This document shows, piece after piece, positions 1 to 50,007 of a DNA stretch of 50,007 nt. The stretch comes from an uncultured Eudoraea sp. (GTDB lineage: Bacteria; Bacteroidota; Bacteroidia; Flavobacteriales; Flavobacteriaceae). Where the stretch lies: the NCBI RefSeq assembly GCF_947260015.1, contig NZ_CAMYOM010000025.1, positions 1 through 50,007 on the forward strand, in the 5' to 3' direction. Under the pieces are notes generated by a model. That model was given only the letters and a program-made list of their open reading frames with translations. It made no database searches and was not told where the DNA came from. The position numbers and the translations under genes are program-made. Each line of letters begins with the position of its first letter. The first letter of the stretch is position 1.

Positions 1-587
1 ATTTTTGCAGGAATACCTCCTACAACAACATTGTCGGGTACGTCTTTAGAAACGACCGAACCTGCGGCAACTACCGAGTTTTCGCCTATCGTTACGCCAT
101 GCAAAATGGTAGCATTGGCACCGATCCATGCATTCCTTTTAATGTGGATGGGCTTCGGAACCAACGAATGTCTTTTATCGGGGGAAAGAGGGTGTCCTTC
201 GGACAGCAAGCTGACCTTGGGCGCTATCAGTACCCCATCTTCAATGGTTATTCCACCCAAATCCAAAAAAGTACAATCGAAGTTGATGAATACGTTTTTG
301 CCGATTTTTGTATGCTTGCCGTAATTGATATACAAAGGCGTAAAAACAGCAACGCTTTCGTCAATTTCACTCCCTGTAATTTGGCTAAGCAAATCCCTGA
401 TTTCTTTTGGATCTGCAGCGTTGTTCATCTGCACCAGTAATTTTTTTGTGCTGTACGAGGCCTCACGCATTCTATAGGCTTGAGAGTCGTTGGGCGGAAT
501 GGTCTCCCCTTTCTTTAACCGCTCAAAAATATCTTTATGAGCTAGAGGCGAACCTGTTTTTTTATTTTGGTGTTCTGATTTACGCAT
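1..587 (-). CDS. Sugar O-acetyltransferase (maltose/galactoside acetyltransferase family), 3' end beyond window
   Basis: This is a left-handed beta-helix acyltransferase of the LacA/Maa type, which moves acetyl from acetyl-CoA to a sugar hydroxyl in the cytoplasm. I read it from the ATG at 587 toward base 1. The N-terminus has the Maa-type helical segment (residues 35-60, with QAYRMREASY), followed by hexapeptide repeats such as IGKNVFINFDC. The likely catalytic His is about residue 132 in SEGHPLS, and the downstream helix contains IHIKRNAWIGANATI and VVGGIPAK. The reading frame is open to the window edge (195 codons), so only the last few residues are missing. It starts 30 bases after the stop of the outer-membrane-type gene at 618-1388 and may share its transcript. 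The family is clear but the acceptor sugar is not. Confidence 0.9.
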   Translation of the reverse strand, partial: MRKSEHQNKKTGSPLAHKDIFERLKKGETIPPNDSQAYRMREASYSTKKLLVQMNNAADPKEIRDLLSQITGSEIDESVAVFTPLYINYGKHTKIGKNVFINFDCTFLDLGGITIEDGVLIAPKVSLLSEGHPLSPDKRHSLVPKPIHIKRNAWIGANATILHGVTIGENSVVAAGSVVSKDVPDNVVVGGIPAK

Positions 588-617
588 TTTTACAAATTAT
601 GGTATTTACAATTACCG

Positions 618-1388
618 TCATATTTTTCGGTTCGACATACGCCTGTTGGCCCCACCAAAGCTATACACCAGGGAAATATTCCATGTAAAATCATCTTCTG
701 GTAGTATCTCTGTATCAATAGCCTTATTGAGGATAGCCGAAACAGAAATTGGGAAATCTTTTTTTATCAAGGAAACAAAGCCCACAATATAAATACCTTT
801 TAAATCATCCGAAAGCAAATAATAGGCTTGGGGGGATATATTAAAATACAACTTTTCTGAAATATACAGGTTGTTGAAGTATGAATTCAATACCATAAAG
901 TGGGTATTTTTTACCCCTTCATCAAATCCACGGCCATAAAGATAGTAAACCCCAAGACCCACTTTATCCGATATCTTATAGGTTGGTGCCACCTCGGCGG
1001 CAAGGTACCGCCGTGACTCCAAAAGCTCCTCGGGCTGACCGTCTCTAAAAACATTGACCGTTCTAAAGGTCAGGGCAGGGTGCGCCCCAAGACGCAACGA
1101 AAACCGTTTATTTTCTATTGCCTTATACCGTAACCAGAAAATAAAAGACCAAGGCTTGCCTTCCAACGCAAAGCGCATATCGGGTTCAAAACTTAATTTT
1201 CTCTTGGTAAATTTTAAGTCAAATAAAAGGGCCGGATCTCCTAAAGAAAAAGAGGGCACTAACGAAAATCCGTTGTTGGTAACGCTAGCTGTTCCTCTAA
1301 AATCATCTAGGAACGATTCAGTTTCTTCTTGCGCCCTTGCGTTAAAAATATATAGAGAAATAAGTAGAAGTACCATCAGATTTTTCAT
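618..1388 (-). CDS. Secreted outer-membrane-type protein of unknown function
   Basis: A 256-residue protein with a typical signal peptide (residues 1-19, ending NARAQ). The rest is rich in alternating aromatic and polar strands (for example GVGVYYLYGRG-like and ISPQAYYLLSDD), and it ends in a strand with a Phe-containing segment near VYSFGG. This pattern fits a small beta-barrel of the outer membrane. I do not recognise a named family. A minus-strand TAGTTTTG box lies 45 bases upstream of the ATG. The acetyltransferase gene follows closely on the same strand. Function unknown. Confidence 0.75.
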   Translation of the reverse strand: MKNLMVLLLISLYIFNARAQEETESFLDDFRGTASVTNNGFSLVPSFSLGDPALLFDLKFTKRKLSFEPDMRFALEGKPWSFIFWLRYKAIENKRFSLRLGAHPALTFRTVNVFRDGQPEELLESRRYLAAEVAPTYKISDKVGLGVYYLYGRGFDEGVKNTHFMVLNSYFNNLYISEKLYFNISPQAYYLLSDDLKGIYIVGFVSLIKKDFPISVSAILNKAIDTEILPEDDFTWNISLVYSFGGANRRMSNRKI

Positions 1389-1432
1389 AGTACCAGAATT
1401 GATTTTGATTAATAGTTCAGTTTTTTACAACA

Positions 1433-1440
1433 CAAAACTA
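1433..1440 (-). promoter_or_regulatory. Candidate -7 box for the outer-membrane-type gene
   Basis: Reads TAGTTTTG on the minus strand, matching the Bacteroidota -7 consensus TAnnTTTG, 45 bases before the ATG at 1388. No TTG at the usual 17-23 spacing was found; the nearest is 28 bases away. Only the -7 half is supported. Confidence 0.35.
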
Positions 1441-1522
1441 TATAACACCTTAGTCATATTTGTTACACCAATTACGCACATAATGTCATATATTACTTAT
1501 TTTAGTAGAAACAATAGTTGAA

Positions 1523-2356
1523 TTGAAGGATCCAGGTCAGAATAAACCGCGCATTGTGCTTTTGGAATTATCGAAGGAAACAGGATTTCCAATAGATTTC
1601 AATACAAATTACCATACACATTTGTTCTGCCATCAAGGAACCATTTCTTTTTTGTTCAACAGCGTAAAGATGAAATGCAAAGGCAATGAATTTTTGTTTT
1701 GGTTTGCCGAAAGTCAATTGAAAGATTTGATATTCTCCAGGGCCTTTAAGGCAACGGTTTTGCTGGTGGAGAAGCATTTTTTATACGATAATATCCCTGA
1801 TCAAAGCTGGAGTATAGATGCCATTTTACATTCCCGTCAATATCCTATCAAACAGTTGAATGAAAAGAATGACAGGCAAAGGGTATTATCAAATTTTCGA
1901 ATGTTGCACGATAAATTCCAAGATAGGGAACATCGTTTTTATGAAGAGGTATTGAAACTTCAAATGCGGCTGTTCATTCTTGAGATGTGGCACACATTTG
2001 CGAACGAATACGAGCGCAGAAAACGCACCTTGCAAAGTGGGTCATTGTACGAGCGCTTCGTTCATTTGGTACAAGAGCATTGTATGGCCGAAAGGGAAGT
2101 TCGGTACTATGCCAATGCACTTAGTGTGACCCCTAAATATTTAAATTTTGTTTGCAAGCAGAACTCAGGTGTTTCCGCATCTGAATGGATCCAACGATAC
2201 ACAAAGGAGCGTATCATACTTTTTTTGCAGAACAAAAATCTGAACATTGCAGAAATTGCCGATAAAATGATGTTTTCAAGTCGGTCGTTTTTCACGCGGT
2301 ATGTGAAAAAGGTTTTGGGTACTACGCCAACCGAGTACAGAAATCGATTAGAGTGA
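1523..2356 (+). CDS. AraC family transcriptional regulator
   Basis: A 277-residue regulator. The C-terminal ~85 residues form the two helix-turn-helix units of AraC/XylS proteins: YYANALSVTPKYLNFVCKQ is the first recognition unit and NIAEIADKMMFSSRSFFTRY the second, followed by the usual GTTPTEYRNR end. The N-terminal ~170 residues are a cupin-like sensing domain. No ATG is available upstream before the in-frame stop at 1481, and the next Met is residue 50, inside the sensor domain. The TTG at 1523 is therefore the best start. It is divergent from the outer-membrane-type gene, which it might control; that link is inference from position only. Confidence 0.88.
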   Translation: MKDPGQNKPRIVLLELSKETGFPIDFNTNYHTHLFCHQGTISFLFNSVKMKCKGNEFLFWFAESQLKDLIFSRAFKATVLLVEKHFLYDNIPDQSWSIDAILHSRQYPIKQLNEKNDRQRVLSNFRMLHDKFQDREHRFYEEVLKLQMRLFILEMWHTFANEYERRKRTLQSGSLYERFVHLVQEHCMAEREVRYYANALSVTPKYLNFVCKQNSGVSASEWIQRYTKERIILFLQNKNLNIAEIADKMMFSSRSFFTRYVKKVLGTTPTEYRNRLE

Positions 2357-2546
2357 AATTATCATAGATTGCTTCGAAAATTACCTTCAAGGTTCGAATC
2401 CGGGTTCCTCGACGAACCTCTATGCTAAAATTCTTTGTTTACTGGAACTACCTGAGTATACCATAAAAACAGGACACCTATTAGGACACCTTCGTTATCA
2501 AATTTGTACCGATTTGGCTCGTTTTGGCAGTGTTTTTAAAAACATA
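2357..2546. other. Gene-free stretch with tRNA T-arm-like fragment and AGGACACCT direct repeats
   Basis: Between the AraC gene and the terminator of tRNA-Pro. It holds a T-arm-like GGTTCGAATCC at about 2393-2403 on the plus strand that is not part of a complete tRNA, and two direct repeats of AGGACACCT at 2471-2479 and 2483-2491 (12-base period). A weak plus-strand open frame runs from the T-arm fragment to a TGA at about 2553. This mix is typical of a recombination scar at a tRNA gene, but no integrase gene is present. Confidence 0.35.
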
Positions 2547-2578
2547 AAACCCTGATAATCAATTGATTATCAGGGTTT
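2547..2578 (-). terminator. Perfect 32-bp palindrome, probable terminator of tRNA-Pro
   Basis: A perfect inverted repeat centred between 2562 and 2563: AAACCCTGATAATCAA pairs with its complement with no unpaired centre. It starts 13 bases beyond the 3' end of tRNA-Pro on the minus strand. It probably ends the tRNA transcript, although no long U tract follows. Confidence 0.6.
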
Positions 2579-2590
2579 AAAAATATTCAG

Positions 2591-2666
2591 TCGGGGTGGC
2601 AGGATTCGAACCTGCGACCTCCTGCTCCCAAAGCAGGCGCGATAACCGGGCTACGCTACACCCCGA
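2591..2666 (-). tRNA. tRNA-Pro (anticodon TGG)
   Basis: A complete 76-nt cloverleaf on the minus strand. Acceptor TCGGGGT pairs with ACCCCGA, the D arm contains AGCGTAGCCCGGTTATCGC, the anticodon stem CCTGC/GCAGG encloses loop TTTGGGA (anticodon TGG), and the T arm has GGTTCGAATCC. CCA is not encoded. A TATGTTTG -7 box lies 39 bases upstream, but the expected -33 box is replaced by the tRNA-like copy at 2724-2818. The palindrome at 2547-2578 follows. Confidence 0.95.
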
Positions 2667-2687
2667 TGGTCATCTATAAATCGTTTT
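2660..2687 (-). repeat. 28-nt direct repeat, tRNA-Pro leader plus 5' acceptor strand (copy 1)
   Basis: On the minus strand this holds 21 nt of tRNA-Pro leader plus tRNA nucleotides 1-7. It is identical over 28 bases to 2812-2839, where the same bases encode the C-terminal tail of the GIY-YIG protein. Confidence 0.95.
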
Positions 2688-2704
2688 TCACTAAAGAGAA
2701 TATA

Positions 2705-2712
2705 CAAACATA
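2705..2712 (-). promoter_or_regulatory. -7 promoter box of tRNA-Pro
   Basis: TATGTTTG on the minus strand (consensus TAnnTTTG), 39 bases before the mature tRNA 5' end. The matching box of tRNA-Ser sits 40 bases before its tRNA. No TTG is found at the 17-23 spacing, because the upstream bases belong to the inserted tRNA-like copy. Confidence 0.5.
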
Positions 2713-2723
2713 ATTTTCTCTAG

Positions 2724-2818
2724 TTGGGGTGGTCACGCCTTGGCGTGACGACCTCCTGCTCCCAGCAGGACTTTATAACCGGGTGAGACCTGCCACGCTT
2801 TAGCGTGGTAGACCCCGA
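2724..2818 (-). pseudogene. tRNA-Pro-like copy A with palindromes in place of arms
   Basis: On the minus strand this starts TCGGGGT and ends ACCCCAA, like the acceptor of tRNA-Pro at 2591-2666. The D-arm region carries a palindrome at 2793-2808 (7-bp stem CCACGCT). The anticodon arm is a shortened CCTGCTGGGAGCAGG (2755-2769). The T arm is replaced by GTCACGCCTTGGCGTGAC (2732-2749). It cannot fold into a normal tRNA because the T loop TTCGAAT is gone. It overlaps the last codons of the GIY-YIG gene and lies directly upstream of the real tRNA-Pro. Confidence 0.8.
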
Positions 2819-3045
2819 TGGTCATCTATAAATCGTTTTGCTCCGCGTTTTTTAATACGCTTTTCCAGTTGAATAGCCTCTGATCTGTTGGCTACTGGTA
2901 TTTGCAAAACTAACTTCCAGGGGATACCTCCCTTGGTTGAAGGTACAAGTCCTTCATTGTGTCTTTTCAATCTTTTATTGATATCTGCAGTCTGACCTAC
3001 GTAATATCTTGAACGTTTCTCGCTATATAAAATATAAACGAACAT
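2800..3045 (-). CDS. Small GIY-YIG endonuclease-like protein with tRNA-derived tail
   Basis: An 81-residue single-domain GIY-YIG nuclease. The VYI (Y4) and YVG (Y15-G17) strands, NKRLKRHN (R25) and the metal-binding Glu E61 in QLEKRIKKR are all present, so the catalytic set looks complete. Cellular relatives (YhbQ/UPF0213 type) are of similar size. The last nine residues before LPR (70-78) are encoded by a 28-nt copy of the tRNA-Pro leader and acceptor strand. The stop codon comes from the D-arm palindrome of copy A. The gene lies between tRNA-Ser and tRNA-Pro on their strand, with no promoter box of its own visible. A mobile role is inference. DNA cleavage is the known family activity. Confidence 0.85.
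   Translation of the reverse strand: MFVYILYSEKRSRYYVGQTADINKRLKRHNEGLVPSTKGGIPWKLVLQIPVANRSEAIQLEKRIKKRGAKRFIDDHRGLPR
2812..2839 (-). repeat. 28-nt direct repeat (copy 2), inside the GIY-YIG gene end
   Basis: Identical to 2660-2687. In the minus frame it encodes GIY-YIG residues 70-78 (KRFIDDHRG), so a tRNA leader and acceptor strand are read as protein. Confidence 0.95.
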
Positions 3046-3058
3046 CTAAACTCTTTTT

Positions 3059-3178
3059 GGGTGGTCACGCCTTGGCGTGACGACCTTCCCGCTGCCAGCG
3101 GGACGCGATATTAACGCCTTGCGTTACAAGCCGGGCTAGACCTGCCACGCTCTAGCGTGGTACACCCTGCGTGGTGTA
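3059..3178 (-). pseudogene. tRNA-Pro-like copy B, carrying palindromic inserts
   Basis: A second degenerate tRNA-Pro-like unit at the other side of the GIY-YIG gene. It shares 28 bases with copy A (3059-3086 versus 2727-2754), including GTCACGCCTTGGCGTGAC at 3064-3081. It then has an altered anticodon-arm hairpin CCCGCT/AGCGGG (3088-3102). The tRNA blocks cgcgata, ccgggcta and tacaccc follow, interrupted by two palindromes: TAACGCCTTGCGTTA (about 3111-3125) and CCACGCTCTAGCGTGG (about 3145-3160). A TACACC/GGTGTA hairpin closes it at 3161-3178. Confidence 0.75.
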
Positions 3179-3231
3179 ATTCTCAAACTTTCAATTTCAA
3201 AATTGCAACTGTCGTACCATTGTGAACCTAT

Positions 3232-3286
3232 AGCGGACTAGTCCGCTGCAGCCTGCCGGTTCCGCCCATCGCGGAAAAAGGCTGGC
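3232..3286. repeat. Two palindromes between copy B and tRNA-Ser
   Basis: AGCGGACTAGTCCGCT at 3232-3247 is a perfect 16-bp palindrome. A nested hairpin follows at 3251-3286, with inner stem TTCCGC/GCGGAA (3260-3265 with 3271-3276) and outer arm GCCTGCC/GGCTGGC with one mismatch. They lie just downstream of tRNA-Ser on its strand and could act in termination or 3' processing, or be further mobile palindromes. Confidence 0.6.
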
Positions 3287-3291
3287 AAAAG

Positions 3292-3387
3292 CGGAGAGAC
3301 TGGGACTCGAACCCAGGCGACACTTGCGCGTCGACAGATTAGCAATCTGCTCCGTTACCACTCCGGCACCCACTCCGGCACCTCTCC
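3292..3387 (-). tRNA. tRNA-Ser (anticodon GCT) with a 12-bp tandem duplication
   Basis: On the minus strand acceptor GGAGAGG pairs with TCTCTCC, the anticodon stem encloses loop TTGCTAA (anticodon GCT), and a long variable arm CGACGCGCAAGTGTCG and a T arm with GGTTCGAGTCC are present. The block CCACTCCGGCAC (plus strand) is repeated in tandem at 3358-3369 and 3370-3381. This puts 12 extra nucleotides between acceptor and D arm. Without the repeat the gene would be 84 nt and normal. A second register could start at GGAGTGG, giving one mismatch in the acceptor. Function may be impaired or rescued by alternative RNase P cleavage. Confidence 0.85.
3358..3381. repeat. 12-bp perfect tandem duplication in tRNA-Ser
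   Basis: CCACTCCGGCAC occurs twice head to tail (3358-3369, 3370-3381), within the D arm and acceptor junction of the tRNA gene. Confidence 0.97.
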
Positions 3388-3426
3388 TGTATTTTTTAAA
3401 TGAACATGCATTGTAAAATGCGGATG

Positions 3427-3457
3427 CAAATGTAATTCTTCATATCCTGGAACGCAA
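3427..3457 (-). promoter_or_regulatory. Promoter of tRNA-Ser (and perhaps the whole tRNA/GIY-YIG unit)
   Basis: The minus strand has TTG (3457-3455), 20 bases, then TACATTTG (3434-3427). This fits the flavobacterial TTG-N17-23-TAnnTTTG consensus. It lies 40 bases upstream of tRNA-Ser. Read-through could transcribe copy B, GIY-YIG, copy A and tRNA-Pro. The rest of 3388-3664 shows no gene. Confidence 0.65.
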
Positions 3458-3664
3458 CTTTTTTATTGAATTTTTAAACGATTAAATACACATTTCAAAC
3501 TTTCTTAATTTATTATAAATTCAAAAAGATGAACACCTGGTTTTGAATCCGCTTCAGAACAAATAAATTTAACTAAATTCAGGAATTCATATAATTTCAA
3601 TTGACCATTTATTAGTTTAGCTATTTTTTGAAATGAAACCTTGAATTGAATAACAATACTTAAA

Positions 3665-4399
3665 ATGGAAAGAATCTATTCTTTTATCAAACAAGCAACA
3701 ATTATTGTATATCTGCTTTCTATACAGTCCTGTTCTGCGCAATCCCAATTGATTGCAGATGAAACGGAAACCGTTTCAGTTGAAAAAATGAAATACTACT
3801 TATATTATCCACAGGATTATGAGGTAGAAAAGGACAAACAATTCCCACTGCTTTTATTTTTACATGGGGGAGGAGAATCTGGAGGGGATTTGGAAGAACT
3901 TAAAACAAATGGCCCGCCTAAATTATTATCCGAAGGGAAAGAATTTCCTTTTTTAGTACTGGCTCCTCAAAACCGACATAAACGCAAATGGTGGAATACG
4001 AGGGCGGTGATGCAATTATTGGATACCATAATAGAGACAAATAGGGTAGATATAGACAGAATTTATCTAACTGGTTTGAGTAGGGGCGGAGCTGCAGCAT
4101 GGGAACTCGCCGTACAATATCCAAATAAGTTTGCCGCCCTCGCCGTGGTATGCGGAATGACCCCGGTACCTTATGCATCCTGGATTGATAAAGAAATGCC
4201 CATATGGGTTTTTCATGGAACTGAGGATAAATCCATACCAATTTCCGAATCACAGAATATGGTAAACAAGTTAGAGGAAATGGGCTATGATGTGACATTC
4301 ACTAAATATGATGGAGTAGGGCATGATGCATGGGTGAAGGCGTACAATACCGAAGAATTGTATGAATGGTTTATTAGGCAAAAACGGACAATAGATTAG
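3665..4399 (+). CDS. Secreted alpha/beta-hydrolase, carboxylesterase/peptidase-like lipoprotein
   Basis: A 244-residue serine hydrolase of the COG4099/phospholipase-esterase type. The oxyanion-hole motif HGGGESGG starts at H67. The nucleophile elbow GLSRGG has Ser139, the acid is probably Asp188 in HGTEDKS, and the catalytic His is H220 in GVGHDAW. The N-terminus is a lipoprotein signal (LLSIQSC, Cys about 23), so it is probably membrane-anchored outside the cytoplasm. It probably removes acyl groups from glycans or small esters; the substrate is not visible. A symporter remnant follows within 12 bases, so the gene may sit at a rearrangement boundary. Confidence 0.85.
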   Translation: MERIYSFIKQATIIVYLLSIQSCSAQSQLIADETETVSVEKMKYYLYYPQDYEVEKDKQFPLLLFLHGGGESGGDLEELKTNGPPKLLSEGKEFPFLVLAPQNRHKRKWWNTRAVMQLLDTIIETNRVDIDRIYLTGLSRGGAAAWELAVQYPNKFAALAVVCGMTPVPYASWIDKEMPIWVFHGTEDKSIPISESQNMVNKLEEMGYDVTFTKYDGVGHDAWVKAYNTEELYEWFIRQKRTID

Positions 4400-4410
4400 T
4401 TCTTCTATTA

Positions 4411-4608
4411 ATGCTAATCATGTTCGGAATGGGGACGGCGATGAGCCTTCAGGAATTCAAAGGAGTTGTAAAAATTACCAAAGGTGTTTTAGTGGGTATT
4501 CTGTGTCAGTTTACGATTAAGCACTTTGTAGGTTATGCATTGGCTATAAGAGACCAAAGGAAAGTAAAGCATCCATTTGGGGAAAATAAAAATCCCAGTG
4601 AGTATTAA
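4411..4608 (+). pseudogene. Remnant of a bile acid:sodium symporter (BASS family)
   Basis: The frame reads MLIMFGMGTAMSLQEFKGVV and continues KGVLVGILCQFTI, which matches the first transmembrane helices of BASS transporters (usually about 300 or more residues). After about 45 residues the similarity stops (IRDQRKVKHPFGENK is not BASS-like) and the frame ends at 65 codons. No other fragment of the transporter is nearby. It is read as a truncated, non-functional N-terminal piece. The 148 bases to the next gene contain nothing else I can name. Confidence 0.6.
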
Positions 4609-4756
4609 TAATAAAAGGTGTTTCCAGCTCCTTTTCCTGTTACCTATTAGTTAAGTTTATGTGGTAGGATTTATGCTGTTTTGGGCTCGAATCTATTATT
4701 TTATTAACATCTAAATGTTTTAAATTATAGTACTTTAGCCCTCTATTTTAGTTTAT

Positions 4757-6874
4757 ATGGCTATGTTAACCGATCGTCTAATTAGATATATTTTCCTTTC
4801 CTGTTTATTGGTATCCTTTTTAGTAATGTTTTCCTGTAAGCAGGAGCAGAAGGAACTAACAGGATATAAATACACTAATGCCCTGATAAATGAAACAAGT
4901 CCTTATTTATTGCAGCATGCTCATAATCCGGTAGATTGGAGACCCTGGAGCCAGGAAGCTCTTGAGGAGGCCAGGGAGAGCAATAAACTTGTTTTGGTTA
5001 GTATCGGATATTCTTCCTGTCACTGGTGCCATGTGATGGAAGAAGAGACTTTCGAGGACGAGGCTATTGCAAAAATGATGAACGAAAACTTTGTCAATAT
5101 TAAGGTTGATCGAGAAGAACGACCAGATGTGGATCATATATATATGACAGCCTTACAGTTGTTAAAAGGAAGCGGTGGATGGCCACTGAATGTTATTATC
5201 CTGCCTAATGGAAAACCTATTTATGGAGGAACTTACCACACTAAGGAGCAATGGTACCAGGTATTAACGGAGGTAAGTAATAAATATAAAGAAGATCCTG
5301 AAAAGGCAAACGAATATGCCGATATGGTTGCCAATGGGATTGCTGAAGTTAATATTATTAAACCCAATGATGATTTCGAAAACCTGAATTCCGGGGTTAT
5401 TGGTGAAAGTGTAGAAAACTGGAGGCCCTATTGGGATTTGGAATGGGGAGGAAATCTGGGCACTCAAAAATTTATGTTGCCTGCAAACCTTAGCTTTCAA
5501 CTAGATTACGCCCTCCTGACTGCAAATGATTCTGTCTTGGCCCACGTGAAAAATACCATTGACAAAATGGCTCTGGGAGGCATCTATGATCATATTGGAG
5601 GAGGCTTTTTCAGGTATAGTACAGACAGTCGGTGGAAAGTACCACATTTTGAAAAAATGTTATATGATAATGCCCAATTAATCAGTTTGTATTCCAAGGC
5701 CTATAAGGTATTCAGAGAACCCATCTACAAAGATATTGTAATGGGTACCATTGCTTTTTTGGAACGTGAAATGAAAAATCCGGAAGGTGGATATTATGCT
5801 GCTCTGGACGCTGATAGTGAAGGTGAAGAAGGTAAATATTACGTGTGGAACCAAGAGGAACTCAAATCGGCACTCAAGGGGGAATACGAGCTGTTTTCGT
5901 CTTATTTTCAGCTGAATCCTTCTGATGTATGGGAAAATGGTAACTACGTGCTTTTCAAATCTATGGATGACCAGGATTTTAAGGAAAAAAACAAAGTTTC
6001 TATACCAGATCTTGAACAAAAGAAAACCGATTGGAACAGGGTTCTACTTAAAACCAGGCAAAAAAGGATACGTCCCAATACAGACGATAAGATTATAACA
6101 TCCTGGAATGCCTTATTAATTTCAGGTTTTGTTGATGCTTACACTTCTTTTGGAAATAAGGAATTTCTAAATAGGGCTGAAGGAATTTATGAATTTATAT
6201 CGGAGAATAGCTACAATAAAAATCAACTCGTCCATTCCTATAAAAAAGGGGGCAAAGCAATGGAGGGTTTTCTTGAGGACTATGCCTTTCTAACAAGTGC
6301 CACACTAAAACTTTATGGTATAACCATGAAATCAAAGTATTTAAGATTTGCGCAGGTACTGAATCAAAAGGTTGAAACCGAATTTAATGACCCTTCTTCC
6401 GGAATGTTCCTCTATAATAAAGGCGATGAGCTTATTACCAAAATCATAAAAACCGATGATGGTGTATTACCTTCACCAAATGCAATAATGGCTGATAATC
6501 TATTTACGCTGGGTCATATTAGTTATGACGTTAAAGCCATAAACAGGGCTAAAACCATGCTATCTTCAATGGTTCCATTGTTGAGGGACAATGCTGATAG
6601 CTATTCTGTGTGGAATAGTTTGTTTTTAAAGGTTGCCTATTCCTATTTTGAGATTGCCATAGTAGGTGAAAATGCAAGCAGCCTTATCCAGGAATTAAAT
6701 GGGATGTACATTCCTAATCTTCTGATAGTAGGTAGTGCATCTGAAAGCAATTTACCTTTGTTTAAAAACAGGTATGTTGAAGGTGAAACCTTTGTTTATG
6801 TTTGCCAGGATAGTGCCTGTAAGTTTCCGGTTACCACTATAAAGGATGCCTTAGCGCAATTGCAGAATTTTTAG
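4757..6874 (+). CDS. DUF255 thioredoxin-fold protein (YyaL/SSP411-like), lipoprotein
   Basis: A 705-residue protein of the spermatogenesis-associated-20/YyaL family. After a lipoprotein signal (LVMFSC, Cys about 27) comes the family hallmark [18 protein letters not shown] thioredoxin-like fold with the redox pair C88-H-W-C91 follows, then an (alpha/alpha) barrel region like N-acylglucosamine 2-epimerase ([45 protein letters not shown]). The exact reaction is not known for the family. The lipoprotein signal is less common in relatives and suggests a periplasmic or outer-membrane location. Its 3' end overlaps that of the convergent FG-GAP gene by 38 bases. Confidence 0.9.
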
Positions 6875-9800
6875 CCTCTTTATTGTTTAGTTCAATGAAC
6901 TGCAAATAGTCGGAGTTTTTGCCTACAAGAATATATTCCTTTCCGTCAATGATAATGGGAACCATATCCTTGACGTCCCCGGTAGCAAAAAAACCGCTAT
7001 CAGAGGAGCCTAGTGCCTCAAAGTTACCTTTACCGTCCCCTTTTAGGAAAAGTCCGGTACCTGCATCATTTCTGGGAGTTTCAACTTCGGACCTGAATAA
7101 GTTGCCGGCAATGATAGCATCGAGATTGGAATCCCCATCAAAATCCTGAACAATGATTTGGTTTATGCTCGAAATCTGTGCAATATTGGGTAGTTGATGG
7201 AGTATAAAGGCGCCGTCTCTATTTTCAATATAAACACTCGCAAAGGATTTGATTTCATAATGCAGGGATTTTTCCAGATATTCATCCGTATAAACATCTT
7301 CCAAAGTGGCAGTAGAAAATGAGTTATAGTCCTTAAATTTTTTCTTTATTCCTGGCATCTGTTGCGAGGAACACTCCCTTCCTCTAAGAGGATATTTCTT
7401 ACCACCATTAAAATAGCTGAGAACAATATCATTTTTATTGTTATTATCAAAATCATTAAAATATATGTCGAAGGTTTCTTCATTACTGGCTTTATACTTA
7501 TAATTAAGGCCCAGGTTCCCAACTAGCAGATCCATATCGCCGTCCTTGTCAAAATCGCCTTGTTTAATGCTGAACCACCATCCGTTAGTATCATCCAAAT
7601 CCAATTGTTCAGTAATGTTTTTAAATTGACCTCCTATATTCTTGAAAACGGTAATTGGCATCCATTCACCCACCACTATTAAATCTGTCCATCCATCATT
7701 GTCATAATCTGTCCAGCTGGCATCGGTTACCATACCCAATTTTTCCAATGAGGGGGCAACTTTATGAGTTGCATCTGCAAACTTCGGAATTCCTTTGGTA
7801 CTTATGTTTTCCAACAAGTAGCTCTTAGCAGGTAATGGATAATTCCCCGGGACCAGGCGGCCTCCTACAAACAAATCCAGATCCCCGTCTTTGTCATAGT
7901 CAAAACTATGAACGCGCGAACCACTTGTAATCATTGGCGGTAATGCAGTAGTCGATTTTGTAAATTTCCCATGTCCGTTATTTACGTAAAAACGATCCTG
8001 TAAGTTTATGGAATTATAATCAAACTCATTACCACCACTTACCATATAGATATCGTTGTCTCCGTCACTATCCGCATCAAAAATAAGGACGCCCATATCT
8101 TCTAATTCCTTATCCCTCGCAATAGGATCTATATTCTGCTTTGTGAATCCATTTTTAGTTTGAAGATAGATTCCTGCCTCAGACTGGGAGGCGCCTCCTA
8201 TAATAAAATCCTCCATCTGATCCCCATTTAAATCTCCAACCGCCAGGCTCGGGCCAAAGGTGGATGTTTGATGGGGCAACAGAATTTCCTTGGCAAAATC
8301 ATTATAGTAATTTTCAATATGTTTGTGTTGCACTATTATCGTGGAGTCTTTTTCGGTCATAAAAAGTTTTTCCGGAGGATCTTTTGGCAACTGCTCACTA
8401 TCCACAGCATCTTTATAATTTAAGGTAAGAAATTGGTTTGCAGTAATATCATTTAGCAATTGTGTTTTTCCATCGGGCCATTCTATAAAGACCGTTTTAA
8501 CGGTATTCACCTTACCTAATCCAAAATGCATTTGCGGGGCAACGGAGGATTGGAATCCCCGGGTGAGTGTCATTTCACCATACTGTTTATTTTCACCGGA
8601 ATTGATTGTAGCCTTCACCCCTATACCAAATGGGTTTTTATCCGTTCCTTGAAATTTAAGGGTGAGATGGTTGTTTTGGGTTGAACTGGTATTCTCAAAT
8701 ACAGCGGCTTCATCATCTATATTATTGGTAACAATTTCCAAATCCCCATCATTATCCAAATCCACGTAGAGGCCGCCATTAGAGAATCCCTTATAACTGA
8801 TGCCCCAGGCCTTATTCATTTCAGTAAAGGTGAGATCTCCGTTGTTTTTAAAGGCAAAATTATCTATTTTTTCAGATGGTATGGCCAGGCTTCTTTCAAG
8901 CGTACTTCCTTGAGGGCCTTTAGTGTTTTTCAATGCCAAAAAATAATCTCTATTGTTAATTTCCCTTCGGGTGCCGTTGGAGATATAAATATCCTTCCAA
9001 CCATCATTATCCAAATCCACAATAAGTGGCCCCCAGCTCCAATCTGTTGAGGATATTCCGGCTAGTCTGGACACATTGCTGAAATCGGGAAGTGAATCGT
9101 GCAACATTCCATTGTTCATCTGCAAGCTGTTCTGCATGTATTGATAGTGAAAACCAGAATTTACCGTGCTCCAAAATAAATCTGGATTCATACTTGCCAT
9201 ATTGGCTTTAGCCCTGCGGTTATCTTTAGGAGTCATATCCACCTGCATTATATCCAATAATTGATCATTGTTAAAATCGGCAATATCAACACCCATTCCG
9301 TAAAAAGAGGTGTTTTTAGTCAGATTTTTAAGTTGATCACTAAAAGTTCCGTTTTTATTATTGATAAATAAATAATCCGGCGTACTGAAGTCGTTAGAAA
9401 CATAAATATCTGGCCAGCCGTCACTATTTAAATCACCTACGGTTGCACTTAAGGTAAGGCCAAAACTTGCCAAACCGGCCTCTTTAGATACGTCTGTAAA
9501 TGCTTTGCCGTCGTTTCTATATAGTTTATCAGTTTCAATTTCCTTCGGGGAACCTTTTTTAAAGGCATAGAAACTATTAGGGGCATTAAAGGGGGTAGGG
9601 GGGTAATTGGCTAAATACATATCCAAATCCCCATCCCTGTCATAATCAAAAAAAGTGGCCTGCACACTATTCCCAATATCGGCCAGGCCATAAGATGTGG
9701 CTTTTTCAGTAAAAGTATTGTCACCATTGTTGATATAGAGCTGATTTTCCTTAGTACCAAATTTTCCGCCAACCGAACAATAAATATCAAGAAAACCATC

Positions 9801-10169
9801 ATTGTTAACGTCGGCCATCGTAACCCCTGTATACCATCGGGAATCACCACTTATCCCGGCTTTATCAGTTATGTCCTCGAACTGCAGATTGCCCTTGTTT
9901 AAATAGAGTTTATTGGAAACCATGTTACCTGTAAAAAAAAGGTCAGTCAGGCCATCATTATTTATATCACCGGCAGAAACGCCGCCACCCATATATAAAT
10001 ATGCATAGGAGAAATAATTAAGGGAGTCGTTTTCGACAAGGACATTGGAAAATGAAATTCCGGTTTTTTCCTTATCCAGTTGATTGAATATTCTTTTTTC
10101 CGGCTCTTGTTGTTTTGTACAGGAAAAGACAAAAATTGAGCTTATACCCATTAGAAAGACCCACTTCAT
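6837..10169 (-). CDS. FG-GAP/VCBS repeat protein with UnbV (ASPIC) domain, lipoprotein
   Basis: An 1110-residue surface-type lipoprotein (signal ISSIFVFSC, Cys about 17). It has many FG-GAP-like calcium-binding repeats of the form DxNxDGxxD, such as [23 protein letters not shown] and [11 protein letters not shown], which predict a beta-propeller. An ASPIC/UnbV segment lies in the middle ([20 protein letters not shown], then [11 protein letters not shown]), with a second set of repeats after it. Such proteins sit next to SusC/SusD genes in many Bacteroidota and are thought to help bind or process glycans at the surface; their biochemistry is poorly known. It lies downstream of SusD behind a strong terminator, so it may need its own promoter or read-through. 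Confidence 0.9.
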
Positions 10170-10236
10170 ACTAAAAATTTAAATAAAAGTAAAGATAGGT
10201 ATTTGGCTAATTTTAATATTAAAAAAAATAAAAAAA

Positions 10237-10263
10237 GCAGGGCATTGGTTTTCAATGCCCTGC
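10237..10263 (-). terminator. Rho-independent terminator after susD
   Basis: Hairpin GCAGGGCATTG, loop, CAATGCCCTGC, followed on the minus strand by a long T-rich tract (10222-10236). It sits 26 bases beyond the SusD stop and separates it from the FG-GAP gene. Confidence 0.88.
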
Positions 10264-10288
10264 TAAAATAATTGTTAAAACTAATATA

Positions 10289-12001
10289 CTAGTATCCTGG
10301 ATTTTGTTGTAAAATATTTCCACTTAAATCTATTGCTCCTAAAGGTATAGGCAAAAGATCATTTGTGGCTGTATAAGGAAGCACCTTCGGACCAAAGTTT
10401 TCAATAGTTCGGGTTTCATTAGCGACATATTCATTAATCACAGTAACACTATTGCCCCACCTTCGGAGATCAAACAAACGACCACCTTCCATTCCAAGCT
10501 CCAAACGTCGCTCAAAACGCACAGCCTTTCTTGCGTAAGCCTGGTCAGGGAAAGAAGGATATGGTTCTATCTGATAGTTAGCTGCATCAGCACCTGATTC
10601 ATCCTTAACATAGGTCATGTTTTTTGCCCTGTTCCTTACTTCGTTAACCCAGGTTAAGGCAGAAGCAACATCACCTGTTTCTACCGCCGCTTCGGCAGCC
10701 ATTAATAACACATCTGAAAATCTCATAATGTGATAGTTTATTCCAGAGCGTTGCTGACCCCAATCACCAGTTCCCTGGTTAGCAGTTTCTCCGTTATGGT
10801 AAACGTTTTTCTTCGGGAGGTAGGGTCCTGAAATATCACTAAATCCTGCACGGATCCAATCTTTTCCAGGATGTACTTCATAACCGTTATAATCTATACC
10901 TCTTCGCCCAACCGTAAAGTCCAGTCTTGGATCTAACGGCCCTGTATGCGGGGTCCATGTATCACCACCCGTATCATCGTTTTCAGTACCGGCTGAATTA
11001 ACACCAGCATCATTTGTAACGTCGGTTTGGTTAAAGGTGTCCAGCAAAGGTAAACCAGCACCATCAGTTTGAAATGCATTTACCAAATCCTGGGTTGGCA
11101 CGTAAAATCCACAACATGACCCGTAAGGTCCTCCATTAGGGTGGTTCAAAGTTCCTCCATCGTTCCCGTTAAAAGACAGTGCGTCATCGGCTGTAAACTG
11201 AATGGCTAAAAGAGACTCTACACTGTTTTCCGCCGCAAGACGGAAATTATCGACATATTCGCCAATAAGTGCAAATGGCCCATTGTCAATTACGTCCTTA
11301 AGATATGTAAGAGCAGTAGCCCATTCGGTTTGCTGAAGATGAACTTTACCCAGATAGGCCTTGGCAGTCCATTGAGTTGGTCTTCCAACATCAGATTGCG
11401 TTGTAGGAAGGTTTGCAATAGCAAATTCAAAGTCAGCTTCTATCTGATCCCAAATAGGACCCGGATTTGGCTGGTTAAATTCTACGGCAGCAAAATTCTC
11501 TTCACTAATATATGGTACATTCCCCCACATTCTTTGTAATTCAAAATTAAAATGCCCTCTTAAAAACCTGGCTTCCGCCAATTTACCTGAAAGATCGGCA
11601 CCTTCAATACCGGCAATCAGGCTAATCACCGCGTTAGATCTTTGAACACCTGCAAATAACGATTCCCATTTTCCAAGAATATATGGATTTGATGTAGACC
11701 AGTTATAAACTTCAACTTCAAAAAGATCTGCCTGATCTCCATCTGTACTACCCTTATGGGCATCATCAGATAATACATCCAGCCACCAGTTGTCACCAGA
11801 AGCCGCAAAACCATTACCTGTAAGGTTATTTCTTACGCCATCCAAAGTAGAGTAGGCACCGATCAGCAATAGATCCACACCTGCTTCGTTTTGAAGGGCA
11901 GCATCACTTAAAGCCCCAACCGCGGGAACTTCAGTAAATTCATCACCACAAGAAACTAGCGCAGTGAAAAACAAAATGTAATAAATTAAACTCTTTTTCA
12001 T
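10289..12001 (-). CDS. RagB/SusD family nutrient-uptake outer-membrane lipoprotein
   Basis: A 570-residue SusD-type protein: the extracellular, helix-rich (TPR-like) substrate-binding lid of a SusCD transporter. The lipoprotein signal is FFTALVSCGDE (Cys about 18). The C-terminal region shows hallmarks of the family, including NYHIMRFSDVLLMAAEAA, ALTWVNEVRNRA and RRLELGMEGGRLFDLRRWG, and it ends with DLSGNILQQNPGY. It begins 5 bases after the SusC stop, so the two are co-transcribed. The transported glycan cannot be deduced; nearby GH130 and esterase genes hint at an oligosaccharide. Confidence 0.95.
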   Translation of the reverse strand: MKKSLIYYILFFTALVSCGDEFTEVPAVGALSDAALQNEAGVDLLLIGAYSTLDGVRNNLTGNGFAASGDNWWLDVLSDDAHKGSTDGDQADLFEVEVYNWSTSNPYILGKWESLFAGVQRSNAVISLIAGIEGADLSGKLAEARFLRGHFNFELQRMWGNVPYISEENFAAVEFNQPNPGPIWDQIEADFEFAIANLPTTQSDVGRPTQWTAKAYLGKVHLQQTEWATALTYLKDVIDNGPFALIGEYVDNFRLAAENSVESLLAIQFTADDALSFNGNDGGTLNHPNGGPYGSCCGFYVPTQDLVNAFQTDGAGLPLLDTFNQTDVTNDAGVNSAGTENDDTGGDTWTPHTGPLDPRLDFTVGRRGIDYNGYEVHPGKDWIRAGFSDISGPYLPKKNVYHNGETANQGTGDWGQQRSGINYHIMRFSDVLLMAAEAAVETGDVASALTWVNEVRNRAKNMTYVKDESGADAANYQIEPYPSFPDQAYARKAVRFERRLELGMEGGRLFDLRRWGNSVTVINEYVANETRTIENFGPKVLPYTATNDLLPIPLGAIDLSGNILQQNPGY

Positions 12002-12006
12002 AGTAT

Positions 12007-15000
12007 TTATAATTTAAGATTAACGCCAAAAGTCCATATTTGAGATGGCGGATATACTTGATAATCAGCTCCCAAAGTTAAGTTGTCATCGGAAATAAGT
12101 TCGGGATCAAAGCCATTATAATCTGTTATTGTAAACAAATTGGTAGCTTGAATATAGAACCTTAGAGAGGTGAAACCAATTTTATCCAGTGTTTGTGAAG
12201 GCAAACTCCACCCAAACTGCAAGTTTTTAAGCCTGAAGAAAGAACCATCCTCTACAAAGTAAGAGTTTGGTAGCGTTTCACTATTCGTAATTGAATTACT
12301 CAAAGCGGGCAAAGTTGTATTCGTATTAGTTGGAGTCCATGAATTCAAAACTCTTGTACTTCTATTTCCACCTACAAAAGTAGGGAAATCGGTAAATATT
12401 TTATTGTAATTCCAGAGATCATTACCCTGGGATCCATAAAAGAACAATTGAATATCAAATCCTTTATAACTTGAAGTAAGATTGATACCATAGGTAAAGT
12501 CCGGATGCGGGCTACCAATATAATCACGATCGTCATCATCAATGGTACCATTACCGTCTACGTCCTGGTATATAAATCTTCCGGTATCATCTAAACCAGT
12601 AACAACCCGTCCATAATATTCCGAAATGGGCTGGCCAACTTGTGTTCTTGTAAAGGCACCGCCCCTTAGATCACTTCTACCTGTTTGAAAATCACTAATT
12701 AACTGCTCAACCTCATTCTTATAATGTGAAATAGTTACATTGGTGCCAAAAGTCCAACCGCTATCCCAGGAATTGTTATATCCTATGCCCAGATCGAAAC
12801 CGGTATTTTTGATATTTCCTAAATTTACCAGGGGAGCCTGGGCATCAATAGCAGTAGTGCTGATTAAGCTATTATCACGGGTGATCAAATCCTTGGTCTT
12901 AATCTGATACACGTCCAGGTCCAAATTAAATTTGTTGTCCCAAAGTCCCAGTTCCAAACCAATGTTGGTAGACTCACTTGTCTCCCATTTTAAATCAGGA
13001 TTTCCCACCTGGTCCAATATTGCCCCTGTTGAGATTGTCCCACCATTTATAGCATAATTAGCAAACTGATCGTTCAAACTAGAAATGTTGATAGTTGGGT
13101 TGGAGGCAGGTAAAGTTTGATTTCCCAATTGTCCCCAGGAAGCTTTTAACTTTAACCTACTTACAGTAGCACCTTGTGGGAACCAGCCATTATTACTAAT
13201 TACCCAACCTCCACTGAAGGAAGGAAAGGTTTGACTCTTATTGTCGCCCAGAAAACGAGAGGATTTATCGTTACGAACAGTAACCGTTGCAAAATATTTC
13301 CCCTGAAAGGACCAGTTGGCTGTTCCGAAAAGCGAAAATAATGTATTTCCACCATCAAAGGCTTCACCTATGGTAGGAGGAGAAGAACCATTGCTCAATA
13401 AATAGAAATCAGGCGTTTCGAAAAGATATCCATTCCGACTAACGGTTTTACCTTTACTGTTATCTGCAACTGATTCTAATCCAACAAGTGCGTTTATATT
13501 ATGCTCACCAAAAGTGTTTTTGTAATTAAGGGTATTAGTCCAGGTCCAGTTATAATTATCGATATTTTGCTCGGTAAGGGTATTGGTACCCAGTGGTTCA
13601 CCATGTTCAGGATCCAAAGCCTGGAAAGTTCTGCTATCAAAAGATTCCATGAGTCCGCTAAAGGTGGTTTTAAAAGTTAGGTTGTTTACGATTTCTGCAC
13701 GAAGATAAACATCCCCAAAAACCCTTAACAACTTGTTATAGTCATCGGCAGCCCGTGACAATTGCGCCAGGGGATTCCTGGCATTACCGGTACCCTGTGT
13801 TGTGGATGAGCCTCCAAACCCTCCGGTATCGTCAAAAAGAGGAATCAAAGGGTTGCTTCTCAAACCATTTTCAAAAGCCTCGGAATTGCCATTTTGGGTG
13901 TTTGAGAAAGAAGCGGTCAAATGCTCTCCAATAAATACCCTGTCTGATATCTTGAATTCGGAATTTAAACGTGTCAGACCTTGTTCAAATCCTGTATTTA
14001 ATTGCACCCCTTGTCTGTCCAAATAATTTACAGACATAAAGAATTTGCCAGATTCAGTTCCGTTCTGAATAGATACTGAGGCATTTGTAGTCGGTGCATC
14101 ACGTGTAATAGCCTCCAACCAATTGGTTCCACCAGGGGTAACTCTTGCAGTGGCCGGTGCACGTACAATTGGATTGTAGGATGCAACCCTGCTATACCCC
14201 TGCAATGTGGAAGGTACGGTAGGTGTTGGTCCGCTTCCGTATTGAGGGTGCGTCAAGGCAGACCCGTCATTGGCAAGCCCGGCCCAGATCATGTCGGCAT
14301 GCTGTTGTGGATTTAACAGATCGGGGAGGTTAGTTGCTCTTGAAAATCCAGTATATACATCAACTGATAGCTCAACTTTATCCATATTGTATCCACCACT
14401 TTTAGTAGTAATGATAACAACACCATTAGCAGCCCTGGCGCCATAAATGGCTGCCGAAGCATCTTTTAGTACGTTCATCTGTTCAATATCAGCCGGGTTA
14501 ATACTGTTCAATACATTAGGATTATCCGTTTGAACCCCGTCGATAATATACAATGGATTGGTATTGTTGCTCGTACCAAAACCACGAATATTTACCTTGG
14601 GCGATGCTCCCGGAGCACCGGCGTCAATAACCGTCACACCAGTTACCCTACCTTGCAATGCTTCTGCGGCATTTACGATTGGAGCTTTTACAGCTTCGGA
14701 AATATCTACCGAAGAAACCGCCCCTGAGATATCGCCTCTTGTCTGTGTGCCATATCCTGTAACAATCACCTCACTAAGCTGACTGGCATCTTCAATCATG
14801 CTAACGTTAATAGAGGTTCTGTTGTCTACAGCAATTTCCTGTGTAGCAAAACCAATATAACTTATTACCAGGGTAGCACTACCAGCAACTTCAAGGGTAT
14901 AATTACCGTCAAAATCTGTCTGTGTTCCATTTGAGGTACCTTTTTCAACAACGCTGGCTCCAGGAAGTGGTGCCCCGGTGTCATCTGTTACTATCCCCGT

Positions 15001-15165
15001 AACAGTAGCTTGTGAAATAACTGTTAAGACCTCTTCATTATTCGTTTTGGTATTTGCATGGGCAAATTGTGCTCCAAGGAAAACCAACATCGATAAAAAC
15101 TTAATTCCGAACGAAACAGTCCTTCTTTTAAGTTTTAACGAATGATAATCGCATTTTTGAATCAT
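12007..15165 (-). CDS. SusC/RagA family TonB-linked outer-membrane transporter
   Basis: A 1052-residue SusC-like barrel. The N-terminus has an extended signal region (hydrophobic FLSMLVFLGAQFAHA). A CarboxypepD-regulatory-like domain follows (VTGIVTDDTGAPLPGASVVE, then DGNYTLEVAG). The TonB-dependent plug comes next (SEVIVTGYGTQTRGDISGAV, NIRGFGTSNNTNPLYIIDGV, DASAAIYGARAANGVVIITT), then the beta-barrel ending TFGVNLKL. The energy-coupled pore works with SusD as lid. No sigma/anti-sigma pair or hybrid sensor flanks it. The upstream region holds a decayed gene, so its regulator may have been lost. Confidence 0.95.
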   Translation of the reverse strand: MIQKCDYHSLKLKRRTVSFGIKFLSMLVFLGAQFAHANTKTNNEEVLTVISQATVTGIVTDDTGAPLPGASVVEKGTSNGTQTDFDGNYTLEVAGSATLVISYIGFATQEIAVDNRTSINVSMIEDASQLSEVIVTGYGTQTRGDISGAVSSVDISEAVKAPIVNAAEALQGRVTGVTVIDAGAPGASPKVNIRGFGTSNNTNPLYIIDGVQTDNPNVLNSINPADIEQMNVLKDASAAIYGARAANGVVIITTKSGGYNMDKVELSVDVYTGFSRATNLPDLLNPQQHADMIWAGLANDGSALTHPQYGSGPTPTVPSTLQGYSRVASYNPIVRAPATARVTPGGTNWLEAITRDAPTTNASVSIQNGTESGKFFMSVNYLDRQGVQLNTGFEQGLTRLNSEFKISDRVFIGEHLTASFSNTQNGNSEAFENGLRSNPLIPLFDDTGGFGGSSTTQGTGNARNPLAQLSRAADDYNKLLRVFGDVYLRAEIVNNLTFKTTFSGLMESFDSRTFQALDPEHGEPLGTNTLTEQNIDNYNWTWTNTLNYKNTFGEHNINALVGLESVADNSKGKTVSRNGYLFETPDFYLLSNGSSPPTIGEAFDGGNTLFSLFGTANWSFQGKYFATVTVRNDKSSRFLGDNKSQTFPSFSGGWVISNNGWFPQGATVSRLKLKASWGQLGNQTLPASNPTINISSLNDQFANYAINGGTISTGAILDQVGNPDLKWETSESTNIGLELGLWDNKFNLDLDVYQIKTKDLITRDNSLISTTAIDAQAPLVNLGNIKNTGFDLGIGYNNSWDSGWTFGTNVTISHYKNEVEQLISDFQTGRSDLRGGAFTRTQVGQPISEYYGRVVTGLDDTGRFIYQDVDGNGTIDDDDRDYIGSPHPDFTYGINLTSSYKGFDIQLFFYGSQGNDLWNYNKIFTDFPTFVGGNRSTRVLNSWTPTNTNTTLPALSNSITNSETLPNSYFVEDGSFFRLKNLQFGWSLPSQTLDKIGFTSLRFYIQATNLFTITDYNGFDPELISDDNLTLGADYQVYPPSQIWTFGVNLKL

Positions 15166-15237
15166 AATCGTTTGTTGTTTAGTTAGCTTTAATTAATTGA
15201 TATTCATAGTGTTAACAGGCATTTAAGGCGAAAATGT

Positions 15238-15270
15238 TTGCGATAAATGTTAAAATAAATCATAAATTTG
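15238..15270 (+). promoter_or_regulatory. Consensus-like promoter pointing away from susC into a gene-free stretch
   Basis: TTG (15238-15240), 22 bases, then TAAATTTG (15263-15270) on the plus strand. It fits TTG-N17-23-TAnnTTTG, but the next plus-strand gene begins 670 bases later. In AT-rich DNA this could be chance. Confidence 0.3.
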
Positions 15271-15463
15271 GGATAATATTAGTAAAATTTAGTGAATTAT
15301 ATAAAAAACTATCATAATATTTTGTCTATTAGTAATCAAATAATGAATTATTAGGAATTTGTTATATATATAAATTTAGCATTTTGTGTTTTTTACAACA
15401 ATCATGGACGACTACTTTTTTTTAATAAAACAACACCTTTTAGGGTTAGCCAAAAGGTAGTGT

Positions 15464-15863
15464 TTATTTCGTTTCTGAGACTACCTTAATATTAAGGATA
15501 GCACAATTGCAATCATTCCCTTCTATTTTGCCAATCAAAAACGGATTATGTTGCGTTAATTCAATACTACTTTGCGCAGGTTGGAGAAATTAATTTTTAT
15601 TCTATAAAGCAATCATTTCAGTTAAGTTCAAAATTTTTCTTCAGCTTCATTGATTGACAAGCTGCATGTAAGTGTGTGTAACAGACCACTACTATTTTTA
15701 TAGTTTTAGCAGTTACATGGGTTCTTGTATCTAAAGACGTGGGCTGGATAAAAAAGGTACCGTCATAATTCGCTATCTAAGCATTCGAAAGAAGTGCGTT
15801 GCGCATATCTCCGGCTATCTCTATATCATTTGGAGCCATAAAATAAGTCTGGACCGATACCCA
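15464..15863 (-). pseudogene. Decayed minus-strand gene between SusC and GMC (family not recognised)
   Basis: Most of the 771-base gap 15166-15936 is this relic. From 15863 the frame reads VSVQTYFMAPNDIEIAGDMR..., hits an in-frame TAG at 15777-15779, continues with YDGTFFIQPTSLDTRTHVTA..., and ends at 15618. In another frame 15589-15464 reads QPAQSSIELTQHNPFLIGKI and IEGNDCNCAILNIKVVSETK before TAA. These look like ordinary protein sequence rather than random translation, so I read one gene broken by a nonsense change and a frameshift. I cannot name the family. A partial hairpin (about 15433-15460) lies at its 3' end. Confidence 0.5.
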
Positions 15864-15936
15864 TTATTAAATAAATAATGTAATTTGAGCTTGTAATTAG
15901 TAGAATAGAAGATTTAAAATTAGTTAAATAAACACT

Positions 15937-17655
15937 ATGCAAATAAAAGAATCATCATCTGTGTATGATGCGATAATAGTTGGTTCCGGTGCCGGCGGAG
16001 GCATGTCGGCCAAAGTATTAGCAGACGCCGGCCTGAAAATTGCCGTTGTTGAAGCAGGTCCTTTTTTTGATCCCGCAGATCCGGAGCAAACCACTCAGTT
16101 AAAATGGCCATATGAATCACCGAGAAGAGGCGCAAGTACTATCAGAGCCTTTGGTGAATTTGATATGGCATATGGTGGTTGGGAAATAGAAGGCGAACCT
16201 TATACACGTAAAGATGGTACAAAATTTGACTGGTTCAGGTCTCATATGCTGGGAGGCAGAACCAATCATTGGGGAAGAATATCACTCCGTTTTGGCCCTA
16301 AGGATTTTAAGCATAAAGATGTGGATGGTCTTGGTGACAATTGGCCAATAGGGTATGAAGATGTAAAACCATTTTACGATAAGGTAGACAAACTTATAGG
16401 TGTCTTCGGTACAAATGAAGGATTGCCTAACGATCCGGATGGATTTTTTCTGCCACCACCAAAACCAAGGCTACATGAGCTGGTATATATCAAAGGAGCA
16501 CGGAAGTCTAATATTCCGGTTATTCCTTCGAGAATGTCTATGCTAACAAAAAAAATAAATAATGATCGGGGAGTTTGCTTTTACTGCGGCCAATGTTCCC
16601 GTTCTTGCCAGGTATATGCCGATTTTTCTGCAGGTTCCTGTTTAATTTTCCCGGCTCAAAAAAGTGGGGGCCAGATAGACCTTTATGTAAATTCGGTGGT
16701 GCGGGAAGTAACTACCAATGAAGAAGGTAAAGCTACAGGTGTCTCTTATATAAGTAAAGACGACCGGAAAGAGTATAAATTAAAAGGCAAGGTAGTTGTC
16801 TTAGCAGCATCAGCCTGCAGTTCTGCACGGATTCTTCTGAATTCAAAAAGCAAACAACATCCTAACGGGCTGGGAAACAGCAGTAATATTGTAGGTAAAT
16901 ATCTTCACGACTCTACCGGAAGCAGCAGGGCCGGATTTATCCCGGGTCTGATGAATCGGAAAGTTTATAATGAAGATGGTGTAGGTGGAATGCATGTTTA
17001 TACCCCCTGGTGGCTTGATAATAAGAATTTGGATTTCCCAAGGGGTTATCATATTGAAATTTGGGGAGGAATGGGTATGCCTAATTATGGCTTTGGATTT
17101 AACCCTAATGAATTCAATAAATTTTTTGGTTTAACAACCGGAGGTTATGGTGAAAGTCTGCGCAAGGACGTTAAAAAATATTATGGTTCTGTCCTCGGTT
17201 TCGGTGGCCGGGGCGAGGCAATTGCAAGAGAAGATAACTATTGTGAAATAGATCCGACTACCGTAGATCAATTTGGAATCCCTGTGCTTCGATTCAATTA
17301 TAAATGGTCAAATTTTGAAAGAAATCAAGCCAGACATATGCAGTCTACATTTGAAGAACTCATCCACAATATGGGAGGAGAAGTGTTGGGTGATACTCCT
17401 TCAAAAGAAGAAGATTACGGTCTACTGGCTCCTGGCAGAATTATTCATGAAGTAGGAACTACCAGAATGGGCAATGATCCAAAAAATTCGGTAGTGAATA
17501 AATTTCAGCAGTTGCACGATGTCAATAATGTTTTTATTACAGATGCGGGACCTTTTGTTTCCCAAGGTGACAAAAACTGTACGTGGACCATTCTGGCTTT
17601 GTCATGGCGGACTTCGGATTATATAGTAGAACAATTAAAACAACAAAATATCTAA
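15937..17655 (+). CDS. GMC family FAD-dependent oxidoreductase with Cys cluster
   Basis: A 572-residue glucose-methanol-choline type dehydrogenase. The FAD-binding GSGAGG is at residues 16-21, followed by AVVEAGP. The second family signature is MLGGRTNHWGRISLRFGP, and the C-terminal FAD/catalytic region is VGTTRMGNDP ... ITDAGPF. Cysteines 214, 217, 220, 224 and 235 form a CxxCxxCxxxC...C pattern like the Fe-S site of three-subunit bacterial sugar dehydrogenases. The usual NPT near the C-terminus is NCT here. It is followed 3 bases later by its subunit 3, so it probably oxidises a sugar or sugar acid and passes electrons to a quinone or cytochrome. No own signal peptide is visible; it may be exported with its partner. 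Confidence 0.9.
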   Translation: MQIKESSSVYDAIIVGSGAGGGMSAKVLADAGLKIAVVEAGPFFDPADPEQTTQLKWPYESPRRGASTIRAFGEFDMAYGGWEIEGEPYTRKDGTKFDWFRSHMLGGRTNHWGRISLRFGPKDFKHKDVDGLGDNWPIGYEDVKPFYDKVDKLIGVFGTNEGLPNDPDGFFLPPPKPRLHELVYIKGARKSNIPVIPSRMSMLTKKINNDRGVCFYCGQCSRSCQVYADFSAGSCLIFPAQKSGGQIDLYVNSVVREVTTNEEGKATGVSYISKDDRKEYKLKGKVVVLAASACSSARILLNSKSKQHPNGLGNSSNIVGKYLHDSTGSSRAGFIPGLMNRKVYNEDGVGGMHVYTPWWLDNKNLDFPRGYHIEIWGGMGMPNYGFGFNPNEFNKFFGLTTGGYGESLRKDVKKYYGSVLGFGGRGEAIAREDNYCEIDPTTVDQFGIPVLRFNYKWSNFERNQARHMQSTFEELIHNMGGEVLGDTPSKEEDYGLLAPGRIIHEVGTTRMGNDPKNSVVNKFQQLHDVNNVFITDAGPFVSQGDKNCTWTILALSWRTSDYIVEQLKQQNI

Positions 17656-17658
17656 AAA

Positions 17659-18375
17659 ATGGATAGAAGGAAGAGTATTAAATCAATATTACTTGGAACC
17701 GTTGCCGGCGGGCTGGTTGTTCATGGTTGTAAACCCGAAGCAGAAAGTGCCGTGGAAACAGCTGCAGTTAAATCAGGTGAAAATAACTTTGGGAGAACTC
17801 CCGAGGAGAAAGAGATTATCGAGAAATTAAATTCTGAGCAATTTTTTAATGAGCATGAATTAGTTACAATTGCCGTATTGAGTAATCTTATAATGCCTCC
17901 GAATGACAAATTTGGTGGTGCCACAGATGCCGGGGTACCTGAGTTCATTGAATTTATGGCAAAAGACATTCCTGAATTACAAACCAACTTAAGGGGAGGG
18001 CTTATGTGGCTCGACCATAAAAGTAATACCGATTTTGGTGCGGAATTTAAGTCGGTTGTTGAAGAGCAACAGAAACAAATACTGGATCTAATTGCGTTTT
18101 ATGATTCCGAAATCCCCATGGATAAGCAACCACTGGAAATACAATTTTTCTCTTTAATGCGAAATCTTACACTTACAGGATATTATACTTCCAAAATCGG
18201 TATTGAGGACCTGGGATATAAAGGGAACATGCCTAATGTTTGGGATGGGGTTCCGGAAGATGTGCTGCAGCAGCACGGGTTATCCTATGATGAGGAATGG
18301 CTCTCCAAATGTGTAGATCAAAGTAAGCGGGCCGTTATCGCAGAATGGGATGATGAAGGAAATTTATTGACCTAA
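17659..18375 (+). CDS. Gluconate 2-dehydrogenase subunit 3 family protein
   Basis: A 238-residue partner subunit. The N-terminus RRKSIKSILLG has a twin-arginine-like pattern, followed by a lipobox-like VVHGC (Cys about 24), so it may guide the complex out of the cytoplasm and anchor it. The body has the family landmarks ELVTIAVLSNLIMPPND and MRNLTLTGYYTSKIGIEDLGY. It lies 3 bases after the GMC gene. A cytochrome c subunit, often third in such complexes, is not next to it. Confidence 0.9.
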   Translation: MDRRKSIKSILLGTVAGGLVVHGCKPEAESAVETAAVKSGENNFGRTPEEKEIIEKLNSEQFFNEHELVTIAVLSNLIMPPNDKFGGATDAGVPEFIEFMAKDIPELQTNLRGGLMWLDHKSNTDFGAEFKSVVEEQQKQILDLIAFYDSEIPMDKQPLEIQFFSLMRNLTLTGYYTSKIGIEDLGYKGNMPNVWDGVPEDVLQQHGLSYDEEWLSKCVDQSKRAVIAEWDDEGNLLT

Positions 18376-18424
18376 TCATAATTTTATACTATAAAATAAA
18401 CAAGGATTTTAAATAGAACTTTAT

Positions 18425-19555
18425 TTATTCAGACTTTATGGCTACACCCACCATGGAGTCTGCCGTGCCATAGTACAGTATCCATTTGCTTTTATAATAG
18501 ACTAGTCCTTCAATAAAAGTAGTTCCCGCTTTATATTGCCCACTTATTTCATGTGGAAGGCTTGGGCATATAAATGGTTCCTGAAGTCTATTGATAAGCC
18601 GGGATGGGTCCTTAATATCAAACAATGCCTGACCACCGCAATAAGTGCCTTCAGCTACTTTTTTGCTGGCTCCTTCTCCACTTAGGTTTTTACCATTGTA
18701 AAGCAGGAGTATTCCATTCTCCGTATAAAGGGCAGGTGGTCCGGGTTCAGTTAAATGACTGTCAAATTCACCAATAGAAGGAGTAAAAACATGTAATAAT
18801 TCACCTTTGTTGTCCAAATGGGGTTCCCAATCATAGCCGTCACCAGATTGAGCTAAATTGACAAATAGTTCTCCCCAATACATTAAAAATTTACCATTTA
18901 CTTTTTTTGCAATTAGCCGCCCATTTTTCATCTCCGTAACTACTGAACCAGATTTACTCCAGATATTATTAAATTTCCCTTGTTGAAAATTTTCGAATAC
19001 CGGCCCATGCTTGGTCCACTTCTTAAGGTCTTTTGACGTAGCACTAGATAATCTGGCCACATCATTATTCCAGCTTGTATACATCATTAAATAACTCCCG
19101 TCGGGCATTTCCACCACTCTTGGATCTTCAATGCCGCCGGGGTAATCCCACTCCTCAAACCCGTCTTCCTGAGGATATAAAACAGGTTCCGGATATTTGC
19201 TGAAATTTATTCCATCTGTACTGTATGCAAGACCAATGCGCGAAGTTCTTCCCCCCAAAACGGCTTCAGGGTTATCTTCAGCCCTGAAAAGCATAAAAAC
19301 GGTATCATTTCTTACTATGGCTCCTGGATTAAAAACATCAGCTTTTTGCCATTGTACTTCCTCTTTTGTCATCGGATCCATAAAAACAAAACTGGAATCG
19401 GCTGTCATAATTGGATTTTTATCCGCTTTTTCGAAACCAAGCATCCATATATCCGGCCCACTGTCCGTTACCCTGGCGGTTTTTGTATTATCCTCCTTGC
19501 AGGAGATAGCCGTCAAAAAGCAAAAAATTAGCAATAATGGGATTCTCGTTTTCAT
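18425..19555 (-). CDS. GH130/GH43-like five-bladed propeller glycosidase, lipoprotein
   Basis: A 376-residue protein with lipoprotein signal FCFLTAISC (Cys about 19). Propeller motifs fit the GH130-like glycosidase/phosphorylase fold: FNPGAIVRNDTVFMLFRAED, RIGLAYSTDG, GGIEDPRVVEMPDGSYLMMY, and late TYCGGQALFD. The acidic EDP in the second blade is a GH130 landmark. GH130 enzymes act mostly on beta-mannosides, either as phosphorylases (cytoplasmic) or hydrolases. An exported lipoprotein would more likely be a hydrolase. Its strand is opposite to GMC. Substrate specificity is inference. Confidence 0.8.
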   Translation of the reverse strand: MKTRIPLLLIFCFLTAISCKEDNTKTARVTDSGPDIWMLGFEKADKNPIMTADSSFVFMDPMTKEEVQWQKADVFNPGAIVRNDTVFMLFRAEDNPEAVLGGRTSRIGLAYSTDGINFSKYPEPVLYPQEDGFEEWDYPGGIEDPRVVEMPDGSYLMMYTSWNNDVARLSSATSKDLKKWTKHGPVFENFQQGKFNNIWSKSGSVVTEMKNGRLIAKKVNGKFLMYWGELFVNLAQSGDGYDWEPHLDNKGELLHVFTPSIGEFDSHLTEPGPPALYTENGILLLYNGKNLSGEGASKKVAEGTYCGGQALFDIKDPSRLINRLQEPFICPSLPHEISGQYKAGTTFIEGLVYYKSKWILYYGTADSMVGVAIKSE

Positions 19556-19597
19556 TTGTTTAAATAATTTGTTGATTGCTGCTCAGCCCGGGCTGTT

Positions 19598-19705
19598 TCA
19601 ATTGTCCCACAATTTCCATATAAGCCCTGAAGCAGTTCCAGGGTCCGACTTTATTTTCATATCGTAAGGTACACCATCTTTATTTATTCTAAAAAACCAT
19701 ACCCC
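19598..19705 (-). pseudogene. Orphan C-terminal coding remnant upstream of the GH130-like gene
   Basis: In the 379-base gap before the VanX gene, the minus strand holds a 35-codon frame ending DMKIKSDPGTASGLIWKLWD then Asn and stop, preceded by VWFFRINKDGVPY. It looks like the end of a real protein but has no start or upstream part. It may be left from a deleted glycan-locus gene. Family not recognised. Confidence 0.35.
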
Positions 19706-19934
19706 TTATGTATTATCTATAGAGTTCCTCAAAATTTAAAAGGATTACGAACTAAATTGAATCATTAGTCGATCTGATTTTTATTCTTCAGAAGCTTGAA
19801 ACCCTAATATAAATTTAATCTGAGTGTGGATTAGAGCAAAAGTATTCAAAGTAAGAAATGAGTTATAAGAGGTCCGGGTATTTTTAATTTTTCTCTAACT
19901 TCGTCTTTAAACTATACAATCTGAAGAATTACTT

Positions 19935-20654
19935 TTGAAACACATTTTATTTTTTTGCTTTATACTTCTATTTTCCACTTGTAAGCCAAAACCGGAAAAA
20001 GAAAAATTAATGGATACTTTATCAGATTCAGTAATTGTCTTAGACACCCTTTCACAGTTAAGAATTACACCAGGGAAAAATACACTCAAATCTTTAATGA
20101 ATCTTGCAGATACCACATTCATTCGATTAGCCGACTATAGCAGCGATTTTGAATATGATCTCAGATATGCCACAGAGAACAATTTTTTAAAAGCCAAAGT
20201 ATACGACTGTGCGGAATGCTATACCCGTGTAAAGACGGCAAAAGCCTTAATTAAAGCAAACAATGATTTTATAGAGCAGGGGTATAAAATAAAGTTTTTT
20301 GATTGTTACCGGCCTAATTCTGTTCAATATAAAATGTGGGAAATTGTCCCGAATCCTCAGTATGTGGCAAACCCGGTAAAAGGTTCTATCCATAATAAAG
20401 GAGGCGCTGTAGACATAAGCCTGGTAGCTATAGGCGGAGATGAATTGGATATGGGCACCGACTTTGATTTCTTTGGTAAAAAGGCCTATCACGATAATCT
20501 GGATTTACCGGAAGAAATCCTGCATAATAGGCAAGTATTAAAAGAAACTATGGAAAAATACGGATTTTGGTCGGTGAGGACGGAGTGGTGGCACTATAAC
20601 CTCTCTAGTGCTTCAAATGACCGCATTGCAGATTTTAAATGGGAATGCAATTAG
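19935..20654 (+). CDS. D-Ala-D-Ala dipeptidase (VanX/DdpX family), lipoprotein
   Basis: A 239-residue zinc peptidase of family M15D. The metal motif SxHxxGxAxD is present as SIHNKGGAVD (H153, D160), with EWWH at 217-220 (catalytic Glu217, third metal ligand His220). The family stretch FDCYRPNSVQ carries the substrate-binding Arg. The start is TTG at 19935, giving the lipoprotein signal FILLFSTC (Cys about 15). Such enzymes cut D-Ala-D-Ala. Outside resistance clusters they recycle peptidoglycan peptides. No van-type genes are nearby, so recycling or spore-like roles cannot be separated here. Confidence 0.88.
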   Translation: MKHILFFCFILLFSTCKPKPEKEKLMDTLSDSVIVLDTLSQLRITPGKNTLKSLMNLADTTFIRLADYSSDFEYDLRYATENNFLKAKVYDCAECYTRVKTAKALIKANNDFIEQGYKIKFFDCYRPNSVQYKMWEIVPNPQYVANPVKGSIHNKGGAVDISLVAIGGDELDMGTDFDFFGKKAYHDNLDLPEEILHNRQVLKETMEKYGFWSVRTEWWHYNLSSASNDRIADFKWECN

Positions 20655-20698
20655 ATAAATTTCAAAAAGGTCTTTTTTTTGGGTGGTTAACCGGATAG

Positions 20699-20839
20699 TG
20701 GAAGTATTATGAACTTCAGGTTGCAGAGAATAACCCTCCAACTATTATTTTCCTTGCAGCAGACGATAAAGGTGACAGGCCTGAAAACAGTGTTGTTTTT
20801 GCAAGCTTAAACGAAAAAGTATTTCAACTAAATTTTTGA
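20699..20839 (+). pseudogene. C-terminal remnant of an alpha/beta-hydrolase (acetyl-xylan-esterase-like)
   Basis: The 46 codons after an in-frame TAG read WKYYELQVAENNPPTIIFLA then ADDKGDRPENSVVFASLNEK. The pattern PPT..FL.AADD..PENS..F matches the acid-residue region of BD-FAE-type and acetyl xylan esterases. No nucleophile domain and no final His are present. It ends on top of the 3' end of the methyltransferase gene. A relic of a deleted esterase gene. Confidence 0.5.
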
Positions 20840-22006
20840 ACATTTAAGAATCAGGAGTTTATTATTGAGATCCTTGACAAAAAATAAATAGAGCTCGCCA
20901 CCATCTGTTATTTTATATTTCTTTCTGATATCTGCAACCGTTATAGGGAAGTTGCGAATAGTAATATTTGCTTTTTCAATGTTCAGAGCAGCTATTGATT
21001 TTTTACTGTAAGGATGAGTAGAAAGTATTCTAAAAACTCTCCCGGGAAAATTCACTTCCTTTACTGAGGTGTACAAATGGGTATGCTCGTGCAACTTTTT
21101 TAAATGGAATTTGTTTCCAAGGGTCTTAAATGCTCCAGCCTTCAGAATTGCAGCATTAGGCTCATACAAGAAGTCTAAAGGCTTGGAAAACTCAGATTTG
21201 GTTGAATTTTCATTTGAGCGTTTATATTCAAAAGCCTCATCTTGTGTATTTTTGATATTGATAGTTTTTATTAAAGGGTCTGGCAGATTATTGTCCTTAA
21301 TGATCCATAGTAGTTCCTTAACATCATTATTTACCGCAACTACATGGATCTCCTCAACATTTTTTAATTCTGTGAGACCCATGGTAATATCTAATAGGGG
21401 AGAGGTCTTTAGAAGGATAGCTTTCGATTTTTTTTTCAAGAGATCTAAATGCTCCGTTATGTCTGGCGAACAATCCGACAATTTAAATACTTTGCCTTTC
21501 GTTTTATCTCTTCTGGAGGGATCTATATAAATCCAATCGTAACTTTGATCAGATTTTTTTAAATATTCTATTCCATCAACATTAAGAATTTTAATATTGT
21601 TTGCCCGAAGAATGTTTAAATTATGAGCGGTAATTTCTGACAATTCCCTACTAATTTCACATAGTATAACTTGGGGTATCTTTTGGCTAAAAAAATAACC
21701 ATCCACACCAAAGCCTCCTGTGAGATCCAGGAGAGAATTTCCACTAAGTAAACTTGCCTTGTATAGAGCTGTATTTTCTGAGGAGGATTGTTCAATATTT
21801 AACTTTGAAGGATAGTATATTTCTGCAGCGCCAAACCAGGTTGGAAGCTTAACAGCGCACTTTTTTTTACCTTCTATTTGTTGGGCCAGTTCTTTTGAAG
21901 AAATTGCATCAAAATTGCTCTTTTGAAGCAATACTGACATGATGTCAGTATTCAAATTATTATTTATATAATCCTGTACACCAGTTCTTAATATCTCTTT
22001 ATTCAA
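20828..22006 (-). CDS. Class I SAM-dependent methyltransferase with THUMP-like domain
   Basis: A 392-residue protein. An N-terminal helical part is followed by a Rossmann methyltransferase core: SAM motif I is LLDLTGGFGVDGYFFSQK, the acidic loop is CEISRELSEI, and the catalytic-type motif is DWIYIDPSRRD. The C-terminal ~100 residues (FPGRVFRILSTHPYSKKSI, then NFPITVADIRKKYKI) form the THUMP-like domain found in this Bacteroidota family. The probable substrate is RNA. It is the last gene of an apparent three-gene unit with the AI-2E transporter (7-base gap) and DUF4159 protein. Confidence 0.85.
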   Translation of the reverse strand: MNKEILRTGVQDYINNNLNTDIMSVLLQKSNFDAISSKELAQQIEGKKKCAVKLPTWFGAAEIYYPSKLNIEQSSSENTALYKASLLSGNSLLDLTGGFGVDGYFFSQKIPQVILCEISRELSEITAHNLNILRANNIKILNVDGIEYLKKSDQSYDWIYIDPSRRDKTKGKVFKLSDCSPDITEHLDLLKKKSKAILLKTSPLLDITMGLTELKNVEEIHVVAVNNDVKELLWIIKDNNLPDPLIKTINIKNTQDEAFEYKRSNENSTKSEFSKPLDFLYEPNAAILKAGAFKTLGNKFHLKKLHEHTHLYTSVKEVNFPGRVFRILSTHPYSKKSIAALNIEKANITIRNFPITVADIRKKYKITDGGELYLFFVKDLNNKLLILKCSKI

Positions 22007-22013
22007 AGTAAAA

Positions 22014-23102
22014 CTATAAATTTTTAGTCAGAGATTTTACGATCTTATTATCAGCAAAAAACTCCTTCAAAATTACTTTTATTACCGTATAACCGGGTAC
22101 GGCGATGATCATTCCTGTGATTCCAAATAGGAGTCCGCCAGTGATAATAATAAGGAATATTTCAAGGGGGTGTGATTTTACACTATTGGAAAAAATAAAT
22201 GGCTGAGAGAAAAAATTATCAACCAACTGCCCTATTGCAAAACCAATCATGACATAGATGGTTTTGGGTAAAATTACCGTGCTGAAATCGGCCCCTAAAT
22301 TACTGGTCATGGTTAACAATGCCATTAAAAAAGCACTAATTACAGGTCCTATATAGGGAATAAGGTTTAATAGCGCACAAAGAAAAGCAATGACCACAGG
22401 ATTTTCGATGCCAAAGATTAAAAGAACGGCGGTGTAGATGATGAATAATATTGAGATTTGTAATACCAATCCACCAAAATATCGGGATAAGAGAACTTTG
22501 ATGGTGTGCATAGATTTTTTTAACCTGGGTTCCTTGTCATCAGGTATTAGTACCATTAAATTCTCCTGTAGTAGTTTGCTGTCCTTAAGGTAAAAGAAAG
22601 CAATAAATAGTACTGAGAACAGACCAATACTTAAACTGCCTAGAAGACTTACTACAGAATTCAAAAAATCCGGAATAACAGCAAAATTGATTTTAGAAAA
22701 TATCTTGGATTCACGAAGCTGCATTTTAATATCGATGGTAGTAATTCCAAAATAGTTGGTTACCTCCCGGTAAAGGTTTTCAAGATTTTGTTGCAATGCA
22801 TCAATATTTAGGAGGGAAAGGTTCTGCCCTTGTTTTATCAATAAAGGGATAAACATTAAAACTACACCGATTACAATCCCTAAAAAAAGTACCATAGTTA
22901 CTATTACAGCCAGGGTGTTTCTCATCTTCAATCGCGTCCTCAGGAATACCACCACAGGCCTTCCAATCAGAGAGATAATTACTGCAATGGTAATATAGAT
23001 CAAGAGGGTACTGATTTTAAAAAAGAAATAACAAATAATAAAAACCAAAGTAATAACTGCCAGGGCTCTCAATATTCCATCAGAAATCATCTTTGAATTC
23101 AT
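22014..23102 (-). CDS. AI-2E family transporter
   Basis: A 362-residue membrane protein of the PerM/TqsA family with about eight hydrophobic helices. The characteristic C-terminal conserved block is LLNLIPYIGPVISAFLMALL, with IGQLVDNFFSQPFIFSNSVK and HPLEIFLIIITGGLLFGITG. Family members export diverse small molecules or act in Na+/H+ exchange; the name from AI-2 should not be taken as function. It lies 3 bases downstream of the DUF4159 gene, so they are co-transcribed. Confidence 0.93.
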   Translation of the reverse strand: MNSKMISDGILRALAVITLVFIICYFFFKISTLLIYITIAVIISLIGRPVVVFLRTRLKMRNTLAVIVTMVLFLGIVIGVVLMFIPLLIKQGQNLSLLNIDALQQNLENLYREVTNYFGITTIDIKMQLRESKIFSKINFAVIPDFLNSVVSLLGSLSIGLFSVLFIAFFYLKDSKLLQENLMVLIPDDKEPRLKKSMHTIKVLLSRYFGGLVLQISILFIIYTAVLLIFGIENPVVIAFLCALLNLIPYIGPVISAFLMALLTMTSNLGADFSTVILPKTIYVMIGFAIGQLVDNFFSQPFIFSNSVKSHPLEIFLIIITGGLLFGITGMIIAVPGYTVIKVILKEFFADNKIVKSLTKNL

Positions 23103-23105
23103 AGT

Positions 23106-23762
23106 CTAATTTTTAAATGCATAATGTATAATATTAGCACCCATCTGAAGGGCTTTAAGACGCACTTCCTCTGAATCATTGTGCACTTCGGGATCTTCCC
23201 AGCCATCACCCAGGTCCGACTCATAGGTAAACAATAAGATCAACCTGTTTTCATGAAAAATACCCAAAGCCTGTGGTCTTTTGCCATCGTGCTCATGAAT
23301 CTTAGGCAGGCCCTTAGGAAATTCATACTGTGTTGTAAAAATTGCATGGTCTGCGCCAATCTCGACCAGCTCTTTATCGGGAAAAACTTTGTTTAGTTCT
23401 TTTCTCAAATAGGGTTCCATTCCGTAATTATCGTCAATATGCACAAAACCGCCGGAAAGAAGGTAGGTTCTTAAATTATCAGCTTCGTCCTGCGCAAAGA
23501 AAACGTTGCCATGACCTGTCATATGTAAAAAGGGATACTGAAAAATTTCCGGGTTGCCCACCTCAACGGTTTGGGGTCTTTGCTCAATTTCTGTATCTAT
23601 ATTTTCATTGCAAAATCTAATAAGGTTTGGCAAGGCTGTTGGATTTGAATACCAATCTCCACCGCCATTGTATTTTAAAATTGCAATTTCCTGTGAATTA
23701 ACATTAAGAACGTACAAAAGTGTAAAAATTAAAGGAAGTAATTTCATAAAACAGAGTCGCAT
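23106..23762 (-). CDS. DUF4159 domain-containing secreted protein
   Basis: A 218-residue protein with signal peptide (LLPLIFTLLYVLNVNSQ). The DUF4159 core is YNGGGDWYSNPTALPNLIRF, then LHMTGHGNVFFAQDEADNLR and GGFVHIDDNYGMEPYLRKEL, resembling a glutamine-amidotransferase-like fold without a proven reaction. Common in Bacteroidota. First gene of the unit with AI-2E transporter and methyltransferase. A TATCTTTA box just upstream is a weak -7 match. Confidence 0.88.
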   Translation of the reverse strand: MRLCFMKLLPLIFTLLYVLNVNSQEIAILKYNGGGDWYSNPTALPNLIRFCNENIDTEIEQRPQTVEVGNPEIFQYPFLHMTGHGNVFFAQDEADNLRTYLLSGGFVHIDDNYGMEPYLRKELNKVFPDKELVEIGADHAIFTTQYEFPKGLPKIHEHDGKRPQALGIFHENRLILLFTYESDLGDGWEDPEVHNDSEEVRLKALQMGANIIHYAFKN

Positions 23763-23905
23763 CTTATTGCCCTAAAGATACTTAAATCACGATTAATAAG
23801 TTTCATTTTAAAAATTTATTGCATGTTAATGAAATGAATTTTTGGTCTGCAAATTTCCTAGAAAAGTTGAATCTCGGCCTTTTTTATTCAAAAATAATTT
23901 GAAGT

Positions 23906-24616
23906 TTATGACCCACTATTTATAAATGCAACTGCAGTACAAGCTACTATCGCAGCCGTTTCAGTTCTTAAACGAGCTTCACCCAAGTTAATTGGCAAAA
24001 AATTGTTTTCGGAAGCCTCTTTTATTTCCTTATTAGAAAAATCTCCTTCAGGACCAATCAATATAGTTATATCCTTGTCGGCGGCTATGCAACGTTTTAG
24101 ATTCAGTTTTTCCCCCTCTTGGCAATGGGCAATAAATAGCAGTTCCTTATGGTCCTGAGAGAGAAATTCCGTGTATGGAACAGGATTATTTATTTTAGGC
24201 AGGTAGGTTCGAAGTGATTGTTTCATGGCTGACTGAACTACTTTTTGCAGCCTCTCCATTTTAAGTATTTTGCGTTCAGAATGATCGCATAGGATTGGAG
24301 TAATTTCATGAACTCCAATTTCTGTGGCTTTTTCAAGAAACCATTCATAGCGCTCGGCACTTTTAGTGGGAGCTACGGCCAGATGGAGCCGGAACATTTT
24401 TGGGATTCGCTTTTGTGTTGAAATGATGGCTGCTTTGCACATATTCATATCTGCAGCTAGAATTTTTGCGGTAAATAATACGCCCCTACCATTAGTTATA
24501 GATAATTCGTCTCCTTCTTTTTTTCGCAAGACTTTTACAATATGTTTGCTTTCTTCTTTATTAAAAGAAAATTGATTGGCGCTATTGTCAAGTGAGGGAT
24601 TATAAAAAAGTTGCAT
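23906..24616 (-). CDS. rsmE: 16S rRNA (uracil1498-N3)-methyltransferase
   Basis: A 236-residue SPOUT methyltransferase of the RsmE family. The N-terminal PUA-like part has NKEESKHIVKVLRKKEGDEL. The knot region has EWFLEKATEIGVHEITPILC and SERKILKMERLQKVVQSAMK. The SAM-binding end is ILIGPEGDFSNKEI and INLGEARLRTETAAIVACTA. It methylates U1498 of 16S rRNA. Length is normal. It is flanked by short gaps and transcribed with tsaD orientation. Confidence 0.96.
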   Translation of the reverse strand: MQLFYNPSLDNSANQFSFNKEESKHIVKVLRKKEGDELSITNGRGVLFTAKILAADMNMCKAAIISTQKRIPKMFRLHLAVAPTKSAERYEWFLEKATEIGVHEITPILCDHSERKILKMERLQKVVQSAMKQSLRTYLPKINNPVPYTEFLSQDHKELLFIAHCQEGEKLNLKRCIAADKDITILIGPEGDFSNKEIKEASENNFLPINLGEARLRTETAAIVACTAVAFINSGS

Positions 24617-24726
24617 AATAAAGTTGATAAATTAGTTATTTGCGAGATAATTTATTTTTGACGAATTCTAATGATAGCTACAACCGTTTCGCTGCTTAAA
24701 AAAATCCATTTCTAATTGAGATATAA

Positions 24727-25752
24727 TTAAATAGCATACCTCGCCTTTGCGGCAATACGTTCATTGCTAAAATCCCCTTCAATATACTTTAAATAGCCAA
24801 CAATACCAATCATTGCTGCATTATCCGTGCAGTATTCAAATTTTGGAATATATGTATTCCATCCGTATTTAACTTCGCTTTCTTGTAACGCTTTTCTTAT
24901 TCCGGAATTAGCAGAAACACCACCTGCTATCGCTATTTCTTTTATCCCGGTTTGAGCAGAAGCTTTCTTCAGTTTGTCCATCAAAATAAGAATAATTGTA
25001 CTTTGAATCGAGGCACATATATCATTCAGATTCTGTTCAATAAAATTTGGATTTTTACGGGTTTCTCTTTGAATAAAGTATAAGATGCTGGTTTTTAAAC
25101 CACTAAAACTAAAGTTTAAGTCTTTTACTTTTGGTTTTGGAAAAGGAAAAGCCGTAGGATCTCCTTTTGCGGCGTACTTGTCAATTAAGGGTCCTCCTGG
25201 ATAAAGTAAGCCAAGAATTTTTGCACTCTTATCAAATGCCTCTCCAACGGCATCATCAAGGGTTTCTCCAAGGATTTCCATATCAAAATAATTATTGACC
25301 AAAACTATCTGAGTGTGTCCGCCACTGATTGTTAAAGCTAAAAATGGAAAGGGGGGCGCTTTTTTATCTTCTTCTTTTATAAAATGCGCTAAAATGTGCG
25401 CCTGCATATGATTAACCTCTATTAATGGCACCTTGAGACCCAATGAAAGTGATTTGGCAAATGAAGTCCCCACCAATAAAGATCCTAATAGTCCAGGTCC
25501 GCGAGTAAATGCTATGGCTGATACTAGTTTTTTGTCGATATTTGCCTCGGCTAACGCTTGGTGTACTACCGGAACAATATTTTGCTGGTGTGCTCTTGAT
25601 GCAAGTTCCGGAACAACACCTCCGTATGCCTCATGAATTTTTTGCGTGGCTACCACGTTACTAAGCGTCTTGTCATTGTGCATAACAGCCGCCGATGTAT
25701 CATCACAAGACGATTCTATAGCCAGAATATAAATATTTTGTTTATGACTCAT
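24727..25752 (-). CDS. tsaD: tRNA N6-threonylcarbamoyladenosine transferase
   Basis: TsaD/Kae1/YgjD ASKHA-fold protein that completes t6A37 on tRNAs reading ANN codons. Seen are ILAIESSCDDTSAAV, the metal-binding HMQAHILAH, LALTISGGHTQIVL, DDAVGEAFDKSAKILGL and the late AIAGGVSANSGIRKAL. I start it at the ATG at 25752 (MSHKQNIYILAIESSCDD). An upstream in-frame TTG at 25779 lies inside the -7 box of a well-formed promoter, so it cannot be the start. Divergent from tamB. Confidence 0.97.
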   Translation of the reverse strand: MSHKQNIYILAIESSCDDTSAAVMHNDKTLSNVVATQKIHEAYGGVVPELASRAHQQNIVPVVHQALAEANIDKKLVSAIAFTRGPGLLGSLLVGTSFAKSLSLGLKVPLIEVNHMQAHILAHFIKEEDKKAPPFPFLALTISGGHTQIVLVNNYFDMEILGETLDDAVGEAFDKSAKILGLLYPGGPLIDKYAAKGDPTAFPFPKPKVKDLNFSFSGLKTSILYFIQRETRKNPNFIEQNLNDICASIQSTIILILMDKLKKASAQTGIKEIAIAGGVSANSGIRKALQESEVKYGWNTYIPKFEYCTDNAAMIGIVGYLKYIEGDFSNERIAAKARYAI

Positions 25753-25776
25753 GCTTTGGAACAAAAATTGGTAGCT

Positions 25777-25804
25777 CAAAGGTAAAACATTATAGCCCTA
25801 TCAA
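25777..25804 (-). promoter_or_regulatory. Promoter of tsaD
   Basis: Minus strand TTG (25804-25802), 17 bases, TACCTTTG (25784-25777), 25 bases before the tsaD ATG. Matches TTG-N17-23-TAnnTTTG. It overlaps the region where the N-terminal codons of tamB may begin. Confidence 0.65.
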
Positions 25805-25847
25805 AAAACTGAGAAAAATACTCGTTAGAACGCTTTTAGTCTTCCTG

Positions 25848-28800
25848 ATGACTTGCGTTTTGGGCACTATAATTCTTTCTCTACCGGCCGTACAGACCAG
25901 GCTTGCGCGTTATGCTACCAAGACTTTAAACAATGAGTTCGGTACCAATATTAATATTGACCGACTTAGAATTTCTCTGATTTCATGGGACACCGCCTTA
26001 AAGAATGTTTATGTGGAAGATTACAAGCAGGACACTCTAATTTACATTCGGGAGCTATCCACATCCATTTTAAGTGTGCGAAATCTTATTAATGGGAAAT
26101 TACAATTTGGGGATATAGATATAGAAGGACTGCTTTTTAATCTTAAAACTTATAAAGGGGAAAAAGACAATAATCTCAATGTTTTTGTAGACAAGTTGGA
26201 TGATAAAAAGCCACGGGATCCTGACACGCCGCCTTTTTATTTTTCTTCATCAGATGTGCAAATAAAAAATAGCACATTCCGGTTAACAAATATGAATAAA
26301 GAAAAAGTTGATGTATTAAATTTCAGGAACCTTAACATAGAAGCCAGTGATTTTCAAATTTTAGGACCCGTAGTCACTACCGTTATTGAAAACTTATCAC
26401 TAAAAAGTGCATTGGGTATCGATGTTAAAAAACTAGCTACAAGTTTTAAATACACTAAGCAAGAAATGCGATTTGATTCCCTGCAAATCCAAACCCCTAA
26501 ATCTAATATTGTTGGCAATCTGGTATTTAATTATAAGAGGGAAGACCTCGTACAATTTATAGACAAGGTAAATTTAAAAGCAGATTTCATAGATTCCTCA
26601 GTTGCGTTGGATGAGATTAATATGGTGTATGACCAATTCGGTTCAGGCAAAATTGTAAATTTTTCTGCGAATGTAAATGGCGTATTAAATGATTTGAATG
26701 TAGAACGCTTATTTCTGCAATCAGATAATACCGGGATCAGAGGAGATTTTAATTTTAAGAATATATTCTCAAAAGATGGACCTTTTGAGCTCGATGCCCA
26801 AATAAAGGATATTACTACCAACTATTATGAACTTAGGTCCTTGATGCCTAACATACTGGGTAAGTCACTACCCACTATTTTTCGGAAGTTAGGACAGTTT
26901 ACGGTACGGGGAGAAACATTCATTACACAAACATCTATTGAGACCCGGGCAAACCTGAACACAGCTATAGGAAGCAGTTACGTCGATCTTACCCTTACAG
27001 AAATCAACAATATAGATAATGCGCGATATAAAGGATTCGTATCCTTAATTGATTTTGATTTGGGTCGTTTTACGGAGAATAAAAGTTTGGGGAAAACAAC
27101 TATAGATGTTAATGTTGAAGGTAAGGGTTTTGTGAGCAAGAATCTGAATACCGAAGTTTTAGGACAGGTGTATAGCGTTACTTTCAATGGGTATGATTAT
27201 AAAGATGTAAAGATTTCGGGGATCCTAAAGGATCAATTGTTTGATGGGTCTTTAATCAGTAATGATGAAAACCTACAGTTTAGCTTTGAAGGACTGGCAG
27301 ATTTTAGCACAGATAAAAGTAGTTTCAACTTCAATGCTTCGGTAGATTATGCAGATCTGAAAATATTAAATTTTATAGATGATAGTGTATCCGTATTTAA
27401 AGGCAATGTTACTATGGACATCACTGGAAGTTCCTTTCAAAGTATTGAAGGAGATATAAAATTCACTCAAACAAATTATCAGAATAAAAATAGTACGTAT
27501 TACTTTGAAGATTTCAAAATTGAATCCACCTTTTCTGAAGATTCTACCAGGGTTATAGAAATAAATTCACCTGATATAATTACAGGTTATATGAAGGGTA
27601 AATTTAAAGTAAGGGAGCTGGGGCGTCTGGTCCGTAATTCAATAGGAAGTATTTATACAAACTATAAACCATATGAAATTTCAGGAGGTCAGGAAATGGC
27701 CTTTAATTTTAAGATTTATAATAAAATCGTTGAAGTTTTTTTCCCGGAGGTTGCATTTGGTCCAAATACTTTTATCAAGGGTAATATTATCGCAGATAAG
27801 GGAGATTTTAAACTCAATTTCAAATCGCCTTATATTTCGGCTTATGGTAATGAATTAGATAGTATTGATTTTAGGATTGATAACAAAAACCCCCTTTTTA
27901 ATACCTATCTGGCTGTTCAGGATCTTTCAACTCGATATTATGATGTTAAAGACTTTAATCTGATTAATACCACATTAAATGACACGCTGTTCTTCAGAAC
28001 GGAATTTAAGGGAGGTAGTGAGTATGACGATAGTTACAACTTAAATTTTTACCACACTTTCAATCAGGATAATAAATCAGTAATTGGCTTAAAAAAATCT
28101 GACATAAGTTTTAAAGGTAACACATGGGTTCTGAATCGTGAAAGCAATAGCAAAAACAAGGTAATTTTAAATAGTACCCTGGACAGTATTATTATTGAGG
28201 AAATTGTTATGAATAACGATATCAGGGAACAAATTAGGCTAAGAGGACAACTTGCAGACTCTACTTATAAAGATTTGGAACTTCAGTTTAAAATTGTCTC
28301 CTTAAATAAAATTGCCCCGGCCATAGATAGCTTAAAGCTCAAAGGTGAGATAAATGGTACCTTAAACGTTCTTCAAAAGGACAATATTTATTTGCCGGTT
28401 TGTAATTTGGAAATATCTGAATTTGGAATAAACGAGATAGATCTCGGGAACCTTTCCATTGGTATTGTCGGTAATCGTGACCTTACTGAATTTTCGGTTA
28501 ATTCTCAAATTAAGGAAAACGGGCTTGAAAAATTTGGAGTATTTGGCAAGGTTACCAGAGATCAGGAAATACCCCAGGCGGATCTGGTAGCTACCTTCAG
28601 TAATTTTGATATGGAACCTTTTAGCCCTTTAGGCAAGAATATTATTTCCAATATTCGAGGCATGCTAAATGGAAATGTTGAAATAAAGGGGGATATAAGG
28701 AATCCGGATATTGACGGACTTTTAACTATGAATAATGCAGGACTTTCTGTGCCTTATCTTAACGTAGATTATGATTTTGGAGCTAATTCTGTGGTTAAAT

Positions 28801-30272
28801 TAAATAACCAGACTTTTAATTTTCAGAATATCACCCTTACCGATGTTGCTCTGAATACGGAGGCAATTCTGGATGGTACAATAACGCACAATTTCTTTAA
28901 GAAATGGAATTTTGATTTAGATATAAACACCAAAAATGATAGATTTTTAATACTAAATACAGAATTTGAAGAAGAAAAACTCTACTACGGAACCGGTTTT
29001 GTTAGTGGTTCGGGACGAATATTTGGTCCGTCTAATGCACTGAACATTAATTTTGAAGGTTCAACGGCCAAGGGAACATCTTTAAAAATTCCCATAAGTG
29101 ATGTGACTTCTGTGGGGGACTATTCTTTTATCACATTTATTAATAAAAATGAAGTTGAAACTATTGGTCTTCAGCGCCAGCTAAAAGAATACTATGGATT
29201 AGAATTAAAATTCGATTTGGATATAACCCCTGATGCAGAGGTAGAGATTGTGGTCGACCCCAAAACCGGAAGCTCTCTAAAAGGAACAGGTGCAGGTTTG
29301 GTTTATATAGAAATTAACACCAATGGTAAGTTTAATATGTACGGTGATTTTGTAGTGGTCACCGGGGAGTATAATTACAAATTTGGGGGAATTATTGACA
29401 GGACTTTTAGCGTTAAACCGGGAGGAAGCATTGTATGGGACGGGGCGCCACTAGATGCAACTTTAGATATGGAAGCCGTTTATTCCTTGAATGCGAATCC
29501 GGCTCCATTACTTGATAATGCCGGATATAGCAGACGAGTCGCGACAGATGTGGTTATCAGGCTTACGGATCAGTTAGAGCGACCAACTATAGATTTAGGT
29601 ATTGAATTTCCAGGCACAAGTTCTACCGTGAAGTCTGAATTAGAATACAGGCTACAGGATCCGACAATTGAAGAACGGAATGCATTTTTCCTGTTAGCCC
29701 AGGGAAACTTCGTTAGTGAAGGATCTGGAATAAACCAGCAAGCAGTTACAGGCAACTTAATTCAAACGGCCTCCGGTTTATTAAACCAGGTTCTTGATGA
29801 TGGTGATGATAAGTTTGATTTTGGGGTTACTTACGAGCAAGGTTATCTTGATCCTAATGATATTTCTACGGAAGACAGAATAGGTGTCACAGTATCTACT
29901 CAGATAAGCGACAAAGTATTGTTTAATGGCAGGTTCGGGGTTCCTGTGGGAGGGGTAAGTGAAACTGTTGTTGCCGGCGATGTGGAAATACAGGTTTTAT
30001 TAAATGAAGAAGGGACACTGCGAGCCAAAATTTTTAATCGCGAAAACGAAATACAACAGTTTTTGTCAGAACAACAAGGTTATACGCAAGGGGTCGGTAT
30101 TTCTTATGAGGTAGATTTCAATAGTTTTAAGGAACTTATGCAAAAGATCTTTAAGAATAAGAATAAGAATCTTGAAACAGAGGAACCCCAGGTGTCGGCG
30201 ACTCCAAATGCCGTAATGGGGAAGGATAGTTTGATAAAATTTTATCCCAAGACGAATGTTCCAAAATTATGA
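25848..30272 (+). CDS. TamB-like translocation/assembly module protein
   Basis: A 1474-residue AsmA/TamB-type protein: a long beta-taco lipid-transfer bridge between inner and outer membranes, anchored by one N-terminal helix. The C-terminal DUF490/TamB region is recognisable from about residue 1050: INTNGKFNMYGDFVVVTGEY, FSVKPGGSIVWDGAPLDATL, and FDFGVTYEQGYLD with VSTQISDKVLFNGRFGVPVG. The ATG at 25848 cuts into the membrane helix. The open frame continues upstream in phase (IKKLRKILVRTLLVFLMTC...), which reads like the true N-terminus but offers no ATG, GTG or TTG. A non-standard start (CTG at 25809 or ATC/ATT nearby) is possible. Divergent from tsaD. Confidence 0.9.
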   Translation: MTCVLGTIILSLPAVQTRLARYATKTLNNEFGTNINIDRLRISLISWDTALKNVYVEDYKQDTLIYIRELSTSILSVRNLINGKLQFGDIDIEGLLFNLKTYKGEKDNNLNVFVDKLDDKKPRDPDTPPFYFSSSDVQIKNSTFRLTNMNKEKVDVLNFRNLNIEASDFQILGPVVTTVIENLSLKSALGIDVKKLATSFKYTKQEMRFDSLQIQTPKSNIVGNLVFNYKREDLVQFIDKVNLKADFIDSSVALDEINMVYDQFGSGKIVNFSANVNGVLNDLNVERLFLQSDNTGIRGDFNFKNIFSKDGPFELDAQIKDITTNYYELRSLMPNILGKSLPTIFRKLGQFTVRGETFITQTSIETRANLNTAIGSSYVDLTLTEINNIDNARYKGFVSLIDFDLGRFTENKSLGKTTIDVNVEGKGFVSKNLNTEVLGQVYSVTFNGYDYKDVKISGILKDQLFDGSLISNDENLQFSFEGLADFSTDKSSFNFNASVDYADLKILNFIDDSVSVFKGNVTMDITGSSFQSIEGDIKFTQTNYQNKNSTYYFEDFKIESTFSEDSTRVIEINSPDIITGYMKGKFKVRELGRLVRNSIGSIYTNYKPYEISGGQEMAFNFKIYNKIVEVFFPEVAFGPNTFIKGNIIADKGDFKLNFKSPYISAYGNELDSIDFRIDNKNPLFNTYLAVQDLSTRYYDVKDFNLINTTLNDTLFFRTEFKGGSEYDDSYNLNFYHTFNQDNKSVIGLKKSDISFKGNTWVLNRESNSKNKVILNSTLDSIIIEEIVMNNDIREQIRLRGQLADSTYKDLELQFKIVSLNKIAPAIDSLKLKGEINGTLNVLQKDNIYLPVCNLEISEFGINEIDLGNLSIGIVGNRDLTEFSVNSQIKENGLEKFGVFGKVTRDQEIPQADLVATFSNFDMEPFSPLGKNIISNIRGMLNGNVEIKGDIRNPDIDGLLTMNNAGLSVPYLNVDYDFGANSVVKLNNQTFNFQNITLTDVALNTEAILDGTITHNFFKKWNFDLDINTKNDRFLILNTEFEEEKLYYGTGFVSGSGRIFGPSNALNINFEGSTAKGTSLKIPISDVTSVGDYSFITFINKNEVETIGLQRQLKEYYGLELKFDLDITPDAEVEIVVDPKTGSSLKGTGAGLVYIEINTNGKFNMYGDFVVVTGEYNYKFGGIIDRTFSVKPGGSIVWDGAPLDATLDMEAVYSLNANPAPLLDNAGYSRRVATDVVIRLTDQLERPTIDLGIEFPGTSSTVKSELEYRLQDPTIEERNAFFLLAQGNFVSEGSGINQQAVTGNLIQTASGLLNQVLDDGDDKFDFGVTYEQGYLDPNDISTEDRIGVTVSTQISDKVLFNGRFGVPVGGVSETVVAGDVEIQVLLNEEGTLRAKIFNRENEIQQFLSEQQGYTQGVGISYEVDFNSFKELMQKIFKNKNKNLETEEPQVSATPNAVMGKDSLIKFYPKTNVPKL

Positions 30273-30307
30273 TTCGCCGCCTTTAAGGAAATTTATAAAA
30301 ATACTCA

Positions 30308-30339
30308 AAAAAGCACCCCGGAAAACCGGGGTGCTTTTT
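30308..30339. terminator. Bidirectional terminator between tamB and fbaB
   Basis: Stem AAAAAGCACCCCGG, loop AAAA, CCGGGGTGCTTTTT. It has A and T tracts on both sides, so it can end transcription from tamB (plus) and from the aldolase gene (minus). Confidence 0.92.
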
Positions 30340-30398
30340 AAATACGCATATTTAATGCTATAATTAAATTTAAATAAATAACTATAAAATATTAAAAA

Positions 30399-31451
30399 TC
30401 AGGCAATTGTAATATTATCATCTAAATACACATTTTGGATTGCATTTAAAAGTTCTACTCCGTCTGCCATTGGTTTTTGGAAAGCTTTTCTTCCGGATAT
30501 TAACCCCATACCTCCGGCACGTTTATTAATCACAGCAGTTTTAACGGCCTGGGCCAAATCATTATCGCCGGAAGATCCGCCGGAATTTATTAATCCCGCC
30601 CTGCCCATAAGACAATTCATTACCTGATATCGGGTAAGATCAATTGGATGATCTGTGGTTAATTCTGAATATACTTTCTCATGTGTTTTGGCAAAATTTA
30701 TGGCTTTAAAACCACCGTTATTTTCAGCCTGTTTTTGTTTTACTATATCAGCCTGTATTGTAGAAGCCAAATGATTGGCCTGACCGGTTACATCAGCGGA
30801 AACGTGATAATCTTTATCATCTTTTTTAAAACCAGGATTTCGAAGGTATGCCCATAAGACTGTTGCCATACCTAGTTCATGAGCATATTCAAAAGCTTCG
30901 GTAACTTCCTGAATTTGCCTGGTACTCTCTTCCGAGCCGTAATATATTGTAGCTCCAACCGCAATGCACCCCATCTCAAAAGCCTGATTCACGCTTGCAA
31001 ACATTATCTGATCATACTTATTGGGATACGTAAGTAATTCATTATGGTTCAATTTAAGAAGAAAAGGAATCTTGTGTGCATACTTTCTTGAAACAGAGCC
31101 AAGGACACCAAGAGTAGAAGCAACAGCATTGCAACCACCTTCTATAGCAAGTTCAACGATCTTCTCAGGATCGAAATAAATGGGATTTGGCGCAAACGAT
31201 GCACCCGCTGTGTGTTCAATACCTTGATCCACGGGAAGAATAGATACATATCCGGTACCACCCATCCTTCCATTATTAAAGAGAGTTTGCATATTGCGAA
31301 GTACGACAGGATTTCTGTCTGAAATTGTCATAACACGATCCACAAAATCAGGACCGGGTAGATGTAGATGTTCTTTTTTTACCGTGTTACACTTGTGATC
31401 TAACAGGTAATTGGCTTCTTTACCTAAAATTTTCTCAATGTTAAATGACAT
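30399..31451 (-). CDS. fbaB: Class I fructose-bisphosphate aldolase (DhnA/FbaB type)
   Basis: A 350-residue aldolase that splits fructose-1,6-bisphosphate through a Schiff base. Landmarks are [40 protein letters not shown] and [15 protein letters not shown]. The probable Schiff-base Lys is in [16 protein letters not shown], and the phosphate site is [28 protein letters not shown]. It is divergent from a PPi-type phosphofructokinase gene, so consecutive glycolytic steps are paired. A TATCTTTA-like box lies upstream. Confidence 0.95.
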
Positions 31452-31620
31452 AATATTACGTTTTTAATCGTCATATAAAGATACGCCGATAAAGGCGTTT
31501 TAAAGGTCGATTTTAGAGATTTTTTTTGAAAAATCTTAATAAGATTATCACCATAATTTAGTACTTTAACCAACCTAGTTATTTTGTGATTTTAAAATTA
31601 AAATTTAATAAAAATATATT

Positions 31621-32823
31621 ATGGCAAAAATTAAGAAGACCAAAGGCACCATCGGCATATTAACCGGAGGTGGAGATGTACCCGGACTTAATCCTGCAAT
31701 CAGGGCGGTTACTTTCAGAGCAATACGTGAAGGATACAGGGTGATTGGTTTTAGAAGAGGGTGGGGAGGATTAGTAGATATTGTAAGAAACAGTAAGCAC
31801 GATAACAGCAATAACTTTATGGAACTTTCCCAGGTAGTGGTGAACAAAGCAGCAAGAACCGGTGGGACTTTTCTTCATACTTCCAGGACAAGAGCAAGTC
31901 ATATATCCAACCTAATGGTTCCGGCTCATTTAAGAGATACCTATAACAAGGAGATCAATGACCTTACACCAGAAGTAATCAAAAATCTCGATTGGTTAGG
32001 TGTAGACTATTTGATTGCTATAGGAGGAGACGATACGCTTAGCTATGCCGTTCATTTGTTCAAACAGGGAGTTAAAGTAATGGCCATTCCAAAAACCATG
32101 GATAATGATGTTCCCGGAACAGATTACTGTATTGGTTTCAGTACATGTGTTACCAGAACAATTAGTCTTACAAACAGTCTTCGGACCGCAGCAGGATCCC
32201 ATGAACGTTTTCTGGTACTGGAAGTATTTGGACGCTATGCCGGGTTTACCGCTATGCTTCCTACTTTGGCAGGAGCAGCTAATAGATGCCTTATACCGGA
32301 AGTACCTTTTGATATAGAACTACTAACGGAGTTGCTCACAGAGGACAGAAATAGAAATCCGAGTAACTATTCCATTGTACTTATTTCCGAAGGTGCAACC
32401 TTTAAGGGTGGTGAAATGAAATTTGAGGGTATGGAAAAAGATGCCTTTGGTCATGCCAAGTTGGGAGGCATTGGTGATGAAGTCTCTCTGGCGTTAAAAA
32501 AATTATCCCCTAAATATAATAATGGCAACCGCGTAAATGTGATCAATCAGAAACTCGGATACATGGTACGTTGTGGTGACCCTGATTTTATTGATTCTGT
32601 GGTGCCTACGGCCTATGGAAATCTAGCGCTCGATTTAATTCTTAAAGGGATTTACGGCCGAATGGTGGTCTTGAAAAATGGACGCTACGATCATGTGCCA
32701 ATAGAAGTTGTTACAGAAACCAAAAAGTTCGTTAACGTAGATAAATTCTATAACAGACCAAAACTGCATCCATTTTATAAAAACTTTGAAATGCTACCTT
32801 TATTTATCATGACTAATGACTAA
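31621..32823 (+). CDS. 6-phosphofructokinase, probably PPi-dependent
   Basis: A 400-residue PFK. The N-terminal ILTGGGDVPGLNPAIRA is the nucleotide/PPi loop. The two residues that tell phosphoryl donors apart read G135-G-D-D138 (Asp where ATP enzymes have Gly) and P157-K158-T-M-D-N-D (Lys where ATP enzymes have Gly). This is the pattern of PPi-dependent PFKs, which run reversibly. Substrate motifs EVFGRYAGFTA and QKLGYMVRCGDPDFIDS are intact. An ATP-type pfkA follows 290 bases later, so both forms are encoded side by side. The gene pairs divergently with fbaB. Confidence 0.9.
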   Translation: MAKIKKTKGTIGILTGGGDVPGLNPAIRAVTFRAIREGYRVIGFRRGWGGLVDIVRNSKHDNSNNFMELSQVVVNKAARTGGTFLHTSRTRASHISNLMVPAHLRDTYNKEINDLTPEVIKNLDWLGVDYLIAIGGDDTLSYAVHLFKQGVKVMAIPKTMDNDVPGTDYCIGFSTCVTRTISLTNSLRTAAGSHERFLVLEVFGRYAGFTAMLPTLAGAANRCLIPEVPFDIELLTELLTEDRNRNPSNYSIVLISEGATFKGGEMKFEGMEKDAFGHAKLGGIGDEVSLALKKLSPKYNNGNRVNVINQKLGYMVRCGDPDFIDSVVPTAYGNLALDLILKGIYGRMVVLKNGRYDHVPIEVVTETKKFVNVDKFYNRPKLHPFYKNFEMLPLFIMTND

Positions 32824-33087
32824 TAGCAGGCAGTCACTTAAATAAATATGCAGGTCCTTAATTAGTTGATTGAACATAACTTTTTTGAGATGATTTGTTA
32901 TTTTCTTAGCAAATGATATTTGTCCTGATTAAAATGTCTATTTTATTACAACTTTTGATGGGTTCAAGACATCCGTAAATAGGATTTTTTAGCCATATAA
33001 ATAGAGAAATTCAAAACTATAACGATTTAGCTGCTGTCAAGTGTTAAATAAAGGGTTTGTCTAATTCTTTTTCTGCCATAAGTTTAG

Positions 33088-33095
33088 TAATTTTG
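33088..33095 (+). promoter_or_regulatory. -7 box of pfkA
   Basis: TAATTTTG, 17 bases before the pfkA ATG. The nearest TTG is 28 bases upstream, longer than the usual 17-23. The rest of the 289-base gap 32824-33112 shows no gene. Confidence 0.4.
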
Positions 33096-33112
33096 CAATT
33101 CTAAATTTTTAA

Positions 33113-34102
33113 ATGAATTCACAAATAAAAAAAATTGCGGTCTTTACTTCTGGAGGTGATTCTCCCGGGATGAACGCAGCCATAAGATCGGTAGTACGTA
33201 CATGTGCATATTTTAAAAAAGATTGTATTGGGATCTATCGAGGATATGAAGGGATGATAGAAGGTGATTTTCTTCCAATGAATGCCCGTAGTGTGAATAA
33301 TATTATTAATAAAGGAGGTACTGTCCTTAAATCTGCCAGGTGCGATGAGTTTAGGACGCCTGAGGGGCGTAAAAAAGCCTATGATCAACTGGTTGCAAAT
33401 AATATAGATGCATTTGTGGTTATTGGGGGTGATGGCAGCTTTACCGGTGCCCTTGCTTTTTATGAAGAGTACAAAATGCCATTTATTGGTATTCCGGGAA
33501 CAATTGATAATGATATTTTTGGAACAACATACACTCTTGGTTTTGATACCGCATTGAATACTGTTGTAGAAGCAATTGACAAGATCAGAGATACTGCCAG
33601 TTCGCATCATCGACTCTTCTTTGTTGAGGTTATGGGTAGAGATGTAGGCCATATAGCCCTTAACTCCGGAGTAGGTGCCGGTGCTGAAGAGATACTTATT
33701 CCTGAAGAGAATTTGGGTTTAGATAGGTTATTAGATTCCTTAACTCGGAGTAAAGCCAGGGGAAAATCGTCTAGTATTGTAGTAGTTGCGGAAGGAGATA
33801 GAACAACCGGAAAAAATGTCTACGAATTAAAAGAATTCGTGGAAAAAAACCTTCCTGTATACGATGTTCGGGTTTGTGTTCTTGGTCATATGCAACGAGG
33901 TGGTGCGCCTTCTTGTTTTGACAGGGTACTGGCCAGTAGAATGGGAGTAAAATCTGTTGAAGCCCTGTTGGAGGGCAAAACAAATTTAATGGCCGGCATT
34001 ATTGACAATGAAATTACATTTACACCCGTAAGTGAGGCCATAAAAGGAAAATCAAAAATTGATAAGGAACTCATACGGGTTTCTGATATCATGACTATAT
34101 AG
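33113..34102 (+). CDS. pfkA: 6-phosphofructokinase, ATP-dependent
   Basis: A 329-residue classical PfkA. FTSGGDSPGMNAAIRSVVRT is the ATP loop. G105-G-D-G108-S and P128-G129-T-I-D-N-D carry the ATP-type glycines. FVEVMGRDVGHIAL and LGHMQRGGAPSCFDRVLASR bind substrate. Catalyses the committed, irreversible glycolytic step. It is followed 22 bases later by the gap gene, as in many Flavobacteriaceae, but that gene is broken here. Confidence 0.96.
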   Translation: MNSQIKKIAVFTSGGDSPGMNAAIRSVVRTCAYFKKDCIGIYRGYEGMIEGDFLPMNARSVNNIINKGGTVLKSARCDEFRTPEGRKKAYDQLVANNIDAFVVIGGDGSFTGALAFYEEYKMPFIGIPGTIDNDIFGTTYTLGFDTALNTVVEAIDKIRDTASSHHRLFFVEVMGRDVGHIALNSGVGAGAEEILIPEENLGLDRLLDSLTRSKARGKSSSIVVVAEGDRTTGKNVYELKEFVEKNLPVYDVRVCVLGHMQRGGAPSCFDRVLASRMGVKSVEALLEGKTNLMAGIIDNEITFTPVSEAIKGKSKIDKELIRVSDIMTI

Positions 34103-34124
34103 TTTTAATCTTAAACAATAAAAA

Positions 34125-35092
<968 letters not shown>

Positions 35093-35111
35093 TAAATTGA
35101 ATTTTCTTAAT

Positions 35112-35163
35112 AAGAATCCTCAAAATAAACAAAACTTTGCTTATTTTGAGGATTCTTTTTTAA
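35112..35163 (+). terminator. Rho-independent terminator after gap
   Basis: A 17-bp stem, AAGAATCCTCAAAATAA pairing with 35141-35157, with a 12-base loop, followed by a T tract. It ends the pfkA-gap transcript just before the kinase gene. Confidence 0.92.
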
Positions 35164-35173
35164 TGCCTGATTT

Positions 35174-36025
35174 ATGATTTTAATTGTTGATAGCGGAGCT
35201 ACTAAGTCTGATTGGATTGCCCTGGACGATAAAGGGAAAGAGTTATTTTTTACTCAAACTTTGGGACTTAGTCCTGAAGTCTTAACTCGTGAGGTCATAG
35301 AAGACAGGTTGGCCAATAATTTTGAGTTGTCTAAGAACAAAGATAAAGTTTCGCGACTTTATTTTTACGGTGCCGGCTGTGGCACAGCTAGAATGAAGAA
35401 ATTCCTTAAGACTATTTTCAAATCATATTTCCCAAATGCCAAGGCAGAAGTTAAGGAAGATACTTTTGCCGCTATCTATTCCACTACAAAAATTGGCCAT
35501 CAGGGAATTGTTTGCATTTTGGGTACGGGTTCTAATTGCAGCTATTATGACGGTCACCAATTGTTTCAAAAAGTGACATCTCTGGGTTATATTCCAATGG
35601 ACGACGGAAGTGGAAATTTCTTTGGGAGGAAATTAATTCGTGATTACTATTTTCATAAAATGCCACAGGACCTGGGAATTAAATTTGACAAAGAATATGA
35701 CCTTGATGCCGATGTAATTAAGGAAAATCTTTACAAGCAACCAAATCCTAATACATATTTGGCCACATTTGCCAGATTCCTGATTGAGAACAAAGAACAC
35801 CCCTATTGTAAGGGAGTTATAGACAAAGGCCTTCAGCAATTTGTAAATAATTACATAATGCAGTTTGAATTAGCTACTAAAGTACCTATTCATTTTGTGG
35901 GGAGCATTGCCCATTTCCTTAAGGATGAATTAACAGCCGTATTAGAAAGAAATGATTTGATTGTGGGTGTTATTCGTCAAAGACCAATTGAAGGGCTGGT
36001 AGAATTTCACAAAGAAACTATCTGA
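35174..36025 (+). CDS. N-acetylglucosamine kinase-like ATPase (BadF/BadG family)
   Basis: A 283-residue ASKHA sugar kinase-like protein. Phosphate 1 loop is IVDSGATKSDW, then FYGAGCG and the phosphate 2 region GIVCILGTGSNCSYYDG. GYIPMDDGSGNFFGRKLI and FVGSIAHFLKDEL follow. Relatives include GlcNAc kinase and related Bacteroidota proteins, so phosphorylation of an amino sugar (for example recycled from the wall) is likely but not proven. It starts 10 bases after the terminator. Its 3' end overlaps that of the convergent ridA by 8 bases. Confidence 0.88.
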   Translation: MILIVDSGATKSDWIALDDKGKELFFTQTLGLSPEVLTREVIEDRLANNFELSKNKDKVSRLYFYGAGCGTARMKKFLKTIFKSYFPNAKAEVKEDTFAAIYSTTKIGHQGIVCILGTGSNCSYYDGHQLFQKVTSLGYIPMDDGSGNFFGRKLIRDYYFHKMPQDLGIKFDKEYDLDADVIKENLYKQPNPNTYLATFARFLIENKEHPYCKGVIDKGLQQFVNNYIMQFELATKVPIHFVGSIAHFLKDELTAVLERNDLIVGVIRQRPIEGLVEFHKETI

Positions 36026-36398
36026 CGGCGATCATCGAAATCTCCACATTTACAAATTTTGGAAGATTTGAGACTTCAACGGTCTCTCTGGCAGGCGCAG
36101 TTTTAGCATTAAAAAATTTGCCATAAACTTCATTAATCTGCGAAAAGCAATTCATATCCTTAACAAAGATCGTGGCTTTAACCACCTGTTCAAAAGACAT
36201 ATCAGCGGCTTCCAGTATCGCATTAAGATTTTCCATACATTGAAGTGTTTCCTTCTTTATATTACCTTCAACGAGTTTGCCGCTAGAAGGATCCAGAGGA
36301 ATTTGTCCGGAAATATATAACGTATTACCACTCAAAACAGCTTGGTTATAAGGACCGATAGGGGCAGGGGCATTAGGAGTATTTATGATTTTTTTCAT
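36018..36398 (-). CDS. RidA family reactive imine/enamine deaminase
   Basis: A 126-residue YjgF/YER057c/UK114 protein that hydrolyses 2-aminoacrylate-type enamines. NAPAPIGPYNQAVLSGNTLY and SGQIPLDPSSG are the N-terminal signature. The catalytic-type Arg is in APARETVEVSNLPK, followed by VEISMIAV. Normal length, single domain, cytoplasmic. It precedes the LptD-like gene's 3' end by a short gap and is convergent with the kinase gene. Confidence 0.95.
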   Translation of the reverse strand: MKKIINTPNAPAPIGPYNQAVLSGNTLYISGQIPLDPSSGKLVEGNIKKETLQCMENLNAILEAADMSFEQVVKATIFVKDMNCFSQINEVYGKFFNAKTAPARETVEVSNLPKFVNVEISMIAVR

Positions 36399-36479
36399 GC
36401 TTTTAAATTTACCTTTAGCCAGTTAAGCTAATTAAAAAATAGATCAGTATAAACAGGAATGCTGTTTTTTCTTTTGATA

Positions 36480-39179
36480 TTACCTGGGAGGAGGCTGACT
36501 TCTATTTTCAAATTTAAGATCCTTAAGAATGGAACTTTTAATACCTATAAAAAAGTACCATCTTTCAAAATCGCCAAATGGGGTCCAGTCAAAATTCAAT
36601 TTAAAACTTTTTAGGTCGCGTCTAAAGCGAAGCTGGGTAACAGTAAACCCTTTTCCCACAAAATCATAACCAGATGACACCCCAACGTCCCATCCTGGTG
36701 ACAGCGTAATATTACCGGAAAACATGAGAGAATTATTGGAAATTTGATTTTGCCTGGCACTATTACTATAGGTCACTGCATATTGCAGGCGAAGATCCCA
36801 TTCTATTTTATTCTGATATATAGGATTCTCTACATTGCTTTCGTCTCGATCGTCAAATCTGCTTTCATCAAAATTATTTGCCTTTCCGAAAAGATCATCA
36901 GTCCTACCCCCACTGGCTGCAACGTAAGCATCTCCTTCCGTCGGATATTCCTCCCGGTCTTTGCTTGGTTGAAAATCTTTACTGCTTAGAGAATAACTTA
37001 TGTTGGCCCTGGCAGAGGTAAGTCTAAACAAACTTCCCCCATTATTAATATTGAATGTATTTATTCGCCTGCCATTGTTGTCAATTGCATAGGGATCCAG
37101 GTTGGCACCAAAGTTAATAGACATTTTATTATCAAGAATATTGGTACCTCCTGTTAGACTTAATGGACTCAAATTAAGTGAATCTGCCTGAAAATTATAA
37201 CCTGTAGATAAATTAAAACTATTAAGCCACATCACCTTTTTTGGTTCAAGGCGTGTGGAATCTTTGTCACGCACTTTTGCTTCAAGTGTATTGGCCAGAG
37301 AAAAGCTCAAAGCGCTGGATTTACCACTCCGAGGTGCTCCATAAAGGGTGTTTTGAAAACGGGTATACTCAATTGTGTCTCCGGTTATTCCATTTATATA
37401 CTCGTCATAATATTGATCAAATGAAGGTGCCCAGCCGTAACCTACTGAAGGTCTCATTATATGGCGGATTGCTTGTATCTTTTTATCTTCCCCGCGATTA
37501 AATGTGCCATATACCGTTGTTCCAACGCTGCCGTTAAGACTGTACTGATTAAATCGATCAAAACCTTTTATAGTATCGGTAACAACTTCCTGAGATTCAG
37601 AATCAAAACGTTGATTAAACGTTTGCAAGGTCCATACGTCTTCATAATTACCGCCTACACTCATACTAAAATATTTAGCGACTTTGAAATTTGTACTTAT
37701 CGGTATCCGATTTCTGGCACCAACTTGGGCATCTTTAAACATTTGAGAGGTTCCAAAATCTTCACTGGTGGTTGATATGCTGTTACGGGCATTAAGGTCG
37801 TATTGAAAATTTATATTCTGTAATGCCCCCTTTTTTATACCACCCTCTTTAGCAAACGGAAAAATTCGTTCCAAACTGGCTTGCAGCGTTGGAAGCGTAA
37901 GATTTACTGCATCTGTATTTGTATTTTGATTGTGTGTGGCCGTTAAACTCACATTTACAGAAGGATAGGCCGGGAAAGTCCTGGAATAGGAAATAGATGA
38001 TGACAGATTATTGATTTGTGTATTTGGTAAATTTTGTTGCAGTAAGGAGTTTCTGTAGTACTGGCTGCTACCCAGGTTAACAGATGCAGACAATCTGGAA
38101 TTAGGATTGGCTTTTGAATCCTGGGAATGTGAAATCTGAATATTGTATATGGTGCCCCGGCTGTAATCATCAAACCCTTTTTGACTTACCACCTGATTTT
38201 CATATCTAAAATTAAAATTACCCCTGTACTTATAACGCTTGGAATAAACAGATTGAGCTCTGAAACCCCAGCTCCCGTTGGTATATAGGTCCCCGGTTAG
38301 TGTGAGGTCCACATAATCATTAATAGGGACATAGTAACCCAGGTTTTGCAAAAAATAGCCTCTGTCTGGATCGTTTCCAAATGTAGGCATCATTACTCCT
38401 GCAGTTCTTCCGGAAGTCAATGGGAAATATGCAAAAGGTAAGGCAATAGGGGTAGGTACATCTGCGATATATAAATTACTGAATCCGGCAATAACCTTTT
38501 TTTTGGGAACAAATTTTGCCTTTCTAACTCGAATATAATAATCCGGATTTACACTATCTTTTGCTGTTGTAAGTTTTCCTTCACTTAAAAAGTATACCGA
38601 ATCGTTTTCCTTTTTGGTAATCGAAGCATAAACCTTCATGGCATCAGAACCAAGTTCACCTAAACCTGCCTGTTGTTCTGTTCTGGAATTCCAAATCAGG
38701 GCTTTTTGGGTGTCAAAATTAAATCGAATTGAATCTGGAATTACCACGTTTTCTCCTTGTTTAAAATAAGGCATTTGCGAATAATTACCAAGTGAATCTT
38801 TAATACGTCCGGCATATACTTCATTTTTTATATAATCCATAATTATTATACCGGCTTTTAATTCTGTATCCTGATAATAAATTTCAGCTTCATTATACAG
38901 GTAAATTTTTTGATCTTTTTGACTTAATTTAACATAATCCTTTGCCTTATATTTAATTTTATCTGATAGAAGTCCTTGTTTGCCTTTAATTGAATCTGTC
39001 TGGGAAGAATCCGTCAAAACTGTATCTAAAACTACAGGAGCAGGCATTAGAGGCGCAGTAATGGTATCTCCCAAAGCTTTAATGGGTAAAGGCCTCATCA
39101 GATCTTCCTGCGCAGAGAGTGGAATAATGCCAATGATAAGCAGTAATAAGAAAAGTAGAGAATGTTTGTTTGATTGCAA
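36480..39179 (-). CDS. Putative LPS-assembly outer-membrane protein LptD
   Basis: An 899-residue LptD/OstA-like protein. A signal peptide (SLLFLLLLIIGIIPLSAQ) is followed by the OstA N-terminal domain (AKDYVKLSQKDQKIYLYNEA, then YQDTELKAGIIIMDY). The long beta-barrel follows, starting near PLTSGRTAGVMMPTFGNDPD and ending in FNFDWTPFGDFERWYFFIGI. Places lipopolysaccharide in the outer leaflet. The start is a TTG at 39179, since no ATG is available near the signal peptide. A TAAGTTTG box lies 48 bases upstream. Divergent from the amidase gene. Confidence 0.88.
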   Translation of the reverse strand: MQSNKHSLLFLLLLIIGIIPLSAQEDLMRPLPIKALGDTITAPLMPAPVVLDTVLTDSSQTDSIKGKQGLLSDKIKYKAKDYVKLSQKDQKIYLYNEAEIYYQDTELKAGIIIMDYIKNEVYAGRIKDSLGNYSQMPYFKQGENVVIPDSIRFNFDTQKALIWNSRTEQQAGLGELGSDAMKVYASITKKENDSVYFLSEGKLTTAKDSVNPDYYIRVRKAKFVPKKKVIAGFSNLYIADVPTPIALPFAYFPLTSGRTAGVMMPTFGNDPDRGYFLQNLGYYVPINDYVDLTLTGDLYTNGSWGFRAQSVYSKRYKYRGNFNFRYENQVVSQKGFDDYSRGTIYNIQISHSQDSKANPNSRLSASVNLGSSQYYRNSLLQQNLPNTQINNLSSSISYSRTFPAYPSVNVSLTATHNQNTNTDAVNLTLPTLQASLERIFPFAKEGGIKKGALQNINFQYDLNARNSISTTSEDFGTSQMFKDAQVGARNRIPISTNFKVAKYFSMSVGGNYEDVWTLQTFNQRFDSESQEVVTDTIKGFDRFNQYSLNGSVGTTVYGTFNRGEDKKIQAIRHIMRPSVGYGWAPSFDQYYDEYINGITGDTIEYTRFQNTLYGAPRSGKSSALSFSLANTLEAKVRDKDSTRLEPKKVMWLNSFNLSTGYNFQADSLNLSPLSLTGGTNILDNKMSINFGANLDPYAIDNNGRRINTFNINNGGSLFRLTSARANISYSLSSKDFQPSKDREEYPTEGDAYVAASGGRTDDLFGKANNFDESRFDDRDESNVENPIYQNKIEWDLRLQYAVTYSNSARQNQISNNSLMFSGNITLSPGWDVGVSSGYDFVGKGFTVTQLRFRRDLKSFKLNFDWTPFGDFERWYFFIGIKSSILKDLKFENRSQPPPR

Positions 39180-39226
39180 AGCGATAAATCCTATTTTTGT
39201 AACGGTAAGGCTTCGTTTTTGGTAGT

Positions 39227-39234
39227 CAAACTTA
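39227..39234 (-). promoter_or_regulatory. -7 box of the LptD-like gene
   Basis: TAAGTTTG on the minus strand, matching TAnnTTTG, 48 bases before the TTG start. No TTG lies at standard spacing. Confidence 0.45.
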
Positions 39235-39434
39235 CATATATTTTTTGGTCTGCTTGTAGCACATTACAATAAATTTAACCATAGTAAATGCTTGTAAAAT
39301 TCTTTTAGCAGATGAAATATGATAATTGTTTTTTTAATTTGCGATAGAATTAAATCCTAAAGATTTTTACCTTAGGAAGAGATATAAGGTCATTACAAAT
39401 GTTACATTTTATTTAAAATATAACCCTAAAATCA

Positions 39435-40859
39435 ATGAAGTTCAATAAGTTTTTTTTCATTCCTCTGGCGATAATATTTTTCTTGTTATGCTCTTATGAT
39501 AAAAGAGATTCGGATCCTCAAACCGATCAATTTGTTGTAGTATTGGACGCAGGCCATGGTGGTCACGATCCGGGCAATTTGGGCAATGGTTATATGGAAA
39601 AGAATATAGCCTTAAACATCGTATTAAATGTTGGCAGGAAATTAGCATCCAATCCCGATATAAAGGTTATATATACAAGAAAGGATGATTCTTTTGTAGA
39701 CTTATTTGTTAGAGGAGAAATTGCAAATAAGGCTAATGCGGACCTATTTGTATCCGTACATTGTGATTCACACACTTCTGATGCCAATGGAGCCGGAACT
39801 TTTGTCCTTGGATTACATGCAAACAAACAGAATTTTGAAATTGCAAAAAAGGAAAATTCCGTGATTTATCTCGAAGATAATTACGAATCTCGCTATGCTG
39901 CTTATGATATTAACTCTCCTGAATCTGTAATAGGCTTAACTATTATGCAGGAAGAATTTCTGGATCAAAGCATTTTGCTTGGTAAGATGATGCAGGATAA
40001 TTTTTCTAATAATTTGAGTCGAAATGACAGAAAGGTAAAGCAGGCCGGATTTATTGTGCTGCATCAAACTTTTATGCCCAGTGTGCTAATCGAAACAGGT
40101 TTTCTTACTAATAAGTCAGAAGGATTATACCTAAACTCTAAAAAAGGGCAGGAAGAAATGGGCAATGCCATTGCGGATGCTATTATTAATTATAAAAATA
40201 ACACAAGAATTAATTTAGAGGATGCTACATCTTCTGAGGAAATCGCGACCACAAAAAATATGGAGGAGACACCCGCAGTAGGGGCAATTGTAGCTTCGGA
40301 ACCAGAAATAGCTCCTACCGCTGATATCAAAAATGAGGCCCCGAAAAAAGAAATCAAGGAACCAATTGTTGTAGTTTCTTCTGATTTACCTCCAAACGAA
40401 ACTGCGGTAACTAACCAAAATAAAACCGAGGAAGTTTTAATAAAGGAAGAAGATAAACCATTGCCAAAAAAAGAAGTACCTGAGCAAGAGGTTAGAGAAA
40501 TACCCTTAACTATTGTTGAAGAACCCATTGCTGCACCAATAGTTGATAAGAAAAAAGATGAAGAGGTAAAAAAGGAAGAAGTTGTCTCAGATACAAAAAT
40601 AGTCTTCAAAGTACAGCTTTTGGCCAGTTCAAGGGTTTTACCCTTGCTTTCCGAGGAATTTAATGGATTGAGTACCCTTTCAACTGAGCGCTATAAAAAC
40701 CTGGTTAGATACATGTACGGAAAAACTAATTCCTATGCTCAGGCAAAATTATATAAAGCGAATGCCGATGCCAAAGGATATTCTACTTCATTTATCGTGG
40801 CCTATAAGGATGGGAAAAGAATACCCGTTCCAGAGGCCTTAAAATACGTCTCTGAATAA
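39435..40859 (+). CDS. N-acetylmuramoyl-L-alanine amidase (Amidase_3) with C-terminal SPOR-like domain
   Basis: A 474-residue cell-wall amidase with an N-terminal membrane segment. Zinc ligands and catalytic residues are visible: VVVLDAGHGGHDPGN (H41), VSVHCDSH (H109) and the general base E220 in VLIETGF. A long, low-complexity linker (about residues 255-385) rich in Glu, Lys, Pro and Thr follows. The last ~85 residues (VFKVQLLASSRVLPLLSEEF, YMYGKTNSYAQAKLYK, GYSTSFIVAYKDGKRI) resemble the SPOR-like end of flavobacterial amidases, which would direct it to the division site. Divergent from LptD-like and followed by mlaD. Confidence 0.93.
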   Translation: MKFNKFFFIPLAIIFFLLCSYDKRDSDPQTDQFVVVLDAGHGGHDPGNLGNGYMEKNIALNIVLNVGRKLASNPDIKVIYTRKDDSFVDLFVRGEIANKANADLFVSVHCDSHTSDANGAGTFVLGLHANKQNFEIAKKENSVIYLEDNYESRYAAYDINSPESVIGLTIMQEEFLDQSILLGKMMQDNFSNNLSRNDRKVKQAGFIVLHQTFMPSVLIETGFLTNKSEGLYLNSKKGQEEMGNAIADAIINYKNNTRINLEDATSSEEIATTKNMEETPAVGAIVASEPEIAPTADIKNEAPKKEIKEPIVVVSSDLPPNETAVTNQNKTEEVLIKEEDKPLPKKEVPEQEVREIPLTIVEEPIAAPIVDKKKDEEVKKEEVVSDTKIVFKVQLLASSRVLPLLSEEFNGLSTLSTERYKNLVRYMYGKTNSYAQAKLYKANADAKGYSTSFIVAYKDGKRIPVPEALKYVSE

Positions 40860-40884
40860 TGGCAGGTCTTGTAAAATTTATTTC

Positions 40885-40892
40885 TAATTTTG
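40885..40892 (+). promoter_or_regulatory. -7 box of mlaD operon
   Basis: TAATTTTG, 22 bases before the TTG start of the mlaD gene, supporting that start. TTG at 17-23 spacing is not present. Confidence 0.45.
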
Positions 40893-40914
40893 TTTGTAAT
40901 TTAAATCTAATCGT

Positions 40915-41883
40915 TTGAAGCTATCCAGGGAAATCAAAACAGGAATAATCGTTATTGGAGGTATTTTGCTGTTTGTCATGGGCTTCAGTTTTCTTAAAGC
41001 AACCCCTATTTTTAATAATAGTAAAACCTTTTACGCGGTTTACACTCACGTAGGCGGTTTGCAACCCGGAACACAGGTATCCATTAATGGTTTCAATGTG
41101 GGGAATGTGAATAAAATTACTTTTAAAAATGGTAGCGGCAACCTTGTTGTTACTTTTTCTGTCGACAGTGATTTTGAGTTTTCTAAAAATAGCACGGCAG
41201 AGCTCTATGATACAGGGATAATTGGAGGTAAAGGAATACAAATAAATCCGGTATTTGACGGTGCGCCAATTGCACAATCCGGGGATACATTATCCTCTAA
41301 TATAAAACCGGGCCTTACAGATTTGTTACAACAAAAATTGGCCCCTTTGCAGTCCAAAATTGAAGGTGCCGTTACCAATGCAGATTCCTTGTTGATAAAT
41401 TTCAACGATGTATTGGATGAAGAGACAAAAAAAAACTTAAGAGAAAGTATCAAGGGGCTTAATACTACCGTTCAAAGTTTTCAATCTACAGCGGCAACTC
41501 TAAATTCCTTGTTGGCAGAGAATAAGGGTAAACTAGATAGCTCTATCACCAATATTAACACAATTACGACTAACTTTTCAATTCTTTCAGATTCTCTTGC
41601 CCAGGTAGGATTGGCTAATACAATAAGAAGTTTGGAGACTACCATCGGGAATTTAAATAAAATGATGGCCAAAATGGAAAAAGGGGAAGGTACTTTGGGC
41701 AAACTGATGAATAATGACGAGCTTTATAATAATCTGTCTGAAGCTTCCAAAGAATTAGACTTACTACTTCAGGATTTTCGTTTAAATCCAAAACGATATG
41801 TAAATGTATCTGTCTTTGGTAAAAAACAAAAGGAATATGAAATTATTGAAAACGATCCTGCAACAAATAAACCTAATGAATAG
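40915..41883 (+). CDS. MlaD family (MCE domain) lipid-transport protein
   Basis: A 322-residue protein with one N-terminal helix (TGIIVIGGILLFVMGFSFL) and a single MCE domain (YAVYTHVGGLQPGTQVSING, then GIIGGKGIQINP). A coiled-coil-rich tail of about 180 residues follows. Periplasmic substrate-binding part of an Mla-type phospholipid transporter; the MlaE/MlaF partners are not in this window. The start is TTG at 40915, placed 22 bases after a TAATTTTG -7 box (40885-40892). The stop codon touches the ATG of the Fe-S gene, so the genes are co-transcribed. Confidence 0.92.
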   Translation: MKLSREIKTGIIVIGGILLFVMGFSFLKATPIFNNSKTFYAVYTHVGGLQPGTQVSINGFNVGNVNKITFKNGSGNLVVTFSVDSDFEFSKNSTAELYDTGIIGGKGIQINPVFDGAPIAQSGDTLSSNIKPGLTDLLQQKLAPLQSKIEGAVTNADSLLINFNDVLDEETKKNLRESIKGLNTTVQSFQSTAATLNSLLAENKGKLDSSITNINTITTNFSILSDSLAQVGLANTIRSLETTIGNLNKMMAKMEKGEGTLGKLMNNDELYNNLSEASKELDLLLQDFRLNPKRYVNVSVFGKKQKEYEIIENDPATNKPNE

Positions 41884-43209
41884 ATGCAGTATCTCCCAAA
41901 TGTAATTTTCTTAATTATTTTATTAGCCGGGCTTGGATATTTCGCTAAGAACGTCAAGAAGCTCACCAGGAATATTAACCTGGGTAGGGGCCGAATGCCT
42001 TCAGATAATAAACCACAGCGTTTTAAGAATATGGCCCTTATAGCTTTAGGGCAAACCAAAATGGTGGTAAGGCCAATTGCAGGTTTATTACACCTTATTG
42101 TTTATCTCGGTTTTATAATTATAAATATTGAAGTTCTGGAGATTATTATAGACGGTATTTTTGGAACCCATAGAGTATTTGCGCCCCTTGGCAATGTATA
42201 CAACATCCTTATTGCTTCCTTTGAAGTGCTTGCTCTTTTGGTAATTCTAGCGGTAATTATCTTCTGGTTACGAAGGAATTTCATAAGAATAAAACGTTTT
42301 ATTAAGCCTGAAATGAAAGGCTGGCCAAAAATGGATGCCAATCTTATTTTGTATATAGAATTGGTTTTAATGGCTTTATTCCTAACAATGAATGCTGCAG
42401 ATTATCAACTTCAGCTTATGAATGCACCACATTATACAAAAGCAGGTCTTTTTCCTGTTAGTCAATTCATGAACTCCATTTTCGATGGAATGTCTGTAAG
42501 CAATATTATACTGATAGAACGCGCTGCCTGGTGGATGCATATCGTTGGAATATTGGCCTTTCTGAATTATTTGTATTATTCCAAGCATCTGCACATATTA
42601 CTTGCCTTTCCAAATACATATTTTGGAAAACTTAATGCTCCGGGTCAGTTTGATAATCTTGAAGCTGTAACCAAAGAAGTGAAATTAATGATGGACCCTA
42701 ATGCTGATCCCTTTGCGGCACCAGCGGATGATGCCCCCCCTCCGGATAAATTTGGAGCTTCTGATGTAATGGACCTTACTAAGGTTCAGTTGCTGAACGC
42801 ATATACATGTACAGAATGCGGAAGGTGTACCAGTGAATGTCCGGCAAACCTTACGGGTAAGAAACTATCACCAAGAAAAATAATGATGGATACTCGTGAT
42901 AGGTTAGAGGAGGTTGGAAGTAATATGAATGCCAATAAAGGAAAATTCGTTGAAGATGGTCGTCAATTATTAGGTGATTTTATTTCAGCTGAAGAATTAT
43001 GGGCTTGTACTTCCTGCAACGCATGCGTAGAAGCTTGTCCGGTAAGCATAGACCCATTATCTATAATAATTAGTATGCGTCAGTACCTGGTTATGGAACA
43101 ATCGGCTGCGCCAAGCGATCTTAATGTTATGATGGGAAATATAGAAAATAATGGAGCCCCCTGGCCATTTAATCAAATGGACAGGCTTAATTGGACCGAT
43201 GAATCTTAA
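41884..43209 (+). CDS. Membrane-bound (Fe-S)-binding protein, heterodisulfide-reductase-like
   Basis: A 441-residue protein. The first ~240 residues hold about five membrane helices like NarI/HdrE-type cytochrome b parts. The C-terminal half has two ferredoxin-type [4Fe-4S] sites: C309-TEC-GRC-TSEC319 and C375-TSC-NAC-VEAC385. With the next gene it forms an HdrDE/GlcF-like electron-transfer pair between a quinone pool and an unknown donor. This pair is conserved next to mlaD in many Flavobacteriaceae. It starts directly after the mlaD stop. Confidence 0.88.
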   Translation: MQYLPNVIFLIILLAGLGYFAKNVKKLTRNINLGRGRMPSDNKPQRFKNMALIALGQTKMVVRPIAGLLHLIVYLGFIIINIEVLEIIIDGIFGTHRVFAPLGNVYNILIASFEVLALLVILAVIIFWLRRNFIRIKRFIKPEMKGWPKMDANLILYIELVLMALFLTMNAADYQLQLMNAPHYTKAGLFPVSQFMNSIFDGMSVSNIILIERAAWWMHIVGILAFLNYLYYSKHLHILLAFPNTYFGKLNAPGQFDNLEAVTKEVKLMMDPNADPFAAPADDAPPPDKFGASDVMDLTKVQLLNAYTCTECGRCTSECPANLTGKKLSPRKIMMDTRDRLEEVGSNMNANKGKFVEDGRQLLGDFISAEELWACTSCNACVEACPVSIDPLSIIISMRQYLVMEQSAAPSDLNVMMGNIENNGAPWPFNQMDRLNWTDES

Positions 43210-43229
43210 AAAGCAAAATTAGCAAGATC

Positions 43230-44021
43230 ATGAGTGAAGCGTTGAAAGTACCTACTATGGCAGAGTTTTTTGCTGAAGGTAAGCAGCCAGAAGTATTATT
43301 TTGGGTGGGTTGTGCCGGTAGTTTTGACGACCGGGCCAAGAGAATCACTAAGGCTTTTGTGAAAATACTTCAAAGGGCTAATGTGAGTTTTGCGGTTCTT
43401 GGAACCGAAGAAAGTTGTTCCGGGGATCCTGCAAAAAGAGCAGGAAACGAGTTTTTGTTCCAAATGCAGGCGGTAACAAATATTGAAGTAATGAATGCCT
43501 ACGGAATAAAAAGTATTGTAACTGCTTGTCCCCACTGTTTTAATACTATTAAAAATGAATATCCGGGATTAGGAGGTAATTATGAGGTTATGCATCACAC
43601 CCAATTCATAAATATGTTATTGGAAGATGGAAGAATTACCATGGAAGGTGGCAGCTATAAGGGTAAACGTATTACCTTTCATGACCCTTGCTACCTTGGA
43701 AGGGCCAACAACGTATATGAGGCGCCAAGGAATATCATAAAAAAACTGGATGCACAACTGGTTGAAATGAAGAATTGCAGGAAAAAGGGCTTATGTTGTG
43801 GAGCAGGAGGGGCACAAATGTTTAAAGAACCAGAGCAAGGAGATAAGGATATTAACATTGAACGTACTGAGGAAGCCCTGGAAACACAGCCAGAGATTAT
43901 TGCTGCAGCCTGTCCGTTTTGCAATACAATGATGACCGATGGATTAAAAAGTAAGGAAAAAGAAGCTTCCATAAAGGTAATGGATATCGCAGAACTGATA
44001 GCCAATGCTGAGGATCTTTAA
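43230..44021 (+). CDS. (Fe-S)-binding protein with two CCG domains (HdrB/LutA-like)
   Basis: A 263-residue cysteine-rich protein. FWVGCAGSFDDRAKRIT opens the first CCG domain, closed by TACPHCFNTIKNEYP. The second has FHDPCYLGRANNVYEAPRNI and CRKKGLCCGAGGAQM, ending AACPFCNTMMTDG. CCG domains bind non-cubane or [4Fe-4S] clusters in heterodisulfide-reductase-type enzymes. It acts with the preceding membrane protein, 20 bases upstream. The substrate (disulfide, lactate or glycolate) is not shown by the sequence. Confidence 0.9.
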   Translation: MSEALKVPTMAEFFAEGKQPEVLFWVGCAGSFDDRAKRITKAFVKILQRANVSFAVLGTEESCSGDPAKRAGNEFLFQMQAVTNIEVMNAYGIKSIVTACPHCFNTIKNEYPGLGGNYEVMHHTQFINMLLEDGRITMEGGSYKGKRITFHDPCYLGRANNVYEAPRNIIKKLDAQLVEMKNCRKKGLCCGAGGAQMFKEPEQGDKDINIERTEEALETQPEIIAAACPFCNTMMTDGLKSKEKEASIKVMDIAELIANAEDL

Positions 44022-44077
44022 TCAGATTAAAAGAATTGTTTTGAAAATATAAATTCAATTAAAATGAAGAAGAAAAA

Positions 44078-44560
44078 ATGCTGGTAAATTTTGAATCATT
44101 AAGCGATACGGCAAGAGTTTGGATTTACCAGGCTAACAGAAGTTTTTCGGAAGAAGAACTTGTTGAAATATCAGCTGCCCTGGACAGATTTATTTCTGAA
44201 TGGACAGCCCATGGAAGTGATCTTAAGGCAGGGTATGAACTTAAGTATAAACGTTTCATAATAATTGCTTTGGATCAGGATTTCGCTTCTGCTTCAGGTT
44301 GTTCTATTGATGCGTCGGTACATTTTATCCAACAGCTCGAAAAGAAATATGATGTAGTTTTATTGGATAAAATGAACGTTTCTTACAAACAAGGCATACA
44401 TATTGCATATAAACCTTTAGGAGATTTTAAGAAAATGGCTAAGGATAAGGCAGTTTCTAAAAACACTATAGTTTTTAATAATTTGGTTACCAATAAATAT
44501 GAATATATAAATAATTGGGAAGTGCCGGCATCTGATAGTTGGCATGGCCGTTTTTTATAA
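44078..44560 (+). CDS. Conserved Bacteroidota protein, often labelled ABC transporter ATPase
   Basis: A 160-residue cytoplasmic protein with no Walker A, so the common database label of ABC transporter ATPase is not supported by its sequence. Conserved-looking blocks are WIYQANRSFSEEEL, DRFISEWTAHGSDLKAGYEL, FIIIALDQDFASASGCSIDA and YEYINNWEVPASDSWHGRFL. It lies 56 bases after the Fe-S pair and probably shares the transcript. Function unknown. Confidence 0.85.
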   Translation: MLVNFESLSDTARVWIYQANRSFSEEELVEISAALDRFISEWTAHGSDLKAGYELKYKRFIIIALDQDFASASGCSIDASVHFIQQLEKKYDVVLLDKMNVSYKQGIHIAYKPLGDFKKMAKDKAVSKNTIVFNNLVTNKYEYINNWEVPASDSWHGRFL

Positions 44561-44643
44561 AATTGTGTTTATAGCCTGATTAGACCTTTTTCGGCATTCT
44601 AATATCCCACCACGGCTGCATTAATTAACAAAAAAACAATATT

Positions 44644-44651
44644 TAATTTTG
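44644..44651 (+). promoter_or_regulatory. -7 box of the GH3/beta-lactamase gene
   Basis: TAATTTTG, 30 bases before the ATG at 44682. No -33 TTG at standard distance. Confidence 0.35.
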
Positions 44652-44681
44652 TTTTAAGTTAGTACCTAGAATCTATTATTT

Positions 44682-47606
44682 ATGGGGAAATACCTACTTT
44701 CTTTTCTATTCTTTGCTTTATTACTAGTTGCCCGAGGTCAATATTCACCGTTGGTGACATCAGATACTTTGTCCCAGTTGGAGTGGGTCAATGATAAGTA
44801 TAGTGCTATGTCTCTGGAAGAAAAGATTGGGCAATTGTTTATAGTAATGGCATCTTCCGGGGAAGATAAAGTTGCAGCAAAAAGAATTAAGGGATTAATA
44901 AAGGATCACTCCATAGGAGGATTGATTTTCTCAAGAGGAGGCCCTGTGCGACAGGCTAAACTTACCAATGAATACCAGTCCATATCAAAAATACCTCTTC
45001 TCATCGCAATGGATGCTGAATGGGGCCTGGCAATGAGACTCGATTCAACTTACTCATTCCCATGGAATATGACCCTCGGCGCAATAGCAGATACTGCAAT
45101 TGTTTCAAAAGTGGGGTATCAAATAGGCAGGCATGCAAATCGACTAGGGGTTCATATAAATTTTGCACCTGATATCGACATAAATATAGATCCAAGAAAC
45201 CCAATTATCGGGAATCGATCTTTTGGTGAAGACAGAGAGAATGTTGCGTTAAAGGGGATTGCTTTTATGAAAGGCATGGAAAGTACCGGAGTACTTTCAT
45301 GTGGGAAACATTTTCCCGGTCACGGGGATACTTTTGTAGATTCACATAAATCCATGCCTACTTTAGATTTTACAAGGCAACGATTGGATAGTATAGAATT
45401 GTATCCTTATAAAAGTCTTATAAAAGAGGGACTTAGCAGCGTTATGGTTGCCCATTTAAATGTGCCGGAATTGGAGCCTGAAAAGAAGCGTCCTTCATCT
45501 TTATCCAAAAAAATAATCACCAATTTGCTTAAAAATGAATTGAAATTTGAAGGACTGGTATTTACTGATGCACTTAATATGAAAGGAGTCTCGGACTTTG
45601 CAAGTAATGGGATAACCGAGTTAGAAGCATTTTTATCTGGCAATGATATTTTACTAATGCCGAAGGATTTTGTAAAAAGTAAGGATACCTTTTTAAAGGC
45701 CTATCAGAATGGACTGATATCTGAGCGGCGCCTGGCATACTCCGTGAAAAAAATATTAATGGCCAAATTCAAAGTAGGCCTGCATCAATACCGTCCTATA
45801 GACACAAATAACATCATTGAAGACCTTAATAGTCCTGAAAATGATGTAATCTATGAAGAAGCAATAGAGAATGCCATAACGGTAATTAGTGATAAGCTAA
45901 ACCTTATTGGTATCAAAAAACTTGAAAACAAGAAAATTGCCTATGTAAAATTTGGTGATGCTGTAAATACACCTTTTTTGGAGACCTTAAATAAGTATGC
46001 TAAAGTAACGCAGGTAAATGGCAAAGATATTGTCACCCTTAAAAAGAAACTTTTTGATTTTAATCTCATCATAATTGGATTTCATAAGAGTAATGAAAGT
46101 CCCTGGAAACCATATAAATTTTCTCAAAAAGAACTTTTTTGGCTTCAGGAAATTTCCAGGCAAAGAACTTCTAACGTTATACTTACGGTATTTGCCAAGC
46201 CTTATGCGCTATTGGATGTTGTCTCATTTAAGGGTATAGATGGTATAATTATGGCATATCAGAATAGCGTACTTGCTCAGCAGAAAGCAGCCGAAATACT
46301 GTTTGGGGCAATTCCAGCAAAAGGAGTATTGCCAGTTACTGTAAGTAACGAGTTTCCCGTGAATACTTCGGTTAAAACCCAATCTTTACTGCGTTTAGGA
46401 TACAGTACACCCGAAAGGGTAGGAATGAGTTCTTTGAAACTTGCTGAGGTTGATCGATTGGTTCAAAATGGGTTAGATTCCTTAATGTACCCGGGGGCTC
46501 AGGTTCTGATTGCAAGAAAGGGTAAAGTAATTTATAATAAAGCTTTTGGCAGGCCCACTTATGAATCTAAAGAGGAATTAACCACTAATAACATTTACGA
46601 TCTTGCTTCACTTACGAAAATACTGTCCACCCTTCCGGCCATTATGAAGATGGAAGAAGATGACAAAATAGCACTGAATGATACTTTTCAGGATTTAATG
46701 CCGGAATATGCAGATACCGAACTTAAAGATGTAACTGTGCTTAAATCTCTAAGCCATTACGGCAGACTACCCTCCTGGATTCCATTCTATTTGAAGACAC
46801 TAAACAATAAGAGGAGGCCTTCTCCGGAATTCTATAGAAATAGTCCCTCAGATGGATTTTCCATAAAGGTTACCGAAAATATGTATCTGCAAGATGCTTA
46901 TAAAGATTCTATTTATGATCGAATAGGAAGACAAAATCTTAAGTCCAACAGATACCGTTATAGTGATGTTCCTTACTATATATTTAAAAAATATATTGAA
47001 GACAACTATAATTCCGGCTTGGATAATTTAATGGATAACTTTCTTTACAAACCTCTTGGAGCCAACTATACAACGTATAACCCATTGGAAAAGTTCCCAA
47101 TCAATATGATCGTTCCATCTGAGGTAGATACCTATTACAGATATCAACTTGTTCAGGGATATGTGCACGATATGGGGGCAGCAATGCAAGGTGGAGTGGG
47201 GGGGCATGCAGGTTTGTTCAGTAATGCTAATGATGTGGCAAAAATTATGCAAATGTATATTCAGGGAGGCTATTATGGCGGTGATAGATTTTTAGATTCC
47301 AGAACCATAGAAAAATTCAATAAATGCTATTTCTGTGATAAAAATGTACGACGTGGTGTGGGTTTCGATAAACCGCAACTCGTAGAAAAAGGTCCGACTT
47401 GCGGTTGTGTGTCCAGAAAAAGTTTTGGACATAGCGGTTTTACAGGGACTTTTACCTGGGCAGATCCGGAAGAAGAGATAGTATATGTTTTTTTATCCAA
47501 CAGAACCTACCCATCTGCTACAAACAGACTTTTGGTGAAATCAGAGCTGAGGACAAGGATTCAAAAGGCAATTTATGATTCTCTTATCAATGAGGCAGGA
47601 AATTAA
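44682..47606 (+). CDS. NagZ-type GH3 beta-N-acetylhexosaminidase fused to a serine beta-lactamase-like domain
   Basis: A 974-residue two-enzyme protein with a signal peptide (FLFFALLLVARGQ). Residues about 40-365 form a GH3 domain of NagZ type: KHFPGHGDT with the general acid-base H214-D216 loop and the nucleophile D296 in FTDALNMKG. A GH3 C-terminal-like region extends to about 575. The last ~390 residues are a class C beta-lactamase/DD-peptidase-like fold with S643-L-T-K646, YRYSDVPYY as the second motif and HSGFTGT as the third. It probably recycles or trims peptidoglycan in the periplasm. This fusion is known in Bacteroidota. It precedes bshA. Confidence 0.93.
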   Translation: MGKYLLSFLFFALLLVARGQYSPLVTSDTLSQLEWVNDKYSAMSLEEKIGQLFIVMASSGEDKVAAKRIKGLIKDHSIGGLIFSRGGPVRQAKLTNEYQSISKIPLLIAMDAEWGLAMRLDSTYSFPWNMTLGAIADTAIVSKVGYQIGRHANRLGVHINFAPDIDINIDPRNPIIGNRSFGEDRENVALKGIAFMKGMESTGVLSCGKHFPGHGDTFVDSHKSMPTLDFTRQRLDSIELYPYKSLIKEGLSSVMVAHLNVPELEPEKKRPSSLSKKIITNLLKNELKFEGLVFTDALNMKGVSDFASNGITELEAFLSGNDILLMPKDFVKSKDTFLKAYQNGLISERRLAYSVKKILMAKFKVGLHQYRPIDTNNIIEDLNSPENDVIYEEAIENAITVISDKLNLIGIKKLENKKIAYVKFGDAVNTPFLETLNKYAKVTQVNGKDIVTLKKKLFDFNLIIIGFHKSNESPWKPYKFSQKELFWLQEISRQRTSNVILTVFAKPYALLDVVSFKGIDGIIMAYQNSVLAQQKAAEILFGAIPAKGVLPVTVSNEFPVNTSVKTQSLLRLGYSTPERVGMSSLKLAEVDRLVQNGLDSLMYPGAQVLIARKGKVIYNKAFGRPTYESKEELTTNNIYDLASLTKILSTLPAIMKMEEDDKIALNDTFQDLMPEYADTELKDVTVLKSLSHYGRLPSWIPFYLKTLNNKRRPSPEFYRNSPSDGFSIKVTENMYLQDAYKDSIYDRIGRQNLKSNRYRYSDVPYYIFKKYIEDNYNSGLDNLMDNFLYKPLGANYTTYNPLEKFPINMIVPSEVDTYYRYQLVQGYVHDMGAAMQGGVGGHAGLFSNANDVAKIMQMYIQGGYYGGDRFLDSRTIEKFNKCYFCDKNVRRGVGFDKPQLVEKGPTCGCVSRKSFGHSGFTGTFTWADPEEEIVYVFLSNRTYPSATNRLLVKSELRTRIQKAIYDSLINEAGN

Positions 47607-47689
47607 ATATTAGATTTGTATTAAAGCAGCGTTGATTCTTTTTAAGAACTTTTAAGAAGTAGGTACACAGCGTTAAAACCGTTAATTAA

Positions 47690-48832
47690 ATGAAAATAGC
47701 TATAGTTTGCTACCCGACTTTTGGTGGGAGTGGTGTTGTTGCTACAGAATTGGGGATAGCCTTAGCCAATAGAGGACACGAAATACATTTTGTAACATAC
47801 AGACAGCCGGTACGGCTCGAATTATTGAGTAATAAGATTCATTTTCATGAAGTACATGTACCTGAATACGCTCTTTTTCACTACCAACCATATGAACTTG
47901 CTCTATCGAGTAAACTGGTTGATACTATAAAGCTATACGGCATTGAATTGCTTCATGTTCACTATGCCATACCGCATGCCTATGCGGGTTATATGGCCAA
48001 GAAAATACTGGAAGAAGAAGGTATTTTTGTACCTATGATTACAACCTTGCATGGTACTGATATAACTTTGGTGGGGAACCATCCATTTTACAAACCTGCC
48101 GTGAACTTTAGCATTAATAAAAGCGATGTAGTAACCTCAGTATCAGAAGATTTAAAACAAAAAACATTGGATTTTTTCGATGTTAAAAAAGAAATTGAGG
48201 TGATACCCAATTTTATTGATAAAACAAAATATAGTTTAAATTTTACGGACTGTCAGCGATCATTAATGGCGGACGATAATGAAAAGATAATTACCCATAT
48301 AAGCAATTTTAGAAAAGTAAAACACATTCCGGACGTTATTCATGTTTTTAATGGTATTCAAAAGCAAATGGCCGCTAAATTGATTATGGTAGGAGAGGGA
48401 CCTGAAAAGGAGCACGCTGAGTTTTTATGTGAACAATTGGGCATTACAGATAAGGTGGTGTTTTTAGGTAATAGTAATCAGATTGATAGAGTTCTATGCT
48501 TTTCAGATTTGTTTTTGTTGCCTTCTAAATCGGAAAGTTTCGGTTTAGCAGCCCTGGAAGCAATGATTAACAGGACTCCTGTAATATCCAGTAATACGGG
48601 TGGTATTCCTGAAGTTAATATTCATGGTGTAACCGGCTATTTGAGTGCTGTTAGCGACGTAGATGATATGGTTAAAAATGCATTAAAAATACTAAGTGAT
48701 GACACTATTCTTGAAGAGTTTAAGGAGAATGCCTATCAGGTGGCCCTGAATTTTGATATAAAGAACGTTTTGCCTTTATATGAAGCTTTATATGAAAAAG
48801 CTTATAAGGCTCACTATAATAGTACCTATTAA
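47690..48832 (+). CDS. bshA: N-acetyl-alpha-D-glucosaminyl L-malate synthase (bacillithiol pathway)
   Basis: A 380-residue GT4 glycosyltransferase that joins GlcNAc from UDP-GlcNAc to L-malate, first step of bacillithiol synthesis. BshA-specific sequence is visible: CYPTFGGSGVVATELGIALA, VPEYALFHYQPYELALSSKL, HVHYAIPHAYAGYMAKKI and TTLHGTDITLVG. GT4 sugar-nucleotide motifs LPSKSESFGLAALEAMI and SSNTGGIPEVNIHG follow. bshB/bshC are not in the window. The PrcB-like gene follows 11 bases later. Confidence 0.95.
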   Translation: MKIAIVCYPTFGGSGVVATELGIALANRGHEIHFVTYRQPVRLELLSNKIHFHEVHVPEYALFHYQPYELALSSKLVDTIKLYGIELLHVHYAIPHAYAGYMAKKILEEEGIFVPMITTLHGTDITLVGNHPFYKPAVNFSINKSDVVTSVSEDLKQKTLDFFDVKKEIEVIPNFIDKTKYSLNFTDCQRSLMADDNEKIITHISNFRKVKHIPDVIHVFNGIQKQMAAKLIMVGEGPEKEHAEFLCEQLGITDKVVFLGNSNQIDRVLCFSDLFLLPSKSESFGLAALEAMINRTPVISSNTGGIPEVNIHGVTGYLSAVSDVDDMVKNALKILSDDTILEEFKENAYQVALNFDIKNVLPLYEALYEKAYKAHYNSTY

Positions 48833-48843
48833 AATAATTTCCC

Positions 48844-49302
48844 ATGAAAACTCTTATTTTAGGACTATTGATACTGACAGGGACCTGTGGAAGTCAAAAG
48901 GATAAAGTTAAAGACGAAAATTACCAGGAGTTGGACGATAATCCATTAACGCTAATTATAAGTGATAATTACGGAGGTACAGAAACTGAGCAAGTATTGG
49001 TCATACGGGATAATAAAACCCTAAAAAGTTTTTTTTCCAAAGTAAATATGACCAGAAAACCCGGACTTCAAATTCCTGAAATAGATTTTAATACGGAAAT
49101 GGTTGTTATCTATTGTAACGGAAAAACATCTGATACACCTGCATCACGGATTAGAGGAGTCCGGGAAGAAGATAATCAGATGATTCTGGACATAGAAAAC
49201 ACAAAAGATAATAAGTCACCATCCACGGCCGTCTTAATGCCTTTTAATCTATATAAAATGCCACTTACCGAGAAGGAAATTATCCTCAGTGATAATAAGT
49301 AA
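48844..49302 (+). CDS. Exported protein resembling PrcB_C domain proteins
   Basis: A 152-residue protein with a short hydrophobic N-terminus (LILGLLILTGTCG); the lipobox is imperfect, so anchoring is uncertain. From residue ~40 it resembles PrcB C-terminal-like domains: EQVLVIRDNKTLKSFFSKVN, FNTEMVVIYCNGKT, then IRGVREEDNQMILDIENTK and VLMPFNLYKMPLTEKEI. Family function is not established. It is 11 bases downstream of bshA and probably co-transcribed. Confidence 0.7.
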   Translation: MKTLILGLLILTGTCGSQKDKVKDENYQELDDNPLTLIISDNYGGTETEQVLVIRDNKTLKSFFSKVNMTRKPGLQIPEIDFNTEMVVIYCNGKTSDTPASRIRGVREEDNQMILDIENTKDNKSPSTAVLMPFNLYKMPLTEKEIILSDNK

Positions 49303-49356
49303 TTGTCAATAGTTATTATAGGCTTCATATCGAATAAAATTGCACATCAACTTAGT

Positions 49357-49390
49357 TTGTAGGAATCGTATTTAATGGATAGTAATTTTG
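49357..49390 (+). promoter_or_regulatory. Promoter of the terminal outer-membrane protein gene
   Basis: TTG (49357-49359), 23 bases, TAATTTTG (49383-49390), 28 bases before the ATG at 49419. Fits the flavobacterial TTG-N17-23-TAnnTTTG consensus, as seen for ompA-type genes. Confidence 0.6.
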
Positions 49391-49418
49391 TAATGTAATA
49401 CTCCTAAATCATTACATT

Positions 49419-50007
49419 ATGAAATCCTACTTAACAAGCACTTTCGCTATTCTTTTCTTAGGAACATTTTCATTTTACGCACAGGAAGAAATTCAGTCAA
49501 CACAACAAGAACAACTTCAGTTAGATCAACAGGAAGAGTTGCAATTGACGGCTAAGGACAGTATGGTTGTGAGCTCATGGATGGTGGGTTTGGGCTGGAA
49601 TTTTGTCAATGATTCGGGAGAACGAACGAATAATATTACCAAAATTAAAGATCGGTGGAATGCTGTTGCTTTTCCCTCCAGAATAAATATAGGCCGTTAT
49701 TTTAAGAGCGGAATAGGATTGGAAGCAATTGCCACTTATAACAAGTATAAAAAAGGCAATATCATAGATAACGTAGTCAACCCTGAGGATAAGAGTTATT
49801 TTGGTTTTGATACCAGGTTTAGTTATGATTTAAACAAAATATTTGGCCAGACTGGCTGGTTTGACCCCTATCTGGGTGTTGGAGTGGGTTACACTTATGC
49901 TAATGACCTTTCTAGAGGAACTTATAATGGAGTTATAGGTTTTAGAACCTGGTTTTCAGATAGATGGGGACTGGATTTTAATACCTCAGGGAAATGGTCT
50001 TTTGGAA
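49419..50007 (+). CDS. Outer-membrane beta-barrel protein (OmpA-like N-terminal part), 3' end beyond window
   Basis: Open to the window edge. Signal peptide KSYLTSTFAILFLGTFSFYAQ is followed by a Gln/Glu-rich spacer (residues 23-47). Beta-strand-rich barrel segments follow, such as SWMVGLGWNFVND, FPSRINIGRYFKSGIGLEAI and DPYLGVGVGYTYANDLSRG. It resembles the membrane barrel of flavobacterial OmpA-type porins, which carry a C-terminal peptidoglycan-binding domain; that part would lie outside. It has a good promoter of its own. Confidence 0.75.
   Translation, partial: MKSYLTSTFAILFLGTFSFYAQEEIQSTQQEQLQLDQQEELQLTAKDSMVVSSWMVGLGWNFVNDSGERTNNITKIKDRWNAVAFPSRINIGRYFKSGIGLEAIATYNKYKKGNIIDNVVNPEDKSYFGFDTRFSYDLNKIFGQTGWFDPYLGVGVGYTYANDLSRGTYNGVIGFRTWFSDRWGLDFNTSGKWSFG

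What the first reader, a model, noticed from the sequence alone, without database searches (positions are those of the whole stretch)
2591..3178. GIY-YIG endonuclease gene whose C-terminus is a copied tRNA leader: a possible miniature tRNA-targeting mobile element
Seen directly: 28 bases holding the tRNA-Pro leader and first seven tRNA nucleotides (2660-2687) are repeated exactly at 2812-2839, where they encode residues 70-78 of the GIY-YIG protein. Two defective tRNA-Pro-like copies flank the gene. Known: GIY-YIG enzymes cut DNA and many are homing-type. Inference: the unit inserted at the tRNA 5' side, restored the tRNA acceptor and leader as it did so, and borrowed tRNA sequence to finish its own reading frame. 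Integrative elements more commonly use the tRNA 3' end.
Basis: partly seen in the sequence, partly recalled or inferred. Interest (0 to 1): 0.82.

Follow-up and report, generated by a model that had tools for sequence, protein, structure and literature searches.

The report
tRNA-splitting GIY-YIG element in Bacteroidota
A tiny nuclease gene sits wedged between broken and intact copies of a tRNA gene, and the same arrangement, at many different tRNA genes, recurs widely among related bacteria, pointing to a miniature genetic element that invades tRNA genes and rebuilds them.

Summary
The 28-bp repeat is exact, but the 'tRNA leader' is the tail of a second GIY-YIG gene that lost its middle; intact in sister genomes. 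Minus-strand order: tRNA-Ser, defective tRNA-Pro B, GIY-YIG 1, defective tRNA-Pro A, GIY-YIG 2 remnant, intact tRNA-Pro.

The arrangement is widespread, and ten paper searches showed no description of it. All 29 best new loci of a phylum sample have such a gene beside tRNA sequence on the same strand. Two mirror layouts occur: 5' tRNA fragment–GIY–intact tRNA, and intact tRNA–GIY–3' tRNA fragment. Among 187 tRNA genes of six genomes, stray 5' ends lie only upstream (9) and stray 3' ends only downstream (14); six control placements gave 0. Units occur in tandem; in two genomes, two distant tRNA-Pro loci share one block; the gene is under purifying selection.

Best reading (0.6): a miniature homing-type element that cuts and restores tRNA genes. 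Closest known: phage SegB, mitochondrial mORFs. Cleavage and mobility are untested; a separate DNA-binding domain is absent, and fragments without the gene are common.

The parts
3291..3376 (-). tRNA-Ser(GCT), upstream neighbour of the array
   Evidence: ARAGORN; Rfam; same neighbour at many related loci
3056..3170 (-). defective tRNA-Pro copy B (first in transcription order)
   Evidence: partial tRNA-Pro match 45-73 (L007); repeats with copy A; not called tRNA
3064..3081 (.). palindrome GTCACGCCTTGGCGTGAC in place of the T arm of copy B
   Evidence: found in this genome only here and in copy A
3145..3160 (.). palindrome CCACGCTCTAGCGTGG in the D-arm region of copy B
   Evidence: read on the sequence
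3087..3103 (.). palindrome TCCCGCTGCCAGCGGGA at the anticodon-arm position of copy B
   Evidence: read on the sequence
2800..3045 (-). GIY-YIG gene 1, complete, 81 aa
   Evidence: ORF; Pfam; purifying selection; conserved residues; model pLDDT 97.0
2724..2818 (-). defective tRNA-Pro copy A, entered by the 3' end of gene 1
   Evidence: T-loop replaced by a hairpin
2732..2749 (.). palindrome GTCACGCCTTGGCGTGAC in place of the T arm of copy A
2793..2808 (.). palindrome CCACGCTTTAGCGTGG in the D-arm region of copy A
   Evidence: read on the sequence
2666..2711 (-). GIY-YIG gene 2, remnant: first and last codons, middle deleted; serves as the tRNA-Pro leader
   Evidence: comparison with the complete gene of L078 and the like remnants of L079, L081
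2590..2665 (-). intact tRNA-Pro(TGG)
   Evidence: ARAGORN; Rfam 69.2 bits
2660..2687 (.). 28-nt repeat, copy 1: tail of gene 2 plus tRNA 5' end
2812..2839 (.). 28-nt repeat, copy 2: tail of gene 1 plus 5' end of defective tRNA A

Best explanation
This is a decayed two-unit array of a miniature tRNA-gene-invading element. One unit is a bare GIY-YIG nuclease gene plus part of a tRNA gene. The nuclease (inferred) makes a break in or beside a tRNA gene; repair copies the unit in, and the unit supplies a replacement for the tRNA half it displaces. So one intact tRNA remains, and the displaced half is left on the far side of the nuclease gene, where palindromes replace parts of its arms and it no longer looks like tRNA or, perhaps, like a target. 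The restored tRNA can be hit again, which gives tandem arrays. In this window the second of two nuclease genes has lost its middle. Shown by sequence: the anatomy, the two layouts, the direction rule, tandem repetition, one block shared by two tRNA-Pro loci within a genome, purifying selection. Inferred: that the protein cuts DNA, where it cuts, and that repair installs the unit.
For: Linkage: 29 of 29 best new phylum loci; 19 of 89 small GIY loci surveyed in the family, on a tree that needs 5 changes of linked/unlinked among 148 domains against a shuffled mean of 49. Many tRNA types. Direction rule: 5' ends only upstream 9/187, 3' ends only downstream 14/187, 0/187 in six controls; 20/101 tRNA genes in three genomes with linked GIY, 0/86 in three without one seen. 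Empty and filled sites in the genus. Tandem units: 16 of 19 linked tandem loci have all neighbouring copies 95-100% identical over 210 bp, at 304-406 bp spacing. Blocks of 455 bp (89%) and 382 bp (97%) shared by two tRNA-Pro loci in G248 and in G260, ending at the tRNA 3' end. dN/dS 0.06-0.23 against ten relatives. Parallel: SegB tandem amplification of a tRNA-Tyr/segB unit (passages).
Against: No cleavage or transposition data. The protein has no separate DNA-binding region (81 aa), unlike known GIY-YIG homing enzymes (passages). No phage relative at E<=1e-3. At least seven tRNA genes of this genome have stray 5' fragments without a recognisable GIY gene. Three genomes show no fragments (0/86; G014 only 11 of its 46 tRNA genes). 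The third within-genome pair gave a mixed picture. The tree rests on 67 columns. Pro-type relatives often share the neighbour tRNA-Ser, so much of their history may be vertical. L077 may be a collapsed site rather than a never-filled one.
Confidence: 0.6

Rival explanations
1. Recombination only: a host GIY-YIG gene of ordinary repair type happened to lie beside tRNA genes; slippage and unequal crossing-over between short repeats made the tandem copies and partial tRNAs, without any action of the nuclease.
For: Short repeats at the junctions (AAAACG at the gene 2 deletion; a 16-nt repeat that would turn an L082-like site into an L077-like one); closest solved structures by sequence are UPF0213 and SLX1, not only I-TevI; stray fragments also occur without a GIY gene.
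Against: The linked genes form one or a few subfamilies at many tRNA types, and one block is shared by two dissimilar loci in two genomes; fragment load goes with linked genes in six genomes, a small and partly chosen sample.
Confidence: 0.2
2. Palindrome-driven: short palindromes are the mobile part; they insert into tRNA genes and cause partial duplications, and the GIY gene is a passenger or a helper.
For: Fragments usually hold a palindrome; TCCCGA...TCGGGA palindromes are enriched over the reversed pattern (11 v 1 in this genome, 30 v 1, 15 v 1, 5 v 0, 2 v 1 in four others) and 5 of 11 in this genome lie within 300 bp of a tRNA gene; GIY-less tandem units exist (L218).
Against: The window's own palindrome is at two places only, both in this array; palindromes differ between loci; some fragments have none (Val, L178); it does not explain the linked protein subfamily.
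Confidence: 0.1
3. Functional RNA: the defective tRNAs are kept as tRNA-shaped RNAs, for instance decoys against tRNA-cutting toxins, or hairpins that hold back translation of the nuclease.
For: Copies A and B fold strongly (-44.5 and -54.6 kcal/mol, no shuffle control); the T-arm hairpin ends about 20 nt before the start codon, and RNA hairpins near the start regulate T4 homing nucleases (passages of PMC2988022).
Against: A and B are not recognised as tRNA; in the 3' layout the fragment lies behind the gene; which arm is replaced differs between tRNA types.
Confidence: 0.08

Closest known systems
SegB of T-even phages (free-standing GIY-YIG homing endonuclease)
   Same: GIY-YIG nuclease beside tRNA genes; tandem amplification of a tRNA-plus-nuclease unit; short homology between tRNA 5' end and nuclease 3' end; cut motif RAWTSGAAC (PMC13096335, passages), whose reverse complement fits a tRNA T-loop (my observation).
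   Different: Phage-borne; no phage match to our protein; here a bare 81-aa domain on chromosomes, with displaced tRNA halves and palindromes.
Mobile ORFs (mORFs) of fungal mitochondria, as in Allomyces atp6 and Glomus atp6, atp9, cox2, nad3
   Same: Endonuclease ORF that brings a replacement gene end and leaves the native end behind it (PMC3630166, passages).
   Different: Mitochondrial protein genes and longer elements; here tRNA genes, both ends, 0.3-0.4 kb, tandem arrays.
UPF0213 / SLX1-like small GIY-YIG proteins
   Same: Best solved relatives by sequence (1zg2 E 3.7e-13; SLX1 2.3e-6) and by fold (no match at E<=0.001).
   Different: Those are not known to me as tRNA-linked; linked and unlinked genes separate well on the tree.
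Integrative elements at tRNA genes: prophages, genomic islands (recalled)
   Same: Use tRNA genes as sites and restore them.
   Different: They carry an integrase and kilobases of cargo and mostly use the 3' end; here one nuclease ORF and both ends.

Membership tests
GIY-YIG nuclease superfamily | GIY-YIG domain by profile | tested here: met
   PF01541 E 1.4e-13, above cut-off
GIY-YIG nuclease superfamily | conserved Tyr, Tyr/Gly, Arg, His, Glu of the active site (which residues are catalytic is recalled) | tested here: met
   Y4, Y15, G17, R25, H29, E61 invariant in 25 of 25 aligned proteins
GIY-YIG nuclease superfamily | nuclease activity | not testable with these tools
   no assay
Free-standing GIY-YIG homing endonuclease (SegB type) | DNA-binding region besides the catalytic domain | tested here: not met
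   81 aa, catalytic domain only; feature stated in PMC3943268 (passages)
Free-standing GIY-YIG homing endonuclease (SegB type) | cuts an allele that lacks the gene | not testable with these tools
   no assay
Free-standing GIY-YIG homing endonuclease (SegB type) | filled and empty sites; copying into further sites | tested here: inconclusive
   empty L084 and filled L078, L082; shared blocks at two loci in G248 and G260, mixed third pair; gene conversion not excluded
Mobile ORF (mORF) element | endonuclease ORF between replacement and displaced parts of a split gene | tested here: met
   both layouts
Mobile ORF (mORF) element | replacement part of foreign origin, displaced part native | not tested
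   tRNA parts are too alike to tell origin; I did not try
Integrase-borne element at a tRNA gene | site-specific recombinase in the element | tested here: not met
   between the two tRNAs ORFs of 50 aa or more are the GIY-YIG gene and a 58-aa ORF overlapping tRNA-Ser; a distant recombinase was not sought
REP/RAYT-type palindrome system (recalled) | palindromes dispersed over the genome | tested here: inconclusive
   the window's palindrome is at two places only; TCCCGA palindromes are dispersed
REP/RAYT-type palindrome system (recalled) | Y1 transposase gene with the palindromes | not tested
   no search for such a gene in the genome

The most novel reading that the evidence does not exclude
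A phylum-wide class of the smallest autonomous gene-invading elements: one roughly 80-residue nuclease without a DNA-binding domain, guided by shape (the hairpins of tRNA genes and of the palindromes), splits tRNA genes from either end, rebuilds them, amplifies in tandem and leaves nuclease-free derivatives that it moves in trans, so that tRNA genes of these bacteria are continually cut up and remade.
Probability: 0.35. Interest if true: 0.92.

Novelty: new variant of a known kind. Interest (0 to 1): 0.8.

Why it matters
Mobile elements at tRNA genes are known mainly as islands of kilobases with integrases (recalled). A 0.3-kb unit with one bare nuclease domain that replaces part of an essential gene would show how small an autonomous invader can be, would explain a litter of tRNA fragments, palindromes and assembly breaks around tRNA genes of these bacteria, and would be a chromosomal counterpart to phage SegB, for which nuclease-driven tandem amplification of a tRNA gene has been demonstrated (passages of PMC13096335). 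It also warns annotators: ORF tails, tRNA leaders and pseudo-tRNAs here are parts of one object.

Tried and rejected
Rejected: the ORF borrowing a tRNA leader (searches show the reverse). Rejected: chance repeat. Not favoured: prophage or island attachment site within the unit, since no recombinase ORF lies between the two tRNAs. Led nowhere: phage tblastn (no match); PHROGs gave weak homing-endonuclease hits for one of five proteins and none for the window's; the NCBIfam group I intron endonuclease model matched three of five proteins over its first third or less, below its cut-off; Rfam saw no tRNA in the defective copies. The + strand T-arm-like stretch at 2390-2413 matched tRNAs over 13 nt only and was left.

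Against my reading, and rows dropped. GIY-less fragments are common in this genome (seven tRNA genes by eye). G032, G040 and G014 show no fragments (0 of 86; 37 of 38, 38 of 45 and 11 of 46 of the tRNA genes listed). In one search tRNA genes with under 100 bp of flank were dropped and repeats collapsed; one Met fragment was counted for two tRNA genes; the window's own tRNA-Pro was not picked up, its copies being too degraded; G018 and G012 were chosen because they have linked genes, the other three because they are single contigs. The tree has 67 columns and few firm forks, and L021 and L026 were labelled unlinked although tRNA-Pro(GGG) sequence follows them. In one search, 89 loci are the 90 fetched less L092 (same place as L002); L141 was set as linked by eye and L159 as unlinked by hand; 3 of the 22 tandem loci were unlinked, and among the 19 linked ones L043 (84%), L104 (25%) and one pair of L140 (30%) fell below 95% (for the last two the compared starts may be out of register); some tandem loci may come from one genome held in two collections (L028 and L053). 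In one search, 14 repeat or same-genome loci and four with too little upstream DNA were left out; 6 of 48 regions had no CACGC hairpin. One search's list was cut and I took places with open frames under 200 aa from it, not all of them, so 19 of 89 is not a frequency in genomes. In one search the query was built from linked genes and the 29 loci are the best-scoring, so 29 of 29 says what the best relatives do, not what all 152 genomes do. In one search one of eleven relatives was saturated, and two pairs among relatives gave 0.14 and 0.35.

Full report
Observation. tRNA-Pro(TGG) lies at 2590-2665 and tRNA-Ser(GCT) at 3291-3376, both minus. Between them the main ORF is 2800-3045 minus, 81 aa, a GIY-YIG domain. 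Two tRNA-Pro-like copies flank it; they share a second exact 28-mer and hold palindromes where arms of the tRNA should be. Neither is called tRNA by ARAGORN, or by Rfam at E<=1.

What the repeat is. In the same genus L078 has, on one strand, tRNA-Ser, defective tRNA-Pro, a complete GIY-YIG gene and an intact tRNA-Pro, and the last codons of the gene run into the tRNA. The stretch 2666-2711 of the window holds the first and last codons of the same gene with the middle gone; the two ends meet at a shared AAAACG. L081 shows the same remnant and L079 nearly the same. The array is therefore tRNA-Ser, copy B, gene 1, copy A, gene 2 (remnant), tRNA-Pro, and the 'leader' is the end of a lost gene. In Pro(TGG) relatives the stop codon usually ends about 10-15 nt inside the following tRNA, and residues 70-75 are ordinary conserved protein.

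Site states in the genus. The tRNA-Pro was found in 8 of 10 genomes of the genus, at nine places. L084 is empty: tRNA-Ser, 24 bp, tRNA-Pro. L077 has the spacer of L082 without the defective copy and gene, as if collapsed between two copies of a 16-nt repeat. L078, L082 and L085 are filled (L085 cut by its contig end upstream); the window, L079 and L081 hold remnants; L083 shows only the end of a gene at a contig end.

Family and phylum. Of 299 family genomes 20 have a close relative (E<=1e-20), several in tandem. 40 loci came from named genomes, most from Arenibacter, Eudoraea, Christiangramia, Aquimarina and other Flavobacteriaceae. In 60 family genomes I looked at 89 distinct small-GIY loci; 19 are linked to tRNA sequence, of Pro, Asp, Arg, Val, Leu, Asn, Met and Ser type. 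With an alignment of 25 linked proteins as query, 152 of 296 genomes of the phylum match at E<=1e-12. The 29 best new loci, 24 of them outside the family, are all tRNA-linked on the same strand, at Pro, Ala, Asp, Val, Asn, Thr or Lys tRNAs. On a tree of 148 domains the label linked/unlinked needs 5 changes (shuffled mean 49.0) and the twelve labels, eleven tRNA types and 'none', need 18, the least possible being 11. That fits one or a few linked subfamilies with changes of tRNA, on a short alignment.

Two mirror layouts. In one a 5' tRNA fragment precedes the gene and the intact tRNA follows (Pro, Asp, Leu, Arg). In the other the intact tRNA with its terminator precedes the gene and a 3' fragment, often with a copy of the flank, follows (Met, Asn, Val, Arg). 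Fragments usually hold a palindrome, in the D, anticodon or T arm according to the tRNA. For Pro(TGG), 0 of 48 upstream regions keep the T-loop and 42 of 48 hold the CACGC hairpin.

Direction rule. For 187 tRNA genes of six genomes I looked for 13-nt 5' ends and 15-nt 3' ends within 350 bp. 5' ends: 9 genes, upstream on the same strand. 3' ends: 14 genes, downstream on the same strand. The six other placements: 0. The window's genome, G018 and G012, which have linked GIY genes: 20 of 101 tRNA genes. G032, G040 and G014: 0 of 86, and no GIY gene near the sampled tRNAs. Several fragments of the window's genome have no recognisable GIY gene (Ser, Asn, Gly, Met, Arg, Pro(GGG), Val); in G012 a 109-bp GIY-less unit stands in tandem.

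Mobility and selection. 22 loci hold GIY genes in tandem, 19 of them tRNA-linked; in 16 of the 19 all neighbouring copies are 95-100% identical over 210 bp at 304-406 bp spacing. In G248 and G260 two tRNA-Pro loci per genome share a block, 455 columns at 89% and 382 at 97%, that ends at the tRNA 3' end, with no blastn similarity of the flanks at E<=1e-3; a third pair was mixed. dN/dS of the window's gene is 0.06-0.23 against ten relatives, saturated for an eleventh. Ten residues are invariant in 25 of 25 proteins, among them those I recall as catalytic. The model (pLDDT 97.0) is nearest to UPF0213, SLX1 and I-TevI, none at E<=0.001; by sequence UPF0213 is nearest (3.7e-13).

Mechanism. I think the nuclease breaks tRNA genes and repair installs the unit, as for mitochondrial mORFs, which bring a replacement end and leave the native one behind (PMC3630166, passages). 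Re-cutting of the restored tRNA would give arrays, as SegB amplifies a unit of tRNA-Tyr and segB in phage T6, with short homology between tRNA 5' end and segB 3' end and a cut motif RAWTSGAAC (PMC13096335, passages). The reverse complement of that motif fits a tRNA T-loop, which is my own observation. Since the protein has no separate DNA-binding region, unlike known GIY-YIG homing enzymes (PMC3943268, passages), recognition by DNA shape is an open alternative and would give the palindromes a role.

Literature. Ten full-text searches (listings only) showed no description of tRNA-linked GIY-YIG units in bacterial chromosomes. In the 2006 GIY-YIG survey (PMC1564403) a search for tRNA found three places, none on this. 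Most subscription journals are not held, so this is a limited search.

Verdict. Observation confirmed, interpretation half right. The wider finding, tRNA genes split and restored around a bare nuclease gene over much of a phylum, is what deserves attention.

Noticed in passing
loci, e.g. L046, L053, L060, L070: Many of these loci end at contig ends, so short-read assemblies probably under-count the arrays.
   Followed up: no
own genome: L178, L185, L189, L190, L195, L201, L214: Seven tRNA genes have a 5' fragment of themselves upstream, most with a palindrome, and no recognisable GIY gene.
   Followed up: partly
own genome, five places: 5 of 11 TCCCGA...TCGGGA palindromes lie within 300 bp of a tRNA gene; four of them inside a 5' tRNA fragment.
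   Followed up: partly
L085 about 560-610; L049 after 3623: Extra 3' thirds of tRNA-Pro with the hairpin T arm follow the intact tRNA, in tandem in L049.
   Followed up: no
L164, L148, L159: Unlinked GIY genes flanked by other palindromic repeats (e.g. TCATTCCTGC...GCAGGAATGA in L164), hinting that palindromes go with GIY genes more widely.
   Followed up: no
L084 (G104): The genus member with the empty site has a tRNA-Pro only 92% identical to the window's, against 100% at the eight other places; the tRNA may have changed with the element. One case only.
   Followed up: no
L069: A 48%-identical GIY gene in a record titled Deltaproteobacteria, with no tRNA found in the 3.6 kb held.
   Followed up: no
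window 2390-2413, + strand: T-arm-like stretch GGTTCGAATCC with only 13 nt matching tRNAs; possibly an old tRNA end.
   Followed up: partly
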